Shown here: positions 1-64,000 of the stretch, piece after piece
How positions within the stretch are numbered: position 1 is the first letter of the stretch
How the letters are laid out: each line of letters starts with the position of its first letter
Assembly (NCBI GenBank): GCA_024637315.1
Contig: JAGXFH010000034.1
Coordinates: 372,001 to 436,000 of the forward strand
Source: Brevirhabdus sp.
Lineage (GTDB): Bacteria > Pseudomonadota > Alphaproteobacteria > Rhodobacterales > Rhodobacteraceae
Direction: 5' to 3'
Length of the DNA: 64,000 nt
Notes under the pieces: model-generated
Databases searched by the model: none
Told to the model about the DNA's origin: nothing
What the model saw: the letters and a program-made list of their open reading frames with translations, nothing else
Made by a program: the position numbers and the translations under genes

Positions 1-617
1 TCATCGCCAGTTCGATCGAGAACATCGCCACCGAGATCCGCCACATGCAGCGCACCGAGGTGCTGGAGGCCGAGGAGTTCTTCTCTCCCGGCCAGAAGGG
101 ATCAAGCGCCATGCCGCACAAGCGAAACCCGGTGCTGACCGAGAACCTGACCGGCCTCGCCCGCCTTGTCCGCATGGCAGTGATCCCGGCGATGGAAAAC
201 GTGGCGCTCTGGCATGAACGCGATATCAGCCATTCCAGCGTCGAGCGCAGCATCGCGCCGGATGCCACCATCACCCTCGACTTTGCCCTGAACCGGCTGG
301 CGGGCGTGATCGACAAGCTCGTCGTCTACCCCGAATCGATGCTGGCCAACATGAACAAGTTCCGGGGCCTGGTAATGAGCCAGCGGGTGCTGCTGGCGTT
401 GACCCAGGCCGGCGTCAGCCGCGAGGACGCCTATCGTCTGGTGCAACGGAACGCGATGAAGGTCTGGGAACAGGGCAAGGACTTCAAGACCGAGCTTCTG
501 GCCGATCCAGACGTCACCGCCGCCCTCACCGCCGCCGAAATCGAAGAGAAATTCGATCTCGGCTATCACACCAAACATGTCGACACGATCTTCGCCCGGG
601 TCTTTGGCGAGACCTGA
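1..617 (+). CDS. purB: Adenylosuccinate lyase, C-terminal part (5' end outside window)
   Basis: This is the 3' part of purB; the open frame runs in from before base 1. PurB makes fumarate from SAICAR and from adenylosuccinate in cytosolic purine synthesis. The visible part has the fumarase/aspartase superfamily signature GSSAMPHKRNP, which carries the flexible catalytic loop serine. It is followed by the helical C-terminal domain (WHERDISHSSVERSIAPDA; LTQAGVSREDAYRLVQRNA), both typical of PurB. About 200 residues are visible, roughly the last half of the usual 430-residue protein. The ORF-track start at base 45 is an internal methionine. Family identity is very secure. Confidence 0.95.
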   Translation, partial: IASSIENIATEIRHMQRTEVLEAEEFFSPGQKGSSAMPHKRNPVLTENLTGLARLVRMAVIPAMENVALWHERDISHSSVERSIAPDATITLDFALNRLAGVIDKLVVYPESMLANMNKFRGLVMSQRVLLALTQAGVSREDAYRLVQRNAMKVWEQGKDFKTELLADPDVTAALTAAEIEEKFDLGYHTKHVDTIFARVFGET

Positions 618-674
618 CGCTAGGGAATCGCCGGAAATCGTGTTAGTATCGCCCATCCTTGAACGGAGGTGCCC

Positions 675-836
675 ATGAAGACCCTCGCGATTCTGACAGT
701 TCTGGTGCTGGCTGCAACGCCGACGCTGGCGCGTGGAATGTGCGGCGATCACGCCGAACAAACCACCAGTTCCTGTACCGGAGGCTATGTCTGGGATACG
801 ACCGCCCAGACCTGCGTGGAAAAAGCCACCAGTTAG
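675..836 (+). CDS. Small exported protein, 53 aa, four cysteines
   Basis: Short ORF missed by the ORF track. It starts at ATG 675, preceded by GGAGGT at good spacing, and ends at TAG 834-836. The N-terminus MKTLAILTVLVLAATPTLA is a clear signal peptide with a probable cleavage site after ALA. The mature part of about 34 residues has three cysteines plus one close to the cleavage site (MCGDH, SCTGG, TCVEK), which could form disulfides in the periplasm. It lies 57 bases after purB on the same strand. No function is recognised. The ribosome binding site and secretion signal make it a credible gene. Confidence 0.65.
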   Translation: MKTLAILTVLVLAATPTLARGMCGDHAEQTTSSCTGGYVWDTTAQTCVEKATS

Positions 837-919
837 TCAGCGAGTCCGCCGACAGGTCACGGCCTGTTAACCGCTGCTGTGGCATCACCCCTCCAGACGA
901 CTTCAGAATGGAGGGTTCG

Positions 920-1981
920 GTGAGTTCGGCGCTGCCCACACAGATCAACCGCTCCGGCGGCGCGGCGTCGGCTGCGCCCGGTCCGATACGCAAACTCAGC
1001 AAACGGCAAAAAGCAGCCATCGTCGTGCGCCTGCTGATGGCCGAAGGTGCGGACCTGTCGCTTGCCGGCATGTCCGAGGCGACGCTGGCCGAACTCACCC
1101 GCCAGATGACGACGTTGCGCTATATCGACCGACCGACGCTGCAGCAGGTGATCGAAGAGTTTCTGGCAGAGATTGACGGGATCGGCCTGTCGTTCCCCGG
1201 CGGTGTAGACGAGGCGCTGTCGATCCTCGAAAGCACGATGAGTTCCGAAATGGCCACCCGGCTGCGCAAGCAGGCCGGGGTGTCGGCGCAGGGCGATCCC
1301 TGGGACCGGATCGGCGCGCTCGGCCTCGAAACGCTTCAGCCGGTCCTGGAAGAGGAAAGCGTCGAGGTCTGCGCGGTTCTCTTGTCGAAACTGAAGGTGT
1401 CGAAAGCCGCGGAACTTCTGGGCGCGCTGCCCGGCGCCCGTGCCCGTCGCATTGCCTATGCGATTTCTCTGACCGGCAATATCGCGCCGGACGTGGTACG
1501 CCGGATCGGCCTGTCGCTGGCCAGTCAGCTTGACGCGCAACCGATGAAGGCCTTCGCCGAGGGCCCTGTCGAACGGGTCGGCGCGATCCTCAACTTCTCG
1601 CCCGCCGCGACGCGCGAAGATGTGCTGGAAGGACTGCACCAGCAAGATGAAGGCTTTGCTACCGAAGTGCGACGCGCGATTTTCACCTTCGCCAATATCC
1701 CATCCCGGATCGACCCGCGCGACATCCCGAAGATCACCCGCGATGTCGACCCGGCCAAGCTCATCACCGCCCTCGCCTCGGCCAGCGGCGCGGCGGCGAA
1801 GGCAACCGAGTTCATCTTGGCGAACATGTCGCAGCGCATGGCCGGTTCGATGCGCGAAGAGATGGAGGCGCTCGGCAAGGTCAGGGATCGCGACGGCGAA
1901 GAGGCTCAGAACGCCGTCGTCGCGGTGATCCGCGACCTCGAAGAGGCCGGAGAGATCTTCCTGGTCGCCGAAGAAGACTAG
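920..1981 (+). CDS. fliG: FliG-like flagellar motor switch protein
   Basis: The product resembles the rotor protein FliG, which couples stator torque to the cytoplasmic C-ring. The N-terminal domain opens with KLSKRQKAAIVVRLLMAEGA, matching the usual KAAILLL start. The C-terminal third matches the torque domain: IFTFANIP, RDVDPAKLITAL, MSQRMAGSMREEMEALG and a final DLEEAGEIFL. The middle-domain EHPQ motif is replaced by EESVEV, so the protein is divergent. I prefer GTG 920 (353 aa) because GGAGGG lies just upstream; ATG 908 is the alternative. No other flagellar gene is in the window, so the gene stands apart from a flagellar cluster. Confidence 0.8.
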   Translation: MSSALPTQINRSGGAASAAPGPIRKLSKRQKAAIVVRLLMAEGADLSLAGMSEATLAELTRQMTTLRYIDRPTLQQVIEEFLAEIDGIGLSFPGGVDEALSILESTMSSEMATRLRKQAGVSAQGDPWDRIGALGLETLQPVLEEESVEVCAVLLSKLKVSKAAELLGALPGARARRIAYAISLTGNIAPDVVRRIGLSLASQLDAQPMKAFAEGPVERVGAILNFSPAATREDVLEGLHQQDEGFATEVRRAIFTFANIPSRIDPRDIPKITRDVDPAKLITALASASGAAAKATEFILANMSQRMAGSMREEMEALGKVRDRDGEEAQNAVVAVIRDLEEAGEIFLVAEED

Positions 1982-2033
1982 CCGGGCGCCGCGCCCACCT
2001 GGCCCGAGGCAGCGCAACGCCGCCAGATCCGCG

Positions 2034-2071
2034 GCATCATTCGTCCACAAATATCCCCGCGCGGAGCGCAA
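2034..2071. repeat. Intergenic repeat, copy 1
   Basis: A 38-base segment containing CAAATATCCCCGCGCGGAGC lies about 50 bases after the fliG stop. It matches bases 9675-9712, after acnA, at 33 of 38 positions. Both copies follow a plus-strand gene. This looks like a dispersed intergenic element of the lineage rather than coding sequence. Confidence 0.6.
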
Positions 2072-2174
2072 TCGCACGCAGTTCTGGAAGTCCTGACGAC
2101 GCAAGGCGTCTCAATTCCGCGCAAAGGGTCGGACGCTCTGGACAGCCTCCCTCGATCCACCTACCGTCTCGGTC

Positions 2175-2513
2175 ATGACCGACACCACCGGACGCCGCTG
2201 GCACGATATGGGTGGCCTCGATGCAGGCCCGCTTGATCCCGCCGAACACGATTTCGCGCTTTGGGAAAAGCGCGTCGATGCGCTGATGGTGCTGGCCTCG
2301 GCCAAGGGGCTTTTCACCGTCGACGGCTTGCGCCGCGCGCTTGAAGACATGGGCGAAGAGGCGTTCGAGTCGATGAGCTACTACGAACGCTGGATCGCCT
2401 CGGTGAACCAGAACCTGCTGGAGGCCGGCGTCTATTCGATCGAAGAACTCGGCGCCAGGATGGAGGATATCAGCAAGCGCGGCACCACCTATTCCGAGGC
2501 CGCCAATGGCTGA
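2175..2513 (+). CDS. Nitrile hydratase beta, N-terminal-type subunit (thiocyanate hydrolase beta-like)
   Basis: 112 aa matching only the N-terminal half of a nitrile hydratase beta subunit. It has RWHDMGGLDAGP near the start, a helical core and the family segment SYYERWIASVNQNLLEAGVYSIEEL. In standard nitrile hydratases this half is fused to an SH3-like half; here it stops and the SH3-like half is the next gene, overlapping by eight bases (ATGGCTGA). The same division occurs in thiocyanate hydrolase and toyocamycin nitrile hydratase, which have three subunits. It probably forms a cytosolic heteromeric complex with the two genes downstream. The family is clear; the substrate (nitrile, thiocyanate or other) is not. 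Confidence 0.85.
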   Translation: MTDTTGRRWHDMGGLDAGPLDPAEHDFALWEKRVDALMVLASAKGLFTVDGLRRALEDMGEEAFESMSYYERWIASVNQNLLEAGVYSIEELGARMEDISKRGTTYSEAANG

Positions 2514-2775
2514 CCGGGTCCGCGTCCGTGCCATGATGCCGCCCGGCCATGTCCGCACACCGGCCTATCTGCGCGGCAAGACCGGAATCATCGAACGCAG
2601 CCTCGGTGATTACCCCAACCCCGAACAACTTGCCTACCGGCAACGCGCCGAACCGCGCGCCCTCTACCGCGTCCGCTTTTCCATGGCCGAGATATGGGGC
2701 GCGGCGGCCGAGAACCCCGATGACACGCTCGATGCCGAGATTTTCGCGCATTGGCTTGAACCGCTCGAGTCCTGA
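2506..2775 (+). CDS. Nitrile hydratase beta, C-terminal SH3-like subunit (thiocyanate hydrolase alpha-like)
   Basis: 89 aa corresponding to the SH3-like barrel that ends nitrile hydratase beta chains. It has VRVRAMMPPGHVRTPAYLRG, then GIIERSLGDYPNPE, then ALYRVRFSMAEIWG. It overlaps the upstream gene by eight bases and lies one base before the alpha subunit, so translation is probably coupled. This fold is also used by nitrile hydratase activator/metallochaperone proteins. With no separate activator in the operon, this subunit might also help metal insertion; that is inference. The short length fits a stand-alone subunit. Confidence 0.85.
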   Translation: MADRVRVRAMMPPGHVRTPAYLRGKTGIIERSLGDYPNPEQLAYRQRAEPRALYRVRFSMAEIWGAAAENPDDTLDAEIFAHWLEPLES

Positions 2776-2776
2776 C

Positions 2777-3415
2777 ATGCCGCACGACCACACCGACCAC
2801 CTGTCGCCTTCTGGCCACCCTTTCCGGCCCGACAATGACGCCCCGCTGACCTACTGGCAGGTGATGGAGATCGCGATACGCGAGTTGCTGATCGTGAAAG
2901 GGATAACCACGGCGGCCGACATCGCCGCCCAGATCGACGCGATGGATGCGCGATCTCCGGCGGATGGCGCAAAGGTCGTCGCCCGCGCCTGGACCGACCC
3001 CGCGTTCAAGGCGCGCCTGCTGGCGAATGGCTCCGCAGCCAGCCGCGAGATGGGGTTCGATATCGGCAGCCTGCGGCTGATCGTCGTCGAGAACACGCCC
3101 CATATCCACAATGTCATCGTCTGCACGCTCTGCTCGTGTTACCCACGCAACCTTCTGGGCCTGCCGCCCGACTGGTACAAGACCCGCGCCTACCGCAGCC
3201 GTGTGGTGCGCGAGCCGCGCAAGGTGCTGGCGGAATTCGGCCTCGTCCTGCCCGATAGCATCCGCATCCGGGTGCACGATTCGACCGCCGACATGCGCTA
3301 CATCGTGCTGCCCGCCAGGCCCGCAGGCACCGAAGAGCTGAGCGAAGCAGACCTCGCCGACCTCGTCACCCGCGATGCGATGATCGGAACCGGATTGCCG
3401 AAAGCCGCCGCGTGA
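2777..3415 (+). CDS. Nitrile hydratase alpha / thiocyanate hydrolase gamma-like catalytic subunit
   Basis: 212 aa metal-binding subunit. The site is VCTLCSC at residues 115-121 (Cys116, Cys119, Ser120, Cys121), where two cysteines are normally oxidised to sulfinic and sulfenic acids. Thr117 (CTLC) points to the cobalt type; iron enzymes usually have CSLC. The following segment YPRNLLGLPPDWYK has Arg where ordinary nitrile hydratases have Trp (YPW). The C-terminal block (VREPRKVLAEFG, IRVHDSTADMRYIVLPARP, LVTRDAMIG) is intact. The enzyme would hydrate a nitrile or hydrolyse thiocyanate. The gene order (beta-N, beta-C, alpha) matches the scnB-scnA-scnC arrangement. Confidence 0.88.
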   Translation: MPHDHTDHLSPSGHPFRPDNDAPLTYWQVMEIAIRELLIVKGITTAADIAAQIDAMDARSPADGAKVVARAWTDPAFKARLLANGSAASREMGFDIGSLRLIVVENTPHIHNVIVCTLCSCYPRNLLGLPPDWYKTRAYRSRVVREPRKVLAEFGLVLPDSIRIRVHDSTADMRYIVLPARPAGTEELSEADLADLVTRDAMIGTGLPKAAA

Positions 3416-4296
3416 CATGGTTCCGCGGACTGGCGCCTACGGCACAGGGCATCGTGATGATGGTCATCGCGGTCGCCACATTCTCGGCGATGGACGCCAT
3501 CGCCAAGGGTCTTGCACAACGCTACGAGCCGATGCAGGTGCTCTGGGCGCGCTATACCTGCCATACGGTGGTCGTGTTCGTGTGGTTTGCGCCGCGCCTC
3601 GCCGCGCTCTTGCGCACCCGGCATCTCGGCGTTCAGATGCTGCGCTCGGCCTTCGTCTTCGGGGCGACATTCTGTTTTTTCACCTCGATCGCGCATATCG
3701 GGCTGGCGCAGGCGACGGCGGTGTTCGACACCAATCCCCTGCTGGTGACGCTTCTGGCGTTTCTGGTACTGAAGGAACGCGCCGGCCCGCGCCGGATCTT
3801 CGGCATCATGGCCGGGCTTGTCGGTGCGCTGATCATCATCCGCCCGGGCACGGAAATCTTCTCGCTCTATGCCGTGCTGCCGCTTCTGGGGGCCTGTTTC
3901 TATGCGTCCTATGTCATCTCGACCCGCCTGCTGGGACGTGATGAAAACAGCCTTACAAGCCTTCTCTACACCACGCTGATCGGCACGCTGGTCGCAACGA
4001 TCCTGGTGCCGGGCGTCTGGCGGACCCCGACCCTGCCCGATGCCGCGCTGATGCTGGCGCTGGGGGTGATCGGCGGCACCGGCCAGTATTTCTTGATCCG
4101 CGCCTTCACCCTGTCAGAGGCCGCGGTCGTCGCCCCCTTCACCTATGTCGGGCTGATCTTCGCTGTCGTGTTCGGCTACCTGTTCTTCGATGAGATCCCG
4201 GACGCCATGACCTTCCTCGGCGCGCTTGTGATCGTCGGGTCGGGGCTTTATGTCTGGCATCGTGAACGGCAGCAGCAAAGCGAACAGCCCGCCTGA
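3412..4296 (+). CDS. EamA-family (DMT superfamily) inner-membrane transporter
   Basis: 294 aa with about ten hydrophobic segments arranged as two EamA repeats. The first begins at GIVMMVIAVATFSAMDAIAKG; the second contains GVIGGTGQYFLIRAFTLSEAAVVAPFTYVGLIF. The start is GTG 3412, overlapping the alpha-subunit stop as GTGA, which ties it to the nitrile hydratase-like operon. EamA proteins are mostly metabolite exporters; here the substrate may be the substrate or product of the upstream enzyme (inference from coupling). ATG 3417 is in another frame and is rejected. Confidence 0.85.
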   Translation: MTWFRGLAPTAQGIVMMVIAVATFSAMDAIAKGLAQRYEPMQVLWARYTCHTVVVFVWFAPRLAALLRTRHLGVQMLRSAFVFGATFCFFTSIAHIGLAQATAVFDTNPLLVTLLAFLVLKERAGPRRIFGIMAGLVGALIIIRPGTEIFSLYAVLPLLGACFYASYVISTRLLGRDENSLTSLLYTTLIGTLVATILVPGVWRTPTLPDAALMLALGVIGGTGQYFLIRAFTLSEAAVVAPFTYVGLIFAVVFGYLFFDEIPDAMTFLGALVIVGSGLYVWHRERQQQSEQPA

Positions 4297-5214
4297 ATGA
4301 CCTCCAGCGCCGAAGACCCCGAAGGCCGGAGCCTGACCGACTGGGCCACCGACCGCGCCCTGCGGTCGGTCATCTCGGCGTTGCGGCTACTGCCATATGA
4401 CCGGCGGGTGCCGGCGATGGGCTGGTTCACCCGCCGGGTGATCGCGCCGCTGGCGGGCTATAACCGCCGCTCGGCGATCAATCTGAGCTATGTCTTTCCC
4501 GACATGGACCGCGCCGAACGCGCCGCCATTATCGCCCAGGTCGCCGACAATGCCGGCCGCACGATGATCGAGAACTATTCACCCGACGAATTCCTGGCGC
4601 GCAGCGCCAATGCCGAGATCACCGGCCCCGGCTTTGCCGCATTGCAAGAGGCGCAAGCCGAAAAGCGCCCGGTGATCCTGGTGACCGGCCATTTCGGCAA
4701 CTACGAGGCGCCCCGAGCCGCACTCGTCGGGCTTGGCTACGCAGTCGGCGGGCTCTACCGCCCGGCCGCCAACAAGTTCTTCAACGATCATTATGCCGGT
4801 ACCTTCACCGCGTATGGTGGACCGATCTTCGCGCAGGGCCGGCGCGGTACCGCGGGATTCGTCCGCCACCTCAAGGCCGGCGGCATATTGGTGTTGCTGT
4901 TCGACCAACATGTCAGCAAGGGCAAGCGGATGAAATTCCTCGGCCGTCCCGCCCGCACAGCGCTCTCGGCCAGCGAGCTGGCGCTGCGCTACGGCGCCGA
5001 GCTGATCCCGTTCTATGGCACCCGCCGCGCCGATGGCATGAGCTTCGACATCGACCTCGAGGCGCCGATCCCGCACAGCGATCCGGTGACCATGACCGCC
5101 GCGATGAATGCAAGCCTCGAGGCGCGCATCCTTGCCGATCCCGGCCAGTGGTTCTGGATTCACCGCCGCTGGAAGGTCGGCGAGATGGGCAAGATGCTGA
5201 AGGGGAAACGCTGA
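4297..5214 (+). CDS. LpxL/HtrB-type lysophospholipid/lipid A acyltransferase
   Basis: 305 aa member of the LpxL/HtrB family, which moves an acyl chain onto lipid A or a related acceptor at the inner membrane. The HX4E catalytic motif is HFGNYE at residues 132-137, in the context RPVILVTGHFGNYEAPRAAL. Other family landmarks are NLSYVFPDM, GGILVLLFDQHVSKG and the C-terminal DPGQWFWIHRRWK. The ATG follows the transporter stop with no gap, so it is cotranscribed. A metabolic link to the nitrile hydratase genes is not evident. The acceptor cannot be decided from sequence. Confidence 0.88.
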   Translation: MTSSAEDPEGRSLTDWATDRALRSVISALRLLPYDRRVPAMGWFTRRVIAPLAGYNRRSAINLSYVFPDMDRAERAAIIAQVADNAGRTMIENYSPDEFLARSANAEITGPGFAALQEAQAEKRPVILVTGHFGNYEAPRAALVGLGYAVGGLYRPAANKFFNDHYAGTFTAYGGPIFAQGRRGTAGFVRHLKAGGILVLLFDQHVSKGKRMKFLGRPARTALSASELALRYGAELIPFYGTRRADGMSFDIDLEAPIPHSDPVTMTAAMNASLEARILADPGQWFWIHRRWKVGEMGKMLKGKR

Positions 5215-5267
5215 AAAACCGTTGGATGCAGATTTGAAACTTCATTGACAGGCCATAAACCGGGACG

Positions 5268-5843
5268 ATGCAAAAGACAGAGCGCGAAAAGATGCAAGCA
5301 GGCCGCTGGTACACCTGCATCGACCCAGAGCTTGAGGACCTGCGCAACCGCGCCCGCCACGCGGTGCACCAGCACAACAGCCTGCCGCCGGACCGGCGTG
5401 GCAGAATCGCCGCCGAACTTGCGCAGCTTTTCGCGGCCGTGGCAGAGGATGCCTATATCGAGGCGCCGTTCCACTGCGCCTACGGGTTCAACATCACTCT
5501 GGAGCGGGGCGTCTACCTCAATGCCGGCTGCACGATCCTCGATACAGCGCCGGTTCGAATCGGCGCCGGCTCGCTGCTTGGTCCTTCTGTGCAGATCTAC
5601 TGCGCCGAGCATCACAAGGACCCGGCGAAGCGAATCGTGGGTCTGGAACGGGCGCGGACCGTAACCGTCGGTGATCGGGTCTGGATCGGGGGCGGCGCGA
5701 TCCTTTTGCCCGGCATCAGCATCGGGGACAGGGCAATCATCGGTGCGGGAAGCGTCGTCACGCGCGATGTTCCCGCCGGGGCGACTGTGGCGGGCAACCC
5801 GGCGCGGAGTCTGCCGCAGGGCCAACCGACCGGCGCCGGGTGA
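5268..5843 (+). CDS. Hexapeptide-repeat sugar O-acetyltransferase (Maa/NodL/LacA family)
   Basis: 191 aa. The N-terminal maltose-acetyltransferase-like region (EREKMQAGRWYTCIDPELEDLR) precedes a left-handed beta-helix of hexapeptide repeats, such as GVYLNAGCTILDTAPVRIGA and VWIGGGAILLPGISIGDRAI. The proposed catalytic histidine of the family is in YCAEHHKDP. Such enzymes transfer acetyl from acetyl-CoA to a sugar hydroxyl in the cytosol. The gene starts 53 bases after the acyltransferase on the same strand and converges with the DUF1223 gene. ATG 5292 is a possible internal start. Confidence 0.85.
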   Translation: MQKTEREKMQAGRWYTCIDPELEDLRNRARHAVHQHNSLPPDRRGRIAAELAQLFAAVAEDAYIEAPFHCAYGFNITLERGVYLNAGCTILDTAPVRIGAGSLLGPSVQIYCAEHHKDPAKRIVGLERARTVTVGDRVWIGGGAILLPGISIGDRAIIGAGSVVTRDVPAGATVAGNPARSLPQGQPTGAG

Positions 5844-5858
5844 CGGGCCTGAGCGCCG

Positions 5859-6593
5859 CTACTTCATCTGCGCCGCCGCCAGAATCGGCCCGTGCCCCGA
5901 AGTCTGCACCAGAACCGCGACCGGCGAGGTATCGCCGCGCAAGTCGATCGACAGTTTCAGCGCCTCTTTGCCATCCCATTTGGCGACCGGATCCCACGAG
6001 GTCACGATGTTGGCATAGGAAATCTTCCGGCCGGCATTCTCGCCGCGCCTGATCTCGACTTCGCGCAAGGGATCGAACCGCACCAGATGCACCATCATCT
6101 TCTCGGGCAATGCGGCAGAGCCGTTGCGCTCGGCGATCACGGCCAGTACGTCACCATCCCGCGTCAGCCGCATGGTGACTGCCGGCTTCGCCCGATAATG
6201 CGCACTGATCAGTTCGGCCAGCTTCATCGGCTTGGCGCCGACCAGATGGTCACGGCCGCCGACGATCATCTGCGGGGTATAGACCATCCCCTTCCCGGCC
6301 CGGCGCGCATAGGCGCGCTGTCGTTGGGCATGGTCGGGGCTGCCGAACTGATCCTTCCAGCCCAGATAGTCCCAGTAATCGACGTGCAGCGCCAGCGCGA
6401 TCACGTCATCGCGCTTCGCCAGTTCGGCCAAGATCGCATCGGCCGGAGGGCAGGACGAGCATCCCTGCGAGGTGTACAGTTCGACGACGACGGGCTGAGA
6501 CTGCGCCGACGCGGCACTTGGCGCAGCGATCGCGAAGGCCAGCGAACACGCCACCGCGAAAGCCATCGAAATGGCTGCAAGAGATGCTTTCAT
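5859..6593 (-). CDS. DUF1223 thioredoxin-like exported protein
   Basis: 244 aa. After the signal peptide (MKASLAAISMAFAVACSLAF to ASAQ) comes VVVELYTSQGCSSCPPADAI, the DUF1223 hallmark. CSSCP resembles a thioredoxin CXXC site, and HVDYWDYLGWKDQF follows, as is usual for the family. It is probably periplasmic; its biochemical role is unknown. I start at 6593 because that methionine gives a standard signal peptide and has GGACGG just upstream. The track's 6659 start would add a non-signal leader. It converges with the acetyltransferase and diverges from acnA. Confidence 0.85.
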   Translation of the reverse strand: MKASLAAISMAFAVACSLAFAIAAPSAASAQSQPVVVELYTSQGCSSCPPADAILAELAKRDDVIALALHVDYWDYLGWKDQFGSPDHAQRQRAYARRAGKGMVYTPQMIVGGRDHLVGAKPMKLAELISAHYRAKPAVTMRLTRDGDVLAVIAERNGSAALPEKMMVHLVRFDPLREVEIRRGENAGRKISYANIVTSWDPVAKWDGKEALKLSIDLRGDTSPVAVLVQTSGHGPILAAAQMK

Positions 6594-6816
6594 TGACCGT
6601 CCTTTATCCGTCCCCATCATGTTCCTAGACCACTCGCGCCGCGACTGCCAATCAACCAATTGCGATAAGTCCGTAATATCACGGTTCTGTCACTCCGGAA
6701 TTGCAGAACGGTACACAATGGTATACAGTTATTTCGTCACCCCCCTTGAATGCCGCGCGCCATTGCGGCAAACCCTGATCGACATGAACCCTCGCCCAAA
6801 CTGAAGGGACCCCCAG

Positions 6817-9588
<2,772 letters not shown>

Positions 9589-9674
9589 CGGTGGCGCGGC
9601 CGGATGCGCGGACATGCAGCCCTCGGGCGGGCCTGTCCGCGCCAACGCCCCTTCTCAAAGCAGGGAATCCCCTC

Positions 9675-9712
9675 GCATCATTCGTCGCCAAATATCCTCG
9701 CGCGAAGCGCAG
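9675..9712. repeat. Intergenic repeat, copy 2
   Basis: This 38-base stretch after acnA matches bases 2034-2071 at 33 of 38 positions, including GCATCATTCGTC and CAAATATCC. It runs directly into the GC-rich hairpin at 9714-9738. Confidence 0.6.
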
Positions 9713-9713
9713 C

Positions 9714-9738
9714 GCGGCGCGGGCGCAGCCCGCGGCGC
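9714..9738 (+). terminator. GC-rich hairpin after acnA, possible terminator
   Basis: GCGGCGCGGGC, a three-base GCA loop, then GCCCGCGGCGC form an 11-base stem with one mismatch, about 125 bases after the acnA stop. No T-run follows, so it is not a classic intrinsic terminator; it may be a transcript-end stabiliser or part of the adjoining repeat. Confidence 0.4.
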
Positions 9739-9837
9739 AAAATATCTGGCCATCAATGCGGCAAACGGAAACGCATTGTTTCCGATTGGAACCAGACCGG
9801 CCATGCCGCGTTAACCTTCTTTCGCTAGAGGTGACAC

Positions 9838-9954
9838 ATGACCCGTGAACCAAAATTCTCCCGGCCGCGCACCCGCGTCATCAATCTGCCGATGCCGGTG
9901 GTCGAAGCGTTCGGCCTGACCCTGATGGTCGTCATCGCGGCCTATTTCGGCTAG
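9838..9954 (+). CDS. Possible 38-aa membrane-anchored small protein
   Basis: A short ORF below the track limit. It starts at ATG 9838 after AGAGGTGACAC and ends at TAG 9952-9954. The product has a basic N-terminus (MTREPKFSRPRTRVINLP) and then one hydrophobic stretch (VVEAFGLTLMVVIAAYFG), suggesting a single-pass or peripheral membrane peptide. It ends ten bases before the converging ccmG stop. No family is recognised. The candidate ribosome binding site and amphipathic layout are the only support. Confidence 0.4.
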   Translation: MTREPKFSRPRTRVINLPMPVVEAFGLTLMVVIAAYFG

Positions 9955-9963
9955 TTGCGGCCC

Positions 9964-10506
9964 CTAGTTGCGGCCCAGTGCCGCGTCCAGTTCTGGCAAG
10001 AACGTTCGCTCGTAGTGGCTTCCGACGAGCGGCCCGATGAATTTGTAGAGAACGGTCCCGTCGCCATCGACGATGAACGTTTCCGGAGGCGCGGCGATAC
10101 CCCAATCGACAGCATTACGCCCACTCGGATCGAATGAAATTCCGAAAAACGGATTACCCTCTTTGTCAAGATATTCGATGGCATCCGCCTGAGCGTCCTT
10201 GAAGTTCGCCCCTGCTACGCGAATGCCATCTCTTGCCATCTGCATCAATACAGGATGCTCCGCCCGGCATGGGGGACACCAGCTGGCCCAGAAATTCACG
10301 ATTGTCACCTCGCCCGTCCGTAAATCCTGATCGGTGAGGCGTGCAAAACCGGGCAATCCGGCGGGCGCCACCGGCGGTGCAGGCTTTCCCACGAAGGCAG
10401 AGGGCAGCGCATTCGGATCCTCGCGCTGCATCCCCACCCAGAACATCGCCGCCAAAGCCGCAAAGATCAGCGGCGGCGCGATCATCAGGGGCGATACCTT
10501 AGCCAT
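9964..10506 (-). CDS. ccmG: Thiol:disulfide interchange protein CcmG/DsbE
   Basis: Periplasmic, membrane-anchored thioredoxin-like protein that reduces apocytochrome c cysteines before heme attachment. An N-terminal anchor (PLMIAPPLIFAALAAMFWVG) is followed by the active site NFWASWCPPCRAEHP and the DsbE/CcmG segment GVAAPPETF-like (GIAAPPETFIVDGDGTV). I start at ATG 10506, overlapping the ccmD stop as ATGGCTAA, giving 180 aa. The track start at 10533 is an upstream in-frame codon inside ccmD. Last gene of the ccmABCDG operon. Confidence 0.93.
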   Translation of the reverse strand: MAKVSPLMIAPPLIFAALAAMFWVGMQREDPNALPSAFVGKPAPPVAPAGLPGFARLTDQDLRTGEVTIVNFWASWCPPCRAEHPVLMQMARDGIRVAGANFKDAQADAIEYLDKEGNPFFGISFDPSGRNAVDWGIAAPPETFIVDGDGTVLYKFIGPLVGSHYERTFLPELDAALGRN

Positions 10507-10651
10507 CCGCACGCCGCGCCTCCGCCCGCTCAAGCGCTCGGCGCACCCGGCGCGACCGCGCCCATGTCGCCAAAATCAGCCCCGCCACCAGAACCAGCGT
10601 CAGACCATAGGCCGAGAGCACCTCGGCGGCATATTTCCCCAGATCCGGCAT
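10499..10651 (-). CDS. ccmD: Heme exporter protein CcmD
   Basis: 50 aa single-pass membrane protein that helps release holo-CcmE from the CcmABC complex. The sequence MPDLGKYAAEVLSAYGLTLV is followed by a hydrophobic segment and a basic tail (ARSRRVRRALERAEARR), the usual CcmD layout. The start overlaps the ccmC stop by one base (TGATG) and the end overlaps ccmG by eight bases. It is not a separate entry in the ORF track because it lies within a longer frame. Confidence 0.85.
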   Translation of the reverse strand: MPDLGKYAAEVLSAYGLTLVLVAGLILATWARSRRVRRALERAEARRADG

Positions 10652-11379
10652 CACCCCATCCTCTCGCGCAGCGCGATCGCATGCAGCCGCCGCGCCCGAA
10701 TCTCGGTCCGGGTCCGCACCAGGACCAGCGCGAGAAAAAGCAGCACGAAACCGGCCAGCACCACCAGCAACGGCAGCCAGAACACATCGTGCACGTTCTC
10801 CTCGGAATCCAGTGACAGCGACGCGCCCTGATGCAGTCCCTGGTTCCAGAAATTCACTGCGTAACGCGACAGGACCGCAAAGACCGAACCGACAAGGCAC
10901 AGCACCGAGGTGAGGTCGGCAGCGGTATCTGGATCGTCGATCGCGGCCCACATCGCCATATAGCCAAGGTAGAACAGAAACAGGATCAGGAACGAGGTCA
11001 GCCGCGGATCCCAGGCCCACCATGTGCCCCACATAGGTTGACCCCAGATCGCGCCCGAAATCAGCGCAACCACCGTCATGATCATCCCCACCGGCGCCGC
11101 CGCCTTGGCCGCAAGCGCCGAAACGTGATGCCGTCTTATCAGCCAGATCAGCGAGGTCACCAGCATCATCACCCAGGCATTGATCGCCATCATCGCCGAA
11201 GGTACGTGGATGTAGATGATCTTGACGGTCGCGCCCATGCGGTAATCATCGGGCGTCAGGAAGAACCCCCAGATCAGCCCGACCGTCAGGGCGATGCCCG
11301 AAAGCACCCACAGCACCGGCACCAGCGGCGCCGTCCAGCCCATGAATTTCAGCGGATTTGCATATTCCCAGATCGACAT
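10651..11379 (-). CDS. ccmC: Heme exporter/handling protein CcmC
   Basis: 242 aa inner-membrane protein that presents heme to CcmE. Six hydrophobic segments are visible. The periplasmic tryptophan-rich WWD motif is GTWWAWDPRLTSFLILFLFY, and conserved histidines flank it (IYIHVPSAMMAI; SEENVHDVFWLP). Length is normal. It is followed by ccmD with a one-base overlap. About 54 bases separate it from ccmB upstream. Confidence 0.95.
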   Translation of the reverse strand: MSIWEYANPLKFMGWTAPLVPVLWVLSGIALTVGLIWGFFLTPDDYRMGATVKIIYIHVPSAMMAINAWVMMLVTSLIWLIRRHHVSALAAKAAAPVGMIMTVVALISGAIWGQPMWGTWWAWDPRLTSFLILFLFYLGYMAMWAAIDDPDTAADLTSVLCLVGSVFAVLSRYAVNFWNQGLHQGASLSLDSEENVHDVFWLPLLVVLAGFVLLFLALVLVRTRTEIRARRLHAIALRERMG

Positions 11380-11433
11380 GACCGCCTTCTAGCCGTTCCC
11401 GCCGCGGCGTACCACACACATCGCCGTCAGCCC

Positions 11434-12090
11434 CTAGCGCAGATTGACGCGGAGCGCAGCTGCCGCCGCGAACGGCAGCAACGCCACGGCGGCCAGCGTG
11501 ATTCCCGCCAGAAGCGCCAGCGGCGTGGCCACTGCCAGCCCCTCGGCTCCGCGCCGCGCCACTTCGGTACCGTAGATCAGCGTCGGCACGTAAAGCGGCA
11601 GGACCAGCAACGACAGCAGCAGCCCGCCCCGCTTCAGCCCCACCGTCAGCGCCGCGCCGAACGCGCCGATCATCGACAGGGCCGGCGTTCCCAGCACCAG
11701 CGACAGCACCAGCCAGGCGTAGCCCGGTCCCGGCAAGTTCAGCATTACGCCCAGAAAAGGTGCCGCCATGACCAACGGCAGTCCGGTAGTCAGCCAATGC
11801 GCCAGTGCTTTCACCGCCACCACGCCCTCCATCGGTATCGGCGCGGTGGCCAGAAGGTCCAGCGAGCCATCCTCGAAATCCAGCTGAAAGATCCGGTCGA
11901 GAGACAGCAGGCAGGCCAGCAACGCCCCGATCCACAATATCCCCGGCGCGATCCGCGCCAGCAAGACGGTTTCGGGCCCGACCCCGAACGGCACCAACAC
12001 TATCACTATCAGGAAAAACGCAAGACCCAGCCCAAAGCCACCGCCCGCACGCACCGCCAGTGCCAGATCGCGGATCAGCAGCCGGATCAC
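11434..12090 (-). CDS. ccmB: Heme exporter permease CcmB
   Basis: 218 aa integral membrane subunit of the CcmAB ABC module that drives release of heme-loaded CcmE. About six transmembrane stretches are visible. The family segment [30 protein letters not shown] is clear, and [23 protein letters not shown] matches CcmB. The start overlaps the ccmA stop by four bases, so translation is likely coupled. Confidence 0.93.
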
Positions 12091-12710
12091 CGGAACGCCT
12101 CGTCGAACACGCCCTGCGCGGTCGTCGCGATCGCCCGGCAGGGCGTCACGTCTAACTCCGCCGCGTCGATCCCCAGATCGATATGGGTCGCGATCAGCGC
12201 CGCGCCACCCGCCGCCAGATGCGCCTGCACTGCCGATGCGAACAACCCCACCGCGGCCCGGTCGAGCGACACCGTCGGCTCGTCCAGCACCCAGACCGGC
12301 CGCCCGGTCACGATCAGCCGCGCCAGCCCCAGTCGGCGTTTCTGCCCGGCCGAAAGCGCCTGCGCCGGGCGCTCCGCCAATCCGCCCAAATCGAACGCCG
12401 CCAAGGCGTCCTCGATCGCGACGGACCCGTAGACCCCGGCCCAGAAGCGCAGGTTCTCGGCAACCGTCAGAACCGCCTTCACCCCGTCCGCATGGGCGGC
12501 ATAGGCGATAGCGTCGGGCGCCACCCGCACCGTTCCGGCCATGGGCGGCTGCAAGCCCGCTACGGTTCGCAGCAGCGTCGTCTTGCCCGACCCGTTCGCA
12601 CCGCGCAGGATCAGCGCCGCGCCCGCGTCCAGCGTGAAGCCGACGCCGGACAGCACCGCGATCCCGCCGCGCTGCACCGTCAGATCCTTGACTTCAAGCA
12701 AACCGCCCAA
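12087..12710 (-). CDS. ccmA: Heme exporter ATP-binding protein CcmA
   Basis: 207 aa ABC ATPase of the cytochrome c maturation system. Walker A is GANGSGKTT, the signature region is [15 protein letters not shown] and Walker B is [12 protein letters not shown]. The only plausible starts are TTG codons: TTG 12710 ([12 protein letters not shown]), with a weak AGGGA upstream, or the TTG two codons later. No ATG or GTG is available near the first conserved residues. First gene of ccmABCDG. Confidence 0.9.
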
Positions 12711-12767
12711 TCCCTGCCCCTGCCCTTCTTCCTGGCCAGAATATCGCCGCCGGAGTCGTCCCCTGCC

Positions 12768-13121
12768 TCACACCGGCAGCAGCGCCAGTCCGACGCGCCG
12801 CCCCTCGGACAGCAGGATATTGTAGGTCCGGCAGGCCGCGGGGCTGGCCATCGGTTCAACGCCGATCCCCGCCGCGTCCAGCGCTTCGCGGAAACGTGCC
12901 GGCAGATGCGCAATCTCGGCCCCGGTTCCAACGAAGATGACGTCCACCGCCGCACTCGCCGCAACCAGCGCGGCCATGTCGGCAAACCCGCCCCACGCCG
13001 TCACACCCGATGGCAGAACCAGCACGGCGCCGTGATGCACCTCGCCGCCGATCCGGAAGAAACCCGGTCCGTAGCCATCGACCGGCAGACCGTCGGTAAA
13101 GCGGATCTCGTTCAGACGCAT
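12768..13121 (-). CDS. Mth938-like domain protein
   Basis: 117 aa protein of the Mth938/NDUFAF3 fold. It has DGYGPGFFRIGGEVHHGAVLVLPSGV near the N-terminus and VDVIFVGTGAEIAHLP in the middle, typical of the family. Mitochondrial relatives help assemble complex I; the bacterial role is not established. It sits 41 bases after secF and 57 bases before ccmA on the same strand, so it may belong to the yajC-secD-secF transcript. Confidence 0.85.
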   Translation of the reverse strand: MRLNEIRFTDGLPVDGYGPGFFRIGGEVHHGAVLVLPSGVTAWGGFADMAALVAASAAVDVIFVGTGAEIAHLPARFREALDAAGIGVEPMASPAACRTYNILLSEGRRVGLALLPV

Positions 13122-13161
13122 CGCATACCTCCTTCAGCCCGCCCGTCGACAGGCGACCGGG

Positions 13162-14124
13162 TCAGGCATCTATATCGGCGTATTGGTTGCCCGCATTGGG
13201 TTTTGCCTTGTCGCGGTCGATGCCGAGGAACAGGACGATGTTCTTGGCCACGAAGACCGAAGAATAGGTGCCCACCACCACACCCCAGGTCATTGCGAAC
13301 ACAAAGCCCCGAATCACGTCACCGCCAAGCACCAGAAGCGCGATCAGCGCGATCAGCGTGGTGCCGGATGTCATAACCGTCCGGCTCAACGTCTCGTTGA
13401 CCGAAATGTTCATCACGTCGCGCAAGGGCATCTTCTTGTACTTGATCAGGTTCTCGCGCAGCCGGTCGAACACGACCACCGTGTCGTTGATCGAATAGCC
13501 AAGGATCGTCAGCAGTGCCGCGATGATCGACAGATCGAACCGAAGCCCGAATATCGCGAAAATCCCGATCGTCAACGCCACATCATGCACAAGGGCCGCA
13601 ACCGCGCCCACGGCGAACTGCCACTCGAACCGCAGCCAGATATAGATCAGGATCGCCAACGTCGCCAGCAGCACCGAGATCACCGCTTTCTGGATCAACT
13701 CGCCCGACACTTTCGGCCCGACGCTTTCGACCGAAGGAAAGGTTATCGACGGATCAACCCCTTGCAACGTCGCCTCGACCGCCTGGATGGTCTCGGGCGT
13801 GATTGCCTCTTCGCCGTCCTGCGCCTCGATCCGCACCATCGCGACGTTCTGGTTGTCGGCAAAGGTTGCGTCAAAAACCTCGGTGATCGAGACATCGCCC
13901 AGGTCCAGCGGAGCAATCGCCGCGCGATAGGCACCGACATCGACCGGCTGTGCCGATTCCGTGCGGATCGTCGTGCCGCCACGGAAATCGATGCCGTAGT
14001 TCAGCCCGATCAGGAAGAAGACGACGATCGACAGGATCACCGCCACGACCGAGGCACCGAAGGTCAGCCGCGCCTGGGCAAAAAAGTCGATCTTGGTGAC
14101 ATCGGGGACAAGTCTCAGGCGCAT
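13162..14124 (-). CDS. secF: Protein translocase subunit SecF
   Basis: 320 aa. SecF works with SecD and YajC to use the proton-motive force in late steps of export through SecYEG. The N-terminal part contains IGLNYGIDFRGGTTI, the SecF hallmark. The membrane half contains RFEWQFAVGAVAALVHDVAL, SINDTVVVFDRLRENL and MTSGTTLIALIALLVLGGDV. It starts four bases after the secD stop. Confidence 0.96.
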   Translation of the reverse strand: MRLRLVPDVTKIDFFAQARLTFGASVVAVILSIVVFFLIGLNYGIDFRGGTTIRTESAQPVDVGAYRAAIAPLDLGDVSITEVFDATFADNQNVAMVRIEAQDGEEAITPETIQAVEATLQGVDPSITFPSVESVGPKVSGELIQKAVISVLLATLAILIYIWLRFEWQFAVGAVAALVHDVALTIGIFAIFGLRFDLSIIAALLTILGYSINDTVVVFDRLRENLIKYKKMPLRDVMNISVNETLSRTVMTSGTTLIALIALLVLGGDVIRGFVFAMTWGVVVGTYSSVFVAKNIVLFLGIDRDKAKPNAGNQYADIDA

Positions 14125-14128
14125 GACA

Positions 14129-15790
14129 TCAGACCTCTATCGTCTTTGGACGGCGGTATTCGAACCACGTCACGATCAGAAGCCGCGTGACGAAGATCGC
14201 GGTGAATACCGAGGTCAGGATGCCGATCCCCAACGTCACCGCGAAGCCGCGGACCGGCCCCGATCCCATGGCGAAGAGGATCGTCGCGGTGATCAGCGTG
14301 GTGATGTTGGCATCGAGAATCGCACTCAACGCTTTTTCATAGCCCAGCTCGATTGCCCGCGCCGGGCCGCGCGCAGTCTTCAGTTCCTCGCGAATCCGTT
14401 CATAGACCAGCACGTTGGCATCGACCGCCATGCCGATGGTCAACACGATCCCGGCAATGCCCGGCAGCGTCAGCGTCGCACCGATCATGCTGAGGACGCC
14501 GAAGATCATGCCGACATTCAGGATCAGCGCGACATTGGCGATGATCCCGAACCAGCCATAGCTCAGCGCCATGAAGACCAGCACCGCCATCCCCGCCACC
14601 GCACAGGCGATCTTGCCCGCGTCGATGCTGTCCTGCCCCAGTTCCGGCCCGATGGTGCGCTCCTCCAGGAACGTCATCTCGGCCGGCAAGGCCCCGGCAC
14701 GCAACAAAACCGCCAGTTTCGTCGATTCCTCGACCGTGAAATTGCCGGTGATGATCCCGGACCCGCCGGGAATGTGGCTCTGGATCACGGGTGCGGAAAT
14801 GACCTCTTCGTCCAGCACGATGGCGAACGGGCTGCCAATATTCTCGGCCGTGTAGTCACCGAACTTCCGCGCGCCGGTGGGGTTGAACCGGAAATTCACT
14901 GCCGGTCGGCCGTTCTGGTCAAAGGCCGGCTGCGCATCGACCAGTTCCTCGCCGGTTACGACGGGGGTCTGCTCGAGGATGTAATAGGTGCCTTCTTCGT
15001 CCAACGACGGGTACACCACGTTGCGACCGCCAGGATCGGCGTTCCGATCCGAGGTGCGGCTGATCACAGGATGAAACGTCAACTGCGCAGTGGTTCCGAT
15101 CAGCGCCTTCAATTCTGCCGCGCTGCCGATCCCTGGCACCTGAATCAGGATCCGTCGGTCGCCCTGCCGCTGGATCGTCGGCTCGCGTGTGCCGACCTCG
15201 TCAACCCGGCGGCGGATGATTTCAAGCGATTGCTGGATCGTCCGGTCGTCGGTGGCCAGCTTCTCGGCGTCCGACAGCGTCACGATGATCGTCTCGCCTT
15301 CGGCCCGTGCCTGGTAATCCGACGCCCCGACGCCGGTCAGCGAGACCACCGGGCTGGCCAGCCCGCGCACCACTTCCAGCGCCCGCGCCATGCCTCCCGG
15401 TTCCGAGATCCGCACCCGCAGTTCATCGAGCGGCGAAGGCAGCCGCCGCACGGTGCCCACCACGCCGCGTTCATCGCGCAAGGCATCGCGAACCTCGGGC
15501 CAGAACGAATCCATCCGGCTTTCGTAAACGTCCTCGACCTTCACTTCGGCCAGAAGATGCGCGCCGCCGCGCAGATCGAGCCCCAGATTGACCAGCGAGG
15601 ATGGCATCCAGGATGGCCAGCCATCGCGCGCCTCGGCCAGTTCCGGCGTCTCGCCCTGCACGTCGATCAGCTGGACGGCGTCGTTATGGCCCTCGACGCG
15701 GGTGTAGAACCCGTTCGGGACAGCAAAGACTACTCCAAGGGCAACTAGCCCCCAGATCAGGATCCGCTTCCAGATTGCGATTTGCAGCAT
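14129..15790 (-). CDS. secD: Protein translocase subunit SecD
   Basis: 553 aa inner-membrane protein with a large periplasmic P1 region. The N-terminal motif is LVNLGLDLRGGAHLLAEV. The periplasmic part includes IQRQGDRRILIQVPG, and the membrane domain contains GIVLTIGMAVDANVLVYERI, all diagnostic of SecD. Length is within the usual range. It is 24 bases after yajC and directly upstream of secF. Confidence 0.97.
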   Translation of the reverse strand: MLQIAIWKRILIWGLVALGVVFAVPNGFYTRVEGHNDAVQLIDVQGETPELAEARDGWPSWMPSSLVNLGLDLRGGAHLLAEVKVEDVYESRMDSFWPEVRDALRDERGVVGTVRRLPSPLDELRVRISEPGGMARALEVVRGLASPVVSLTGVGASDYQARAEGETIIVTLSDAEKLATDDRTIQQSLEIIRRRVDEVGTREPTIQRQGDRRILIQVPGIGSAAELKALIGTTAQLTFHPVISRTSDRNADPGGRNVVYPSLDEEGTYYILEQTPVVTGEELVDAQPAFDQNGRPAVNFRFNPTGARKFGDYTAENIGSPFAIVLDEEVISAPVIQSHIPGGSGIITGNFTVEESTKLAVLLRAGALPAEMTFLEERTIGPELGQDSIDAGKIACAVAGMAVLVFMALSYGWFGIIANVALILNVGMIFGVLSMIGATLTLPGIAGIVLTIGMAVDANVLVYERIREELKTARGPARAIELGYEKALSAILDANITTLITATILFAMGSGPVRGFAVTLGIGILTSVFTAIFVTRLLIVTWFEYRRPKTIEV

Positions 15791-15814
15791 GGTGCCTGCC
15801 CGTCCAGCCGAGGT

Positions 15815-16138
15815 CTAGTCGTTCGCGGGTTCGGTTTTAGACATGACCTGCGCAAGCGTCGACTTGACCACCCGGACCTTCACGCCGGTCGCGATCTCAA
15901 GCTCGATCTCGTTGTCGTCCTTGACCTTGGCGATCTTGCCGATGATGCCGCCCTGGGTGACCACCTGGTCGCCGCGCCGGACATTGGCCACCATCTTCTG
16001 GTGATCCTTAAGCTTCTTTTGCTGCGGCCGGATCAGCAGGAAATACATGATCGCGAAGATCAGGAGCAGCGGAACGAAGCTGCCGAACGCGGCTAAACCG
16101 CCCCCGGCCGACTGCGCATAGGCAGGAGTTGCAAACAT
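15815..16138 (-). CDS. yajC: Preprotein translocase accessory subunit YajC
   Basis: 107 aa. One transmembrane segment ([22 protein letters not shown]) and the conserved cytosolic [20 protein letters not shown] identify YajC, a partner of SecDF. I start at ATG 16138 ([13 protein letters not shown]), which matches the usual length. The track start at 16174 adds [12 protein letters not shown], which is less likely. Divergent from serS. Confidence 0.93.
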
Positions 16139-16315
16139 GAGGTCGTCCTTCTTGGTCTTTGGCCCGGAACTCAACCCGCCCCCGGCAATTCGCGCGCACC
16201 CTATATGTGGCCCTTTTGCTTGGCAAGCGAAGGGCGACGCAATTCGTGGTTCACCTTGTCGTCACCTTGCGGCATATGGGGGCGGCACTCCGACGATCAA
16301 CCAAGGACCGGACAT

Positions 16316-17605
16316 ATGCACGATATCCGCGCGATTCGCGACAATCCCGCCGCCTTCGATGCCGAAATGGCACGGCGTGGCCTGCCGGCGCAATCGCCCG
16401 CGATACTGGCCATCGACAAGGCCCGCCGACTCGCCATTCATACTGCCGAAAAGATGCAGGCAGAGATGAATGTCGCCGCGAAGCAGGCCGGCCAAGCAAA
16501 AGCGAGAGGCGACGACGAGCTTTTCCAGGAACTTCGCAAAAGTCTTGCAAAGAAGAAGGAAGCAATCGCTGAGAATGAAGCGATGGCTAAGGATGAAGAT
16601 TCCCGCCTGCGCGACATCCTGATGTCCCTGCCCAACACGCTTTACGACGACGTCCCCACCGGCACCGACGAGTCCGACAACAAGGAAATTCACCGCTGGG
16701 GCAGTCCACGCGATTTCGCCTTCACGCCGCTGGAACATTACCAGATCCCCGCCGCAAAGGGGCTCGACTTCGACACGGCCGCGAAACTCTCGGGGTCGCG
16801 CTTCGTGGTGCTGCGCGGCGCGATGGCACGGGTCCACCGCGCGTTGGCGCAGTTCATGCTGGACCTGCACACCGAAGAGCACGGCCTGACCGAGATGATT
16901 ACCCCGGTACTGGTCCGCGACGAGGCGATGTACGGCACCAACCAGTTGCCGAAATTCGCCGAGGACAGCTATCAGACCACCAATGGCTGGTGGCTGATCC
17001 CGACCTCGGAAGTCACGCTGACCAACACGGTGTCGGGCGACATCCTCGATGCCGATCAATTGCCGCTGCGGATGACCGCCCACACCAACTGCTTCCGCTC
17101 CGAGGCCGGTTCGGCGGGCAAGGACACGGCCGGCATGCTGCGTCAGCACCAGTTCGAAAAGGTCGAGATGGTTTCGATCACCCATCCCGATCAGTCCGAC
17201 GCCGAGCATCGTCGCATGACCGACTGCGCCCAAGCGGTCCTGGAACGCCTTGACCTGCCCTACCGGACGGTTGTGCTCTGCACCGGCGATATCGGCTTCG
17301 GCGCGAAACGCACGCATGACATTGAGGTCTGGCTGCCCGGCCAGAACACCTACCGCGAAATAAGCTCGGTCTCGACTTGCGGCGATTTTCAAGCCCGTCG
17401 GATGAATGCCAGGTACCGCCCCGAACCCGGCGGCAAGCCCGATTTCGTCCACACGCTGAACGGCTCCGGCCTTGCGGTCGGGCGCTGCCTGATCGCGGTG
17501 CTTGAGAACGGCCAGCAGGAGGACGGCTCGGTCATCCTGCCCGAGGTACTGAACGCCTACCTTGCCGGCCGATCGAAGATCACCGCCGAGGGCGTGCTGG
17601 TCTGA
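16316..17605 (+). CDS. serS: Serine--tRNA ligase
   Basis: 429 aa class II aminoacyl-tRNA synthetase that charges tRNA-Ser. An N-terminal coiled-coil arm ([38 protein letters not shown]) is followed by the catalytic core. Motif 2 is [30 protein letters not shown], and motif 3 ends [21 protein letters not shown] start at ATG 16316 ([11 protein letters not shown]), the standard N-terminus, preceded by AAGGACCGG. The track's GTG 16205 is upstream leader. Confidence 0.97.
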
Positions 17606-17914
17606 GAGCCGCGGCTTCGGCCCCGCAGGATCAGCACGGCGTTATCCCAACAATTGAAACGACGCGCCGATCTCGACCGGTATTCCGAACCGACCACAAA
17701 AAAAGACAAGGGGGCCGGTCGCACGGCGGCATTGTTCCACCGTGACTGGCCTGCCGTTCTTGCCGGCGCTGGCCTGCGGAAATTCGGCCAAAGCGGAGGC
17801 GGCAGGCCGCGGGCGATGCGGCAAACTCGTCGGGCCTGCCACGCAAGCCTGCGAGTTTCCTACCGGCAGAGTGAACCAAACCGCGACCTGACACGTTCAA
17901 GAGACATGCACCGC
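17606..17914. other. Gene-free stretch between serS and the TspO-related gene
   Basis: About 310 bases with no convincing gene. The overlapping ORFs on both strands have composition-driven, Arg/Pro/Ala-rich products. I saw no tRNA, no terminator with a T-run and no clear promoter. Confidence 0.5.
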
Positions 17915-18619
17915 ATGAAAGCCATCCTCACCCTCACCGCCGCTCTGGCCTTCGCCGCTTCACCGTTCTTCGTGCCCGGTTTCAGCGGCTTCGATCCGGA
18001 ACTCTACCCGGTTCCGCAAGTCGATCCGCCGGTGCAGCCCGCCGGATATGCGTTTGCGATCTGGGGGCTGATCTATGCCTGGCTGATCCTGCATGCCGGT
18101 TTCGGCCTTCTCAAACGCGATACCGACCCCGCCTGGGACGCGCCGCGCTGGCCACTGTTCCTGTCCTTGGCGATCGGCGCATCATGGCTTGCTGTAGCGA
18201 TGCGTGACCCGGTCCTTGCGACGGTCCTGATCTGGGTCATGCTGGCCGGCGCGCTGGCCGCGCTTTTTCAAAGCCGCGCCGATCCCGACCGATGGCTGCT
18301 GCAGGCGCCGCTTGCGATTTACGCCGGCTGGCTGACCGCCGCCAGTTCCGCCTCGCTAGGCCTTCTTGGTGCTGGATACGGGATCCTTACCGATGCGACC
18401 GGCTGGGCCTATATCGGTCTTGGCGTGGCGCTTGGCCTTGCCGCAGCCGTCCAGACCTTCCTCGGTCGCGCGCCTGAATACGGGTTGACTGTCGCCTGGG
18501 CTCTGGTCGCGATCGCGGTGCAGAACTGGATCAGCAACATGCCCGTCGCACTGACAGCCTGCGCCGGTACGCTTGTGATGCTGGGCCTCGCCGCCCGCAC
18601 GTTGCGCCGGCCCGCTTGA
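17915..18619 (+). CDS. TspO/MBR-related tryptophan-rich membrane protein
   Basis: 234 aa with about seven transmembrane segments after an N-terminal signal-like stretch (MKAILTLTAALAFAASPFFV). The segment VQPAGYAFAIWGLIYAWLIL matches the PxGYAFxIWGxIY signature of long proteins annotated as tryptophan-rich sensory or TspO/MBR-related. These are longer than classical TspO (about 160 aa). Ligand and role are unknown; TspO binds porphyrins and sterols. I prefer ATG 17915 on spacing from AGAGA; ATG 17906 is three codons upstream. Single gene. Confidence 0.65.
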   Translation: MKAILTLTAALAFAASPFFVPGFSGFDPELYPVPQVDPPVQPAGYAFAIWGLIYAWLILHAGFGLLKRDTDPAWDAPRWPLFLSLAIGASWLAVAMRDPVLATVLIWVMLAGALAALFQSRADPDRWLLQAPLAIYAGWLTAASSASLGLLGAGYGILTDATGWAYIGLGVALGLAAAVQTFLGRAPEYGLTVAWALVAIAVQNWISNMPVALTACAGTLVMLGLAARTLRRPA

Positions 18620-18719
18620 ATATCCGTTCCCGATCCAAGGCACCTTGAAGGTCTGATCCCTGCTGTCAGGACTGCCTCAGACGTTCAAGCAAACCGCACA
18701 GGCACACCGGACGTCGGCC

Positions 18720-20171
18720 TCACTCGTCGGCCCGACCCTTGCCCAGATGCTTGCGCAATCGCGACGGCACGGATTTCTTCCGTCCCTTATAGGGGTTCTG
18801 CTCTGACTGGCTGCGGAACGTCAGCCGGATCGGCGTTCCGGGCATGTTAAAGTCGGCTCGCAACCCATTGACAAGATATCGCGAATAGCTTTCAGGCATC
18901 TTGTCGGGATAAGAGGTCATCACGACGAACCCCGGTGGCCGGGTCTTGACTTGGGTCATGTAGCGCAGCTTGATCCGTCTGCCGCCCGGCGCGGGCGGAG
19001 GGTGCGCCTCCAGCATGCCGCTTAGCCATTGATTCAACTTGGCTGTTGTGATCCGCCGGTTCCAGACTTCATGCGCCTGCATGACCGCCGACTGCAACCG
19101 GTCCAGACCCTTGCCGGTCTTGGCGGACACAGTGACCAAAGGCGCGCCGCGCAGTTGTGGCAGTAGTCGTTCAAACTCCTCTCGCAACTCTTTGATCTTG
19201 TGACTTTTATCGTCTTCCAGATCCCACTTGTTGACGGCAATCACCACCGCCCGCCCTTCGCGCTCGGCAAGGTCCGCGATGCGCAGATCCTGCTGCTCGA
19301 ACGGGATATCCACATCCAGCAGAACCACCACCACCTCGGCGAACTTAACTGCCCGCAATCCATCGGAAACGCTCAGTTTTTCCAGCTTGTCCTGGATTTT
19401 CGCCTTCTTGCGCATGCCAGCGGTGTCAAAGATCCGCACCGGCACCCCGTCCCAGTCCGTCATGACCGAGATTGCATCCCGCGTGATCCCGGCCTCGGGT
19501 CCGGTCAGTAACCGTTCCTCGCCCAATATCTTGTTGATGAGTGTGGATTTTCCGGCATTCGGCCGGCCGACGACAGCGATCTGCAGGGGCTTGGCCCTGG
19601 TCGGCACCCTAGGACCGTCCTCCGCGTCGATGTCCACATCCACTTCGGGCGCGTCCGCCGCCGCGCGGTCGGCGAACTCCGCCTCGATCGGCACCAGTAC
19701 AGTGTAAAGGTCGTTCATTCCCTCGCCATGCTCTGCCGACAGCCGGATCGGCTCGCCCAATCCGAGGCTGTAGGCATCAAGCACACCGGCATCGGCGGCG
19801 GCGCCTTCGGCCTTGTTCGCCGCCAGCAGAACATGTGCGTTCTTCTTGCGCAAAATCTCGGCAAAGACCTGATCGGCTGGCAGAATTCCGGTTCGTGCAT
19901 CGACGAGGAACAGGCAGACATCGGCCAATTCGACCGCCCGTTCGGTCAGCTTGCGCATTCGCCCCTGCAGCGACTCGTCGGTGGCCTCTTCCAATCCCGC
20001 CGTATCGATCACGGTGAACCGGAGATCGGCCAGCCGCGCCTCGCCCTCGCGCAGGTCACGGGTGACGCCGGGCTGGTCGTCAACCAGCGCCAGGCGCTTG
20101 CCCACAAGGCGGTTGAACAGCGTCGACTTGCCCACATTCGGGCGCCCGACGATGGCGAGAGTGAAGGTCAT
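18720..20171 (-). CDS. der: Ribosome biogenesis GTPase Der (EngA)
   Basis: 483 aa with two tandem GTPase domains, unique to Der, which acts in 50S subunit assembly. The first P-loop is GRPNVGKST near residue 8 and the second GRPNAGKST near residue 205; both are followed by DTAG switch motifs ([20 protein letters not shown]) and NKxE/NKWD specificity motifs. A C-terminal KH-like domain ends in a basic tail ([20 protein letters not shown]). The intergenic gap to the BamB-like gene is 48 bases, so the two may be cotranscribed. Confidence 0.96.
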
Positions 20172-20219
20172 GCGGCCTCTCCGGCGAAACTTAAGCCGCC
20201 CGCATACACGCTTCGCGCG

Positions 20220-21533
20220 TCAGCGGAAAGCCAGAAGCTGCCCGTTCTGCCCGACAATATAAAGCGTACCGTTCACGACGATCGGTCGCGTCGCGGCGGC
20301 AGCCCCCAAGTCGACCGAGGCCGTCAGCGCGCCATTGACCGGATCGAATCCGCGCAACTGCCCGTCGCCCGACGCGACCCAAAGCCGGCCGCCCGCAAGC
20401 ACCGGACCATAATGCGCAAACACATCGCGGGTCCGGGCTGGGCGCCGGACAGGCACGAAATAGGGCAGCCTCACCGACCAGATCGGCTCGCCGGTTGCCG
20501 CATCACGCCGCAGCAATTCGGCCTTGTCGGTCACCATGAACACCGATCCGCCGTCCACCAGCATCGGGCTGACGGCGCCCTGCGCGATGGTCCAGATCGC
20601 CTGGCCGTCGCCGGCGTCCAGCGCGGCTGTCCGGCCCGCCGGAGTGCCGGTATAGATCACGTCGCCGACAATGATCGGATCGCCGGTGATGTCGCTGACA
20701 TTCGCATAGGCCCGGCCCGACCGCGAACCGGCGACGACACTGTTCCAGACCTGCAAGCCGCCCTGCGGCAGCGCCGCCAGAACTTCCGTCGAGGCCATCG
20801 GGAAAACGACAACTCTGCCGCCGACCGCCGGGCTTGCACCGCCCACCACGCCAGTGACAGAGGGCGTGCCCTGAACCTGCCATTTGACGCGGCCGTCATT
20901 GGCATCTATCGCCCAGCCACGGCTGTCGCGCGATACCGCATAGACCAGTCCATTCGATACGGTCGGCGCGCCCGAGGCCGGGGCGGGCAGCCGTTGACGC
21001 CAGCGAACCGCGCCGTCGCGGGCATCCAGCGCAACGATCTCGCCGAATCCGGTTGTCGCGAAGACCTGCCCCGCCACGACTGCCAGCCCACCGCCAGAGG
21101 CATCGTCGGCGCGGTCGGAGGGAGGTGTAAGATCACGCGACCATGCGGTTGTGCCATTGGCCGAAGTCGCGGTAACCGTCGCCCGGCTGTCGAGCGTGAA
21201 GATCAGGCCGCCCGACGCCACCGGATCCGCGGTGATGCGGTGCTTGCGATCATTGCCGCTGCCGATCGAAGCCCGCCAAAGCGGCGCGATCGAAGAGGCC
21301 AGGGCGGGATGCCGGATCGTATGGCTGGCCGATCCTGCGCGATGTGTCCATTCACTGTGATTGGTCTGGGCGGGAATGCTGATCGGCTGCGCCCGATCCT
21401 GCACCTCGTCAGCCTCCGCAATCCCGACGGCCTCGCGCAGATCGGTCCGCTCTCCGGGCAACAATATCTCACGTTCGGTGCAGCCGGCCACCAACAGGCA
21501 AACCGCAAACAATGCGCTGTGGAATGGTTTCAC
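20220..21533 (-). CDS. bamB: BamB-like PQQ/beta-propeller lipoprotein
   Basis: 437 aa. The start VKPFHSALFAVCLLVAGC is a lipoprotein signal with lipobox LVAGC. The rest is repeated PQQ-like beta-propeller blades (VIALD-type repeats such as GEIVALDARDGAVRWRQ and GRTAALDAGDGQAIWTI). This matches BamB, the lipoprotein scaffold of the BAM outer-membrane assembly machine. I use GTG 21533, preceded by GAGGGAG; ATG 21588 is an upstream alternative that would spoil the signal peptide. Neighbours (YfgM-like, Der) are the usual bamB context. Confidence 0.85.
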   Translation of the reverse strand: MKPFHSALFAVCLLVAGCTEREILLPGERTDLREAVGIAEADEVQDRAQPISIPAQTNHSEWTHRAGSASHTIRHPALASSIAPLWRASIGSGNDRKHRITADPVASGGLIFTLDSRATVTATSANGTTAWSRDLTPPSDRADDASGGGLAVVAGQVFATTGFGEIVALDARDGAVRWRQRLPAPASGAPTVSNGLVYAVSRDSRGWAIDANDGRVKWQVQGTPSVTGVVGGASPAVGGRVVVFPMASTEVLAALPQGGLQVWNSVVAGSRSGRAYANVSDITGDPIIVGDVIYTGTPAGRTAALDAGDGQAIWTIAQGAVSPMLVDGGSVFMVTDKAELLRRDAATGEPIWSVRLPYFVPVRRPARTRDVFAHYGPVLAGGRLWVASGDGQLRGFDPVNGALTASVDLGAAAATRPIVVNGTLYIVGQNGQLLAFR

Positions 21534-21588
21534 ACTACTGCTCCCTCGGCCAGTCCCTGACGGTCTGGAAATGTTGGCGTTGCGCATG

Positions 21589-22242
21589 TCACGCCGGTTC
21601 CAGCTCGCCACCCAGGGCCACAATCAACTGAGACACTCTCCGACGCAAGTCCGCAGTCACCTCACCATCCGCAAGGATCGCCTGAAGGCGGGTCATGGCG
21701 GCCTGGTTCTTGCCGGCATTGATTTCAGCCAGCGCCATCTGCTCTTCTGCCAGCAGCCGGAACGGCGCGCCCGGCGCCGCCAGCGATTCCAACCGGGTCA
21801 GACGCTCTGCCGGCGGCAGCGCATCGCCCTGGATCAGGATCAGTTTAAACTCTGCCAGATGCCGGTAGATCGTGGGTTGCGTGGCATCGACCGCAATCTG
21901 GCTCAGGCTTGCAGCGGCAGCCTTGGCATCCTTTGCATTCAGCTCTTCATTCGCCTGAAGCACGGCCAGAATTGCGGCCTGATCGCCCTGCGCCTCTACC
22001 GACCTCAGGGCGGCGGCGCGCGCCTGCGGATCGTTCTTCAGAAGGCTCGACAGGATGGCGTCTCCGAACGCCTGAGCTGCAGAGGCTGCTCGCGCCTTGC
22101 GAATCTCGTTGATCGCGGCGCCGCCGACCAAAAGCACGACGAGCAGGATTGCGATCCAGCCGTATTTGCGGATCATGCGGGATAGCTGATCTCGACGCAG
22201 CTCGTCCGTGACTTCTTCGATGAAACTGTCAGTATTGCTCAC
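21589..22242 (-). CDS. YfgM/TPR-like inner-membrane protein
   Basis: 217 aa. It has an N-terminal cytosolic segment (SFIEEVTDELRRDQLSRMIRKYG), one transmembrane helix (WIAILLVVLLVGGAAINEI) and an Ala-rich helical periplasmic part. This is the layout of YfgM/tetratricopeptide-like proteins encoded next to bamB, which link to the Sec translocon and periplasmic chaperones. GTG 22242 (MSNTDSF) is chosen because GGAGG lies six bases upstream. The track start at 22356 adds an implausible leader. Confidence 0.8.
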   Translation of the reverse strand: MSNTDSFIEEVTDELRRDQLSRMIRKYGWIAILLVVLLVGGAAINEIRKARAASAAQAFGDAILSSLLKNDPQARAAALRSVEAQGDQAAILAVLQANEELNAKDAKAAAASLSQIAVDATQPTIYRHLAEFKLILIQGDALPPAERLTRLESLAAPGAPFRLLAEEQMALAEINAGKNQAAMTRLQAILADGEVTADLRRRVSQLIVALGGELEPA

Positions 22243-22480
22243 GCCTGCCTCCGACCTTGGATCGGCTTGTCTTACCCCAACCTTTTCCCTATTGCCAAGA
22301 GCACCTTGTGAAACAAGGCAAAACAGTGCTTCGGCGGACCATGTTCGGTGGCGCAAAAAATGCTAAAGCAAATTCGACAGTTTTGTGTATGTTGCCACCG
22401 AAACACTTAACAAACCGCGTCGATGGTATATATCGTCGGCTGACCGCGCGCTCAGTCGTCGAGGACGATAAGAGGTATTG

Positions 22481-23773
22481 ATGCGACTATTCCCGATCGT
22501 GACGGCCCTGTTGGTTATGGCCGCGCTTTACCTTTTCGTGTTCGAACGTGAGCGGATCGTGACCTTCGCTGGCGGCGACGCAGGTGCGCGCCCTGCTGAT
22601 GACGGGACCGGCGGCACCGCTGCCGCTGCCGCAACAACCGGACAGACGGACGAGGTCGGCCTGGTTTCGGTCGTGGTGCAGAAATCGAGCGCGCGGTCCG
22701 TCGACAGCGGCGTTTTGGTACGAGGCCGGACGGAAGCCGCCCGGCAGGTCGAGATGCGCGCAGAAACCAGCGGCCAAGTGATCTCTGCGCCATTGCGAAA
22801 GGGCGCGCGAGTGACCGAGGGGCAGCTTCTTTGCCAACTTGATCCAGGCACCAGAGAGGCCGCCTTGACCGAGGCGCAAGCACGGCTGCCAGAGGCGATG
22901 TCGCGCATTCCCGAGGCGAAAGCCCGCTTGCCGGAAGCCCAGGCGCGACTGTCAGAGGCGAAATCCCGGCTGATAGAGGCCGAAATCAATCAGCGCGCGG
23001 CGAAGCGGCTTTCAAAGGATGGTTTTGCATCGGAAACCCGCGTCGCGGCCGCAGACGCGGCCTTCGAGGCTGCGCTGGCCGCCGTGCAGACGGCGACCGC
23101 CGGCGTTGCCGCGGCGCAATCGGGTGTCAAGGCGGCCGAAGCCGGCGTTCAGGCCGCAGAGGCCGGCATCGCGGCGGCGCGCAAGGAGATCGACCGCCTG
23201 TCGGTGACCGCGCCCTTCGGCGGCTTGCTGGAATCCGATACCGCCGAGCTTGGGACATTGTTGCAGCCCGGCGCGCTGTGCGCCACGATCATCCAGCTCG
23301 ACCCGATCAAGCTGGTCGGCTTCATCCCCGAGACGGTGGTCGCGAAGGTCAGCGTCGGCGCGATGGCGGGCGCCCGGCTGGCCACCGGCGACGAGGTCTC
23401 GGGCAAGGTAACGTTTCTTTCGCGCTCGGCCGACCCGGCAACGCGCACCTTCCGTGTCGAGATCGAAGTGCCGAACCGGGATCAGGCCATACGCGACGGC
23501 CAGACCGCAGAGATCGCGATTTCCTCGGCGGGTGAGGCGGCGCACCTTTTGCCGTCCTCGGCGCTGACGCTTGACGATGACGGCGCGATCGGCATCCGCA
23601 CGGTAAATCCCGAGCGCAAGGTAGAGTTCATGCCGGTCGACATCCTGCGCGACACGGTGGACGGCATCTGGGTGAAGGGGCTTCCCGAAACTGTCGACGT
23701 GATCGTGGTCGGGCAGGAATATGTCACCCAAGGCGTCCTCGTGGCCGTCACCTACCGCGAGTTGCTGCAATGA
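22481..23773 (+). CDS. RND efflux periplasmic adaptor (membrane fusion protein)
   Basis: About 430 aa. After an N-terminal membrane anchor (LFPIVTALLVMAALYLFVF) comes a lipoyl half-motif (AETSGQVISAPLRKGARVTEGQLLCQLD), a long coiled-coil hairpin, the second lipoyl half (VTAPFGGLLESDTAELGTLLQPG) and a beta-barrel. The hairpin has five near-identical heptads from residue 136 (LPEAMSR, IPEAKAR, LPEAQAR, LSEAKSR, LIEAEIN). The adaptor links the RND pump to an outer-membrane channel, which is not encoded here. ATG 22481 follows AAGAGGTATTG. Confidence 0.92.
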   Translation: MRLFPIVTALLVMAALYLFVFERERIVTFAGGDAGARPADDGTGGTAAAAATTGQTDEVGLVSVVVQKSSARSVDSGVLVRGRTEAARQVEMRAETSGQVISAPLRKGARVTEGQLLCQLDPGTREAALTEAQARLPEAMSRIPEAKARLPEAQARLSEAKSRLIEAEINQRAAKRLSKDGFASETRVAAADAAFEAALAAVQTATAGVAAAQSGVKAAEAGVQAAEAGIAAARKEIDRLSVTAPFGGLLESDTAELGTLLQPGALCATIIQLDPIKLVGFIPETVVAKVSVGAMAGARLATGDEVSGKVTFLSRSADPATRTFRVEIEVPNRDQAIRDGQTAEIAISSAGEAAHLLPSSALTLDDDGAIGIRTVNPERKVEFMPVDILRDTVDGIWVKGLPETVDVIVVGQEYVTQGVLVAVTYRELLQ

Positions 23774-26700
23774 CCGGAATTGTCGACTGGGCCGGCCAGC
23801 ATGCCCGCATGGTCATCGCGTTCATTGCCCTGACGCTGCTAGCCGGCGCGATGGCCTATGTCGGGCTGCCCAAGGAAGGCGAACCGGACATCGAGATTCC
23901 GGCGCTCTTCGTCTCGGTTCCGTTTCCCGGTATCTCGGCCGAGGACGCCGAAGAGATGATTCTCAAGCCGATGGAAACCAAATTGGCCGATCTCGACGGT
24001 CTGAAGGTGATGTCTGGCACCGCGGCAGAGGGCTATGCCGGCGTCGCCCTTGAATTCGAATTCGGCTGGGACAAGACCAAGATCATCGCCGATGTCCGCG
24101 ACCGGATGAACACCGTCGAGGCCAACCTTCCCGACGGCGCCGACAAGTACAGTATCAACGAAATCAACTTCTCCGAATTCCCGATCATCATCGTGAACCT
24201 GACCGGGGCGGTTCCGGAACGCACGCTGATCCGCGTCGCAAAAGAGCTTCAGGACCGGTTGGAGGGTCTGGAACCGGTGTTGCAGGCCTCGCTGGCCGGC
24301 AACCGTGACGAGATGCTGGAAGTCGTGATCGATCCGCTGAAGCTGGAAAGCTACAACGTGACCGCTGGAGAGTTGATCAGCGTCGTACGAAACAACAACC
24401 AACTGATTGCAGCGGGTGAGGTCGAGACGGCCCAGGGCGCGATTTCGGTCAAGATCCCGTCCTCGTTCGATGATCAACGCGACATATACGATCTGCCGGT
24501 GAAGGTGAACGGCGACCGGGTTGTGACATTGGGCGATCTGGCCGATATCCGCCTTACGTTCGAGGACCGCACCGGCACCGCAAGGTACAATGGCGACACC
24601 ACTGTTGCGTTGCAGGTGGTCAAGCGCAAGGGGTTCAACCTGATCGACACCGCCGCCCTGATCCGCCAAGAGGTTGCCGCAGAGCAGGCCGGCTGGCCGC
24701 AGGATCTGCAGGACGCCGTTGCCATCGGCATTTCCAACGATCAGTCCACGCAGGTGGAGAGCATGGTGCAACAGCTCGAAGGGTCGGTCCTGACGGCGAT
24801 CTCGCTGGTGATGATCGTGGTTCTGGCCTCGCTCGGTATCCGGTCCGCGCTGCTGGTCGGTTTCGCCATACCGACCTCGTTCCTGCTTTTCTTCATCCTT
24901 CTGGGGGTGATGGGCATCACGATCTCCAACATCGTGATGTTCGGTCTCATCCTGGCGGTCGGCATGCTTGTCGATGGCGCCATCGTCGTCGTCGAAAGTG
25001 CCGATCGCAGGATCAGCGAAGGCTCAGGGCCGATGCACGCCTTCACCGAATCCGCCAAGCGGATGTTCTGGCCGATCGTCTCGTCCACCGCGACGACCCT
25101 GTGCGCCTTCCTGCCGATGCTGTTCTGGCCGGGCGTGGCGGGCGAGTTCATGGGCATGCTGCCGGTGACGCTGATCTTCGTTCTGTCGGCCTCGCTCGTC
25201 GTTGCGCTGATCTACCTGCCGGTGATGGGCGGGGTCGCGGGCCGGATGTCACGGCTGTTCGAGGGGGCGTCGAACGCGCTGCGCCGCGCGCTGCCATGGC
25301 TGGTTCGGGCAATTCTCGTGCCGCCGTCGCTGTACCTGGTGTTCCTGGGGGCGATGCAGTCGCTCAACCCCGGTTACCTCTTTCGCGGTGTGCCGCCCTT
25401 GTCGGGCGGCCTCGCAGTTCTGCCGGGGGGGCTGATGATGGTCGCGGGCGCCGTCGCATCCTCGGTGACGCTCGGCTCTGTCCGGATCGAACGAGCGCCG
25501 CAAGAGGTCCGCGCCGGCTATCGGCGCAAACCCTTCGGCTGGTTCACCTACTTCATTGTCGGAAACCCGGTGATGCCGCTGGTCACCATCGGCGCGGTCG
25601 GCTTTCTGGTCGTGTCGGTTTTCGGCTATTACGGCGCCAACAACAACGGGACCGAGTTCTTTGCGCCGTCCGAACCCGAACAGGCGATCATCTATGTCCG
25701 CGCCCGCGGCAACCTTTCGCTGGCCGAGAAGGATGCCATGGTCCGGCAGGTCGAAGACGTCGTCATCGGGATGGAGGGGGTTGAAAGCGCGTTTGCCTTT
25801 GCCGGGTCAGGCGGTCTGAACCAGAATACCGGCGGCGCGTCCGGCCCGCGCGACACGATCGGGCAGATGCAGATCGAAATGACCCCGTGGGCGGACCGCA
25901 AAGATCGCCCAGAGCTCAACGGTGATGCAATACTCGACCGGATCCAGCAAAGGCTGGACCGTATCCCAGGAATCAAGTCAGAGGCCTTGCCGCTGTCTTT
26001 CGGACCCGCCTCGGCCAAACCGGTTCACCTGCGGCTGAAGGGCGACAACTGGCAAGATCTTCTGCAGGCCGTCGACGACGTCCGCCAGCGGTTCGAAACC
26101 ACGCCGGCGCTGACCGACATCGAGGACACGACCCCCCTGCTCGGCATCGACTGGCAGATTGACGTCGATGTCGAGAAAGCCGGCCGGTTCGGCGCCGATG
26201 TCGCGACCGTCGGCGGCATGGTCCAACTGGTCACGCGCGGCCTTTTGCTGGATACGATGCGTGTCGACAGTTCCGACGAGGAAATCGAGATCCGCGTGCG
26301 GTTGCCCGAGAAGGACCGCGTGCTGTCCACGCTGGACAGTCTGAAGGTTCGCACCCCCGGCGGTCTGGTCCCGCTGTCGAATTTCGTCACCTATCAGCCG
26401 GTTCGCAAGCTGGGCCAGATCGACCGGGTCGACCAGTCGCGGTACTTCGATGTCAAGGCGGCGGTCTCGGCCGATCAAGTCAACGACGACGGCAAGGCGA
26501 TCAATGCCAACGAACGGATCGAGCTTCTGACCACCTGGCTGCAGACCGATGCGGATCTGCCCGCCGGCATCAGTTGGGAATGGACCGGCGATCAGGAGGA
26601 CGAACAGGAATCGCAGGCGTTCCTGCAGACGGCTTTCGCGGGCGCGCTTGGGCTCATGTTCGTGATCCTGCTGGCGCAATTCAACAGCTTCTACAATGCG

Positions 26701-27411
26701 GTGCTGGTTCTGATGGCGGTGGTCATGTCGACGACCGGGGTGCTTGTCGGCATGCTGGTCATGGGCCAGAGTTTCGGCGTCATCATGACCGGCACCGGCA
26801 TCGTGGCGCTGGCGGGGATCGTGGTAAACAACAACATCGTTCTGATCGACATCTATCAGGAATATGCGCAATACATGCCGCGCCTTCAGGCGATCGTGCG
26901 CACCGCCGAGGAACGCCTGCGCCCGGTCCTGCTGACCACGATCACCACAATGGCGGGTCTGACGCCGATGATGTTCGGTCTGTCGCTCGATTTCATCGGC
27001 GGCGGATATTCGATCAACAGCCCCACCGCGTCGTTCTGGAAACAGCTGGCAACCGCCGTGGTGTTCGGGCTTGGAACCGCCACCGTTCTGACCCTTGTCA
27101 TGACGCCCGCGATGCTGGCGTTGCGCGTCTGGATCAGCGCCGGGGCCTATCGTTCGGTCGCGACGCTCACGGCGCTGTCGAAGGGGCGCGACAGCCAGCT
27201 TGCGCGCGACCTTGCCTTGCAGCGGGCCGCGAACCGCGTCATGTCGCCGGAAATCCTGTGGCAGAGCGACGCGGATCTGGGGCACGCCCCACTGCCGCTA
27301 AAGGACGAGGAGAAGGCTGACAGCGAAGCCGCGGCCGAGGCTACCGCTGACGCGCCAGCGCCCCGGCGGAAACCGCGCCCCAAGACGCCGCCCCTGCGCG
27401 CGGCCGAGTAG
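23770..27411 (+). CDS. RND efflux permease (HAE family), enlarged
   Basis: 1213 aa, longer than the usual 1030-1050. It has the two-fold RND plan: a first porter domain, a membrane block with GLILAVGMLVDGAIVVVESADRR (TM4, with the Asp used in proton relay), a second porter domain and a last membrane block with GIVALAGIVVNNNIVLIDIY. Between TM6 (near residue 480) and TM7 (near 600) there are about 60 more residues than in AcrB, including two extra hydrophobic stretches. The C-terminal tail is Ala/Glu-rich and basic. It overlaps the adaptor by four bases (ATGA). The substrate is unknown. Confidence 0.92.
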   Translation: MTGIVDWAGQHARMVIAFIALTLLAGAMAYVGLPKEGEPDIEIPALFVSVPFPGISAEDAEEMILKPMETKLADLDGLKVMSGTAAEGYAGVALEFEFGWDKTKIIADVRDRMNTVEANLPDGADKYSINEINFSEFPIIIVNLTGAVPERTLIRVAKELQDRLEGLEPVLQASLAGNRDEMLEVVIDPLKLESYNVTAGELISVVRNNNQLIAAGEVETAQGAISVKIPSSFDDQRDIYDLPVKVNGDRVVTLGDLADIRLTFEDRTGTARYNGDTTVALQVVKRKGFNLIDTAALIRQEVAAEQAGWPQDLQDAVAIGISNDQSTQVESMVQQLEGSVLTAISLVMIVVLASLGIRSALLVGFAIPTSFLLFFILLGVMGITISNIVMFGLILAVGMLVDGAIVVVESADRRISEGSGPMHAFTESAKRMFWPIVSSTATTLCAFLPMLFWPGVAGEFMGMLPVTLIFVLSASLVVALIYLPVMGGVAGRMSRLFEGASNALRRALPWLVRAILVPPSLYLVFLGAMQSLNPGYLFRGVPPLSGGLAVLPGGLMMVAGAVASSVTLGSVRIERAPQEVRAGYRRKPFGWFTYFIVGNPVMPLVTIGAVGFLVVSVFGYYGANNNGTEFFAPSEPEQAIIYVRARGNLSLAEKDAMVRQVEDVVIGMEGVESAFAFAGSGGLNQNTGGASGPRDTIGQMQIEMTPWADRKDRPELNGDAILDRIQQRLDRIPGIKSEALPLSFGPASAKPVHLRLKGDNWQDLLQAVDDVRQRFETTPALTDIEDTTPLLGIDWQIDVDVEKAGRFGADVATVGGMVQLVTRGLLLDTMRVDSSDEEIEIRVRLPEKDRVLSTLDSLKVRTPGGLVPLSNFVTYQPVRKLGQIDRVDQSRYFDVKAAVSADQVNDDGKAINANERIELLTTWLQTDADLPAGISWEWTGDQEDEQESQAFLQTAFAGALGLMFVILLAQFNSFYNAVLVLMAVVMSTTGVLVGMLVMGQSFGVIMTGTGIVALAGIVVNNNIVLIDIYQEYAQYMPRLQAIVRTAEERLRPVLLTTITTMAGLTPMMFGLSLDFIGGGYSINSPTASFWKQLATAVVFGLGTATVLTLVMTPAMLALRVWISAGAYRSVATLTALSKGRDSQLARDLALQRAANRVMSPEILWQSDADLGHAPLPLKDEEKADSEAAAEATADAPAPRRKPRPKTPPLRAAE

Positions 27412-27420
27412 CGCCCCGCC

Positions 27421-29250
27421 CTAGGCCGCCGCATCCTCTTCGCTGGCCTGACGCAGCCACATGGCGGCATAGCGCCCGCCACGCACCAACAGATCCTCAT
27501 GCCGGCCGCGCTCGACGATCTGGCCGTTGTCGAGCACGACGATCTGGTCGGCATCGGCAATCGTCGAAAGCCTGTGCGCGATGGTGATCACAGTCCGACC
27601 CTGGGACATTTCGGCGAGGCTTTGCTGGATGTCGCGCTCGGTCTGGCTGTCGAGCGCCGAGGTGGCCTCGTCCAGCAACAGGATCGGCGGGTCTTTCAGC
27701 AACGTCCGCGCGATACCGACGCGCTGCTTTTCGCCGCCCGACAATTTCAGGCCGCGTTCCCCCACCCGGGTCTGATATCCGTCCGGCAGGCTGACGATGA
27801 AGTCATGGATCTTCGCCGCCTTCGCGGCCGCCTCGATCTCGGCCTTGGTGGCCTCTGGCCGGCCATAGGCGATGTTGTATAGCACGGTGTCGTTGAACAG
27901 CACCGTATCCTGCGGCACCACGCCGACATTGTCATGCAGACTGCTTTGCGTCACGTCGCGGACATCTTGTCCGTCGATCCGCAGCGCGCCGTCGACCACA
28001 TCGTAAAACCGGAACAGCAACCGGCCGATGGTCGACTTGCCCGACCCCGACGGCCCGACGATGGCAACCGTCTGGCCGGGCGGCACCGTCAGGCTGACGC
28101 CCTTGAGGATCGGTCGTTCCTTGTCATAGCCGAAATAGACATTGTCGAGCTCGATCTCTCCGCCATTCACCTTGAGGGCCACGGCGTCGGGCTTGTCCTC
28201 GACCTCGGCCGGCTGTTCCAGCAGGTCGAACATGTCAGCCATGTCGATGAGCGCCTGACGGATCTCGCGATAGACGGTGCCCAGAAAGTTCAGCGGCATG
28301 GTGATCTGGATCATGTAGGCGTTGACCATGACGAAATCGCCCACCGTCAGATCGCCGCGACCGACCCCCAGCGCAGCCAGCACCATCACGATCACCAGAC
28401 CGGCGGTGATCAGGAACGACTGGCCGAAATTGAGAAAGGCGAGGGAATAGTTGGTCTTCAGCGCGGCATCGACATACCGCTCCATCGCACCGTCATAGCG
28501 GTCGGCCTCGCGCGCTTCGGCACCGAAGTATTTTACCGTCTCGAAGTTCAGCAGGCTGTCGATCGCCTTCTGGTTGGCGTCGGTATCCTGATCGTTCATC
28601 ACCTTGCGGATCTTCACCCGCCATTCGGTAATCGCAAAGGTGAACCAGACATAGGCGGCGATCGTCACGACCACGACGGCCAGGTACCAGACATCGAACA
28701 GCACGAAGAGCACCACGGCGATCATCAGAAGTTCCAGCACCAGCGGCCCGATGCTGAACAGCAAGAAGCGCAGCAGGAAATCGACGCCCTTCACGCCCCG
28801 CTCGATGATCCGGCTGAGACCGCCGGTCTTGCGGGTGATATGATAGCGCATCGATAGGCGGTGGATGTGCTGGAAGGTCTCAAGCGCGAGCATCCGCAGC
28901 GCGCGCTGTCCGACCTGCGCGAAGACCACATCGCGAAGCTGCTGAAACCCGACATTCATCAGCCGCGCCATGCCGTAAGCCACGGTCAGCCCGACCGCGC
29001 CGATACCCAGCATCAGATCGGCACTGGTCGACTCGCCGGCCAGCGCATCAACGGCAGCCTTGTAGAAGAATGGCGTTCCGACCGCGATCAGCTTGGCGAT
29101 CAGCAGCAGCAGCAGCGCGATGACTACCCGGCGCTTTACCCAAGGCTGATCGTCGGGCCAGAGATAGGGAATGACCTTGCGGACCGTCCGCATGTTGCCG
29201 GATTGATCGGCGCGTAGTGGACGCGCATCACTGACCTTGGATTTCTTCAC
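27421..29250 (-). CDS. Atm1-type ABC exporter (membrane-ATPase fusion)
   Basis: 609 aa half-transporter: six transmembrane segments, then an ATPase with Walker A GPSGSGKST, signature LSGGEKQRVGIARTLL and Walker B ILLLDEATSALD. The sequence resembles the Atm1/HMT1/ABCB7 branch (LRMLALETFQHIHRLSMRYHITRKTGGLSRIIERGVKGVDFLLRF-type membrane region), whose members export glutathione-linked sulfur or metal species. I use GTG 29250 (MKKSKVSDARP), preceded by GGAGG. It ends ten bases from the converging RND permease. Confidence 0.88.
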   Translation of the reverse strand: MKKSKVSDARPLRADQSGNMRTVRKVIPYLWPDDQPWVKRRVVIALLLLLIAKLIAVGTPFFYKAAVDALAGESTSADLMLGIGAVGLTVAYGMARLMNVGFQQLRDVVFAQVGQRALRMLALETFQHIHRLSMRYHITRKTGGLSRIIERGVKGVDFLLRFLLFSIGPLVLELLMIAVVLFVLFDVWYLAVVVVTIAAYVWFTFAITEWRVKIRKVMNDQDTDANQKAIDSLLNFETVKYFGAEAREADRYDGAMERYVDAALKTNYSLAFLNFGQSFLITAGLVIVMVLAALGVGRGDLTVGDFVMVNAYMIQITMPLNFLGTVYREIRQALIDMADMFDLLEQPAEVEDKPDAVALKVNGGEIELDNVYFGYDKERPILKGVSLTVPPGQTVAIVGPSGSGKSTIGRLLFRFYDVVDGALRIDGQDVRDVTQSSLHDNVGVVPQDTVLFNDTVLYNIAYGRPEATKAEIEAAAKAAKIHDFIVSLPDGYQTRVGERGLKLSGGEKQRVGIARTLLKDPPILLLDEATSALDSQTERDIQQSLAEMSQGRTVITIAHRLSTIADADQIVVLDNGQIVERGRHEDLLVRGGRYAAMWLRQASEEDAAA

Positions 29251-29310
29251 CCGATGCCTCCGAAGCTGAACGGCATAACTAGGGTCAGTGATCGGCAATT
29301 GCCAGTCCGC

Positions 29311-30603
29311 TTATTGCGGCACCTCGAAGACCTGGCCGGGATAGATCAGATCGGGATCGCGGATGCGGTCCCGGTTGGCCTCGAAAACCCGAACGTAGAG
29401 AATGCCCTCGCCGTAGTTCCTGCTGGCGATCCCCCAAAGCGTGTTGCCGGGTTGCACGGTCACCAGCGACAGTCTTATTCCGGTCTCTGGTGCCGCCCCG
29501 GAATTCAGCGCCGCAAGCGCTTCCGGCTCCTCTCGCTTGAACGGCGTCTCGACGCGCGAAACGACAACGCCTTCAGAGTTCACCTCGTCGATCCGAAGCG
29601 TATAAATACCCGTCTCGACTTGCGGCAACGGTGCGCGCCACTTGCCCGAGTCGGCGATCTTCTCGGTCTGCACGGGCTTGTTGTCGAGATAGACCCTGAC
29701 AAAGCCCTCTCCTGTTCCGCGTCCCGACAGGGTGACCTCGCCGCCCGGATCATAGCTGATCGAGTCGAGCGCGATTTCTTCCAGCAATTCGGGTGCGCCC
29801 CCGCCCGGCTGCAGGACATCCACACCGTCCTGCGTGGCCAGCAATACCGTTGGCGCGGCGGCGGTTTCGGCATCCGGCACGTCAGGGCCGGTCTCGGCAT
29901 CGGCCGACGGTTCGGGTGGCGCCGGACTGCCCGCATCAGCGATTTGCGCCGTTTCCGGCGCATCATCGGCTGTCTCGGGGTCCGCTGGCTCTGCTGCGGT
30001 CGTCCGGGTTGTTCGCGCCGCGTCGTCCGCGCTCGCGAATGGAGCGATGATCACGCTTTCGGCCGAACCAAGCCCGGCACCGTTGTCATCTGTCGTTGCC
30101 AGACTCAGAACCCGGGCAGAGCCGGAGGGATCTACCGACAGGAGCGATGTGAAGGCCCCCGCCGCATCTGCCTCGGCGGTTGCGATCACCTTTTCATCAA
30201 GGATGATCTCGATCGTCGACGAGGGCTCTGCCCGCCCCGCGATGACGGTGTTGCCCGCCGGATCGACGCGCACCACATCGAAGCTCGGCGTCTGCTCGGT
30301 GGCCTGGATTGCGGGCTCGTTGTCGGCCGCCTCCGCATCCGCAGTCTCTGACCCGGTTGTGCCGTCAGCGATTTGCACGCCCTCTTCGCCTTCCATGACG
30401 GCGGTGGCGGCATCTTCGGTCGGCCGGGCGGCCGCATCGCCGTCGCCGGTCACCGGCTGAGAGATCTCGGCATCCTGCTGATCACCGACGTCCGCGGCGC
30501 GGTTCAGATCATAAAGAAAATATGCACCAACAGCCAATATGCCCGCCAAGGCGATGCCTGCCAGCGCCTGCCCGCTTGCCCCGAGATTGGACCAGATCGA
30601 CAT
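29311..30603 (-). CDS. LysM-domain protein with acidic low-complexity middle
   Basis: 430 aa. An N-terminal anchor (LAGIALAGILAVGAYFLYDL) is followed by a long Asp/Glu/Ala-rich region, two or more Ig-like modules (VVRVDPAGNTVIAGRAEP; SGRGTGEGFVRVYLDNKPV) and a C-terminal LysM domain (VQPGNTLWGIASRNYGEGILYVRVFEANR to LIYPGQVFEVPQ). LysM binds peptidoglycan, so the protein probably spans the periplasm from the inner membrane. I prefer ATG 30603 (MSIWSNLGASG) over the track's 30678. Divergent from the LOG gene. Its precise role is unknown. Confidence 0.8.
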   Translation of the reverse strand: MSIWSNLGASGQALAGIALAGILAVGAYFLYDLNRAADVGDQQDAEISQPVTGDGDAAARPTEDAATAVMEGEEGVQIADGTTGSETADAEAADNEPAIQATEQTPSFDVVRVDPAGNTVIAGRAEPSSTIEIILDEKVIATAEADAAGAFTSLLSVDPSGSARVLSLATTDDNGAGLGSAESVIIAPFASADDAARTTRTTAAEPADPETADDAPETAQIADAGSPAPPEPSADAETGPDVPDAETAAAPTVLLATQDGVDVLQPGGGAPELLEEIALDSISYDPGGEVTLSGRGTGEGFVRVYLDNKPVQTEKIADSGKWRAPLPQVETGIYTLRIDEVNSEGVVVSRVETPFKREEPEALAALNSGAAPETGIRLSLVTVQPGNTLWGIASRNYGEGILYVRVFEANRDRIRDPDLIYPGQVFEVPQ

Positions 30604-30701
30604 CCCCAGATCCTCATTGCTCGGACCGTTCCGGACCCGAGCTTGAGCCACCATAGCAATCCCGCTATCAGGGGTCAAAAGAGAACGAGCAAGAGGCGAT
30701 C

Positions 30702-31259
30702 ATGGCAGACCTATCCCGATCAGTATGTGTCTATTGCGGATCACGCGATGGCGCACGTCCGGCTTACGCAGAGGATGCCCGCTTGCTGGGCGAGGTTATC
30801 GCGGCCGAAGGCTGGCGGCTGGTCTACGGTGCCGGGGATGTCGGCCTGATGGGCGCGGTTGCTCGATCGGCGCATCAGGCCGGGGCCGACACGTTCGGCG
30901 TGATCCCTGCGCATCTTTTGGTCCGCGAAGCCGGCAAGCGCGATCTGCGCCAGTTCATCGTCACCGAGAACATGCACGAGCGCAAGAAGGTCATGTACAT
31001 GAATTCCGACGCGATCGTGGTGCTTCCGGGCGGCGCCGGTTCTCTGGACGAGTTTTTCGAAGTGCTGACCTGGCGCCAGCTCGGCCTGCACAGCAAGCCG
31101 ATCTTTCTGCTGAATACCGAAGGCTACTGGGACCCGTTGATCGCGCTTGTTGATCACGTCATTGCAGAAGGTTTCGCCGATGCCAGCCTGAAGCCCTATA
31201 TGACGCCTGTCGCCGACGTCGAGGCCTTGGCCGGCGCCCTGCGCATCGCCCTGTCCTGA
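30702..31259 (+). CDS. LOG-family nucleotide 5'-monophosphate phosphoribohydrolase
   Basis: 185 aa member of the TIGR00730/LOG family, which releases the base from cytokinin-type or AMP nucleotides. The Rossmann-like core starts VCVYCGSRDGARPAYAEDA and has LVYGAGDVGLMGAVARSA. The phosphoribosyl-site motif is PGGAGSLDEFFEVLTWRQLG, with Ser where PGGxGTxxE usually has Thr. The bacterial function is generally nucleotide housekeeping. Its 3' end overlaps rarD on the other strand by 64 bases. Confidence 0.9.
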   Translation: MADLSRSVCVYCGSRDGARPAYAEDARLLGEVIAAEGWRLVYGAGDVGLMGAVARSAHQAGADTFGVIPAHLLVREAGKRDLRQFIVTENMHERKKVMYMNSDAIVVLPGGAGSLDEFFEVLTWRQLGLHSKPIFLLNTEGYWDPLIALVDHVIAEGFADASLKPYMTPVADVEALAGALRIALS

Positions 31260-32140
31260 CGGATCGCCTCGGCCGAGTAGATCGCGAGCGCCAGCCAGAT
31301 CAAGCCAAAGGCGATGCCATGCCAGGTCGTGAACGGTTCCTGGAAGACCAGGACGGCGCAGAAAAACTGCAATGTCGGATTGAGGTATTGCACTAGCCCC
31401 AGCGTCGCCATGGTGATCCGCCGCGAGGCGTAAGAGAACAGGATCAGCGGCCCCGCCGTGAGCGGTCCCGACAGCATCAGGATCAGACTGTCGCCAAGAT
31501 CATGCCCGAACACGCCGCCGCTGCGCCCGGTCAGACCCGTCCATCCTGCCTGATGCACGCCGACGAGCCAGACCAGCGCCAGCGGCGCCAGCACCAGAAC
31601 CTCGACCGTTACCGAAACCACCGGGCCGGCGGCGGTGCGTTTCTTGATCAGGCCGTAAAGTCCGAAGGTGGTCGCCAGCGCCAGTGATATCCACGGCGCC
31701 GCTCCCAGTCCCACGGTCAGAACAAGCACGGCGAGACCGGCAAGCCCGACCGACAGCCATTTGACCGCGCTCAGACGCTCGTGAAACGCCACGAGGCCCA
31801 GAAGAACCGCAACCAGCGGAAAGATGTAATAGCCGAGGCTGGCCTCGACAGTATGTCCGATCTGGATGGACAGTATGTAGAGGAACCAGTTGATCGAGAT
31901 CATCACCGCCGCAAAAACCACCGGGATCAATACCCGGTGATCGCGGACCAGCACCTCGACCTCCCGCACCCGTTTCTGCACCAACAGCACCACGCCGAAG
32001 AACACCAACGACCAGAGCGTGCGGTGGCTGAGTACCTCCAAAGGCGGCACATGCGCGATCAGCTTGTAATAAAGCGGTGAAAGACCCCAGGTCGTGCAAG
32101 CCCCCACCATCGCTGCTATGCCCCGCGCCGCCGGCTGCAT
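31196..32140 (-). CDS. rarD: RarD-type EamA-family permease
   Basis: 314 aa with about ten transmembrane segments. It matches RarD: GACTTWGLSPLYYKLIAHVPPLEVLSHRTLWSLVF at the start and SYASRRITMATLGLVQYLNPTLQFF near the C-terminus. RarD proteins are DMT transporters of uncertain substrate. I start at ATG 32140 (MQPAARG), with GGAGG six bases upstream. The stop (31196-31198) lies inside the LOG gene, a 64-base tail-to-tail overlap. Confidence 0.88.
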   Translation of the reverse strand: MQPAARGIAAMVGACTTWGLSPLYYKLIAHVPPLEVLSHRTLWSLVFFGVVLLVQKRVREVEVLVRDHRVLIPVVFAAVMISINWFLYILSIQIGHTVEASLGYYIFPLVAVLLGLVAFHERLSAVKWLSVGLAGLAVLVLTVGLGAAPWISLALATTFGLYGLIKKRTAAGPVVSVTVEVLVLAPLALVWLVGVHQAGWTGLTGRSGGVFGHDLGDSLILMLSGPLTAGPLILFSYASRRITMATLGLVQYLNPTLQFFCAVLVFQEPFTTWHGIAFGLIWLALAIYSAEAIRQDRAMRRAPAKASTSATGVI

Positions 32141-32146
32141 CGTCAT

Positions 32147-32509
32147 CCTCCACATCTCTGCGGCAGAGCTATGCCGGGGTCGGCGGGGATGTGCAAATGC
32201 GAAAGCTTCAGTGGTAGGGTTTTGGGCCTCGTGCCGGGGGGCGAGGTCTTGGCTGCGGGCTGGTGGGACGGCGCTGCCATGTCTGGCGCGCAGAATTCGC
32301 CACAAGCCGGGAAGTTTGCAATGGACACGCGCCGGAAATATCGACCCGGAAGCAGACAGCGGACCTCGAATGGATGAAAGAATACCGCGGGACCGACGAT
32401 CACCAGCGATCCTTTGGCGTCAGTCCGGACAGTTTTGGAGGCGGATTGCTGAAAACCCAGGTCGGTCACGATGAAACCCAACCGCACCAGGCCCTTGCCC
32501 ATCTCCCCA
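32147..32509. other. Gene-free stretch between rarD and the sodB terminator
   Basis: About 360 bases upstream of rarD with no gene I can support. The 119-aa minus ORF (32143-32502) has no family features, weak start context and would cover the rarD leader. Any rarD promoter should lie here but no clear -35/-10 pair stands out. Confidence 0.45.
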
Positions 32510-32545
32510 AAATAAAAAGGCGCCCAAGGGGGCGCCTCTTTCGAT
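32510..32545 (-). terminator. Intrinsic terminator of sodB
   Basis: On the minus strand the sequence reads AAAGA, then a perfect seven-base stem GGCGCCC-CCTT-GGGCGCC, then TTTTTATTTT. This is a textbook intrinsic terminator 17 or more bases after the sodB stop. It is the clearest terminator in the window. Confidence 0.9.
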
Positions 32546-32561
32546 CATATCCGCGGCCGGA

Positions 32562-33170
32562 TCAGGCGTTCGAGAGCCGTTCGGCCACGTTTTCCCAGTT
32601 CACCAGCTTGTTCAGGAAATTCTCAAGGTAGGCGGGGCGCTTGTTGCGGAAGTCGATGTAGTAGGAATGTTCCCACACATCGCAGCCCAGAAGTGTGGTC
32701 TGGTCATAGCAGAGCGGGTTCACGCCGTTCTCGGTCTTGGTCACCTTCAGCGACCCGTCAGTGTCGACCACCAGCCACGCCCAGCCAGAACCGAACTGCC
32801 CGGCACCCGCTTCCGAGAACTTCTTCTTGAACTCGTCGACCGATCCGAACGCGTCCTTGATCCGGCTTTCCAACTCGCCCGGCATGGCGCCGCTCTTGGG
32901 GCCCATCATCTCCCAGAACTGGGAGTGATTCCAGTGCTGCGAGGCGTTGTTGAAGATGCCGCTTTGCGCCACGGCGCCTTTCTGAAAGGTGCCCTTGACG
33001 ATTTCCTCGACCGACTTGCCGGCCCATTCCGTGCCGTCGATCAGCTTGTTGCCGTTGTCGACATAGGCCTTGTGGTGAATGTCGTGGTGGTACTCCAGAG
33101 TCTCTTTCGACATGCCGGCATCGGCCAGTGCGTCGTGGGAATACGGAAGATCGGGAAGTGTGAAAGCCAT
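32562..33170 (-). CDS. sodB: Superoxide dismutase, Fe/Mn family
   Basis: 202 aa. It dismutates superoxide in the cytosol. Metal ligands are visible in the usual places: the N-terminal HHDIHHKAYVDN region, the NNASQHWNHSQFW motif, and the C-terminal DVWEHSYYIDFRNKRP. GAGQFGSGWAWLVVD favours the iron type, but metal preference is not certain from sequence. I start at ATG 33170 (MAFTLPDLPYSHDAL), the standard N-terminus; 33209 is upstream leader. It sits downstream of the sarcosine oxidase operon, whose enzyme makes peroxide, but has its own spacing and terminator. Confidence 0.95.
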   Translation of the reverse strand: MAFTLPDLPYSHDALADAGMSKETLEYHHDIHHKAYVDNGNKLIDGTEWAGKSVEEIVKGTFQKGAVAQSGIFNNASQHWNHSQFWEMMGPKSGAMPGELESRIKDAFGSVDEFKKKFSEAGAGQFGSGWAWLVVDTDGSLKVTKTENGVNPLCYDQTTLLGCDVWEHSYYIDFRNKRPAYLENFLNKLVNWENVAERLSNA

Positions 33171-33283
33171 GTAAAGCACCCCTTTTCGCGTTGCAATCAA
33201 TCGGGTCATACCTGTGCCGCTACGCCTGCGGCGTCAACCCCTGACTGCGCAACGCGGCGCCATTGGCAATGGTTCCTGCAGGT

Positions 33284-33850
33284 TCAGGAATATTCCACCT
33301 CGGACCCGGTGCGTGAGGAATGCTCGAGCAATCCGAACACATAGGCTGCAACCGAACGGAAACAGACGACCTCGGCGGTTTCATCGTCGGTCAGCCAGAA
33401 TGCGCCGGCCACCTGCGCCAGGCGGGTGCGACAGACCTGTCCTGGTGCAAACCCGGCCGGCGACAGATCGGCGGGGCTGATCTTGGCCAGCACCTCGCGC
33501 ACCGCCGCGCCCTCGACGCGGAACACCGCGCGCGCATCAGAGACATTGGCTACTAGGTGATGCGTGCCGGTCAGCGCCTTCGCCAAGGCGGCCACGCAGC
33601 TCTCGGCCTCGGCATGGGGTACCATCAGCAGCAACTCATCCGGCGACATCCAGGCGACGCCGCGATCCGCGTTGACCGTGTTCTGCCGCACCAGAGGCAC
33701 GTCTGCGCCGATCAGCTTTTTCACTGCAGCCTTCAGCTTGGTCGCGCCAAGATCGCCGCGCAGGGTTATCATGCCGCGCAAACCGGCTTCGGTAACCGTG
33801 ACGTAACCGGTCGCGTGCGCGCCCGAAAGGGCGCTGATGGCGTCAGACAT
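33284..33850 (-). CDS. soxG: Sarcosine oxidase gamma subunit
   Basis: 188 aa small subunit of heterotetrameric sarcosine oxidase, part of the cytosolic complex that turns sarcosine, tetrahydrofolate and O2 into glycine, methylene-THF and peroxide. It resembles a folate-binding GcvT-like fragment: GVAWMSPDELLLMVPHAEAE, VSDARAVFRVEGAAVREVLAK and FRSVAAYVFGLLEHS. ATG 33850 overlaps the soxA stop by eight bases. Last gene of the operon. Confidence 0.9.
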   Translation of the reverse strand: MSDAISALSGAHATGYVTVTEAGLRGMITLRGDLGATKLKAAVKKLIGADVPLVRQNTVNADRGVAWMSPDELLLMVPHAEAESCVAALAKALTGTHHLVANVSDARAVFRVEGAAVREVLAKISPADLSPAGFAPGQVCRTRLAQVAGAFWLTDDETAEVVCFRSVAAYVFGLLEHSSRTGSEVEYS

Positions 33851-36800
33851 TCTGTTTCTCCCCTGCCTTGTCATAGAAGACTGGATCGACGATCCGCGCC
33901 CTGATCGGCTGGCTGCCGGCGCCAAGCGTCGGAAACTCGATCACCTCGCCCATCCGGTTCGGGCCATGATCGACCAGCCCCATGGCGATGCCGCGATCCA
34001 GCGTCGGCGAGTAATAGGACGACGTGATCCGGCCGATGGTGTTGCGCTGGCCGTTGGCGTTCCTGCCCTCGCCCACCGCATAAGCCCCATCCGGGATGAC
34101 CGCGCCGTCCAGCGTCTCGAGGCCCACCAATTTCCAGCGGTTCGGATCGGTCATATGACTGCGCGCCTGCGCACGCTTGCCCAGGTAGTCGTCCTTTTTC
34201 TTCGAGATCGCCCAGTCGAGCCCCAGATCCTGCGGAATGATCGTGCCGTCGGTCTCATCCCCGATCATGATGAAGCCTTTTTCGGCCCGAAGGATGTGCA
34301 GGCATTCGGTTCCGTAGGCCATCAGCCCGAATTCCTCGCCCCCAGCAACAAGCGCGTCCCAGAAAGCGCGGCCCTGCCCGGCGGGGACGGCGATTTCATA
34401 GGACAACTCGCCCGAGAACGAGATCCGGAACACCCGTGTGCTGAACCCGCCGATCGTGCCGTCCGCCCACTGCATGAACGGCAGGGCTTCCTTGGAAACG
34501 TCCATCCCGCCCAGCTTTTCCAGCAGCTTGCGGGCATTCGGGCCGACAACGGCGATCTGCGCGAACTGTTCGGTGACGTTAGCGGTATAGACCTGCCAAT
34601 CCCACCATTCGCATTGCAGCCAGTCCTCCATCCAGCCATGGATACGGTCCGCGCCGCCGGTCGTGGTGTGGCAAAGCCAGGTGTCGTCATCGAGCCGGGC
34701 GACGACACCGTCGTCGATCAGAAATCCGTTCTCGGAACACATCAGTCCGTAGCGGCACTTCCCGACCGCGAGGTTGCTCATCATGTTGGTATAGAGCATG
34801 TCAAGGAACCGGCCCGCATCCGGACCCCTGACGATGATCTTGCCAAGTGTCGAAGCGTCAAGCAATCCCAGCGCTTGCCGCGTGTTCTTGACCTCGCGCT
34901 GTACGGCCTGCTCGGTGCTTTCACCATCGCGACGGTAACAATAGGGCCGCCGCCAGTGGCCGACCGGTTCAAAATAGGCCCCGTTTGCCTGATGCCAGTC
35001 GTGGATCGGTGTCTGGCGGACCGGCTGGAACAACTCGCCGCGCGCCTCGCCGCCGATCGAGCCCATCGAAATCGGCGTGTATGGCGGGCGGAACGTGGTC
35101 GTGCCAACCTTCGGTATCTCCGAGTTAAGAGACTGAGAAAGAACCGCCAGACCGTTGATATTACTTAGTTTACCCTGATCCGTGGCCATCCCCAGCGTGG
35201 TGTAGCGCTTGGCATGTTCGACGCTCTCGAAGCCCTCGCGCGCCGCAAGCTGCACATCCGACACCTTCACGTCGTTCTGATAATCGAGCCACATCTTCAT
35301 GCGCTTCGCGATCCCTGCGCCCTGCGGCATGACCCAGACCGGCAGCATCGGCTGCACCTCTTCGGCTTCGGCCGTCGCTGCATCGCCTGGTTCTGGCTTG
35401 AAACCGGCCGCCTTGGCGGCAGCGCGCCCCGCCGCATCGGCGTCTTTCAGGCAGTTTGCCGTCGACACCTCGCCAGAGGCCGCGCCGGCGGTCTTTACGA
35501 ACCCCTCGCCATCCTGATTGGTCGGCGCGCGGTCGGGGTCGGGGCGAAAATGTGCATTCGTTTCGTCCCATGTCAGCTTGCCGCCGCAATGCGACCAGAG
35601 GTGGACGACCGGCGACCAGCCGCCGGACATCGCGACGGCCTCGCACGGGATCTCCTCCAAGGCCGCGCCTTCGCCGGATTGGGCGCAAATCTTGACCGAT
35701 GTCACCCTCTTGCCGCCGATGACCTTCGCGATGCCCTTGCCCGGTTCAACCCGGATGCCCAGGTCGCGGGCGCGACGGGCCAGCGGGCCAGTTGCTTCGG
35801 GCCGGGCGTCGAGGATGGCCGGAACATCGAGCCCCGCCTCTTTCAGCGCGATCGCAGTGCGATAGGCATCGTCGTTGTTGGTGACGACGACGGTGCGATC
35901 ACCTGGGGAAACGCCGAAATTCGCGACGTAATCGCGCACAGCCGAGGCCAGCATCACGCCCGGTATGTCATTGCCGGCAAAGGATAACGGCCGCTCGATC
36001 GCGCCGGTGGCGGTGACGATCTGTCTGGCGCGGATGCGCCAAAGCCGATGACGCGGCTGACCGTTTGCCGGCAGATGATCTGCGACACGCTCATAGGCCA
36101 GCGCATAGCCGTGATCGTAGACCCCGGCCCCCATGCAGCGGGTACGAAGATGGACATTGTCCATCTTTTCCAGATCTTCCACGGCCTTTGTAATCCATTC
36201 TTCCGCGGCAATTCCATCAACCACAGAGCCATCTGCCGGTGCCCGGCCGCCCCAGTTTGCCGTCTGTTCGACCAACAGCACACGGGCGCCGGATGCCGCC
36301 GCCGTCCGCGCCGCCTGCAGGCCCGCGATGCCGCCGCCGACGATCAGGATATCGACATGGGCATGGAAATGCTCGTAGCGGTCCGCGTCGCGGTCCTTGG
36401 GGGCCTTGCCAAGACCGGCGGACTGCCGGATGATCGGTTCGAACACGTGTTTCCAGGCGGCGCGGGGGGCCATGAAGGTCTTGTAGTAAAAACCGGCAGG
36501 CAGCAAACGCGCGACGTAGTTGTTGAGGACGCCGACATCGTATTCCAGGCTCGGCCAGTGGTTCTGCGAGGTCGCCGAAAGCCCTTCGAACAGTTCCGTC
36601 GTCGTGGCCCGCTGGTTCGGTTCAAACCGGCCACCCTTGCCAAGATTGACCAGTGCGTTCGGTTCTTCCGCTCCGCTGGCGACGATGCCCCGGGGTCGGT
36701 GGTACTTGAAGGAACGGCCCACAAGTACTTGATTGTTGGCTAGAAGTGCAGAGGCGAGCGTGTCACCTTCGTAGCCTGTCAGGCGCTTGCCGTTGAAGTT

Positions 36801-36860
36801 GAACTCGACCGCGCGGGCGCGGTTCAGCAGGCGGCCACCGGTTGCAAGACGTGTGCTCAT
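33843..36860 (-). CDS. soxA: Sarcosine oxidase alpha subunit
   Basis: About 1005 aa. An N-terminal 2Fe-2S-ferredoxin-like (Fer2_4) region (LTGYEGDTLASALLANNQ; GRSFKYHRPRGIV) is followed by a NAD-binding Rossmann domain (ILIVGGGIAGLQAARTAAAS) and a C-terminal aminomethyltransferase-like folate domain (LGLLDASTLGKIIVRGPDAG; ELSYEIAVPAGQG). ATG 36860 overlaps the soxD stop (ATGA) and has GGAAGG at good spacing; ATG 36866 is the track start. Length is normal for SoxA. Confidence 0.96.
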   Translation of the reverse strand: MSTRLATGGRLLNRARAVEFNFNGKRLTGYEGDTLASALLANNQVLVGRSFKYHRPRGIVASGAEEPNALVNLGKGGRFEPNQRATTTELFEGLSATSQNHWPSLEYDVGVLNNYVARLLPAGFYYKTFMAPRAAWKHVFEPIIRQSAGLGKAPKDRDADRYEHFHAHVDILIVGGGIAGLQAARTAAASGARVLLVEQTANWGGRAPADGSVVDGIAAEEWITKAVEDLEKMDNVHLRTRCMGAGVYDHGYALAYERVADHLPANGQPRHRLWRIRARQIVTATGAIERPLSFAGNDIPGVMLASAVRDYVANFGVSPGDRTVVVTNNDDAYRTAIALKEAGLDVPAILDARPEATGPLARRARDLGIRVEPGKGIAKVIGGKRVTSVKICAQSGEGAALEEIPCEAVAMSGGWSPVVHLWSHCGGKLTWDETNAHFRPDPDRAPTNQDGEGFVKTAGAASGEVSTANCLKDADAAGRAAAKAAGFKPEPGDAATAEAEEVQPMLPVWVMPQGAGIAKRMKMWLDYQNDVKVSDVQLAAREGFESVEHAKRYTTLGMATDQGKLSNINGLAVLSQSLNSEIPKVGTTTFRPPYTPISMGSIGGEARGELFQPVRQTPIHDWHQANGAYFEPVGHWRRPYCYRRDGESTEQAVQREVKNTRQALGLLDASTLGKIIVRGPDAGRFLDMLYTNMMSNLAVGKCRYGLMCSENGFLIDDGVVARLDDDTWLCHTTTGGADRIHGWMEDWLQCEWWDWQVYTANVTEQFAQIAVVGPNARKLLEKLGGMDVSKEALPFMQWADGTIGGFSTRVFRISFSGELSYEIAVPAGQGRAFWDALVAGGEEFGLMAYGTECLHILRAEKGFIMIGDETDGTIIPQDLGLDWAISKKKDDYLGKRAQARSHMTDPNRWKLVGLETLDGAVIPDGAYAVGEGRNANGQRNTIGRITSSYYSPTLDRGIAMGLVDHGPNRMGEVIEFPTLGAGSQPIRARIVDPVFYDKAGEKQNV

Positions 36861-37180
36861 GCCCATCCCTTCCAGTCCGGACGTTTCTTTTTTAACGCGT
36901 TTTCAATGGCTTTTGGCGGCTTCTTCGTTTGCGCCGGATAGGTGCCGAAAACCTCCAGCGTCACTGTATCGCGCGCGGCGAGGAACCACTTGCCGCAGCC
37001 ATAAGCATGCCGCCAGCGTTCGAAATGCACCCCCCTCGGATTGTCACGCATGAACAGATAGGCCTCGAACGCCTCGTCTTCGGCGCCGACAGTCTCGCGT
37101 TTCAGATGCGCTTCGCCGCCCGCGGCGAGTTCGGTTTCGTCGGCATCGACGCCGCAGCAGGGGCAATTAAGCAGCAGCAT
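36857..37180 (-). CDS. soxD: Sarcosine oxidase delta subunit
   Basis: 107 aa zinc-binding subunit. Ligands are visible as MLLLNCPCCG at the N-terminus and WRHAYGCGKWF further on, matching the Cys/His zinc site of SoxD. FMRDNPRGVHFERWRHAYGC is the family core. I start at ATG 37180; the track start at 37216 precedes the conserved N-terminus. It overlaps soxA by four bases. Confidence 0.93.
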   Translation of the reverse strand: MLLLNCPCCGVDADETELAAGGEAHLKRETVGAEDEAFEAYLFMRDNPRGVHFERWRHAYGCGKWFLAARDTVTLEVFGTYPAQTKKPPKAIENALKKKRPDWKGWA

Positions 37181-37267
37181 TGGTATTTTCCCCGAATTGT
37201 CCGCGATAGTGCCCACGACTCCACCGCGTTGCGTGGCCTTGCTTGAGGAAGTCGGTCGGTGTTGGCT

Positions 37268-37714
37268 TCATGGTGTCGCCCAGTTCAAAAAGGTATCGCC
37301 AAACCCCCATTGCAGCGTGGCGATGGTCAAAAGGAAGATGTTTCGGGAATTGATCCGCTCGGCGCGGTTGCGAAGCGATTGGAACTGCAGTTCCTCGTCC
37401 AGATAGTCGGTGAGAAAACCTGTAGAGGGCAGATCGCGGGGGTCGATCCCTTCGCGCATCACCTCCAACTCCAGCCCGTATTCGTGAAGGATGCGCTCAA
37501 CCGTTTTCTGACGCCGCAGTTCTATTTCAAGAAGGCGGTCGGTGAAAAATAGGATGGCCGCGGCCACGCCTATCGAGCCGAAGCGCTGAAAGAGGTGATG
37601 ATCGCCCGAAATGAAACTGTAGGCCGTGCCCAGAAGGTAAGCCGCCAAACCCAGTATAGCCGTCGCCCTCGACAACCGGCGCGGCAGAAATCCAAGGACG
37701 CGGCGGGAACTCAT
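37268..37714 (-). CDS. Small membrane protein in the sarcosine oxidase operon
   Basis: 148 aa. Two hydrophobic segments are near the N-terminus (ATAILGLAAYLLGTAYSFI and RFGSIGVAAAILFFTDRLL). A charged, probably helical region (EIELRRQKTVERILHEYGLE) follows, and a third hydrophobic stretch ends the protein (NIFLLTIATLQWGFGDTFLNW). No family is recognised. It lies between soxB and soxD on the same strand, 87 bases before soxD. ATG 37714 is chosen; 37723 is possible. Whether it works with sarcosine oxidase is unknown. Confidence 0.6.
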   Translation of the reverse strand: MSSRRVLGFLPRRLSRATAILGLAAYLLGTAYSFISGDHHLFQRFGSIGVAAAILFFTDRLLEIELRRQKTVERILHEYGLELEVMREGIDPRDLPSTGFLTDYLDEELQFQSLRNRAERINSRNIFLLTIATLQWGFGDTFLNWATP

Positions 37715-37762
37715 GCCGCACACCCTGTCACTTTGCCGTGTTCGGTCTGGACCGGACCGGAC

Positions 37763-37933
37763 TTAGTTGGCTGCCGGAGCCTCTTCCGGGGCATCCACCG
37801 GAGCCTCGACCGGGGCTTCTGCTGCGGGCTCGATGACGACATCACTACCGTCGCCAGAGCCGCTATAGGCCCAGATTCCGATGACGATAAGCAGCACGAC
37901 GCCGATGATGACGATCCAGGTTGTTCCCGACAT
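37763..37933 (-). CDS. 56-aa single-pass membrane protein with Ala/Glu/Pro tail
   Basis: Short protein: MSGTTWIVIIGVVLLIVIGIWAYSGSG makes one transmembrane helix, then an acidic low-complexity tail (repeats like EAPVEAPVDAPEEAPAAN). ATG 37933 is the natural start; the longer track ORF begins at 37972. The acidic Ala/Pro repeat resembles stalk-like linkers of envelope proteins. No family is recognised. It lies on the sox operon strand, 49 bases before the 148-aa membrane protein. Confidence 0.6.
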   Translation of the reverse strand: MSGTTWIVIIGVVLLIVIGIWAYSGSGDGSDVVIEPAAEAPVEAPVDAPEEAPAAN

Positions 37934-38173
37934 TCCAGGTACTCCAAATTGACCTCGGGGCATCCTAGCCACGAGACCGGACGTGCTTCGATGACTTTCG
38001 CGAACGACCGCGCCGGTGGGCTGAAAACAGCCGATCGGGGCGCGCCGGTCGGCGGGAAATGTGTTTCATCCAACACGGTCAGCGTCCCCCAAGGCGAAGG
38101 CGGCGGGCCAAACGCACCCGCTCCAGCCGGAAATCACGCAGAAAGCCGGGGCGAATGCGGCAGTCCGGCAGCA

Positions 38174-39421
38174 TCAGTGCGCCACCCCCGCCGCGACGCT
38201 TTCGTCGATGAACCGGCCCTCGCGGAAGCGGTCCAGCCCGAACGCCGCGGCCAGCGGCCCTGGCTCGCCCTTGGCCACCAGTTCTGCCATCGCCCAGCCA
38301 GATCCGGGGATCGCCTTGAACCCGCCGGTGCCCCAGCCTGCATTGATGAAGCAGTTGCCGAGCGGCGTCTTCGACAGGATCGGCGAGCGGTCGCCGGTGA
38401 TGTCGACGATCCCGCCCCATTGCCGAAGCATCTTGAGGCGCGAAATCATCGGGAAGGTTTCGATCAGCGCGCGGACGGTTTCTTCGATATGGTGGAATGA
38501 CCCGCGCTGGGTGTAGTTGTTGTAGCCGTCCGTGCCGCCGCCGATGACCATCTCGCCCTTGTCGGACTGGCTCATGTAGCCATGCACGGTATTGGCCATC
38601 ACCACTACGTCCATGCAGGGCTTGATCGGCTCGGAAACCAGCGCCTGAAGCGCCACCGATTCGATCGGCAGGCGAAAGCCCGCCATCTCGGCGACATGGC
38701 CGGAATGGCCGGCGACGACGATCGACAGCTTCTTGCAGCCGATGATGCCGCGCGAGGTCTCGACGCCTGTCACGGTGCCGCCCTCCGAGCGCACCGCGGT
38801 GACTTCGGTCTTTTGCAGCACATCCATGCCCATGTCGGAACAGGCGCGGGCATAGCCCCAGGCCACCGCATCGTGCCGCGCGGTGCCGCCACGGGCCTGA
38901 TAGAGCCCGCCCAGCACCGGGTAGCGCGGGCCGCTGATGTCCATGATTGGCACCAACTGCTTGACCCGCGCGGGGCTGATGAATTCGGTCTTCACGCCCT
39001 GCAGCGCATTGGCATAGGCGGTGCGCTGGTAGCCGCGCACCTCGTGGTGGGTCTGGGCCAGCATGATCAGTCCGCGGGGGCTGAACATGATATTGTAATT
39101 CAGGTCCTGGCTGAGTGTCTCGTACAGGCTGCGCGACTTTTCGTAGATCGCGGCGGATGGGTCCTGCAGGTAGTTCGAGCGGATGATCGTGGTGTTGCGA
39201 CCGGTATTGCCGCCGCCCAGCCAGCCCTTTTCTATGATCGCGACGTTGCGGATGCCGTGATTCTTGCCAAGGTAATAGGCCGTCGCAAGGCCGTGCCCGC
39301 CCGCCCCGATGATGATCACATCATAATGTGTCTTGGGTTCGGGCGAGCGCCACGCGCGTTCCCAGCCCGTGTGATAGCGGGCTGCTTCGCGGGCGATGGC
39401 AAAGGCGGAGTAGCGTTTCAT
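38174..39421 (-). CDS. soxB: Sarcosine oxidase beta subunit
   Basis: 415 aa FAD/FMN-containing catalytic subunit. The dinucleotide-binding motif is YDVIIIGAGGHGLATAYYL, followed by RNVAIIEKGWLGGGNTGRNT, diagnostic of SoxB. The C-terminal part has NCFINAGWGTGGFKAIPGSGW. I start at ATG 39421 (MKRYSAFAIAREA), the standard N-terminus; the track's 39622 is upstream leader. It is the first sox gene, but about 240 bases and two small membrane genes separate it from soxD, unlike the usual tight soxBDAG order. Confidence 0.96.
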   Translation of the reverse strand: MKRYSAFAIAREAARYHTGWERAWRSPEPKTHYDVIIIGAGGHGLATAYYLGKNHGIRNVAIIEKGWLGGGNTGRNTTIIRSNYLQDPSAAIYEKSRSLYETLSQDLNYNIMFSPRGLIMLAQTHHEVRGYQRTAYANALQGVKTEFISPARVKQLVPIMDISGPRYPVLGGLYQARGGTARHDAVAWGYARACSDMGMDVLQKTEVTAVRSEGGTVTGVETSRGIIGCKKLSIVVAGHSGHVAEMAGFRLPIESVALQALVSEPIKPCMDVVVMANTVHGYMSQSDKGEMVIGGGTDGYNNYTQRGSFHHIEETVRALIETFPMISRLKMLRQWGGIVDITGDRSPILSKTPLGNCFINAGWGTGGFKAIPGSGWAMAELVAKGEPGPLAAAFGLDRFREGRFIDESVAAGVAH

Positions 39422-39615
39422 GGCGTCGAATCCCCCGTTCGCGGCAAAAGCTGCCACGGGGATACATGGAACAGGGGCGCGGTGCTGCCAAGGCTCTGAG
39501 CGGCATTTGCACCGAGATTTCCGACATGGGACCGGTGCGAAGTGTCGCGGCAGGACCATGGGGGGGTTTTGAACCGGGCCGGCAGAGGCTACATGGGGGG
39601 CGAAGAGGAGAGCCG

Positions 39616-40830
39616 ATGTCATTCTGGATCATCAGCATCGTGATTGCCGGACTTGTGGCCGTGTTGCTGGCTTTGGCCATGCTGCGGGGCCGTGGTCGGA
39701 TGACCGGGACAGCGCAGGATGTGCGGGTCTACAAGGACCAGCTGGCCGAACTGGACCGGGATCTGGCGCGCGGGGTCATTACCGAGGAAGAGACCGCGCG
39801 GGCGCGCGTCGAGGTGTCCCGCCGCTTGCTGGAAGCAGACCGCGAGGCGGGGACCGTGATGGCCGACACGGTTGGACGGGTCAATCCGCTCTTTGCCTGG
39901 GGGCTGGCGATAGCGGTCTTCGGCGCGGCGTTCCTGCTTTACGGGAAACTCGGTGCGCCGCTTTACCCGGACCAGCCACTCACCCAGCGCATCGCGGCCG
40001 CGGAAGAGGTTCGCGCCAGCCGGATTGGGCAGGAACAGGCAGAGGCGCGGATCGGGGCGGTCCAGATCGACCCCAATGCCGACGCCAAACACCTGGAACT
40101 GATGGTCAAGCTGCGGCAAGCGCTTACGGACCGACCGGACGATCTTGCGGGTTTCCAGCTGTTGGCGCGGAACGAGGCGGCTTTGGGCGATTTCATCGCC
40201 GCGCGGAAGGCGCAGGCAAGGGTGCTGGAGCTGAAGGGCGACGCGGCGACCGGGGCGGATTACGCGGACCACGCCCATGTGCAGATCGCGGCGGCCGGTG
40301 GCTATGTCTCGCCAGAGGCCGAGGCAGCCTTGTCGCAGGCGCTGCAACGCGATCCGAGGAATGCGCTGGCCCGGTTCTATTCGGGGATCATGTTCGCTCA
40401 GGTCGGCCGGCCCGACATGACGTTCCGGCTGTGGCGTCCGCTGCTTGCTGAAAGCTCGCCTGCCGATCCGTGGTACCCACCGATCCGGGCGCAGATCGAA
40501 GAAATCGCGGCAGCGGCCGGCGAACGCTACACGCCGCCCGACGCGGCACCAAGCGGGCCGTCCGCAGCGGATGTCGCAGCGGCCAGAGAGATGAGCGCCG
40601 AGGACCGGCAGCAGATGATCCGCGGCATGGTCGAGGGACTGTCGGACCGGCTGGCGACAGAGGGCGGCCCGCCCGAGGATTGGGCGCGGCTGATTACCGC
40701 GCTGGGGGTCTTGGGCGAAACCGACCAGGCCGCCGCGATCTGGAACAATGCGCAAGAGGTGTTCGCGGCCACCCCCGGGGCGCTGGACCCGATCCGGAAT
40801 GCCGCGGTCGGCGCGGGGGTCACGCAATGA
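39616..40830 (+). CDS. ccmI: c-type cytochrome biogenesis protein CcmI
   Basis: 404 aa. The N-terminal membrane part (MSFWIISIVIAGLVAVLLAL), the conserved YKDQLAELDRDLARGVITEEETARARVEVSRRLL and a second transmembrane segment lead into a periplasmic TPR-like domain (LALDRDPRNALARFYSGIMFAQVGR-type repeats). CcmI delivers apocytochromes to the heme-ligation complex. ATG 39616 follows AGAGGAGA; the track's 39328 overlaps soxB antisense and is rejected. It is far from ccmABCDG in this window. Confidence 0.9.
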   Translation: MSFWIISIVIAGLVAVLLALAMLRGRGRMTGTAQDVRVYKDQLAELDRDLARGVITEEETARARVEVSRRLLEADREAGTVMADTVGRVNPLFAWGLAIAVFGAAFLLYGKLGAPLYPDQPLTQRIAAAEEVRASRIGQEQAEARIGAVQIDPNADAKHLELMVKLRQALTDRPDDLAGFQLLARNEAALGDFIAARKAQARVLELKGDAATGADYADHAHVQIAAAGGYVSPEAEAALSQALQRDPRNALARFYSGIMFAQVGRPDMTFRLWRPLLAESSPADPWYPPIRAQIEEIAAAAGERYTPPDAAPSGPSAADVAAAREMSAEDRQQMIRGMVEGLSDRLATEGGPPEDWARLITALGVLGETDQAAAIWNNAQEVFAATPGALDPIRNAAVGAGVTQ

Positions 40831-41303
40831 TCCACGAGGACATCACCGCATTCGCCGCCGCCCTGCCCCGCGGCCGCGCCATCGCCGCGCTGGATCTGGG
40901 CGAAAAGACCATCGGCGTCGCCGTCTCGGACCAGTTCCTGTCTGTCGCGACACCGCTGGAAACCGTCCGGCGCACCAAGTTCAACGCGGATGCAACGCAG
41001 CTGCTTGACATCGTCAAGGTGCGCGACATCGGCGGGCTGGTGCTGGGCCTGCCGCTGAACATGGACGGATCCGAAGGTCCGCGCTGCCAGTCGACCCGCG
41101 CCTTTGCCCGCAACCTGTCGCGGCTGACCGACCTTCCGATCACCTTCTGCGACGAGCGGCTGTCCACCGTCGCCGCCGAACGCGCGCTGATAGAGGCGGA
41201 TACGTCCAGAAAACGTCGCAGTCAGGTCATAGATCACGTCGCCGCCGGGTATATCCTGCAAGGGGTGCTGGATCGCCTCGGACATTTGAGGGCCACGTTG
41301 TGA
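40827..41303 (+). CDS. ruvX: Holliday junction resolvase-like protein RuvX/YqgF
   Basis: 158 aa RNase H-fold protein used in pre-16S rRNA 5'-end maturation and perhaps recombination. The first catalytic strand is AIAALDLGEKTIGVAVSDQF. GLVLGLPLNMDGSEG and ITFCDERLSTVAAERAL are family blocks, and the last Asp is in SQVIDHVAAGYIL. It overlaps ccmI by four bases (ATGA) and DUF1289 by four bases. Confidence 0.93.
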   Translation: MIHEDITAFAAALPRGRAIAALDLGEKTIGVAVSDQFLSVATPLETVRRTKFNADATQLLDIVKVRDIGGLVLGLPLNMDGSEGPRCQSTRAFARNLSRLTDLPITFCDERLSTVAAERALIEADTSRKRRSQVIDHVAAGYILQGVLDRLGHLRATL

Positions 41304-41530
41304 AGGATGAACTTTGGGTGCGTGACGAGGTCGAAAGCCCTTGCGTCAAGGTCTGCGTCGTGCATCCCACCGAACGGATCTGCGTCGGCTGCCTGCGCTC
41401 GATCGACGAGATCGCCCGCTGGTCGCGGATGTCACCCGAGGACCGCCGCGCGGTGATGGCCGACCTGCCCGACCGTGCCCCGCGGCTGCGGCGGCGCAAG
41501 GGTGGACGGTCGGCGCGCAGGGCAGAGTGA
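41300..41530 (+). CDS. DUF1289 small Cys-rich protein
   Basis: 76 aa starting at GTG 41300, which overlaps the ruvX stop. The DUF1289 signature SPCVKVCVVHPTERICVGCLRSIDEIARW is complete, with four cysteines likely to bind a metal or Fe-S centre. A basic C-terminal tail follows (RLRRRKGGRSARRAE). The function is unknown. It is translationally coupled to ruvX. Confidence 0.9.
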   Translation: MKDELWVRDEVESPCVKVCVVHPTERICVGCLRSIDEIARWSRMSPEDRRAVMADLPDRAPRLRRRKGGRSARRAE

Positions 41531-41953
41531 GGCGGTCTGCGCCCAAGTATTCTCCGGGAACACCGGGCTCGGCTCGACTGATCAGCATCGTAGCGAGCGC
41601 GAGTTCACTCCCGAAGCGGTCAGGAGCAGGGACGATCTGGACCAGACCCTCGGTGCGGCGATGATCGAAGCCTCCTGCAACGTTCACAAGGTCGATTGGG
41701 ACCGGCCGCAGACCCCGTTGCCGGCGTTTTCGGACCGCACCGGCGCAAGGTTTGCCCCGCGGGCGTCGGATCTTACGGCACAGACTTGTACTGGTTCACA
41801 CCTGACGGGCCGAACAAAGAGCTGAGCCGTCTTTCGAGGACTTCGACAGGGAAACCCAAACGGTATCTGCACCTCGATCCTCAGAAACCTGATAAAGACA
41901 ATGCCGCCCTATGCAGAGGCAGCGGCAGGCCGGAATGGCTGACATTCGAGCGA
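41531..41953. other. Gene-free stretch after DUF1289
   Basis: About 420 bases. Three overlapping ORFs of 95-116 aa occur on both strands (for example 41475-41825) but none has a ribosome binding site, recognisable domain or convincing composition. It may be a decayed gene or plain spacer. Confidence 0.45.
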
Positions 41954-41996
41954 AGGGAAAGCCCGGGCGCCTGCTTTCCCTGATCCCGATCAGGCA
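41954..41996 (-). terminator. Double hairpin downstream of the methyltransferase-like gene
   Basis: Two adjacent inverted repeats: GGGAAAGC with GCTTTCCC (perfect eight-base stem, ten-base loop) and CCTGAT with ATCAGG (six-base stem, four-base loop). They lie just after the stop of the minus-strand gene ending at 42000. There is no T-run, so this could be a transcription end or an RNA-stabilising structure. Confidence 0.45.
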
Positions 41997-41999
41997 AAC

Positions 42000-43067
42000 C
42001 TACTCATCACCGCTGAAGGACGCCGCATCGAGGATGGGCTCCCAGTAGCCTGCATCAAACGACCGGTGCGTGCTTCTGCCCAGGATTTTGGTGCACGTGG
42101 CTTCGGCATCCTGTCGCAACTGGTCCGCCTCTGCCTGCGCGATCCCGGTCACGAAGATCGGGCCGTCAACCTGCGCGCAGTGCAATCCGGGCCGAACGGT
42201 CAGTGACGCGTCGTGGGGCGCGACGAGGATGGTGCCGGGCCGGGCGGTCTCGATGATGCGCTGCTCCAGCGCCTCCAGCAGGGCCTCGGTCCGCAGCGGT
42301 CGGTAAAAGTAGATGACATTATAATCCGCATAGGACGCAAAGGTGAGGGCGTCGGCCTGGTTGATCGTGCTTTTGGATGCGCCGATCTTTTCCAACGTCT
42401 GGCGCGCGGCATCGGCATAGCCGGGATCGAGTTCAAGCCCGTCGGCCCGGTCGAAGTAGCGCGTGGCTGCAAAGACCTTGGTCCCGCCGCCGCAACCGAC
42501 ATCCAGAAACCGCAGCGCGCGGCATGGGTTCTGGGCAAGAGCAACCCGGTAGGCGGCTGAGAGCAGCAGATCGAAGGGCTGTATCGGAAGGGCGATGTCG
42601 GCAAAGCAGCCGCGATCGACCGCCGACGGATCCTGGACAGCGGGATTGGCCAGCCGGTGCAGCGCCTCGTAGATCTGGGTCAACAGGGCATCCCGCCGGG
42701 TGGGCTGCGGCGCGGGCAATAGGGGTGTCCGTCTCGGAGAAACATGTCGTCGGACAAGACGCTCGACCTCATCCCATTCGCGCAATCGGTGCAGAAAGCC
42801 GCGCGCCCGTTCATAGGCTTGGCGCTCTGCCCGGTAGGCGGCTGCGGTCATCCGGGCGCGGACCGGCTTCTCGATCTTGCGAAGGGCGTTACCGATGCTC
42901 CGCATCTCGGGCCGCATGCGGTCGAGCTTGGCCCAGCTGTCGCCGAGTTGGCGTGGGTCGCGCCGTGATGCAGGCTCTTGCAGAATGCGCGCGATCTCTT
43001 CCGTGAGAGGAATCAGTGCGCGCTCCTTTTCATTCGCTATATCAATTACCTGCATCACTGAAGTCAT
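42000..43067 (-). CDS. SAM-dependent methyltransferase-like protein
   Basis: 355 aa. The first 150 residues are helical and charged (KLDRMRPEMRSIGNALRKIEKPVRARM). Then comes a class I methyltransferase core: motif I is LRFLDVGCGGGTKVFAATRYF, followed by ADGLELDPGYADAARQTLEK and DYNVIYFYRPLR. The substrate cannot be inferred. ATG 43067 is chosen because GGAGAG lies just upstream. It follows the oxygenase-like gene by 106 bases on the same strand. Confidence 0.7.
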   Translation of the reverse strand: MTSVMQVIDIANEKERALIPLTEEIARILQEPASRRDPRQLGDSWAKLDRMRPEMRSIGNALRKIEKPVRARMTAAAYRAERQAYERARGFLHRLREWDEVERLVRRHVSPRRTPLLPAPQPTRRDALLTQIYEALHRLANPAVQDPSAVDRGCFADIALPIQPFDLLLSAAYRVALAQNPCRALRFLDVGCGGGTKVFAATRYFDRADGLELDPGYADAARQTLEKIGASKSTINQADALTFASYADYNVIYFYRPLRTEALLEALEQRIIETARPGTILVAPHDASLTVRPGLHCAQVDGPIFVTGIAQAEADQLRQDAEATCTKILGRSTHRSFDAGYWEPILDAASFSGDE

Positions 43068-43173
43068 CCAACTCTCCTGCCCCGAACAGATGCGGGATGA
43101 TGACGTCGGCACCGCAATATGGCAAATACCGTCGTCGCCGTTCGTTGCCACATCCCGGCCCCGGCGGATGGAT

Positions 43174-43950
43174 TCAGCACGCCAGCCAGTCCTCGATCCT
43201 GGCCATCACCGGACGGAAATAGGCGATCATGCGGCCATCCGGATCTGCGCTGGCCCCTTCGCCCCAGGGACTGACGCCGTGCAGCGCCAGCCGGTGGATC
43301 AGGTAGGCCTCGCCGGGACGGGCGTGCACGGCGATGCGCGGGCAGGTTTCGAAACAGGCCCGGCGGGCGGCGTGGTAGGCGTCGGTCACATCCACGTCGG
43401 GCCAGGTTTCAGGCGGATGGTCCCGCAACGCGGCAAGCAGGGCCTTGCGGATCACCTTCTGACTGCCCTGCCAGACAACCAGCGGGCTGGCAGTCGCATC
43501 GCTTTCGGTCAGCGCGATGCCCAGCACGAAGGCATGCGGTTCGCGGATGAAGCGGCGGTTGTCCGGGCCGAGGCGCAGCAGCCCGTCGACATGCGCGGCA
43601 TCGCGCGTCAGCCGGTAGCGGAAAGCGGCATCGGTTTCGCCCTCTTGCCGCGGATAGCCGGGATGGATGACCGAGATCTGGGCGGCGTCCCAGCGCGGGG
43701 TCGTCCCGACGAGGGCGCCAGCGGCCTCGACCGCCCTGCCCCGCAGCGAACCGCTTTCGCCGATGCTGCCATCGGCCGCGTTCGGCAGCACGTTGACGCC
43801 GGCAAACCATGTGCCGCCACAGCGCAGCCAGTGGGCATTGGCCGGATCGGCGATGGCGGCGCGGGCCGCGGGCCGCGCATGCTCGACCCACCAAGCCAGC
43901 GCCGGATCATGGTCGAAGCGCTGCCAGCCCAGCCGCTCTAGCGCTACCAT
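43174..43950 (-). CDS. Putative Fe(II)/2-oxoglutarate-dependent oxygenase
   Basis: 258 aa with no certain family name. It has the pattern of a double-stranded beta-helix oxygenase: AAHVDGLLRLGP gives a possible HxD pair, and the C-terminal part GEAYLIHRLALHGVSPWG gives the distal His, with RMIAYFRP supplying an Arg for 2-oxoglutarate. Spacing fits phytanoyl-CoA dioxygenase-like folds. It overlaps the TauE/SafE gene by seven bases. Ligand assignments are inferred from motif spacing only. Confidence 0.55.
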   Translation of the reverse strand: MVALERLGWQRFDHDPALAWWVEHARPAARAAIADPANAHWLRCGGTWFAGVNVLPNAADGSIGESGSLRGRAVEAAGALVGTTPRWDAAQISVIHPGYPRQEGETDAAFRYRLTRDAAHVDGLLRLGPDNRRFIREPHAFVLGIALTESDATASPLVVWQGSQKVIRKALLAALRDHPPETWPDVDVTDAYHAARRACFETCPRIAVHARPGEAYLIHRLALHGVSPWGEGASADPDGRMIAYFRPVMARIEDWLAC

Positions 43951-44768
43951 CCCGCGGCCTTGCGGATCATGTTGAGCACGACGAGGATGAGGAATGCAGC
44001 GAAAGCCCGCCTCAGCGGTCTCGGGTCCATGGTTTGAGCAAGTTTCACGCCCAATGGCGCGGTGATCAGGGTCATCGCGATGACCAAAGCGAAAGCCACG
44101 AAGTTCACCGCACCGATGGTCAGGGGTGGCCGCGCCGCAGGGTCGATCTTGACCATCAGAAAGCCGATGACCGCAGGGACCGCGATGATCAGGCCGAAAC
44201 CCGCGGCGGTCGCTACTGCGCGGTGGATCGGCACGCCAAATAGCGTCATCACGGTCACGCCGAAAATACCGCCGCCGATCCCCATCAACACTGACAGGAA
44301 GCCCAGTATTGGCGACATGATCGCTCGCAGAACGCCGCCCGGCATTGCCGGGCCGATCCGCCAGTGATCCCGGCCGAATCCAAGGTGGAGCCCGACGATC
44401 AGCGCGAGCGTGCCGAAGATGGCTTGCAGCGTGCTCGACCGCAGCGACGCGGCGACCAGCACGCCCAGAACGGCGCCGATGACGATGCCCGGTATCCAGC
44501 CGCGCAGGATCTGCCAGTCGACCGCGCCCTTCTTGTTATGCGCATGCACCGAGCGCGCCGAAGTGACGATGATCGTGGCCAGCGATGTCGCAAGGCAGAT
44601 CTGCATCAGCTGCGGGCTGTCGTAGCCCAGGGCCGCGAACGCGTAATAAAAGGCAGGCACCAGGATGAGGCCGCCGCCGACCCCCAGAAGCCCGGCGACA
44701 ATCCCGGCAAAGGCGCCGATTGCCAGCAGCATCAGCGCCATCGGCATCAGACTCGACAGTTCGGGCAT
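43944..44768 (-). CDS. TauE/SafE-family sulfite exporter-like permease
   Basis: 274 aa with about eight hydrophobic segments. The family start is GIVAGLLGVGGGLILVPAFYY, and the second repeat has GIGGGIFGVTVMTLFGVPIHRAVATAAGFGLIIAV. TauE/SafE proteins move sulfur oxyanions or organic anions across the inner membrane. ATG 44768 is preceded by GGAGG at six bases. It overlaps the oxygenase-like gene by seven bases. The substrate is unknown. Confidence 0.85.
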   Translation of the reverse strand: MPELSSLMPMALMLLAIGAFAGIVAGLLGVGGGLILVPAFYYAFAALGYDSPQLMQICLATSLATIIVTSARSVHAHNKKGAVDWQILRGWIPGIVIGAVLGVLVAASLRSSTLQAIFGTLALIVGLHLGFGRDHWRIGPAMPGGVLRAIMSPILGFLSVLMGIGGGIFGVTVMTLFGVPIHRAVATAAGFGLIIAVPAVIGFLMVKIDPAARPPLTIGAVNFVAFALVIAMTLITAPLGVKLAQTMDPRPLRRAFAAFLILVVLNMIRKAAGW

Positions 44769-44820
44769 TGGGGGCCTCCGTCACTTTGGTCGCGTCAGCT
44801 AAACCCGGTTCGGCCTGCGT

Positions 44821-45846
<1,026 letters not shown>

Positions 45847-45882
45847 TTATCGCCCAGTCTTCAACCCCGTTCTTGTCTCTTA

Positions 45883-45966
45883 TGTTGTAATTCGCGTCTA
45901 TTTCGAGTAAAATTTACAACAAATGTTGTAACTTAGGCCTGTTGTAACTTAGGCCTCATGTTGTAA
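45883..45966. repeat. TGTTGTAA repeat cluster between dusA and the integrase
   Basis: TGTTGTAA occurs at 45883, 45924, 45940 and 45959. TTACAACA at 45914 makes an 18-base palindrome with the second copy. The copies at 45924 and 45940 form a perfect 16-base tandem repeat, TGTTGTAACTTAGGCC. The stretch is AT-rich. It could be integrase/excisionase arm sites, a repressor operator or the attachment junction. Confidence 0.7.
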
Positions 45967-45970
45967 CTCC

Positions 45971-46404
45971 ATGGGTACCATCATCAAGCGAAAGCGCAAA
46001 GACGGCTCTGCCGCCTGGCTCGCCCAGATCGCCGTTCCGCGGGCTGGAAAAACCGTCTGGCGCGAGAGCCGGACCTTCGAGCTGCGCTCGACCGCAGCAG
46101 CCTGGATCGAGAAGCGCGAGAAGGACCTCGCCAAGCCCGGAGCCCTCGAAAATCTGCCCGTCGGAGAAACCCGTCGCCGCGATGTTACCCTCGGCGACGC
46201 GATCGACAAATATGTGGAAGACAGCGCGAAGGCAATCGGCCGGACCAAGGTGCAGGTTCTGAAAAGCATCAAGGAGTTCGACATCGCGAACAAGCTCTAT
46301 ACCGAGATCGACAGCGCCGATATCGTGGCCTTCGCCAAGGAGAAGCTGAAGACGGGTGTCGCGCCGCAAACCGTGGCGAACTACCTGTCACATCTCAGCG
46401 CGGT
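45971..46404 (+). pseudogene. Truncated dusA-type tyrosine integrase
   Basis: The N-terminal part of a tyrosine recombinase: MGTIIKRKRKDGSAAWLAQI is typical of integrases that target dusA, followed by TLGDAIDKYVEDSA, a core-binding region and APQTVANYLSHLSAV. It stops at the IS boundary near 46404, so the entire catalytic domain (Arg-His-Arg-Tyr) is missing. The extra ORF residues to 46441 come from the IS end. It is divergent from dusA, 124 bases away. Confidence 0.85.
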
Positions 46405-46472
46405 TGACCTGCCCCCCGAAACCTCCCGCGTTGTGATGTAGAGTTTGCTCAACCTTTCGAAGGAGCAAACAG

Positions 46473-46736
46473 ATGCGAAAGAGCCGTTTTACCGAGGCGC
46501 AGATAATCGGGATGCTCAAAGAGCAGGAAGCCGGGATGCCGACGGCAGATGTGTGCCGCAAGCATGGCCTCAGCCAGGGCACGTTCTACAAGTTCAAATC
46601 GAAATACGGAGGCATGGAGGTATCTGACGCCGCCAAATTGAGGGCGCTGGAAGACGAGAACGCCAAGCTCAAGCGGCTTCTGGCGGACACGATGCTGGAC
46701 AACGTCGTTCTGAAGGACTTGCTGGGAAAGAGCTGA
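46473..46736 (+). CDS. IS3-family transposase OrfA
   Basis: 87 aa helix-turn-helix protein: MRKSRFTEAQIIGMLKEQEA and VCRKHGLSQGTFYKFKSKYGG, then a leucine-rich coiled coil (LRALEDENAKLKRLLADTML). This is OrfA of an IS407-type element. AAGGAGC precedes the ATG. Near its end the heptamer GGGAAAG (46724-46730) fits a -1 slippery site (G GGA AAG) that would fuse OrfA to OrfB. OrfA itself is intact. Confidence 0.9.
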   Translation: MRKSRFTEAQIIGMLKEQEAGMPTADVCRKHGLSQGTFYKFKSKYGGMEVSDAAKLRALEDENAKLKRLLADTMLDNVVLKDLLGKS

Positions 46737-47613
46737 CGACGCCGAATGAGCGGCGAGAGGCAGCGCTGAAGGCGCTGCGGGATCATGATGTCTCGCAGCG
46801 CCGGGCCTGCCGACTTGTCGGTGTCGATCCGAAGACGGTCCGGCGCGAACGCCCGCCGGACAATCCTGAGATCAGAGCGGAGATGAAGGCCGTCGCCGCC
46901 AAGCGCCGCCGGTTTGGCTATCGCCGGATCGGCGTGATGCTGGAGCGTAAGGGAATGATCATGAACCACAAGAAGCTCTACCGGCTTTATACGGAGGAGA
47001 AGCTGGGCGTCAGGCGACGACGGGGCCGGAAACGGGCGCGTGGTTCGCGGACACCTATGCCAGAGGCTCTGAGGCGCGGCGAACGCTGGTCCTTGGACTT
47101 CCTGTCCGACACGTTCGGGGTATCGCGCAGGTTTCGCATCCTGGCCGTGAATGATGATTGCTGCCGCGAAAACCTCTGCCTGATGGCCACACGCTGCGCT
47201 ATCTGAGGGCTGCGCGCGTGGCCATAACCTCAAAACAGCCCTTCTTCCCGACGTGCTACGGCCCCGAGTTCACCAGCCGCGCGATCCTGAAATGGGCCAA
47301 CGACAATGACGTGGATTGGCACTATATTGATCCGGGCAAGCCCCAGCAGAATGCCTTCATCGAGTCATTCAACGGCAGCCTTTGGGATGAGCTGTTGAAC
47401 GAGGAGATGTTCGACAGCTTGGAAGATGCACGGCGAAAGCTGGCGCTCTGGCGATACGACTACAATCAAATCACGCCACATTCATCGCTCGGCAACCAAA
47501 CACCCGCAGAAGCGCGTCGGACGCTTGAGCAACTTGAGGGCTCCGCGCCCGACGCGCTTGCCCAAACCAACGACGAAGAATATGAAAAACAGACCCGCAA
47601 ACTCTCGTTATGA
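46730..47613 (+). pseudogene. IS3-family transposase OrfB, inactivated
   Basis: The frame entered by -1 shifting from OrfA gives NERREAALKALRDHDVSQRRACRLVGV, then RRGERWSLDFLSD, with the first Asp of the DDE triad. It stops at 47206 after [15 protein letters not shown]. The next frame resumes with [24 protein letters not shown] to [14 protein letters not shown] and ends at 47613. Between them the usual SDNGTEF block, holding the second Asp, has become TCYGPEF, and the segment is shorter and scrambled. With both a frameshift and a lost catalytic residue, the transposase is dead. Confidence 0.85.
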
Positions 47614-47639
47614 ATGAGGGAGCCTCGCGGGGCAGGTCA

Positions 47640-47887
47640 GGCACCTCATGGTGATCGGCCCAGCGGGAGGCGATGAGCTCCGCTCCCTTGGGTGAGCCGC
47701 CGTGGAGCAGCACCATGTCCGGATGCTTGGCATGCACCCGGTCGAGGCGCGCCCAGATCAACCGGTGATCGTTAAACTCCGCCCCGCCGGTCACGGCCAC
47801 CTTGGGGCCTTCGGGCAGAAGCAGTTGCGCCTCCGCCCGGCCGCGGGCGGCGAGGGAATCCCGGCTGTCGATCAGCGCAGCGGTCAT
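47640..47887 (-). pseudogene. Truncated DUF2493 (SLOG-fold) protein
   Basis: About 82 residues remain: KVAVTGGAEFNDHRLIWARL and HPDMVLLHGGSPKGAELIASRWAD match the start of DUF2493/YspA-like proteins of the SLOG superfamily, which sense or process nucleotides and are often found in integrative or conjugative elements. The reading frame is cut by the IS at 47640; the remaining codons in the ORF track come from IS sequence. The gene runs opposite to the integrase remnant. Confidence 0.8.
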
Positions 47888-47964
47888 AGCACCTGCAACA
47901 GCCCTCCAGACAGCGTGAGATGACAGAAGGTGTGAAGTTCTTTTGCGTGGCTGAACTTAGCAAG

Positions 47965-48882
47965 CTATGGCCTCTGCGCACCGTTTACACCGACGTAGAT
48001 TGCGCAAAGCGAATCCGTTTGTGTCACGAATAGTCGATTGCGCCGCGGCCCGCCGAACGTGAGGTTCGAAACCATCTTCGGAAACCTGATATGACCAAGC
48101 GGGTTCCCTTCGGCGTCGAACACCCGGACGCCGTCTTGGGCGGAACTCCAGAGATTGCCATCTTCATCGAACCTGAAGCCGTCGGGTACGCCAGGCGAGA
48201 CCTCGACGAAGACCGCGCCGCCGGAAAGCCGGTTTTCGTCTGACACGCCGAACACGCGGATATGGTGTGGCCCGTCGGGGTCGTGGGACAGGCCACTGTC
48301 GGCCACAAAAAGTCGGCTTTCGTCGGGTGAGAATGCAAGCCCGTTGGGCTTCACGAAATCGTCGGCGACAATGCGCAGCTCACCATTGGCGGGGTCCGCG
48401 CAGAAGACGTGACATCCGTCCTGCTCCTGCTCGCCTTTGTGGCCCTCGTAGTCCGACATGATCCCGTAGGTCGGGTCGGTGAACCAGATCGTGCCGTCGG
48501 ATTTCACCACTACGTCGTTTGGCGAATTGAGGCGCCTGCCGCCATAGCTGTCCGCGATCACGGTGATCGTGCCGTCCGGTTCGGTGCGCGTCACCCGCCG
48601 GCCGCCGTGCTCGCAGGTCACCAGGCGGCCCTGGCGGTCGCGGGTGTTGCCGTTCGAGAAGTTCGCGTCGGCGCGGAACACTCCGACGCCAAGATCGGGC
48701 GTCCAGCGCAGCATTCGGTTGTTCGGAATGTCGGACCAGACAAGGTAGCCACCATCATTGAACCAGACCGGGCCCTCGGCCCAGCGGCAGCCGTCGAACA
48801 GGACTTCGACATCCGCCGTCGGAACCGTCATAGCGCGGAACCTGTGATCAAAATATTCGACTGCGTCTCCGACGAGTGCCAT
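47965..48882 (-). CDS. SMP-30/gluconolactonase-family lactonase
   Basis: 305 aa six-bladed beta-propeller lactonase. Motifs are CRWAEGPVWFNDGGYLVWSDI, SPNDVVVKSDGTIWFTDPTYGI and KPNGLAFSPDESRLFVADSG, with the Glu, Asn and Asp residues that bind the catalytic divalent metal. It would open sugar lactones. The ATG follows AGGAGAGACGC. It is the last gene of the sugar ABC operon, nine bases after a permease, suggesting the imported sugar is oxidised to a lactone. Confidence 0.9.
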   Translation of the reverse strand: MALVGDAVEYFDHRFRAMTVPTADVEVLFDGCRWAEGPVWFNDGGYLVWSDIPNNRMLRWTPDLGVGVFRADANFSNGNTRDRQGRLVTCEHGGRRVTRTEPDGTITVIADSYGGRRLNSPNDVVVKSDGTIWFTDPTYGIMSDYEGHKGEQEQDGCHVFCADPANGELRIVADDFVKPNGLAFSPDESRLFVADSGLSHDPDGPHHIRVFGVSDENRLSGGAVFVEVSPGVPDGFRFDEDGNLWSSAQDGVRVFDAEGNPLGHIRFPKMVSNLTFGGPRRNRLFVTQTDSLCAIYVGVNGAQRP

Positions 48883-48891
48883 GCGTCTCTC

Positions 48892-49839
48892 CTATGTCCG
48901 GGCCTTGCCGCCGCTTGCCGCGACGATCACACCGATAATGATGAGGCCGGTCAGCACCAGCCGGACGCCGGCCCCGGCGCCGAAGGTGTTCAGCATCGTG
49001 ACCAGCAGAAACAGGAACAGCGAGGCACCCCAAAGACCCGGCACGTTGGCGAAGCCACCCGCGACCGATGTGCCGCCGATCACGACGACGGCGATGGAGC
49101 TCAGAAGGTATTCCTCGCCCATGTTCAGCGCTGCGCCACCCGAAAACGCCGCCAGCAAGTAGCCGCAAAGCCCGGCAAGCGTCGCGCACATGATGTAGGT
49201 CGCGGCGCGGATGCGCTCGACCTTTACGCCCGCAAGGTGCGCGGCGCGCATGTTCTGACCGATCGCCACGACCCCGCGTCCGTAGATGGTGCGAGTTAGC
49301 AGGACATGACCAAGGATAGCCAGCACGACCACGAATAGCGCGATAACCGGGACGCCCGCGATCTTTGCGGTTGTGAAATCGGCCAGAGCCTCGGGCGGCT
49401 TCACCCGAAGGCCCCGGTTCCACCAGATCGCGGCGGACTGGAAGATGAAACTCGACGAAAGAGTTGCGATGATGGGCGGAATCCGAAGAAGGCGGATCAG
49501 CGAATAGTTCAGCGTCCCGACGCCAGCGCCGATCACAAGCGCAAGCAAAAGCCCGACCGGGATCATCGCCGACGCCCCGTCCATCGACTTCATCGCCACG
49601 GTGCCGGCAAGCGTCATGCAGGCCGGGATCGACAGGTCTACGTTGCCGGGGCCCAGGGTGATGACGAACATCTGGCCAAGGGCCACAATGACGAAAAAGG
49701 CGCCGAAGGTCATCGCGGCGGACAGAACCTCGCCCGAGCCCTTGCCACCGGTGAAGACCGCCGTCGCCAGCCAGACCACCAGCGCGCCAACCCATGCCCA
49801 AAGCCAGGGCTGCCTGATCAATGTCGCGACCCCGGTCAT
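48892..49839 (-). CDS. Sugar ABC transporter permease (RbsC-like), second
   Basis: 315 aa inner-membrane permease of the ribose/monosaccharide importer type. About eight to ten hydrophobic segments are present. The family blocks are GQMFVITLGPGNVDLSIPACMTLAG and AAHLAGVKVERIRAATYIMCATLAGLCGYLLAA. ATG 49839 overlaps the upstream permease stop by four bases. The track's 637-aa ORF at 48892-50805 is the same frame running back through the other permease and is not real beyond 49839. Confidence 0.9.
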   Translation of the reverse strand: MTGVATLIRQPWLWAWVGALVVWLATAVFTGGKGSGEVLSAAMTFGAFFVIVALGQMFVITLGPGNVDLSIPACMTLAGTVAMKSMDGASAMIPVGLLLALVIGAGVGTLNYSLIRLLRIPPIIATLSSSFIFQSAAIWWNRGLRVKPPEALADFTTAKIAGVPVIALFVVVLAILGHVLLTRTIYGRGVVAIGQNMRAAHLAGVKVERIRAATYIMCATLAGLCGYLLAAFSGGAALNMGEEYLLSSIAVVVIGGTSVAGGFANVPGLWGASLFLFLLVTMLNTFGAGAGVRLVLTGLIIIGVIVAASGGKART

Positions 49840-50774
49840 TTCCGCGCCTCCGCCCGGCCAATGAGGACGCGCAACGCCAGCACGATGATCAGGATCGCCC
49901 CCTGCGCCCCGATCTGCCAGTCCGGGTTCAACCGGAGGAACGACAAGAACGAGCCCGCAAGCGCCAGCGTGATCGCCCCGATCACCGCGCCGATTGGCGA
50001 GACCCGGCCGCCGACGAATTCGCCGCCTCCCAAAATGACTCCGGCGATCGACAGAAGCGTGTAGCGCAGCGCGATATTGGCGTCTGCCGAAGTGGTCAGC
50101 CCAACCAGCGCCATGCCGGACAGCACGCCAAAAAAACCGGCCAGCGCAAACATGCCCATCTTGATCTTCAGAAGCGACCAGCCCGCGCATTCCAGCGACC
50201 GGGGATTGCCTCCGGCGCCACGCAACACGGTCCCGTGGGCCGAGCGCATCAGCCCGACATGCACCACCAGTGCGATCACCACCGAGGCGATGATCGGGAA
50301 TGGGATATAGGCGGGCTTGAGCGTCATCAGCGTCCGGATGTACTCGGGAGCATTGCCGCCCGGTGTCGGCAGGACAAGGACCGCCAGTCCGAGCCATACA
50401 AAAGACATCCCCAGTGTGACGACGATCGAGGGCAGGTTCCGCAGGTGTATGAGCGCGCCAAGCGCCGCATAGGCCGCGATCAGCCCCGCCAGCGCCGCGA
50501 TGCCCAGAAGCGGCGTGTCGTGCAGCCAAGTGGCGGTGATGCAAGCGACAAGACTGACGAAGCCGCCGATCGAGAGATCCAGTTCGTTTACGCACAGGAT
50601 GAACATCTGCGCGATGGTCGCCAGAGCGATAGGGATGGCGAGGTTTAGAAGCAGGTTCAGGCCGAAATAGCTCATCGTGCGCGGCTGCAACCAGAAGATT
50701 GCGATCAGAAGCGCGGCCAAAGACAGTGGCGGCAGTAGGCTTCTCAGAAGCCGGGGAGAGAGACGCCCGCTCAT
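49836..50774 (-). CDS. Sugar ABC transporter permease (RbsC-like), first
   Basis: 312 aa permease. [24 protein letters not shown] is the hallmark segment and [40 protein letters not shown] the EAA-type loop region, with [22 protein letters not shown] near the end. It pairs with the second permease to form a heterodimeric pore. The start overlaps the ATPase stop by four bases. Confidence 0.9.
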
Positions 50775-52225
50775 GCGTCTGATCTGAACGACGCGTGAAG
50801 CACACGTTCCTCGGTCATGTCGCGCCGCCGCAGGTCCGCCACGATGGCGCCCTCGCGAAAGACGTAGACATGGTCGCAGTTACGCAACTCGTCCATCTCG
50901 GTCGTGTACCAGAGGAAGGTTCGGCCCTTCGCGGCCTCCTCTCGGATCATTCCATAGACCTCCTGTTTGGTCCCGATGTCGACGCCCCGCATGGGGTCGT
51001 CCATCACGATGATCTTTGCCGTGGACCCCAGCGCACGGGCGAACAGCGCCTTCTGCTGGTTTCCCCCCGACAGCGACAGGATCGGCTGGTCGATGTCGGG
51101 CGTTCGGATGCCGATCCGCCCGCGCCAGCCATCCGCGAAACGGCGCGCCGCGGCATGATCCAGGAAAATGCCCTTCAGAAACTGGCGAAGCGAGCCAATG
51201 GCGATGTTCTCGGCAATGGACCAGAGAGGAAAGATCCCGTCGGTCTGGCGGTCGCCCGCAACCAGCGCGACTTCGCCCGCAACCTTTGTGCCCGACGCAT
51301 GATCGAAGACCCTCACCAGCAGTTCGGTCTGGCCCTGGCCGCTCAGACCCGCCAGCCCGACGACCTCGCCCTTGTGCGCCGCAAGCGCTATCGTTTCTAC
51401 CGTTTTCGGCATCGCCTGCACCACGACCGGCGCGGTGTCGCGGATCGCGACGGATTCCGCCGACCGGTCCTGCTCAGCATCGGCCACGCTGCCCATCGCC
51501 TTGACCAAAGAGTTACGGTCGAAGGCCGACGCCCGGTCAAGCGCCACTACGCCGCCATCGCGCATCACCGCGATGCGGTCGGAGGTGCCCAGGATTTCAC
51601 CAAGAAGGTGAGAGATCAGTACGCAGGTGCCACCCGTCTTGACGTAGTGGCGGACATGGTCCAGCAATTTCTTCGCGGCCACCGCATCCAGCGAGGATGT
51701 GGGTTCGTCCAGGATCACAACTCTGGCCTCGGCGGTCGTTACCGCGAAGGCGCGCGCGATTTCCACCATCTGGCGCCGGGCGATCGACAGGTCGCCCACG
51801 ATGTCGTCGGTGGAAATCCCGTGGCCGGGAAAGACCTCGTCCAGCTTCTCGCCGATCAGTCGCCGCGCCGCGCCGCGCCAGCCGATCCCGGCGATGGACG
51901 GATGCAAGATCCGGGCGTTTTCGGCCACGGTCAGGTTCGGGCAGAGCGACAATTCCTGGTAGACGCAGCGCACACCATGCGCCGCGGCGTTCTGCGGCGT
52001 CAGTCGTCCGGTGATATCCGCGCCCGCAACCTCGATCCGACCCGTGTCCGCCGCCAGGTTGCCCGAAAGCACGTTCATCAGCGTCGACTTGCCCGCGCCG
52101 TTATGGCCGACAAGGCCAAGGCATTCGCCGGCCCGAAGTTCCAGCGTCACGCCCGTCAGGGCACGAACGGCGCCGAAACTCTTTTCGACGCCGTCCAGAA
52201 GGACGATTGGTACCGTCTCGTTCAT
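50771..52225 (-). CDS. Sugar ABC transporter ATP-binding protein, two nucleotide-binding domains
   Basis: 484 aa with two fused ATPase domains as in RbsA. The first is canonical ([18 protein letters not shown]; Walker [15 protein letters not shown]). The second has a degenerate Walker A ([14 protein letters not shown]), as is usual, with [15 protein letters not shown] as its signature. It powers the importer. It ends overlapping the first permease and starts 21 bases after the binding protein. Confidence 0.92.
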
Positions 52226-52246
52226 GGGAGTGATCCCGAAGGTGGA

Positions 52247-53269
52247 CTACATCGCGCCCTTGATCACTTCCTGAGCATCTTCAAGCGAGTATTCGACGTT
52301 CGCCACGCCGCCCGCTTCGGTATTCGCCAGGTTCTCTTCCAAGTTGTCCTGGTCGATGCGAAGGAAGGGGACCGTCAGGTCTTTCGGCACGTCGGCTCCG
52401 TCGAGGATCTGCTGCGCAACCCAGAAGGCCAACGTCGAGACCCCTGGCGCGATCGAAACCGACATGGTCTCGTAGCCGTTGGCGTCCTTCTGCTCTTTCC
52501 ACCAGGTCAGTTCGTCGTGGCGGTTGCCCATGACGATGATCGGCATGTCGCGTCCCGACGCCTTGATCGCCTGCGCGGCGCCATAGCCGTCGCCGCCCTG
52601 GGTCACGACACCCACGATGTCATCCGGAAGCGAGGGGAGAATGCCAGCAACGGCCTTCTGCGCCACGTCCTGCGCCCAGTTCCCGTGGACCGATCCCGCG
52701 ATCTCGAACTTGCCGGTCTCGGCCACACCCTCGTGGATGCCCGCGCTGATCTCGTCATCGACGAACACTCCGGCCAAGCCGCGAATCTCCAGCAACTGGC
52801 CGCCGTCCGGCAGTTTCTCGGCGAGGTAAAGCACCTCGTCCTTGCCCATCTGCTTGAAGTCGACGGCGATGCGCCACGCGCAGGGCTCGGTTACGATCCC
52901 GTCGAAGCTGACGACCGTCACACCCGCGTCGCAGGCTTCCTTGACGGAGCCGTTCAGACCCTCGGGCGAGGCGGCGTTGATGACGATCGCGTCGTAGCCC
53001 TGAAGAATCAGGTTCTGGATCTGGGCGGCCTGCTCCGTCACCTGGTTTTCTGCGGTCGTGAACGCATCTGCCGCCGCGACGACACCGTTTGAAACGGCCT
53101 CGCTTGTGACCTTTTCCCAGCTTCGCAGCATGGCCTGACGCCACGAGTTGCCCGCGTAGTTGTTCGATAGCGCAATGCGCTTGTCCGACGTATCGGCCAT
53201 TGCGGATTGCCCAAGCAGCATCCCGGCAGCGGTTGTCATATACAGTGTCACTTTAAGTAGCGATTTCAT
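52247..53269 (-). CDS. Sugar ABC transporter substrate-binding protein (RbsB-like)
   Basis: 340 aa periplasmic binding protein. The signal peptide is MKSLLKVTLYMTTAAGMLLGQSAMA. The two-lobed type I fold starts IALSNNYAGNSWRQAML and contains AQIQNLILQGYDAIVINAAS and GVVTQGGDGYGAAQAIKASG. It captures a monosaccharide or related compound; specificity is unknown. First gene of the operon, with a 14-base palindrome upstream. Confidence 0.9.
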   Translation of the reverse strand: MKSLLKVTLYMTTAAGMLLGQSAMADTSDKRIALSNNYAGNSWRQAMLRSWEKVTSEAVSNGVVAAADAFTTAENQVTEQAAQIQNLILQGYDAIVINAASPEGLNGSVKEACDAGVTVVSFDGIVTEPCAWRIAVDFKQMGKDEVLYLAEKLPDGGQLLEIRGLAGVFVDDEISAGIHEGVAETGKFEIAGSVHGNWAQDVAQKAVAGILPSLPDDIVGVVTQGGDGYGAAQAIKASGRDMPIIVMGNRHDELTWWKEQKDANGYETMSVSIAPGVSTLAFWVAQQILDGADVPKDLTVPFLRIDQDNLEENLANTEAGGVANVEYSLEDAQEVIKGAM

Positions 53270-53717
53270 GGTTTTCCTCCCAAACCAGCAGCACGCAAAC
53301 GACTATTCGTTCAACAGCACTGCAGTGCTTTTACAACGGAAAAACCGGCCTGAGAATGATTTCCGTCAATATCGAAGAAATTGCACTTGGCAGGAGACCA
53401 CCACAGTGGCGATAGCTCTTGGCACTGGCGTCCAACTCTTCTGCTGCTCAATCCCCAAAAGGCCAAGGTGCAATTGTTCGCCAGACCAGGACTACATCGA
53501 ATGCACGCATTAGGCTCCTCGCGTCATGCCGCAAAGGCGCATCGCTGTGTCGGTCCGCGCGGGGAGCAGGGCCAACGACGTCCAGCCATTCATGCTAGCG
53601 GCATCGAAATCGGGTAGCAATTTCCCTGATGTGTGACTATCCAGTCAAGCTTGACAGGTTCGAAATCCTTGTCCGAGGGCACTAAGGTTCTGGTTTACCC
53701 CACATTCTGAGAGCGGA
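53270..53717. other. Intergenic region upstream of the sugar ABC operon
   Basis: About 450 bases between the binding-protein gene and the end of the LuxR-type gene. No gene is supported. It holds the palindrome at 53316 and an imperfect inverted repeat (ATTGCACTTGG at about 53381 with CCAAGGTGCAAT at about 53463). The sugar operon promoter should be here. Confidence 0.5.
53316..53329. promoter_or_regulatory. 14-base palindrome, candidate operator of the sugar operon
   Basis: AGCACTGCAGTGCT is a perfect palindrome about 50 bases upstream of the binding-protein start codon. The position suits a repressor operator. No LacI- or GntR-type regulator is encoded next to it, so the binding factor is unknown. 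Confidence 0.45.
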
Positions 53718-54521
53718 TTACGCAAGTTCCGACAATGAGGCCATGAAGCTTGAGAATAACTCGCCCTGCGATCTCACGCGCAGCTTGGCATAGATGTTGC
53801 GGCGGTGAATGCGCACCGTGCCGGACGAGATGCCAAGCGCACGGCCCGTCGCGTCGGCGGAATGACCCTTGAGGATATATTCCACCACCTGCGCCTCGCG
53901 CGGGGTCAGAAGATTTCGCCCGAAACTCTGGAAGGCATCCTCGATCAGTTGCGGCAGACGCGCGCCGTCGGAGTTGGTCTGCGCTGAGAACTGGCTGCTC
54001 AGGCCACTCCACTGCCATTGCGCCGTGGATTCGACGAAGGGTAGGATCATCTCCAGGTCGCGGAACTCGCGGGCCGAGAAGGCCTTGTGCTCGCGCATCG
54101 CAGAAATCACGACGCTGACCGCGTTGCCCACATCGACGATAAAGCCTATTTCTTCGGCAAGACCGGTTTGAACGTAATAATTACGAAAATATTCTGCTTG
54201 GTAGAATCGGTCCGGCGCGAGATCGCGCAATCGCGCCAGACGCGACGTGGTAGGGGCCCGTGAGTTCAGATAGAATGGATCCAGCAGGTAGGGTCCCTCC
54301 TGATAGTCATCGACCATGACCGTTCGCTTGGTGGCGGGGAAATCATCAAAAATATCAATGGGCTTTTGGTCGTGGCGGTAGGCGAAGATCACTGTGAACT
54401 CGAACGGGACGATCGCCCGCATGGCGCCGGTCAGGGCCAGTGCAAAATCCGGCCTTCCCAAGGCAGAGACGGTACGGGCGCTGGCCTGAACCCAACGCGA
54501 CATCTGGGATTTTGCGTTCAT
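53718..54521 (-). CDS. LuxR-type transcriptional regulator
   Basis: 267 aa. The first 190 residues form a sensor-like domain (FTVIFAYRHDQKPIDIFDDF; EYFRNYYVQTGLAEEIGF), perhaps GAF/autoinducer-domain-like, without a family I can name. The C-terminus is a LuxR/GerE helix-turn-helix: LLTPREAQVVEYILKGHSADATGRALGISSGTVRIHRRNIYAKL. AAAGGG lies just upstream of the ATG. It is divergent from the polyamine-type ABC operon across 131 bases and probably controls that operon and itself; this is inferred from position. Confidence 0.85.
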   Translation of the reverse strand: MNAKSQMSRWVQASARTVSALGRPDFALALTGAMRAIVPFEFTVIFAYRHDQKPIDIFDDFPATKRTVMVDDYQEGPYLLDPFYLNSRAPTTSRLARLRDLAPDRFYQAEYFRNYYVQTGLAEEIGFIVDVGNAVSVVISAMREHKAFSAREFRDLEMILPFVESTAQWQWSGLSSQFSAQTNSDGARLPQLIEDAFQSFGRNLLTPREAQVVEYILKGHSADATGRALGISSGTVRIHRRNIYAKLRVRSQGELFSSFMASLSELA

Positions 54522-54652
54522 CTATGCCCTTTATGATATATACATCCAAATTGGTATCCCGTAGCATTTTTATGTGGTTGTGGCATAGACCTTCACGGTC
54601 GGTAAAGACAGGGTGTGATGTGCTCGACGCATATGCCGGGATGGGAAGAGAC

Positions 54653-55786
54653 ATGCGGTCATCCTCAGAAGAAGGTGCAGCGCAGGATACTGGCAGTGAA
54701 CACGTCGCCGAGTTCATCGATGTGTCGAAACGGTTCGGCGATATTCTGGCTGCGGATCGATTGAATCTCGGGATTCGGCGCGGAGAGTTCCTGTCATTCC
54801 TCGGCCCCTCAGGGTGCGGCAAGACCACGGCGTTGCGCATGCTCGCCGGTTTCGAACCGCCCAGTGAAGGCACCGTGCGCATCGACGCGACCGATATGAG
54901 CGCCGTGCCCTCCCACCGGCGCCCGGTCAACATGGTGTTTCAGCACTATGCACTTTTCCCGCACATGACAGTGGCGCAGAACGTCGGCTATGGCTTGCGC
55001 CAGCGCCGCCCGCGCCTGCCCAAATCCGAAATCGGGGCGCAGGTAGACAAGGCTCTGGCCACCGTCCGCCTCAGCGATTTCGGCACACGTCGTGTTTGGG
55101 AGTTGTCGGGCGGTCAACAGCAGCGCGTCGCACTGGCGCGCGCCATCATCAACGAGCCAACGATTCTGCTTCTGGATGAGCCGATGGCGGCGCTGGATGC
55201 AAAGTTGCGCGCCGAGATGCAGCGCGAACTGCTTGATCTTCAGCGCAGCCTTGGGATCACCTTCGTGCTGGTCACTCACGATCAGGAAGAGGCGCTTTCG
55301 ATGTCGGATCGGATCTGCATCATGGGGCGCGGGCGGATCGTACAAGTGGGTACCCCGCAGGATCTCTACGACCGGCCGTGCAATCGCTATGTCGCCGATT
55401 TTGTAGGTAAAGCGAATATTCTGTCGGGCGAGGTTGTGGCACGGGAAGCTGGTCAAGCCAGGGTCGTTCTGGGCTGTGGCGCCGAGGTGTTGGTGCCCGA
55501 GGGCAACCCCGATGGCCGACGCCATGTCGATGTCGTCATACGTCCCGAGTGCCTGAGCCTGAGCGCCACGCATCAGGACGAGGATGCAGCCATTCGCGCG
55601 CGCGTCACTCATCGCACTTTTCTCGGCGATCATACCGAATACCTGCTGCAGGCCGAGGGGACCGGCTTGCTGCAGGTCAACCTGCCGCGCCAGGCTGAAA
55701 GAACTTCGGGCGGACACGGTGTGGGCGATGATGTGCACATTCTGTGGGCGGCTGGAACAGGCCTGGTCCTCGCAGCGGACGACTGA
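54653..55786 (+). CDS. PotA-like ABC transporter ATP-binding protein
   Basis: 377 aa. Walker A is LGPSGCGKTT, the signature ELSGGQQQRVALARA and Walker B ILLLDEPMAALD. A C-terminal TOBE-like domain (VVIRPECLSLSATHQDE to GDHTEYLLQAEG) is typical of spermidine/putrescine-type importers. I start at ATG 54653 (MRSSSEEGAAQ), with GGAAGAG upstream; 54641 is possible. First gene of the operon. Confidence 0.9.
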   Translation: MRSSSEEGAAQDTGSEHVAEFIDVSKRFGDILAADRLNLGIRRGEFLSFLGPSGCGKTTALRMLAGFEPPSEGTVRIDATDMSAVPSHRRPVNMVFQHYALFPHMTVAQNVGYGLRQRRPRLPKSEIGAQVDKALATVRLSDFGTRRVWELSGGQQQRVALARAIINEPTILLLDEPMAALDAKLRAEMQRELLDLQRSLGITFVLVTHDQEEALSMSDRICIMGRGRIVQVGTPQDLYDRPCNRYVADFVGKANILSGEVVAREAGQARVVLGCGAEVLVPEGNPDGRRHVDVVIRPECLSLSATHQDEDAAIRARVTHRTFLGDHTEYLLQAEGTGLLQVNLPRQAERTSGGHGVGDDVHILWAAGTGLVLAADD

Positions 55787-55825
55787 CCAATCACAACAAC
55801 AAAAAGTTCAACAAGGGAGAACCCG

Positions 55826-56980
55826 ATGACCAGAGACAATTCGCCGATCACCCGGCAGAAATTCATGGAAGAACTGCGCCGCTACGAAAAGGGATCGATC
55901 ACCCGGCGGCATTTCTTGGGAGCCACGGGCCTTGGCACCGCGATGGCGGTGATGGGCGGCGCCGTGCCGAGCCTGTTGCCCGGTCGCGCTCAGGCGCAGG
56001 ACCTTGGCAACCGCGTTGTTCTGGCAACCTGGCCGAACTATCACGACGCGGCGAATTTCGACCGCTTCGCCGAAGAGACGGGAGTGTTCGCGCAGGTCAA
56101 CGTATTCGGCTCGAACGAGGAGATGCTGGCCAAACTGCAGGCCGGCGGATCGGGATGGGATGTGTTTGTGCCCACCAATTACGCCATCTCGACCTATGTC
56201 GAGGCCGATCTGATCGAGCCTCTCGATCTGTCAAGACTGCCCAACTACGATGCCGCAGCTTTCGAACAGCGGTTTGCCGATGCGGGCACGATCGATGGCA
56301 CCACCTATGCAGTACCCAAGAACTGGGGCACCACCGGTATCGCCTTCAACTCGTCCAAGACTGGCGGCGTGGTGGACAGCTGGAAGACCTTCTTTGACGG
56401 TGCCCGCGATCAGTTCGACGGACGTGTGATGGTGCATGATTATCAGCTGACGACGATCGGCAATGCGCTGGTCTATTTCGGACACAGCTTCAATTCGGTC
56501 GATCCCGCGGAACTGGCCGATGCCGAAAATCTGCTGATCGATGTCAAGCCGCATCTGTTCGCCATTTCATCGGATTATCAGCCCTCGATGCGCAATGGCG
56601 ATGCCTGGCTGACCATGTGCTGGACCGGTGACGGCAAGCAGATGAACTCTGACATGCCCGAGATCGGCTTTGCCTTGGGCCGCGAAGGCGGTGAAATCTG
56701 GTCGGACTACTACGCCGTTCCCAAGGGCGCGCCGCATCGCGAGGCAGCCTATGCGCTGATAAACTATCTGCTGGATCCGGAGGTGAATGCGCGAGAGGCG
56801 CTGGCGCATGGCTATCCGGTAGCGGATTCCCGGACCAATGCGCTGCTGCCCGAGGAACTGCTCAATGATCCCATCCTCTATCCGGCGGCCGAAAGCCTGA
56901 CGCCACTTGAATTCGGGGCGGCTGTGACCCTCACTGATCCAAACCGGGCAGAACTCATGGCGCGCTTCAAATCTGCCTGA
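55826..56980 (+). CDS. PotD-like substrate-binding protein with Tat-type signal
   Basis: 384 aa. The N-terminal segment has TRRHFLGATGLGTAMAVMGG, a twin-arginine-type signal preceded by a 25-residue leader, then ALA-type processing near RAQAQ. The mature part resembles spermidine/putrescine-binding proteins: LATWPNYHDAANFDRFAEET, DVFVPTNYAISTYVEADLIEPLD, YAVPKNWGTTGIAFNSSK. Ligand is unknown. An AAGGGAGAA site precedes the ATG. Confidence 0.88.
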   Translation: MTRDNSPITRQKFMEELRRYEKGSITRRHFLGATGLGTAMAVMGGAVPSLLPGRAQAQDLGNRVVLATWPNYHDAANFDRFAEETGVFAQVNVFGSNEEMLAKLQAGGSGWDVFVPTNYAISTYVEADLIEPLDLSRLPNYDAAAFEQRFADAGTIDGTTYAVPKNWGTTGIAFNSSKTGGVVDSWKTFFDGARDQFDGRVMVHDYQLTTIGNALVYFGHSFNSVDPAELADAENLLIDVKPHLFAISSDYQPSMRNGDAWLTMCWTGDGKQMNSDMPEIGFALGREGGEIWSDYYAVPKGAPHREAAYALINYLLDPEVNAREALAHGYPVADSRTNALLPEELLNDPILYPAAESLTPLEFGAAVTLTDPNRAELMARFKSA

Positions 56981-56996
56981 GAGACGGAAACGGACG

Positions 56997-57854
56997 ATGG
57001 CCATCACCCAAGCACGCGCCCGTGCGCTGCTGCTGACCCCTGCGGGTCTGTGGTATGCGGCACTGTTGCTGTTTCCACTGGCCGTCGTCCTGATCTTTTC
57101 CTTTGGCGAGCGCAACCCGATCGGCGGCTATGCGCCTGGGTTCACACTAGAACAATATGCGAACCTTCCTGCGCGGTTCGCCGCTTTTCGCAATACACTC
57201 ACCCTGGCTCCGCTGGGTACTGTGGCGGCGCTGCTCATCGCCTACCCGCTGGCCTATTACTTGGCAATCAAGGTCTCGGTCCGATGGAAGACCACACTGC
57301 TGATCCTCGTGATCGTGCCGTTCTGGACCTCGATTCTGATCCGCTCCTATGCATGGATCTATCTGTTGGGCGGCAATGGTATTCCCGCCCTGTTAGAAGC
57401 TTTTGGCCTTGGTGAACTTCGCCTGATCAACACGCCCTTCGCGGTATTGGTGGGCATCGTCTACGGCTACCTGCCGTTGATGGTTTTCCCGATCTACGTG
57501 GCGCTGGAAAAACTCGACAAGAGCCTGCTGGAAGCGGCCTCGGACCTTGGCGCGCCTCCTTGGCGAAGCTTTTTGCAGATCACCCTGCCGATGTCGATGC
57601 CGGGGGTCATGACCGGGTCCATGCTGGTGTTCATCCTGCTGACAGGTGAATTCCTGATCCCGGCCATCCTGGGCGGCGGCAAGGTGTTCTTTGTCGGCAA
57701 TGCGCTGGTCGATCTGTTCTTGCAGTCGCGCAACTGGGCGTTCGGGTCGGCGGTCGCGGTCGCACTTATCGTGATCATGCTGATCGTCGTGGCGCTCTAT
57801 ACCCGCGCGGTCAGGCGATTTGGCGTTCGCCGCGACGATGTGGGGCTGATGTGA
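56997..57854 (+). CDS. PotB-like ABC transporter permease
   Basis: 285 aa with six transmembrane segments. VPFWTSILIRSYAWIYLLGGNGI is a PotB-type block, and the cytoplasmic EAA loop is EAASDLGAPPWRSFLQITLPMSMPGVMTG. It pairs with the next gene to form the import channel. It starts 16 bases after the binding-protein gene. Confidence 0.9.
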   Translation: MAITQARARALLLTPAGLWYAALLLFPLAVVLIFSFGERNPIGGYAPGFTLEQYANLPARFAAFRNTLTLAPLGTVAALLIAYPLAYYLAIKVSVRWKTTLLILVIVPFWTSILIRSYAWIYLLGGNGIPALLEAFGLGELRLINTPFAVLVGIVYGYLPLMVFPIYVALEKLDKSLLEAASDLGAPPWRSFLQITLPMSMPGVMTGSMLVFILLTGEFLIPAILGGGKVFFVGNALVDLFLQSRNWAFGSAVAVALIVIMLIVVALYTRAVRRFGVRRDDVGLM

Positions 57855-57858
57855 GGGT

Positions 57859-58668
57859 ATGATGAGGTTCTATGCTGTCGCAGTCTACGGCTTTCTCTAC
57901 CTGCCCATCGCGATCATCGCGCTTTTTTCCTTCTCGGCGGGAAGGTCGGCCAGTTCGATGGACGGGTTTTCGACCGGGTGGTACGTACGGGCGCTCAGCA
58001 ATCCCTTCGTGATGGAGGCGCTCTGGACATCGCTGAAGGTGGCATTCTTTTCGGCCGTTCTGGCCACGGTGTCGGGCACAATGGCAGCGCTGGCGCTGAC
58101 CGGCATGAAAGGGCGGCTGCGCGCGATTTTCGACGTGCTGGTGATGATTGCGGTGATGATTCCGGGCGTCGTGATCGGTATCGCCGCGTTGATCGCCCTG
58201 GCGACAGCGTTCAGTGCTATCAATCCCTGGCTCGAGGTCGTTTTGGGCCGCCAACTATCCATGGGTCTGGGCACTCTTATCGGTCTGCATGGAATGTTCA
58301 CCATGTCGCTCGTGGTGCTCTTGGTCCGCGGCCGACTGGAAACCTTCGATCGGGCGCAGATCGAGGCGTCCAACGATCTTGGTGCCAGCCCTCTCGGGAC
58401 TTTCCTGCAGGTGACGCTGCCGCAGATCGCGCCGGCCATTCTGGCGGGCTTCTTGCTGGCCTTCACCTTCAGTTTCGATGACTTCATCATGGCGTTCTTT
58501 GTCGCCGGGTCAGAGACCACGCTGCCGATCTACATATTCTCGTCCATCCGACGCGGTGTCACGCCCGAGATCAACGCGATCGGCACCATGGTGATGGTGG
58601 CCTCGCTTACCCTGCTGATCATTGCGCAGATCTTGTTGCGAACAGGCACATTGCGGGCGAAGGGCTGA
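57859..58668 (+). CDS. PotC-like ABC transporter permease
   Basis: 269 aa with six transmembrane segments. The EAA loop is IEASNDLGASPLGTFLQVTLPQIAPAILAGFLLAF, followed by SFDDFIMAFFVAG, typical of PotC. ATG 57859 and 57862 are adjacent; the first is used. It follows potB by four bases. Confidence 0.9.
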   Translation: MMRFYAVAVYGFLYLPIAIIALFSFSAGRSASSMDGFSTGWYVRALSNPFVMEALWTSLKVAFFSAVLATVSGTMAALALTGMKGRLRAIFDVLVMIAVMIPGVVIGIAALIALATAFSAINPWLEVVLGRQLSMGLGTLIGLHGMFTMSLVVLLVRGRLETFDRAQIEASNDLGASPLGTFLQVTLPQIAPAILAGFLLAFTFSFDDFIMAFFVAGSETTLPIYIFSSIRRGVTPEINAIGTMVMVASLTLLIIAQILLRTGTLRAKG

Positions 58669-58689
58669 TTGACATTGCAGGAGACAGGG

Positions 58690-59445
58690 ATGCTCAAGGA
58701 CCGAATCGCGCTGGTCACCGCCGCTGGTTCCGGTATTGGTCGAGCCGGAGCCATCGCCATGGCCCGCGAAGGGGCCTGTGTGATTGTCACCGATCTGGAT
58801 GGGGCGCAGGCACAGGAGACACTGGCGCTGATCGAGGCGGCGGGTGGGCGAGGCGCGGCCTTCAAGCTTGACGTGACCGACGACGCGGCTTGCGGCCGCG
58901 CGGTCACCCAAATTCTTGAGGCGCACGGGCGAATCGACGTCCTGCATAGCCATGCGGGCGTCCAGATACCCGGACGTCTAGAGGATGTGACACCCGATCA
59001 GATGGATTCCGCCTGGGCGCTCAATGTGCGGGCGCATTTCGTGCTTGTACAGGCGCTCATTTCGCCGATGCGCTCTCAGGGTGGCGGATCGGTTATCGTG
59101 ACGGCGTCGAACTCAGGTTGCCAGTATGACCGTGGCATGATCTCATACACCACAACCAAGCACGCCGCCGTTGCGATGGTGAAGCAGATGGCGGTCGATT
59201 ACGCGCATGAGAACATTCGTTTCAACGCTCTCTGCCCAGGCTTTGTCGACACACGTTTCAATGCCGGGTTCGAGACGCAGATGGGGGGACGCGCGGCGCT
59301 CGAATCCTATGTCGCGGGCTCGATCCCTATGGGGCGCTGGGCGAGCGTCGAGGAGATTGCGGAAGGAATCGTCTATCTGGCCTCGGACAGGTCGAGTTTC
59401 GTCACCGGATTGGCTCTGGTGATTGATGGTGGCGAGATACTCTGA
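58690..59445 (+). CDS. SDR-family dehydrogenase/reductase
   Basis: 251 aa classical short-chain dehydrogenase. The NAD(P) motif is TAAGSGIGRAGAIAMAREGA, with VTDLDGAQAQ (an Asp after the second strand suggests NAD). The catalytic part has ASNSGCQYDRGMISYTTTKHA (Ser, Tyr and Lys) and the C-terminus RASVEEIAEGIVYLASDRSSFVTGLALVIDGGEIL-type end. I use ATG 58690 after GGAGA; the track's TTG start is 21 bases earlier. It ends the ABC operon and may oxidise the imported compound. Confidence 0.9.
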   Translation: MLKDRIALVTAAGSGIGRAGAIAMAREGACVIVTDLDGAQAQETLALIEAAGGRGAAFKLDVTDDAACGRAVTQILEAHGRIDVLHSHAGVQIPGRLEDVTPDQMDSAWALNVRAHFVLVQALISPMRSQGGGSVIVTASNSGCQYDRGMISYTTTKHAAVAMVKQMAVDYAHENIRFNALCPGFVDTRFNAGFETQMGGRAALESYVAGSIPMGRWASVEEIAEGIVYLASDRSSFVTGLALVIDGGEIL

Positions 59446-59843
59446 AGCGCCTCATGGCGCAGATGAAGACCCCGTCTTACATAGTCCGCGTCACCTCCAT
59501 CATCTTCGCTCCTTGAAAGCTACGAGGAACGAGAATCCCTCCGGTGTTGAAATCCTCAAATCTGTCCCACAGGTGCTGACGTCAGGCACTTGCACCCAAA
59601 TTTCGAAAGAACTTAGGACCACCAGGCAACGACGATGGATGGGTAGCGTCGCGAATGGCCGGGTCCACCGACCATGCACAAAACAAGGCTGCCGAAAAGT
59701 CGCGCTAAAATTGAGATACATCGCTGTCGGGGCGATCCGATCCAGAGTGAAACGCACCTCGTTTGGCGGAAGATTTGATTCGTCATCGGTGGCAAGGATT
59801 TCAGATCAAGCGAAAGTGAACGTTTCTCCGCGGCACCTCGGTC
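59446..59843. other. Gene-free stretch between the SDR gene and the copper-linked cluster
   Basis: About 400 bases. The ORFs here are short or antisense and lack domains. Composition is somewhat less GC-rich than flanking genes. I saw no clear operator for a copper regulator and no terminator with a T-run. Confidence 0.45.
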
Positions 59844-60242
59844 GTGACAATGGACAATCCTTTGAGCGATACTTATCTTGGAGCGATGTTCACACGTGTC
59901 ATCATGGTGCTTGCCGTACTCGCGATCATAGCGGTGACGACGGTGACCTCGGCGCACGCCGTGCGCATGAGTGTCGAGCCGGCTACCGCTGGTCATGTCA
60001 GCGATATGATGCAGGCGCCGCACAATAGTGAACTTTCCTGCGACCTCGACCAGCACTGTGGAACGGCTGACGCCGGATTGTGCGACTTCGTTTGCTTGGG
60101 TCTTTCGGCTTTCCTGACGACGGCAGGCCAGGAAACTGAACACGAATGCGGGCCAGCCGGCTATGAGCTGGCTACCGTGGCAAACCATGCCAGCCTGACG
60201 CCCGGCTTGGGCGAACGCCCTCCCAGACTCTGTTTCCTCTGA
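59844..60242 (+). CDS. Exported Cys-containing protein upstream of a multicopper oxidase
   Basis: About 132 aa. A signal-like segment (MFTRVIMVLAVLAIIAVTTVTSAHA) is followed by a mature part with SCDLDQHCG, LCDFVCLG, HECGP and a final CFL, seven cysteines in all with a few His. Small Cys/His proteins upstream of copper oxidases (CopL-like) are known in other bacteria, but homology is not shown. ATG 59844 is the track start; ATG 59886 would give a shorter form. It is 72 bases before the oxidase gene. Confidence 0.55.
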   Translation: MTMDNPLSDTYLGAMFTRVIMVLAVLAIIAVTTVTSAHAVRMSVEPATAGHVSDMMQAPHNSELSCDLDQHCGTADAGLCDFVCLGLSAFLTTAGQETEHECGPAGYELATVANHASLTPGLGERPPRLCFL

Positions 60243-60314
60243 TCGCGCCCGGACTGCCGTCTGCGGCGTCCTATTGGCATTTGTAACGGGACGGGATGTC
60301 CCGAGGAGACGACC

Positions 60315-61847
60315 ATGAACACCCTTTCGCGACGCGGCTTTCTGGCCGCAAGTTCGGCGGCGCTGGCCATCGCACATCTTCCGCGCGCCGCCATGGCGCA
60401 GGCGCCGGTGCCTCTCGCCCTGTCCGCCGCAACCCGCACGCTCGACATCGACGGTCGCGCGGCTACTGTTTTCGGTCTTGCCGGTCCCGTTGGACAGGGC
60501 CTGGTTCTCGACCCCGGACAGAGGTTCCGAGTCGATCTGACCAACGATCTCGATGTGGGCACAGTCATCCACTGGCACGGCCAGATCCCGCCCAATGCGC
60601 AGGACGGCGTACCGGACATGCCGATGCCGCTTCTCGCGCCATCAGAGACCCGGTCCTACGATTTCGAGGCCCGACCGGGCACTCACTGGATGCACAGCCA
60701 TGTGCCGGTCCAGGAGATGCGGCTTCTTGCGGCGCCGCTGATCGTTCGCGCGCCCGAAGATATCGCCGCCGACCGGCAGGAGGTCGTGATGTTCCTGCAT
60801 GACTTCTCCTTCAAGTCGCCTGAAGAGGTGCTGGAGGAGATCAGCGGCGGGCATGGTGACGGACATGGCGCAGGACATGGCGCTGGTTCCGGTGCGCCGT
60901 CCATGCAGGGCATGCCCATGGGAGGCATGGGCGCGATTCAGGGCATGGAGCATGGAGCCATGGGCGGCATGCCGATGGGCAATATGTCCGGAATGGGCGG
61001 GATGATGGGCATGGGCGGCATGGCCATGGACCTGAACGATCACGACTGGGACGCCTATCTTGCCAATGACCGGACCCTGTCGGACCCAGAGGTGGTTCAG
61101 GTCGAGCGCGGCGGTCGCATCCATCTGCGGGTCATCAACGCCGCCGCGGCCACTGTGTTCTGGATCGACACCGGGGCGGCGCAGGCGCGGCTCGTCGCGG
61201 CGGACGGACATGGCGTGCAGCCCGTCTTGGGTACCCGGTTCGGTCTGGCGATGGGTCAACGCCTGGATCTGGAGATCGACCTGCCGAACGAGGCCGGCGC
61301 CTGGCCGATCCTCGCGCTGCGCGAAGGCGCGCGCGAGCGCACCGGCCTTATCCTTGCCACGCAGGGTGCCGAAGTTCGGCGCATTGACGCCGTAGCCGAG
61401 TCCGAGGCGCCTGCCTTCGACATCGATCTTGCGCAGGAAACGCGCCTGATCGCCCTGGACCCACTTCCGGATCGGCCCGTCGGCCACAGCCAGATGCTGA
61501 TGCTGGGCGGTTCCATGCAGCCCTATATCTGGACAATCAACGGCGCTGTCTGGGGCCAGCATCGGCCGGTTACCGCCCGCAGCGGCGAGCGTGTCGTGCT
61601 GTCGTTTCACAACATGTCGATGATGGGGCACCCGATGCATCTGCACGGCCATGTGTTCCAGGTCGTCGGACTGAATGGTCGTGCGGTGTCGGGCGCGCTG
61701 CGCGACACGGTCTATGTACCGCCGATGTCGATGGTCGATGTCGCGCTCGATGCCGGCGAGGCCGCGCGCTGGATGCTGCATTGCCACCACATGCCGCATC
61801 TCGCTTCGGGAATGATGACCGAGTTCGCGGTCACGGCCTCGGCCTGA
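60315..61847 (+). CDS. Multicopper oxidase with Tat signal and Met/His-rich loop
   Basis: 510 aa periplasmic oxidase. The Tat signal is SRRGFLAASSAALAIA. Copper motifs are HWHGQIPPNAQDGVPDMPM, THWMHSHVPVQEM, HPMHLHGHVFQ and the C-terminal HCHHMPHLASGMM, giving type 1, 2 and 3 sites. Between residues about 175 and 240 lies a loop rich in Met, His and Gly (GMPMGGMGAIQGMEHGAMGG), like the Met-rich segment of CueO that handles Cu(I). It likely oxidises Cu(I) or another metal for resistance. The ATG follows GAGGAGACG. Confidence 0.93.
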   Translation: MNTLSRRGFLAASSAALAIAHLPRAAMAQAPVPLALSAATRTLDIDGRAATVFGLAGPVGQGLVLDPGQRFRVDLTNDLDVGTVIHWHGQIPPNAQDGVPDMPMPLLAPSETRSYDFEARPGTHWMHSHVPVQEMRLLAAPLIVRAPEDIAADRQEVVMFLHDFSFKSPEEVLEEISGGHGDGHGAGHGAGSGAPSMQGMPMGGMGAIQGMEHGAMGGMPMGNMSGMGGMMGMGGMAMDLNDHDWDAYLANDRTLSDPEVVQVERGGRIHLRVINAAAATVFWIDTGAAQARLVAADGHGVQPVLGTRFGLAMGQRLDLEIDLPNEAGAWPILALREGARERTGLILATQGAEVRRIDAVAESEAPAFDIDLAQETRLIALDPLPDRPVGHSQMLMLGGSMQPYIWTINGAVWGQHRPVTARSGERVVLSFHNMSMMGHPMHLHGHVFQVVGLNGRAVSGALRDTVYVPPMSMVDVALDAGEAARWMLHCHHMPHLASGMMTEFAVTASA

Positions 61848-61853
61848 ACTGAG

Positions 61854-62525
61854 ATGAGCTTGCAAGCCGGCATCCTCGCGGGGCTGGCGATCGTCGGGAT
61901 CGCCCTGCTCGGCATCTGGCTGTTCGCACCTTCGGTGTTCACCGAGGCACAGCGTATGCTGAACCGCGAGAACATCGAGGCGCTGGTCGCCCGCGCTGGC
62001 GTCTGGGGGCCGCTTCTCATCGTCACGCTCATGACCGTCGCGGTCGTGGCCAGTCCGATCCCGAGCGCCCCGATCGCGCTGGCCGCCGGAGCGGCCTACG
62101 GGCATGTCTGGGGGACGGTGCAGGTCGTGATCGGCGCGGAGATCGGAGCGCTGATTGCGTTCGGCCTCGCACGGGTTCTGGGGCATGATGTCTTGCGACG
62201 GGTGTTGGGTGACCGCATCGATGCAGGGCTGCTCGGGTCGCAAAGCGCATTGACGGTGACAGTCTTCGCAAGCCGTCTGTTGCCCTTCGTGTCTTTCGAC
62301 ATGATCAGCTACGCGGCGGGGCTCAGCCGCTTGCATGCCTGGCGGTTCGCGCTGGCGACGCTGGCAGGGATTGTTCCGGCCAGCTTCCTTCTGGCCCATG
62401 TCGGCGGCGAGGCGGTCAGCGGAGATCTGGGCCGCGCAAGTTGGGCAGTGCTTGCCCTCGGTCTGGTCACCGGATTGCCGCTGCTCTGGATGGCGACCCG
62501 TCGGCAAACCAGAGAGAAACCCTGA
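61854..62525 (+). CDS. TVP38/TMEM64 (VTT-domain) membrane protein
   Basis: 223 aa with about five to six hydrophobic segments. The VTT/DedA-like core is FAPSVFTEAQ, then PLLIVTLMTVAVVASPIPSAPIALAAGAAYGHVWGT and FASRLLPFVSFDMISYAAGL. Relatives act as lipid scramblase-like or ion-linked membrane proteins; the bacterial role is unclear. It starts six bases after the oxidase and overlaps the next gene by one base (TGATG). Confidence 0.88.
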   Translation: MSLQAGILAGLAIVGIALLGIWLFAPSVFTEAQRMLNRENIEALVARAGVWGPLLIVTLMTVAVVASPIPSAPIALAAGAAYGHVWGTVQVVIGAEIGALIAFGLARVLGHDVLRRVLGDRIDAGLLGSQSALTVTVFASRLLPFVSFDMISYAAGLSRLHAWRFALATLAGIVPASFLLAHVGGEAVSGDLGRASWAVLALGLVTGLPLLWMATRRQTREKP

Positions 62526-63286
62526 TGGCGAAGACCCTTACACCGCGATCGCGTTTGAAGGACGTGCCTTGGACCGTCGTCCGCCGGATGATCTTGGCAA
62601 CGCTCCGCCGGTCGGCCGACAAGGTGCTCTTGACCCGTGAGATCTCCGAAAACGGCCAGACATCGCGCCGCTGGTTGCCACCAGATGTTGATCGGTTCAT
62701 GTCAAAAGTCGCGGCTGTGGCGGACGATCTACGCCCGGTTGCAAATCTCGATGCTTTGCCGAAGGCCGGCAATAGGCTGATGGTCGAAATGGCGGTCTTC
62801 ACCAGCGCCGCCTATCGCGTCTTGCTCGATTATGGTATCCCGGCAGACAGCGCCCGCGCTCTTGTGGCAGATGTCGGTTGGGACTACTACGCCCGGCTCC
62901 TGCGCCTGACGTCCCTTCCGTTCCGGCTGACCTCACGCGATCCTGGGCTGCGCCTGCGACGAACGATCCGGCTCTTGCTAAGGTTTCCGTTCAGCGCACC
63001 CGGCGCGCCCGGCTACGCCGTGGATGTGCGCACCGAAGGTCCTGACATCCTGACGTATTTCACGCATTGCCCACCGCAGACCTTCGTTCGCACCCTGATC
63101 GCCACCCAGGGGGATCGTGGTGATCTGGAGGCGTTTCGGCAAAGTTGGTGCAAGTATGATTGGCCGGGCGCCGATCTGATCGCCGATGATGGAAAACGTG
63201 GCCATTATGTTCGGCGCCAGACGCTGTCGGCAGGGGACCCCCGGTGCGACATGTGCTGGGCCGCTCATGGACGCGACGAGGTTTAA
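62525..63286 (+). CDS. L-2-amino-thiazoline-4-carboxylate (ATC) hydrolase-like protein
   Basis: 253 aa of the ATC hydrolase family, whose founding members open aminothiazoline carboxylate on the way to cysteine. Family blocks are the Cys-containing TYFTHCPPQTFVRTL, ESWCKYD-like QSWCKYDWPGADLI and the final LSAGDPRCDMCWAAH. The family is broad, so the true substrate may differ. ATG 62525 overlaps the TVP38 stop by one base, so these genes are one transcript with the multicopper oxidase. Confidence 0.75.
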   Translation: MAKTLTPRSRLKDVPWTVVRRMILATLRRSADKVLLTREISENGQTSRRWLPPDVDRFMSKVAAVADDLRPVANLDALPKAGNRLMVEMAVFTSAAYRVLLDYGIPADSARALVADVGWDYYARLLRLTSLPFRLTSRDPGLRLRRTIRLLLRFPFSAPGAPGYAVDVRTEGPDILTYFTHCPPQTFVRTLIATQGDRGDLEAFRQSWCKYDWPGADLIADDGKRGHYVRRQTLSAGDPRCDMCWAAHGRDEV

Positions 63287-63293
63287 GAAAAAC

Positions 63294-64000
63294 ATGGCGA
63301 TGGCAGACAGCTACCAGAAAAACAGCATCACCCTCCTGGGCGCTATCGCCATGGGCACCGGCGTGATGATCGGCGCGGGTATCTTCGCGCTGACCGGGCA
63401 GATCGCCGAACTCGCCGGGCCGCTCTTCCCGCTGTCTTTTGTCGTCGGTGCTATCGTGACCGCGTTCAGCGCCTACACCTACATCAAGATGTCGAACGCC
63501 TATCCGTCGGCGGGCGGCATCGCGATGATCCTGGAGAAGGCCTACGGACCGACGACAATGGCGGCAGGCGCCTCGCTCCTTATGGCGCTGTCGATGGTCA
63601 TCAACGAAAGCCTCGTCGCCCGCACTTTCGGCACCTACACGCTGCGGGCGTTAGGTGGCGATGCCGACAGCATTCTTGTTCCGGTTCTGGGCGTCGGGCT
63701 GATCGTCTTCGCCTGGCTCGTGAATGCCTCGGGCAACCGCTCGGTCGGACTGGTCTCAATTGTCATGGCCGTGCTGAAGGTGGGCGGCATCGCACTGTTC
63801 GGTGTTTCCGCGCTTTGGGCCAGCGGCTTGTCGTTCGAGGCGACGGACGGAGACGCGGGCGCCACCGGCTTCGTGGCATCGGTCGCGCTGTCGATCCTGG
63901 CCTTCAAGGGCTTCACGACAATCACGAACAGCGGCGCGGAGGTCACCGACCCGCACCGTAACGTCGGCCGGGCCATCATCCTGTCCATCGCGATCTGCGT
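63294..64000 (+). CDS. APC-superfamily amino acid/polyamine permease, N-terminal part (runs off the window)
   Basis: The frame is open to the end of the window (about 235 residues) and so is absent from the ORF track. NSITLLGAIAMGTGVMIGAGIFALTGQIA is the APC hallmark. Six or more hydrophobic segments follow, with YIKMSNAYPSAGGIAMILEKAYG and VALSILAFKGFTTITNSGAEVTDP, typical of APC permeases. I start at ATG 63294; ATG 63267 (MDATRFKK) and ATG 63300 are in frame. It follows the ATC-hydrolase-like gene by seven bases and could import its substrate. Confidence 0.85.
   Translation, partial: MAMADSYQKNSITLLGAIAMGTGVMIGAGIFALTGQIAELAGPLFPLSFVVGAIVTAFSAYTYIKMSNAYPSAGGIAMILEKAYGPTTMAAGASLLMALSMVINESLVARTFGTYTLRALGGDADSILVPVLGVGLIVFAWLVNASGNRSVGLVSIVMAVLKVGGIALFGVSALWASGLSFEATDGDAGATGFVASVALSILAFKGFTTITNSGAEVTDPHRNVGRAIILSIAIC

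Follow-up and report, generated by a model that had tools for sequence, protein, structure and literature searches.

Three adjacent genes in the window (the whole 64,000-nucleotide stretch of Brevirhabdus sp. DNA analysed here) probably encode a cobalt nitrile hydratase that, like AnhDEA of Streptomyces canus, has three subunits and no activator and that would hydrate a neutral nitrile, while the EamA-family transporter gene behind them is a mere neighbour; we put the probability of this reading at about 0.78. The three genes and the EamA gene are all intact, with Pfam matches well above cut-off. They and their flanking genes are as follows:

1082 to 1981, + strand: FliG-like gene (PF01706/PF14842/PF14841), left flank of the cassette; it belongs to the host block and is the same flank found at empty sites
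2175 to 2513, + strand: βN gene, 112 aa, N-terminal half of nitrile hydratase β (PF21006, 70 bits, E = 2e-19), containing the SYYERW motif and, within LRR, one catalytic Arg
2506 to 2775, + strand: βC gene, 89 aa, C-terminal SH3-like half of β (PF02211, 80 bits, E = 1e-22), whose GHVR supplies the other catalytic Arg, the counterpart of β157 in the 1ire alignment
2777 to 3415, + strand: α gene, 212 aa, metal-binding subunit (PF02979, 270 bits, E = 8e-81)
3412 to 4296, + strand: EamA-family transporter gene with a GTG start (PF00892, 100 bits)
4297 to 5214, + strand: LpxL/HtrB-like acyltransferase gene (PF03279), part of the conserved host block and not of the enzyme
5268 to 5843: maltose-acetyltransferase-like gene, an extra in the window's version of the block

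The βN and βC genes overlap by 8 bp (ATGGCTGA), a single base separates the βC stop from the α start (TGACATG) and the α stop overlaps the GTG start of the EamA gene in GTGA. The gene run goes on past EamA, the acyltransferase ATG beginning at the base after the EamA stop. In the α claw sequence (VCTLCSCYPRNLL), VCTLCSC is followed by YPRNLL. The initial annotation had described a β subunit encoded by two overlapping genes, an α gene with VCTLCSC, Arg in place of Trp after the claw and a GTGA junction with EamA, and all of these features are borne out by the open reading frames, Pfam matches and sequence. As β is one chain in most nitrile hydratases, the split might be put down to a frameshift or sequencing error in a decaying, non-functional enzyme. 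This is hardly conceivable, since every relative would have to carry an identical error: the same split was found at 127 loci across several phyla, every one of which keeps both catalytic Arg residues, and gene order is conserved.

Window α scored 255.6 bits against the curated nitrile hydratase α model TIGR01323 (cut-off 249.85) and so passed it. The window proteins closely resemble chains of known structure, and βN and βC each align on their own with solved β chains. In this alignment both claw-binding β arginines are present, one in the LRR of βN and the other in the GHVR of βC. Both are invariant in 127/127 split homologues, among which the YY-x-x-W motif is also largely kept. The role of the β arginines in holding the oxidised claw is established for the nitrile hydratase family. 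In the window enzyme, the usual β chain would be made as two polypeptides, βN and βC, each giving one of the two arginines that grip the oxidised claw. From its motif, the CTLCSC claw of α is predicted to hold Co(III), with two Cys expected to be oxidised, and a neutral nitrile would be hydrated on the metal to the amide. The complex is likely to assemble as (α-βN-βC)2.

Two known enzymes have the same build, which makes cobalt-dependent hydration of a neutral nitrile without an activator the most likely activity. In S. canus, anhD-anhE-anhA encode two β partial peptides followed by α, with no activator (PMC7329996). This three-subunit enzyme hydrates acetamiprid and takes up cobalt directly under reducing conditions, with AnhD as metal and swap chaperone (PMC7329996). 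By its published description it resembles the window system in the βN-βC-α gene run, the cobalt type and the lack of an activator gene in the genome; it differs in coming from another organism group, and of the two only AnhDEA has known neonicotinoid activity. The subunits of toyocamycin nitrile hydratase, which forms an (αβγ)2 hexamer, have masses of 21.2, 10 and 11.4 kDa (PMC8574189). ToyJKL is thus likewise a nitrile hydratase of three subunits of about the sizes in the window (PMC8574189, PMC12648386), but its genes lie within an antibiotic cluster, whereas no biosynthetic genes adjoin the cassette of the window.

The genome (3.87 Mb, 99.9% complete) was searched with profiles in its entirety and contains a single α, a single βC and a single βN/activator-type domain. 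No fused β and no second nitrile hydratase α were found in the whole genome. The possibility raised initially, that a fused β elsewhere is the real partner of α, is therefore not borne out and the three-subunit reading survives. The same search with the PF21006 profile, which stands for βN and activator-type domains, gave no activator gene anywhere in the genome, its sole match being βN itself; the absence of an activator, initially noted for the window, thus holds for the whole genome. Because there is no activator gene, cobalt loading is probably direct, as in S. canus AnhDEA, one of the β half-subunits serving as its chaperone and swap partner. A His-rich α N-terminus was considered as a replacement for the activator and rejected, fused enzymes being nearly as His-rich as split ones (on average 4.9 vs 5.5 His among the 25 N-terminal residues of α).

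The three-gene layout recurs widely. The family scan covered 199 genomes of the window's family, one per genus, and 105 of these had an α above the family cut-off. Among the α loci fetched, 34 were split (βN-βC-α), 72 fused and one undecided. The βN-βC-α layout at 33 other loci of the family scan, as well as in several other phyla, shows that it is not due to chance. The three-subunit cobalt nitrile hydratase is a known, little-studied form that is common in marine bacteria, including marine Rhodobacteraceae.

Of the 34 split loci, 32 have Arg after CTLCSCYP, compared with none of the 72 fused loci (p about 4e-25, which is overstated as the genomes are related). A wider set, picked by similarity to the split enzymes, comprised Pseudomonadota, Actinomycetota, SAR324, Chloroflexota and one cyanobacterial plasmid; here, too, Arg or Lys after YP accompanies a split β. 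In the initial annotation the Arg had been read as pointing to a specialised substrate. Almost all split-β enzymes, from several phyla and including thiocyanate hydrolase, normally have Arg (or Lys) here, and comparison of these sequences thus indicates that the residue marks the split lineage and not the substrate; this part of the proposal is not supported. As a clade-level marker it is useful. A number of fused-β loci have Phe, Leu or His instead of Trp after YP (L051, L052, L055, L059, L061-L065, L067, L068, L106, L107, L134 and L138).

Several loci vary on the basic arrangement. In L075 and L091 a gap of about 450-500 bp separates βN from βC, and that of L075 holds a possible small gene. 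In L093, L103, L144 and L156 a small protein, which we take to be a DUF442/rhodanese-like phosphatase from its appearance, is encoded directly upstream of βN, about 1.2 kb upstream of α. On Planktothrix agardhii plasmid p1 (L224:2439-5624), βN-βC-α lies right behind asnB, GST, NADAR and TauD/TfdA genes and resembles a biosynthetic cluster. Seven split enzymes (L226, L227, L228, L191, L194, L206 and L219) are ordered βC-α-βN and form one tree group (support 93); those on annotated plasmids are near cobalt transporters, and L227 is also near an aquaporin.

An α tree of 74 rows was built with the Arg column left out and with P. thermophila, P. putida and Bacillus enzymes as fused references. One branch (100/99) divides the fused-β nitrile hydratases from the split enzymes together with thiocyanate hydrolase γ, and a tree of βN plus βC, in which window β was represented by near relatives, gave the same division with support of 100/100. 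An AU test on the α tree did not reject a grouping of thiocyanate hydrolase with the fused enzymes (p = 0.25). Window α clusters with other Rhodobacteraceae split α subunits (100/95) and lies outside the fused-β clade; the α-subunit tree proposed in the initial annotation thus does not nest it among fused-β enzymes. Of Streptomyces three-subunit enzymes, the tree includes the α subunits of two others than AnhA and ToyJ (L198 and L225, with AnhDEA-like gene order and YPR); both are placed on the split side. Fused-β cobalt nitrile hydratases (PDB 3qxe, 1ire and 2dpp, and the α-β-activator operons of the family) share the domain families, claw, catalytic arginines and tyrosine with the window enzyme, but they have a single β chain, usually an activator and Trp or Phe after YP, and form a fully supported branch apart. 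One exception, L119 (G454:C21:7927-8463), is split in the order α-βN-βC with Trp after YP and sits on the fused side. Judged by this placement it is an independent split, so β architecture has changed at least twice.

Thiocyanate hydrolase ScnBAC (PDB 2dd4) has a split β and the cobalt claw CTLCSCYPR with Arg γ136, and in both the α and the β tree it falls on the window enzyme's side of the division. By gene layout and trees, the initial description of a three-subunit cobalt-type enzyme akin to thiocyanate hydrolase in architecture and sequence is therefore sound. Window α also has YPR, its Arg124 being the counterpart of ScnC γArg136 in the alignment, and in an AU test a position of thiocyanate hydrolase as sister of the window group was not rejected (p = 0.37). 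These features could be explained if the window enzyme were a thiocyanate hydrolase (yielding COS and ammonia from thiocyanate) that had diverged from those described. This is very unlikely. Window α scored 214.2 bits against the curated ScnC model TIGR03887, 77 bits short of the cut-off of 291.45. It is also without the γ insertion of roughly 10 residues before the claw, for which 16-18 of 18 positions are filled in the three ScnC rows and only 6 in window α. The ScnB Arg that precedes the catalytic Arg is Leu in window βN, and the ScnA Tyr is His (GHVR) in window βC. Arg at γ136 is not diagnostic of thiocyanate hydrolase, as it is common to nearly the whole split lineage; in PDB 3vyg this position carries Trp, that is, it has been swapped in a solved variant. 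The known thiocyanate hydrolase operon includes an activator (PMC7193024), whereas none was found in the window genome. Since the enzyme fails the curated cut-off and has neither the γ insertion nor the ScnB and ScnA signature residues, its sequence argues firmly that it is not a thiocyanate hydrolase, and thiocyanate as substrate, proposed initially, loses its basis. No thiocyanate hydrolase above the cut-off of the curated model was found in 399 Pseudomonadota genomes or in 245 genomes of one order; genes annotated as scnC on plasmids took their place in the comparison.

On plasmids of Roseomonas marmotae (L222:5086-6735) and Azospirillum ramasamyi (L223:5027-6669), scnC-annotated genes lie behind a gene for one protein of roughly 283 aa. 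In R. marmotae the first half of this protein matches ScnB and the second half ScnA, making it a thiocyanate hydrolase with fused small subunits. Both loci lie near CbtA/CbtB or HupE and TauE genes.

The chromosomal setting bears on the role of EamA. Window positions 45-9588 are a conserved Rhodobacteraceae block of purB, FliG-like, acyltransferase, DUF1223 and acnA genes around the cassette. Rhodobacteraceae cassettes are mostly found in this one block, in the order purB, FliG-like, cassette, an optional EamA, acyltransferase, DUF1223 and acnA. The block exists without the cassette in relatives, and in L260, L261 and L264 the FliG-like gene is 106-120 bp from EamA or the acyltransferase. The cassette is thus an islet, present in some genomes and absent from others, within a chromosomal block that is itself conserved. 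EamA follows α at 15 of the 34 split loci, Thalassovita and Seohaeicola being among the relatives that carry both, and is missing at 19; of 51 relatives that lack nitrile hydratase altogether, 14 also have it next to this acyltransferase gene, and its association with the cassette is not significant (p = 0.16). Its place beside the acyltransferase in such relatives indicates that EamA is not specific to the cassette. It is a resident of the block and a neighbour of the enzyme, not the dedicated transporter that the initial annotation had called the operon's own. The GTGA overlap could nevertheless bring co-translation and a functional link in the window strain.

That overlap, the location of the cassette mostly at a single chromosomal site and the precedent of toyocamycin nitrile hydratase, which makes such a role possible for a three-subunit enzyme (PMC12648386), would suit a nitrile hydratase devoted to a single physiological nitrile, such as a modified nucleobase or other internal metabolite, whose substrate or product EamA would move. 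This is unlikely given the distribution of EamA, which occurs without the cassette and is absent from over half of the cassette loci, and neither the 65 Rhodobacteraceae loci examined nor the 47 split loci from elsewhere showed a recurring biosynthetic or partner gene. Outside the Rhodobacteraceae the neighbours differ: in Rhizobium and Streptomyces they include genes for aquaporin and cobalt transporters. A three-subunit nitrile hydratase with EamA as neighbour remains the preferred reading.

More broadly, and tentatively, the split-β, Arg-after-claw enzymes may be a separate, old lineage of the superfamily with activator-free cobalt maturation and an unrecognised physiological role, of which thiocyanate hydrolase would be a specialised offshoot. 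If true, the window cassette would represent a form present in about one in six of the genera sampled from its family. Three-subunit, activator-free nitrile hydratases have been described from few organisms in the literature surveyed; they prove to be a broad lineage that is frequent in marine Rhodobacteraceae, shares its side of the tree with thiocyanate hydrolase and is recognisable by one marker residue, which has already been swapped in solved structures. The lineage would offer many natural variants for probing both the Arg/Trp position and activator-free cobalt loading.
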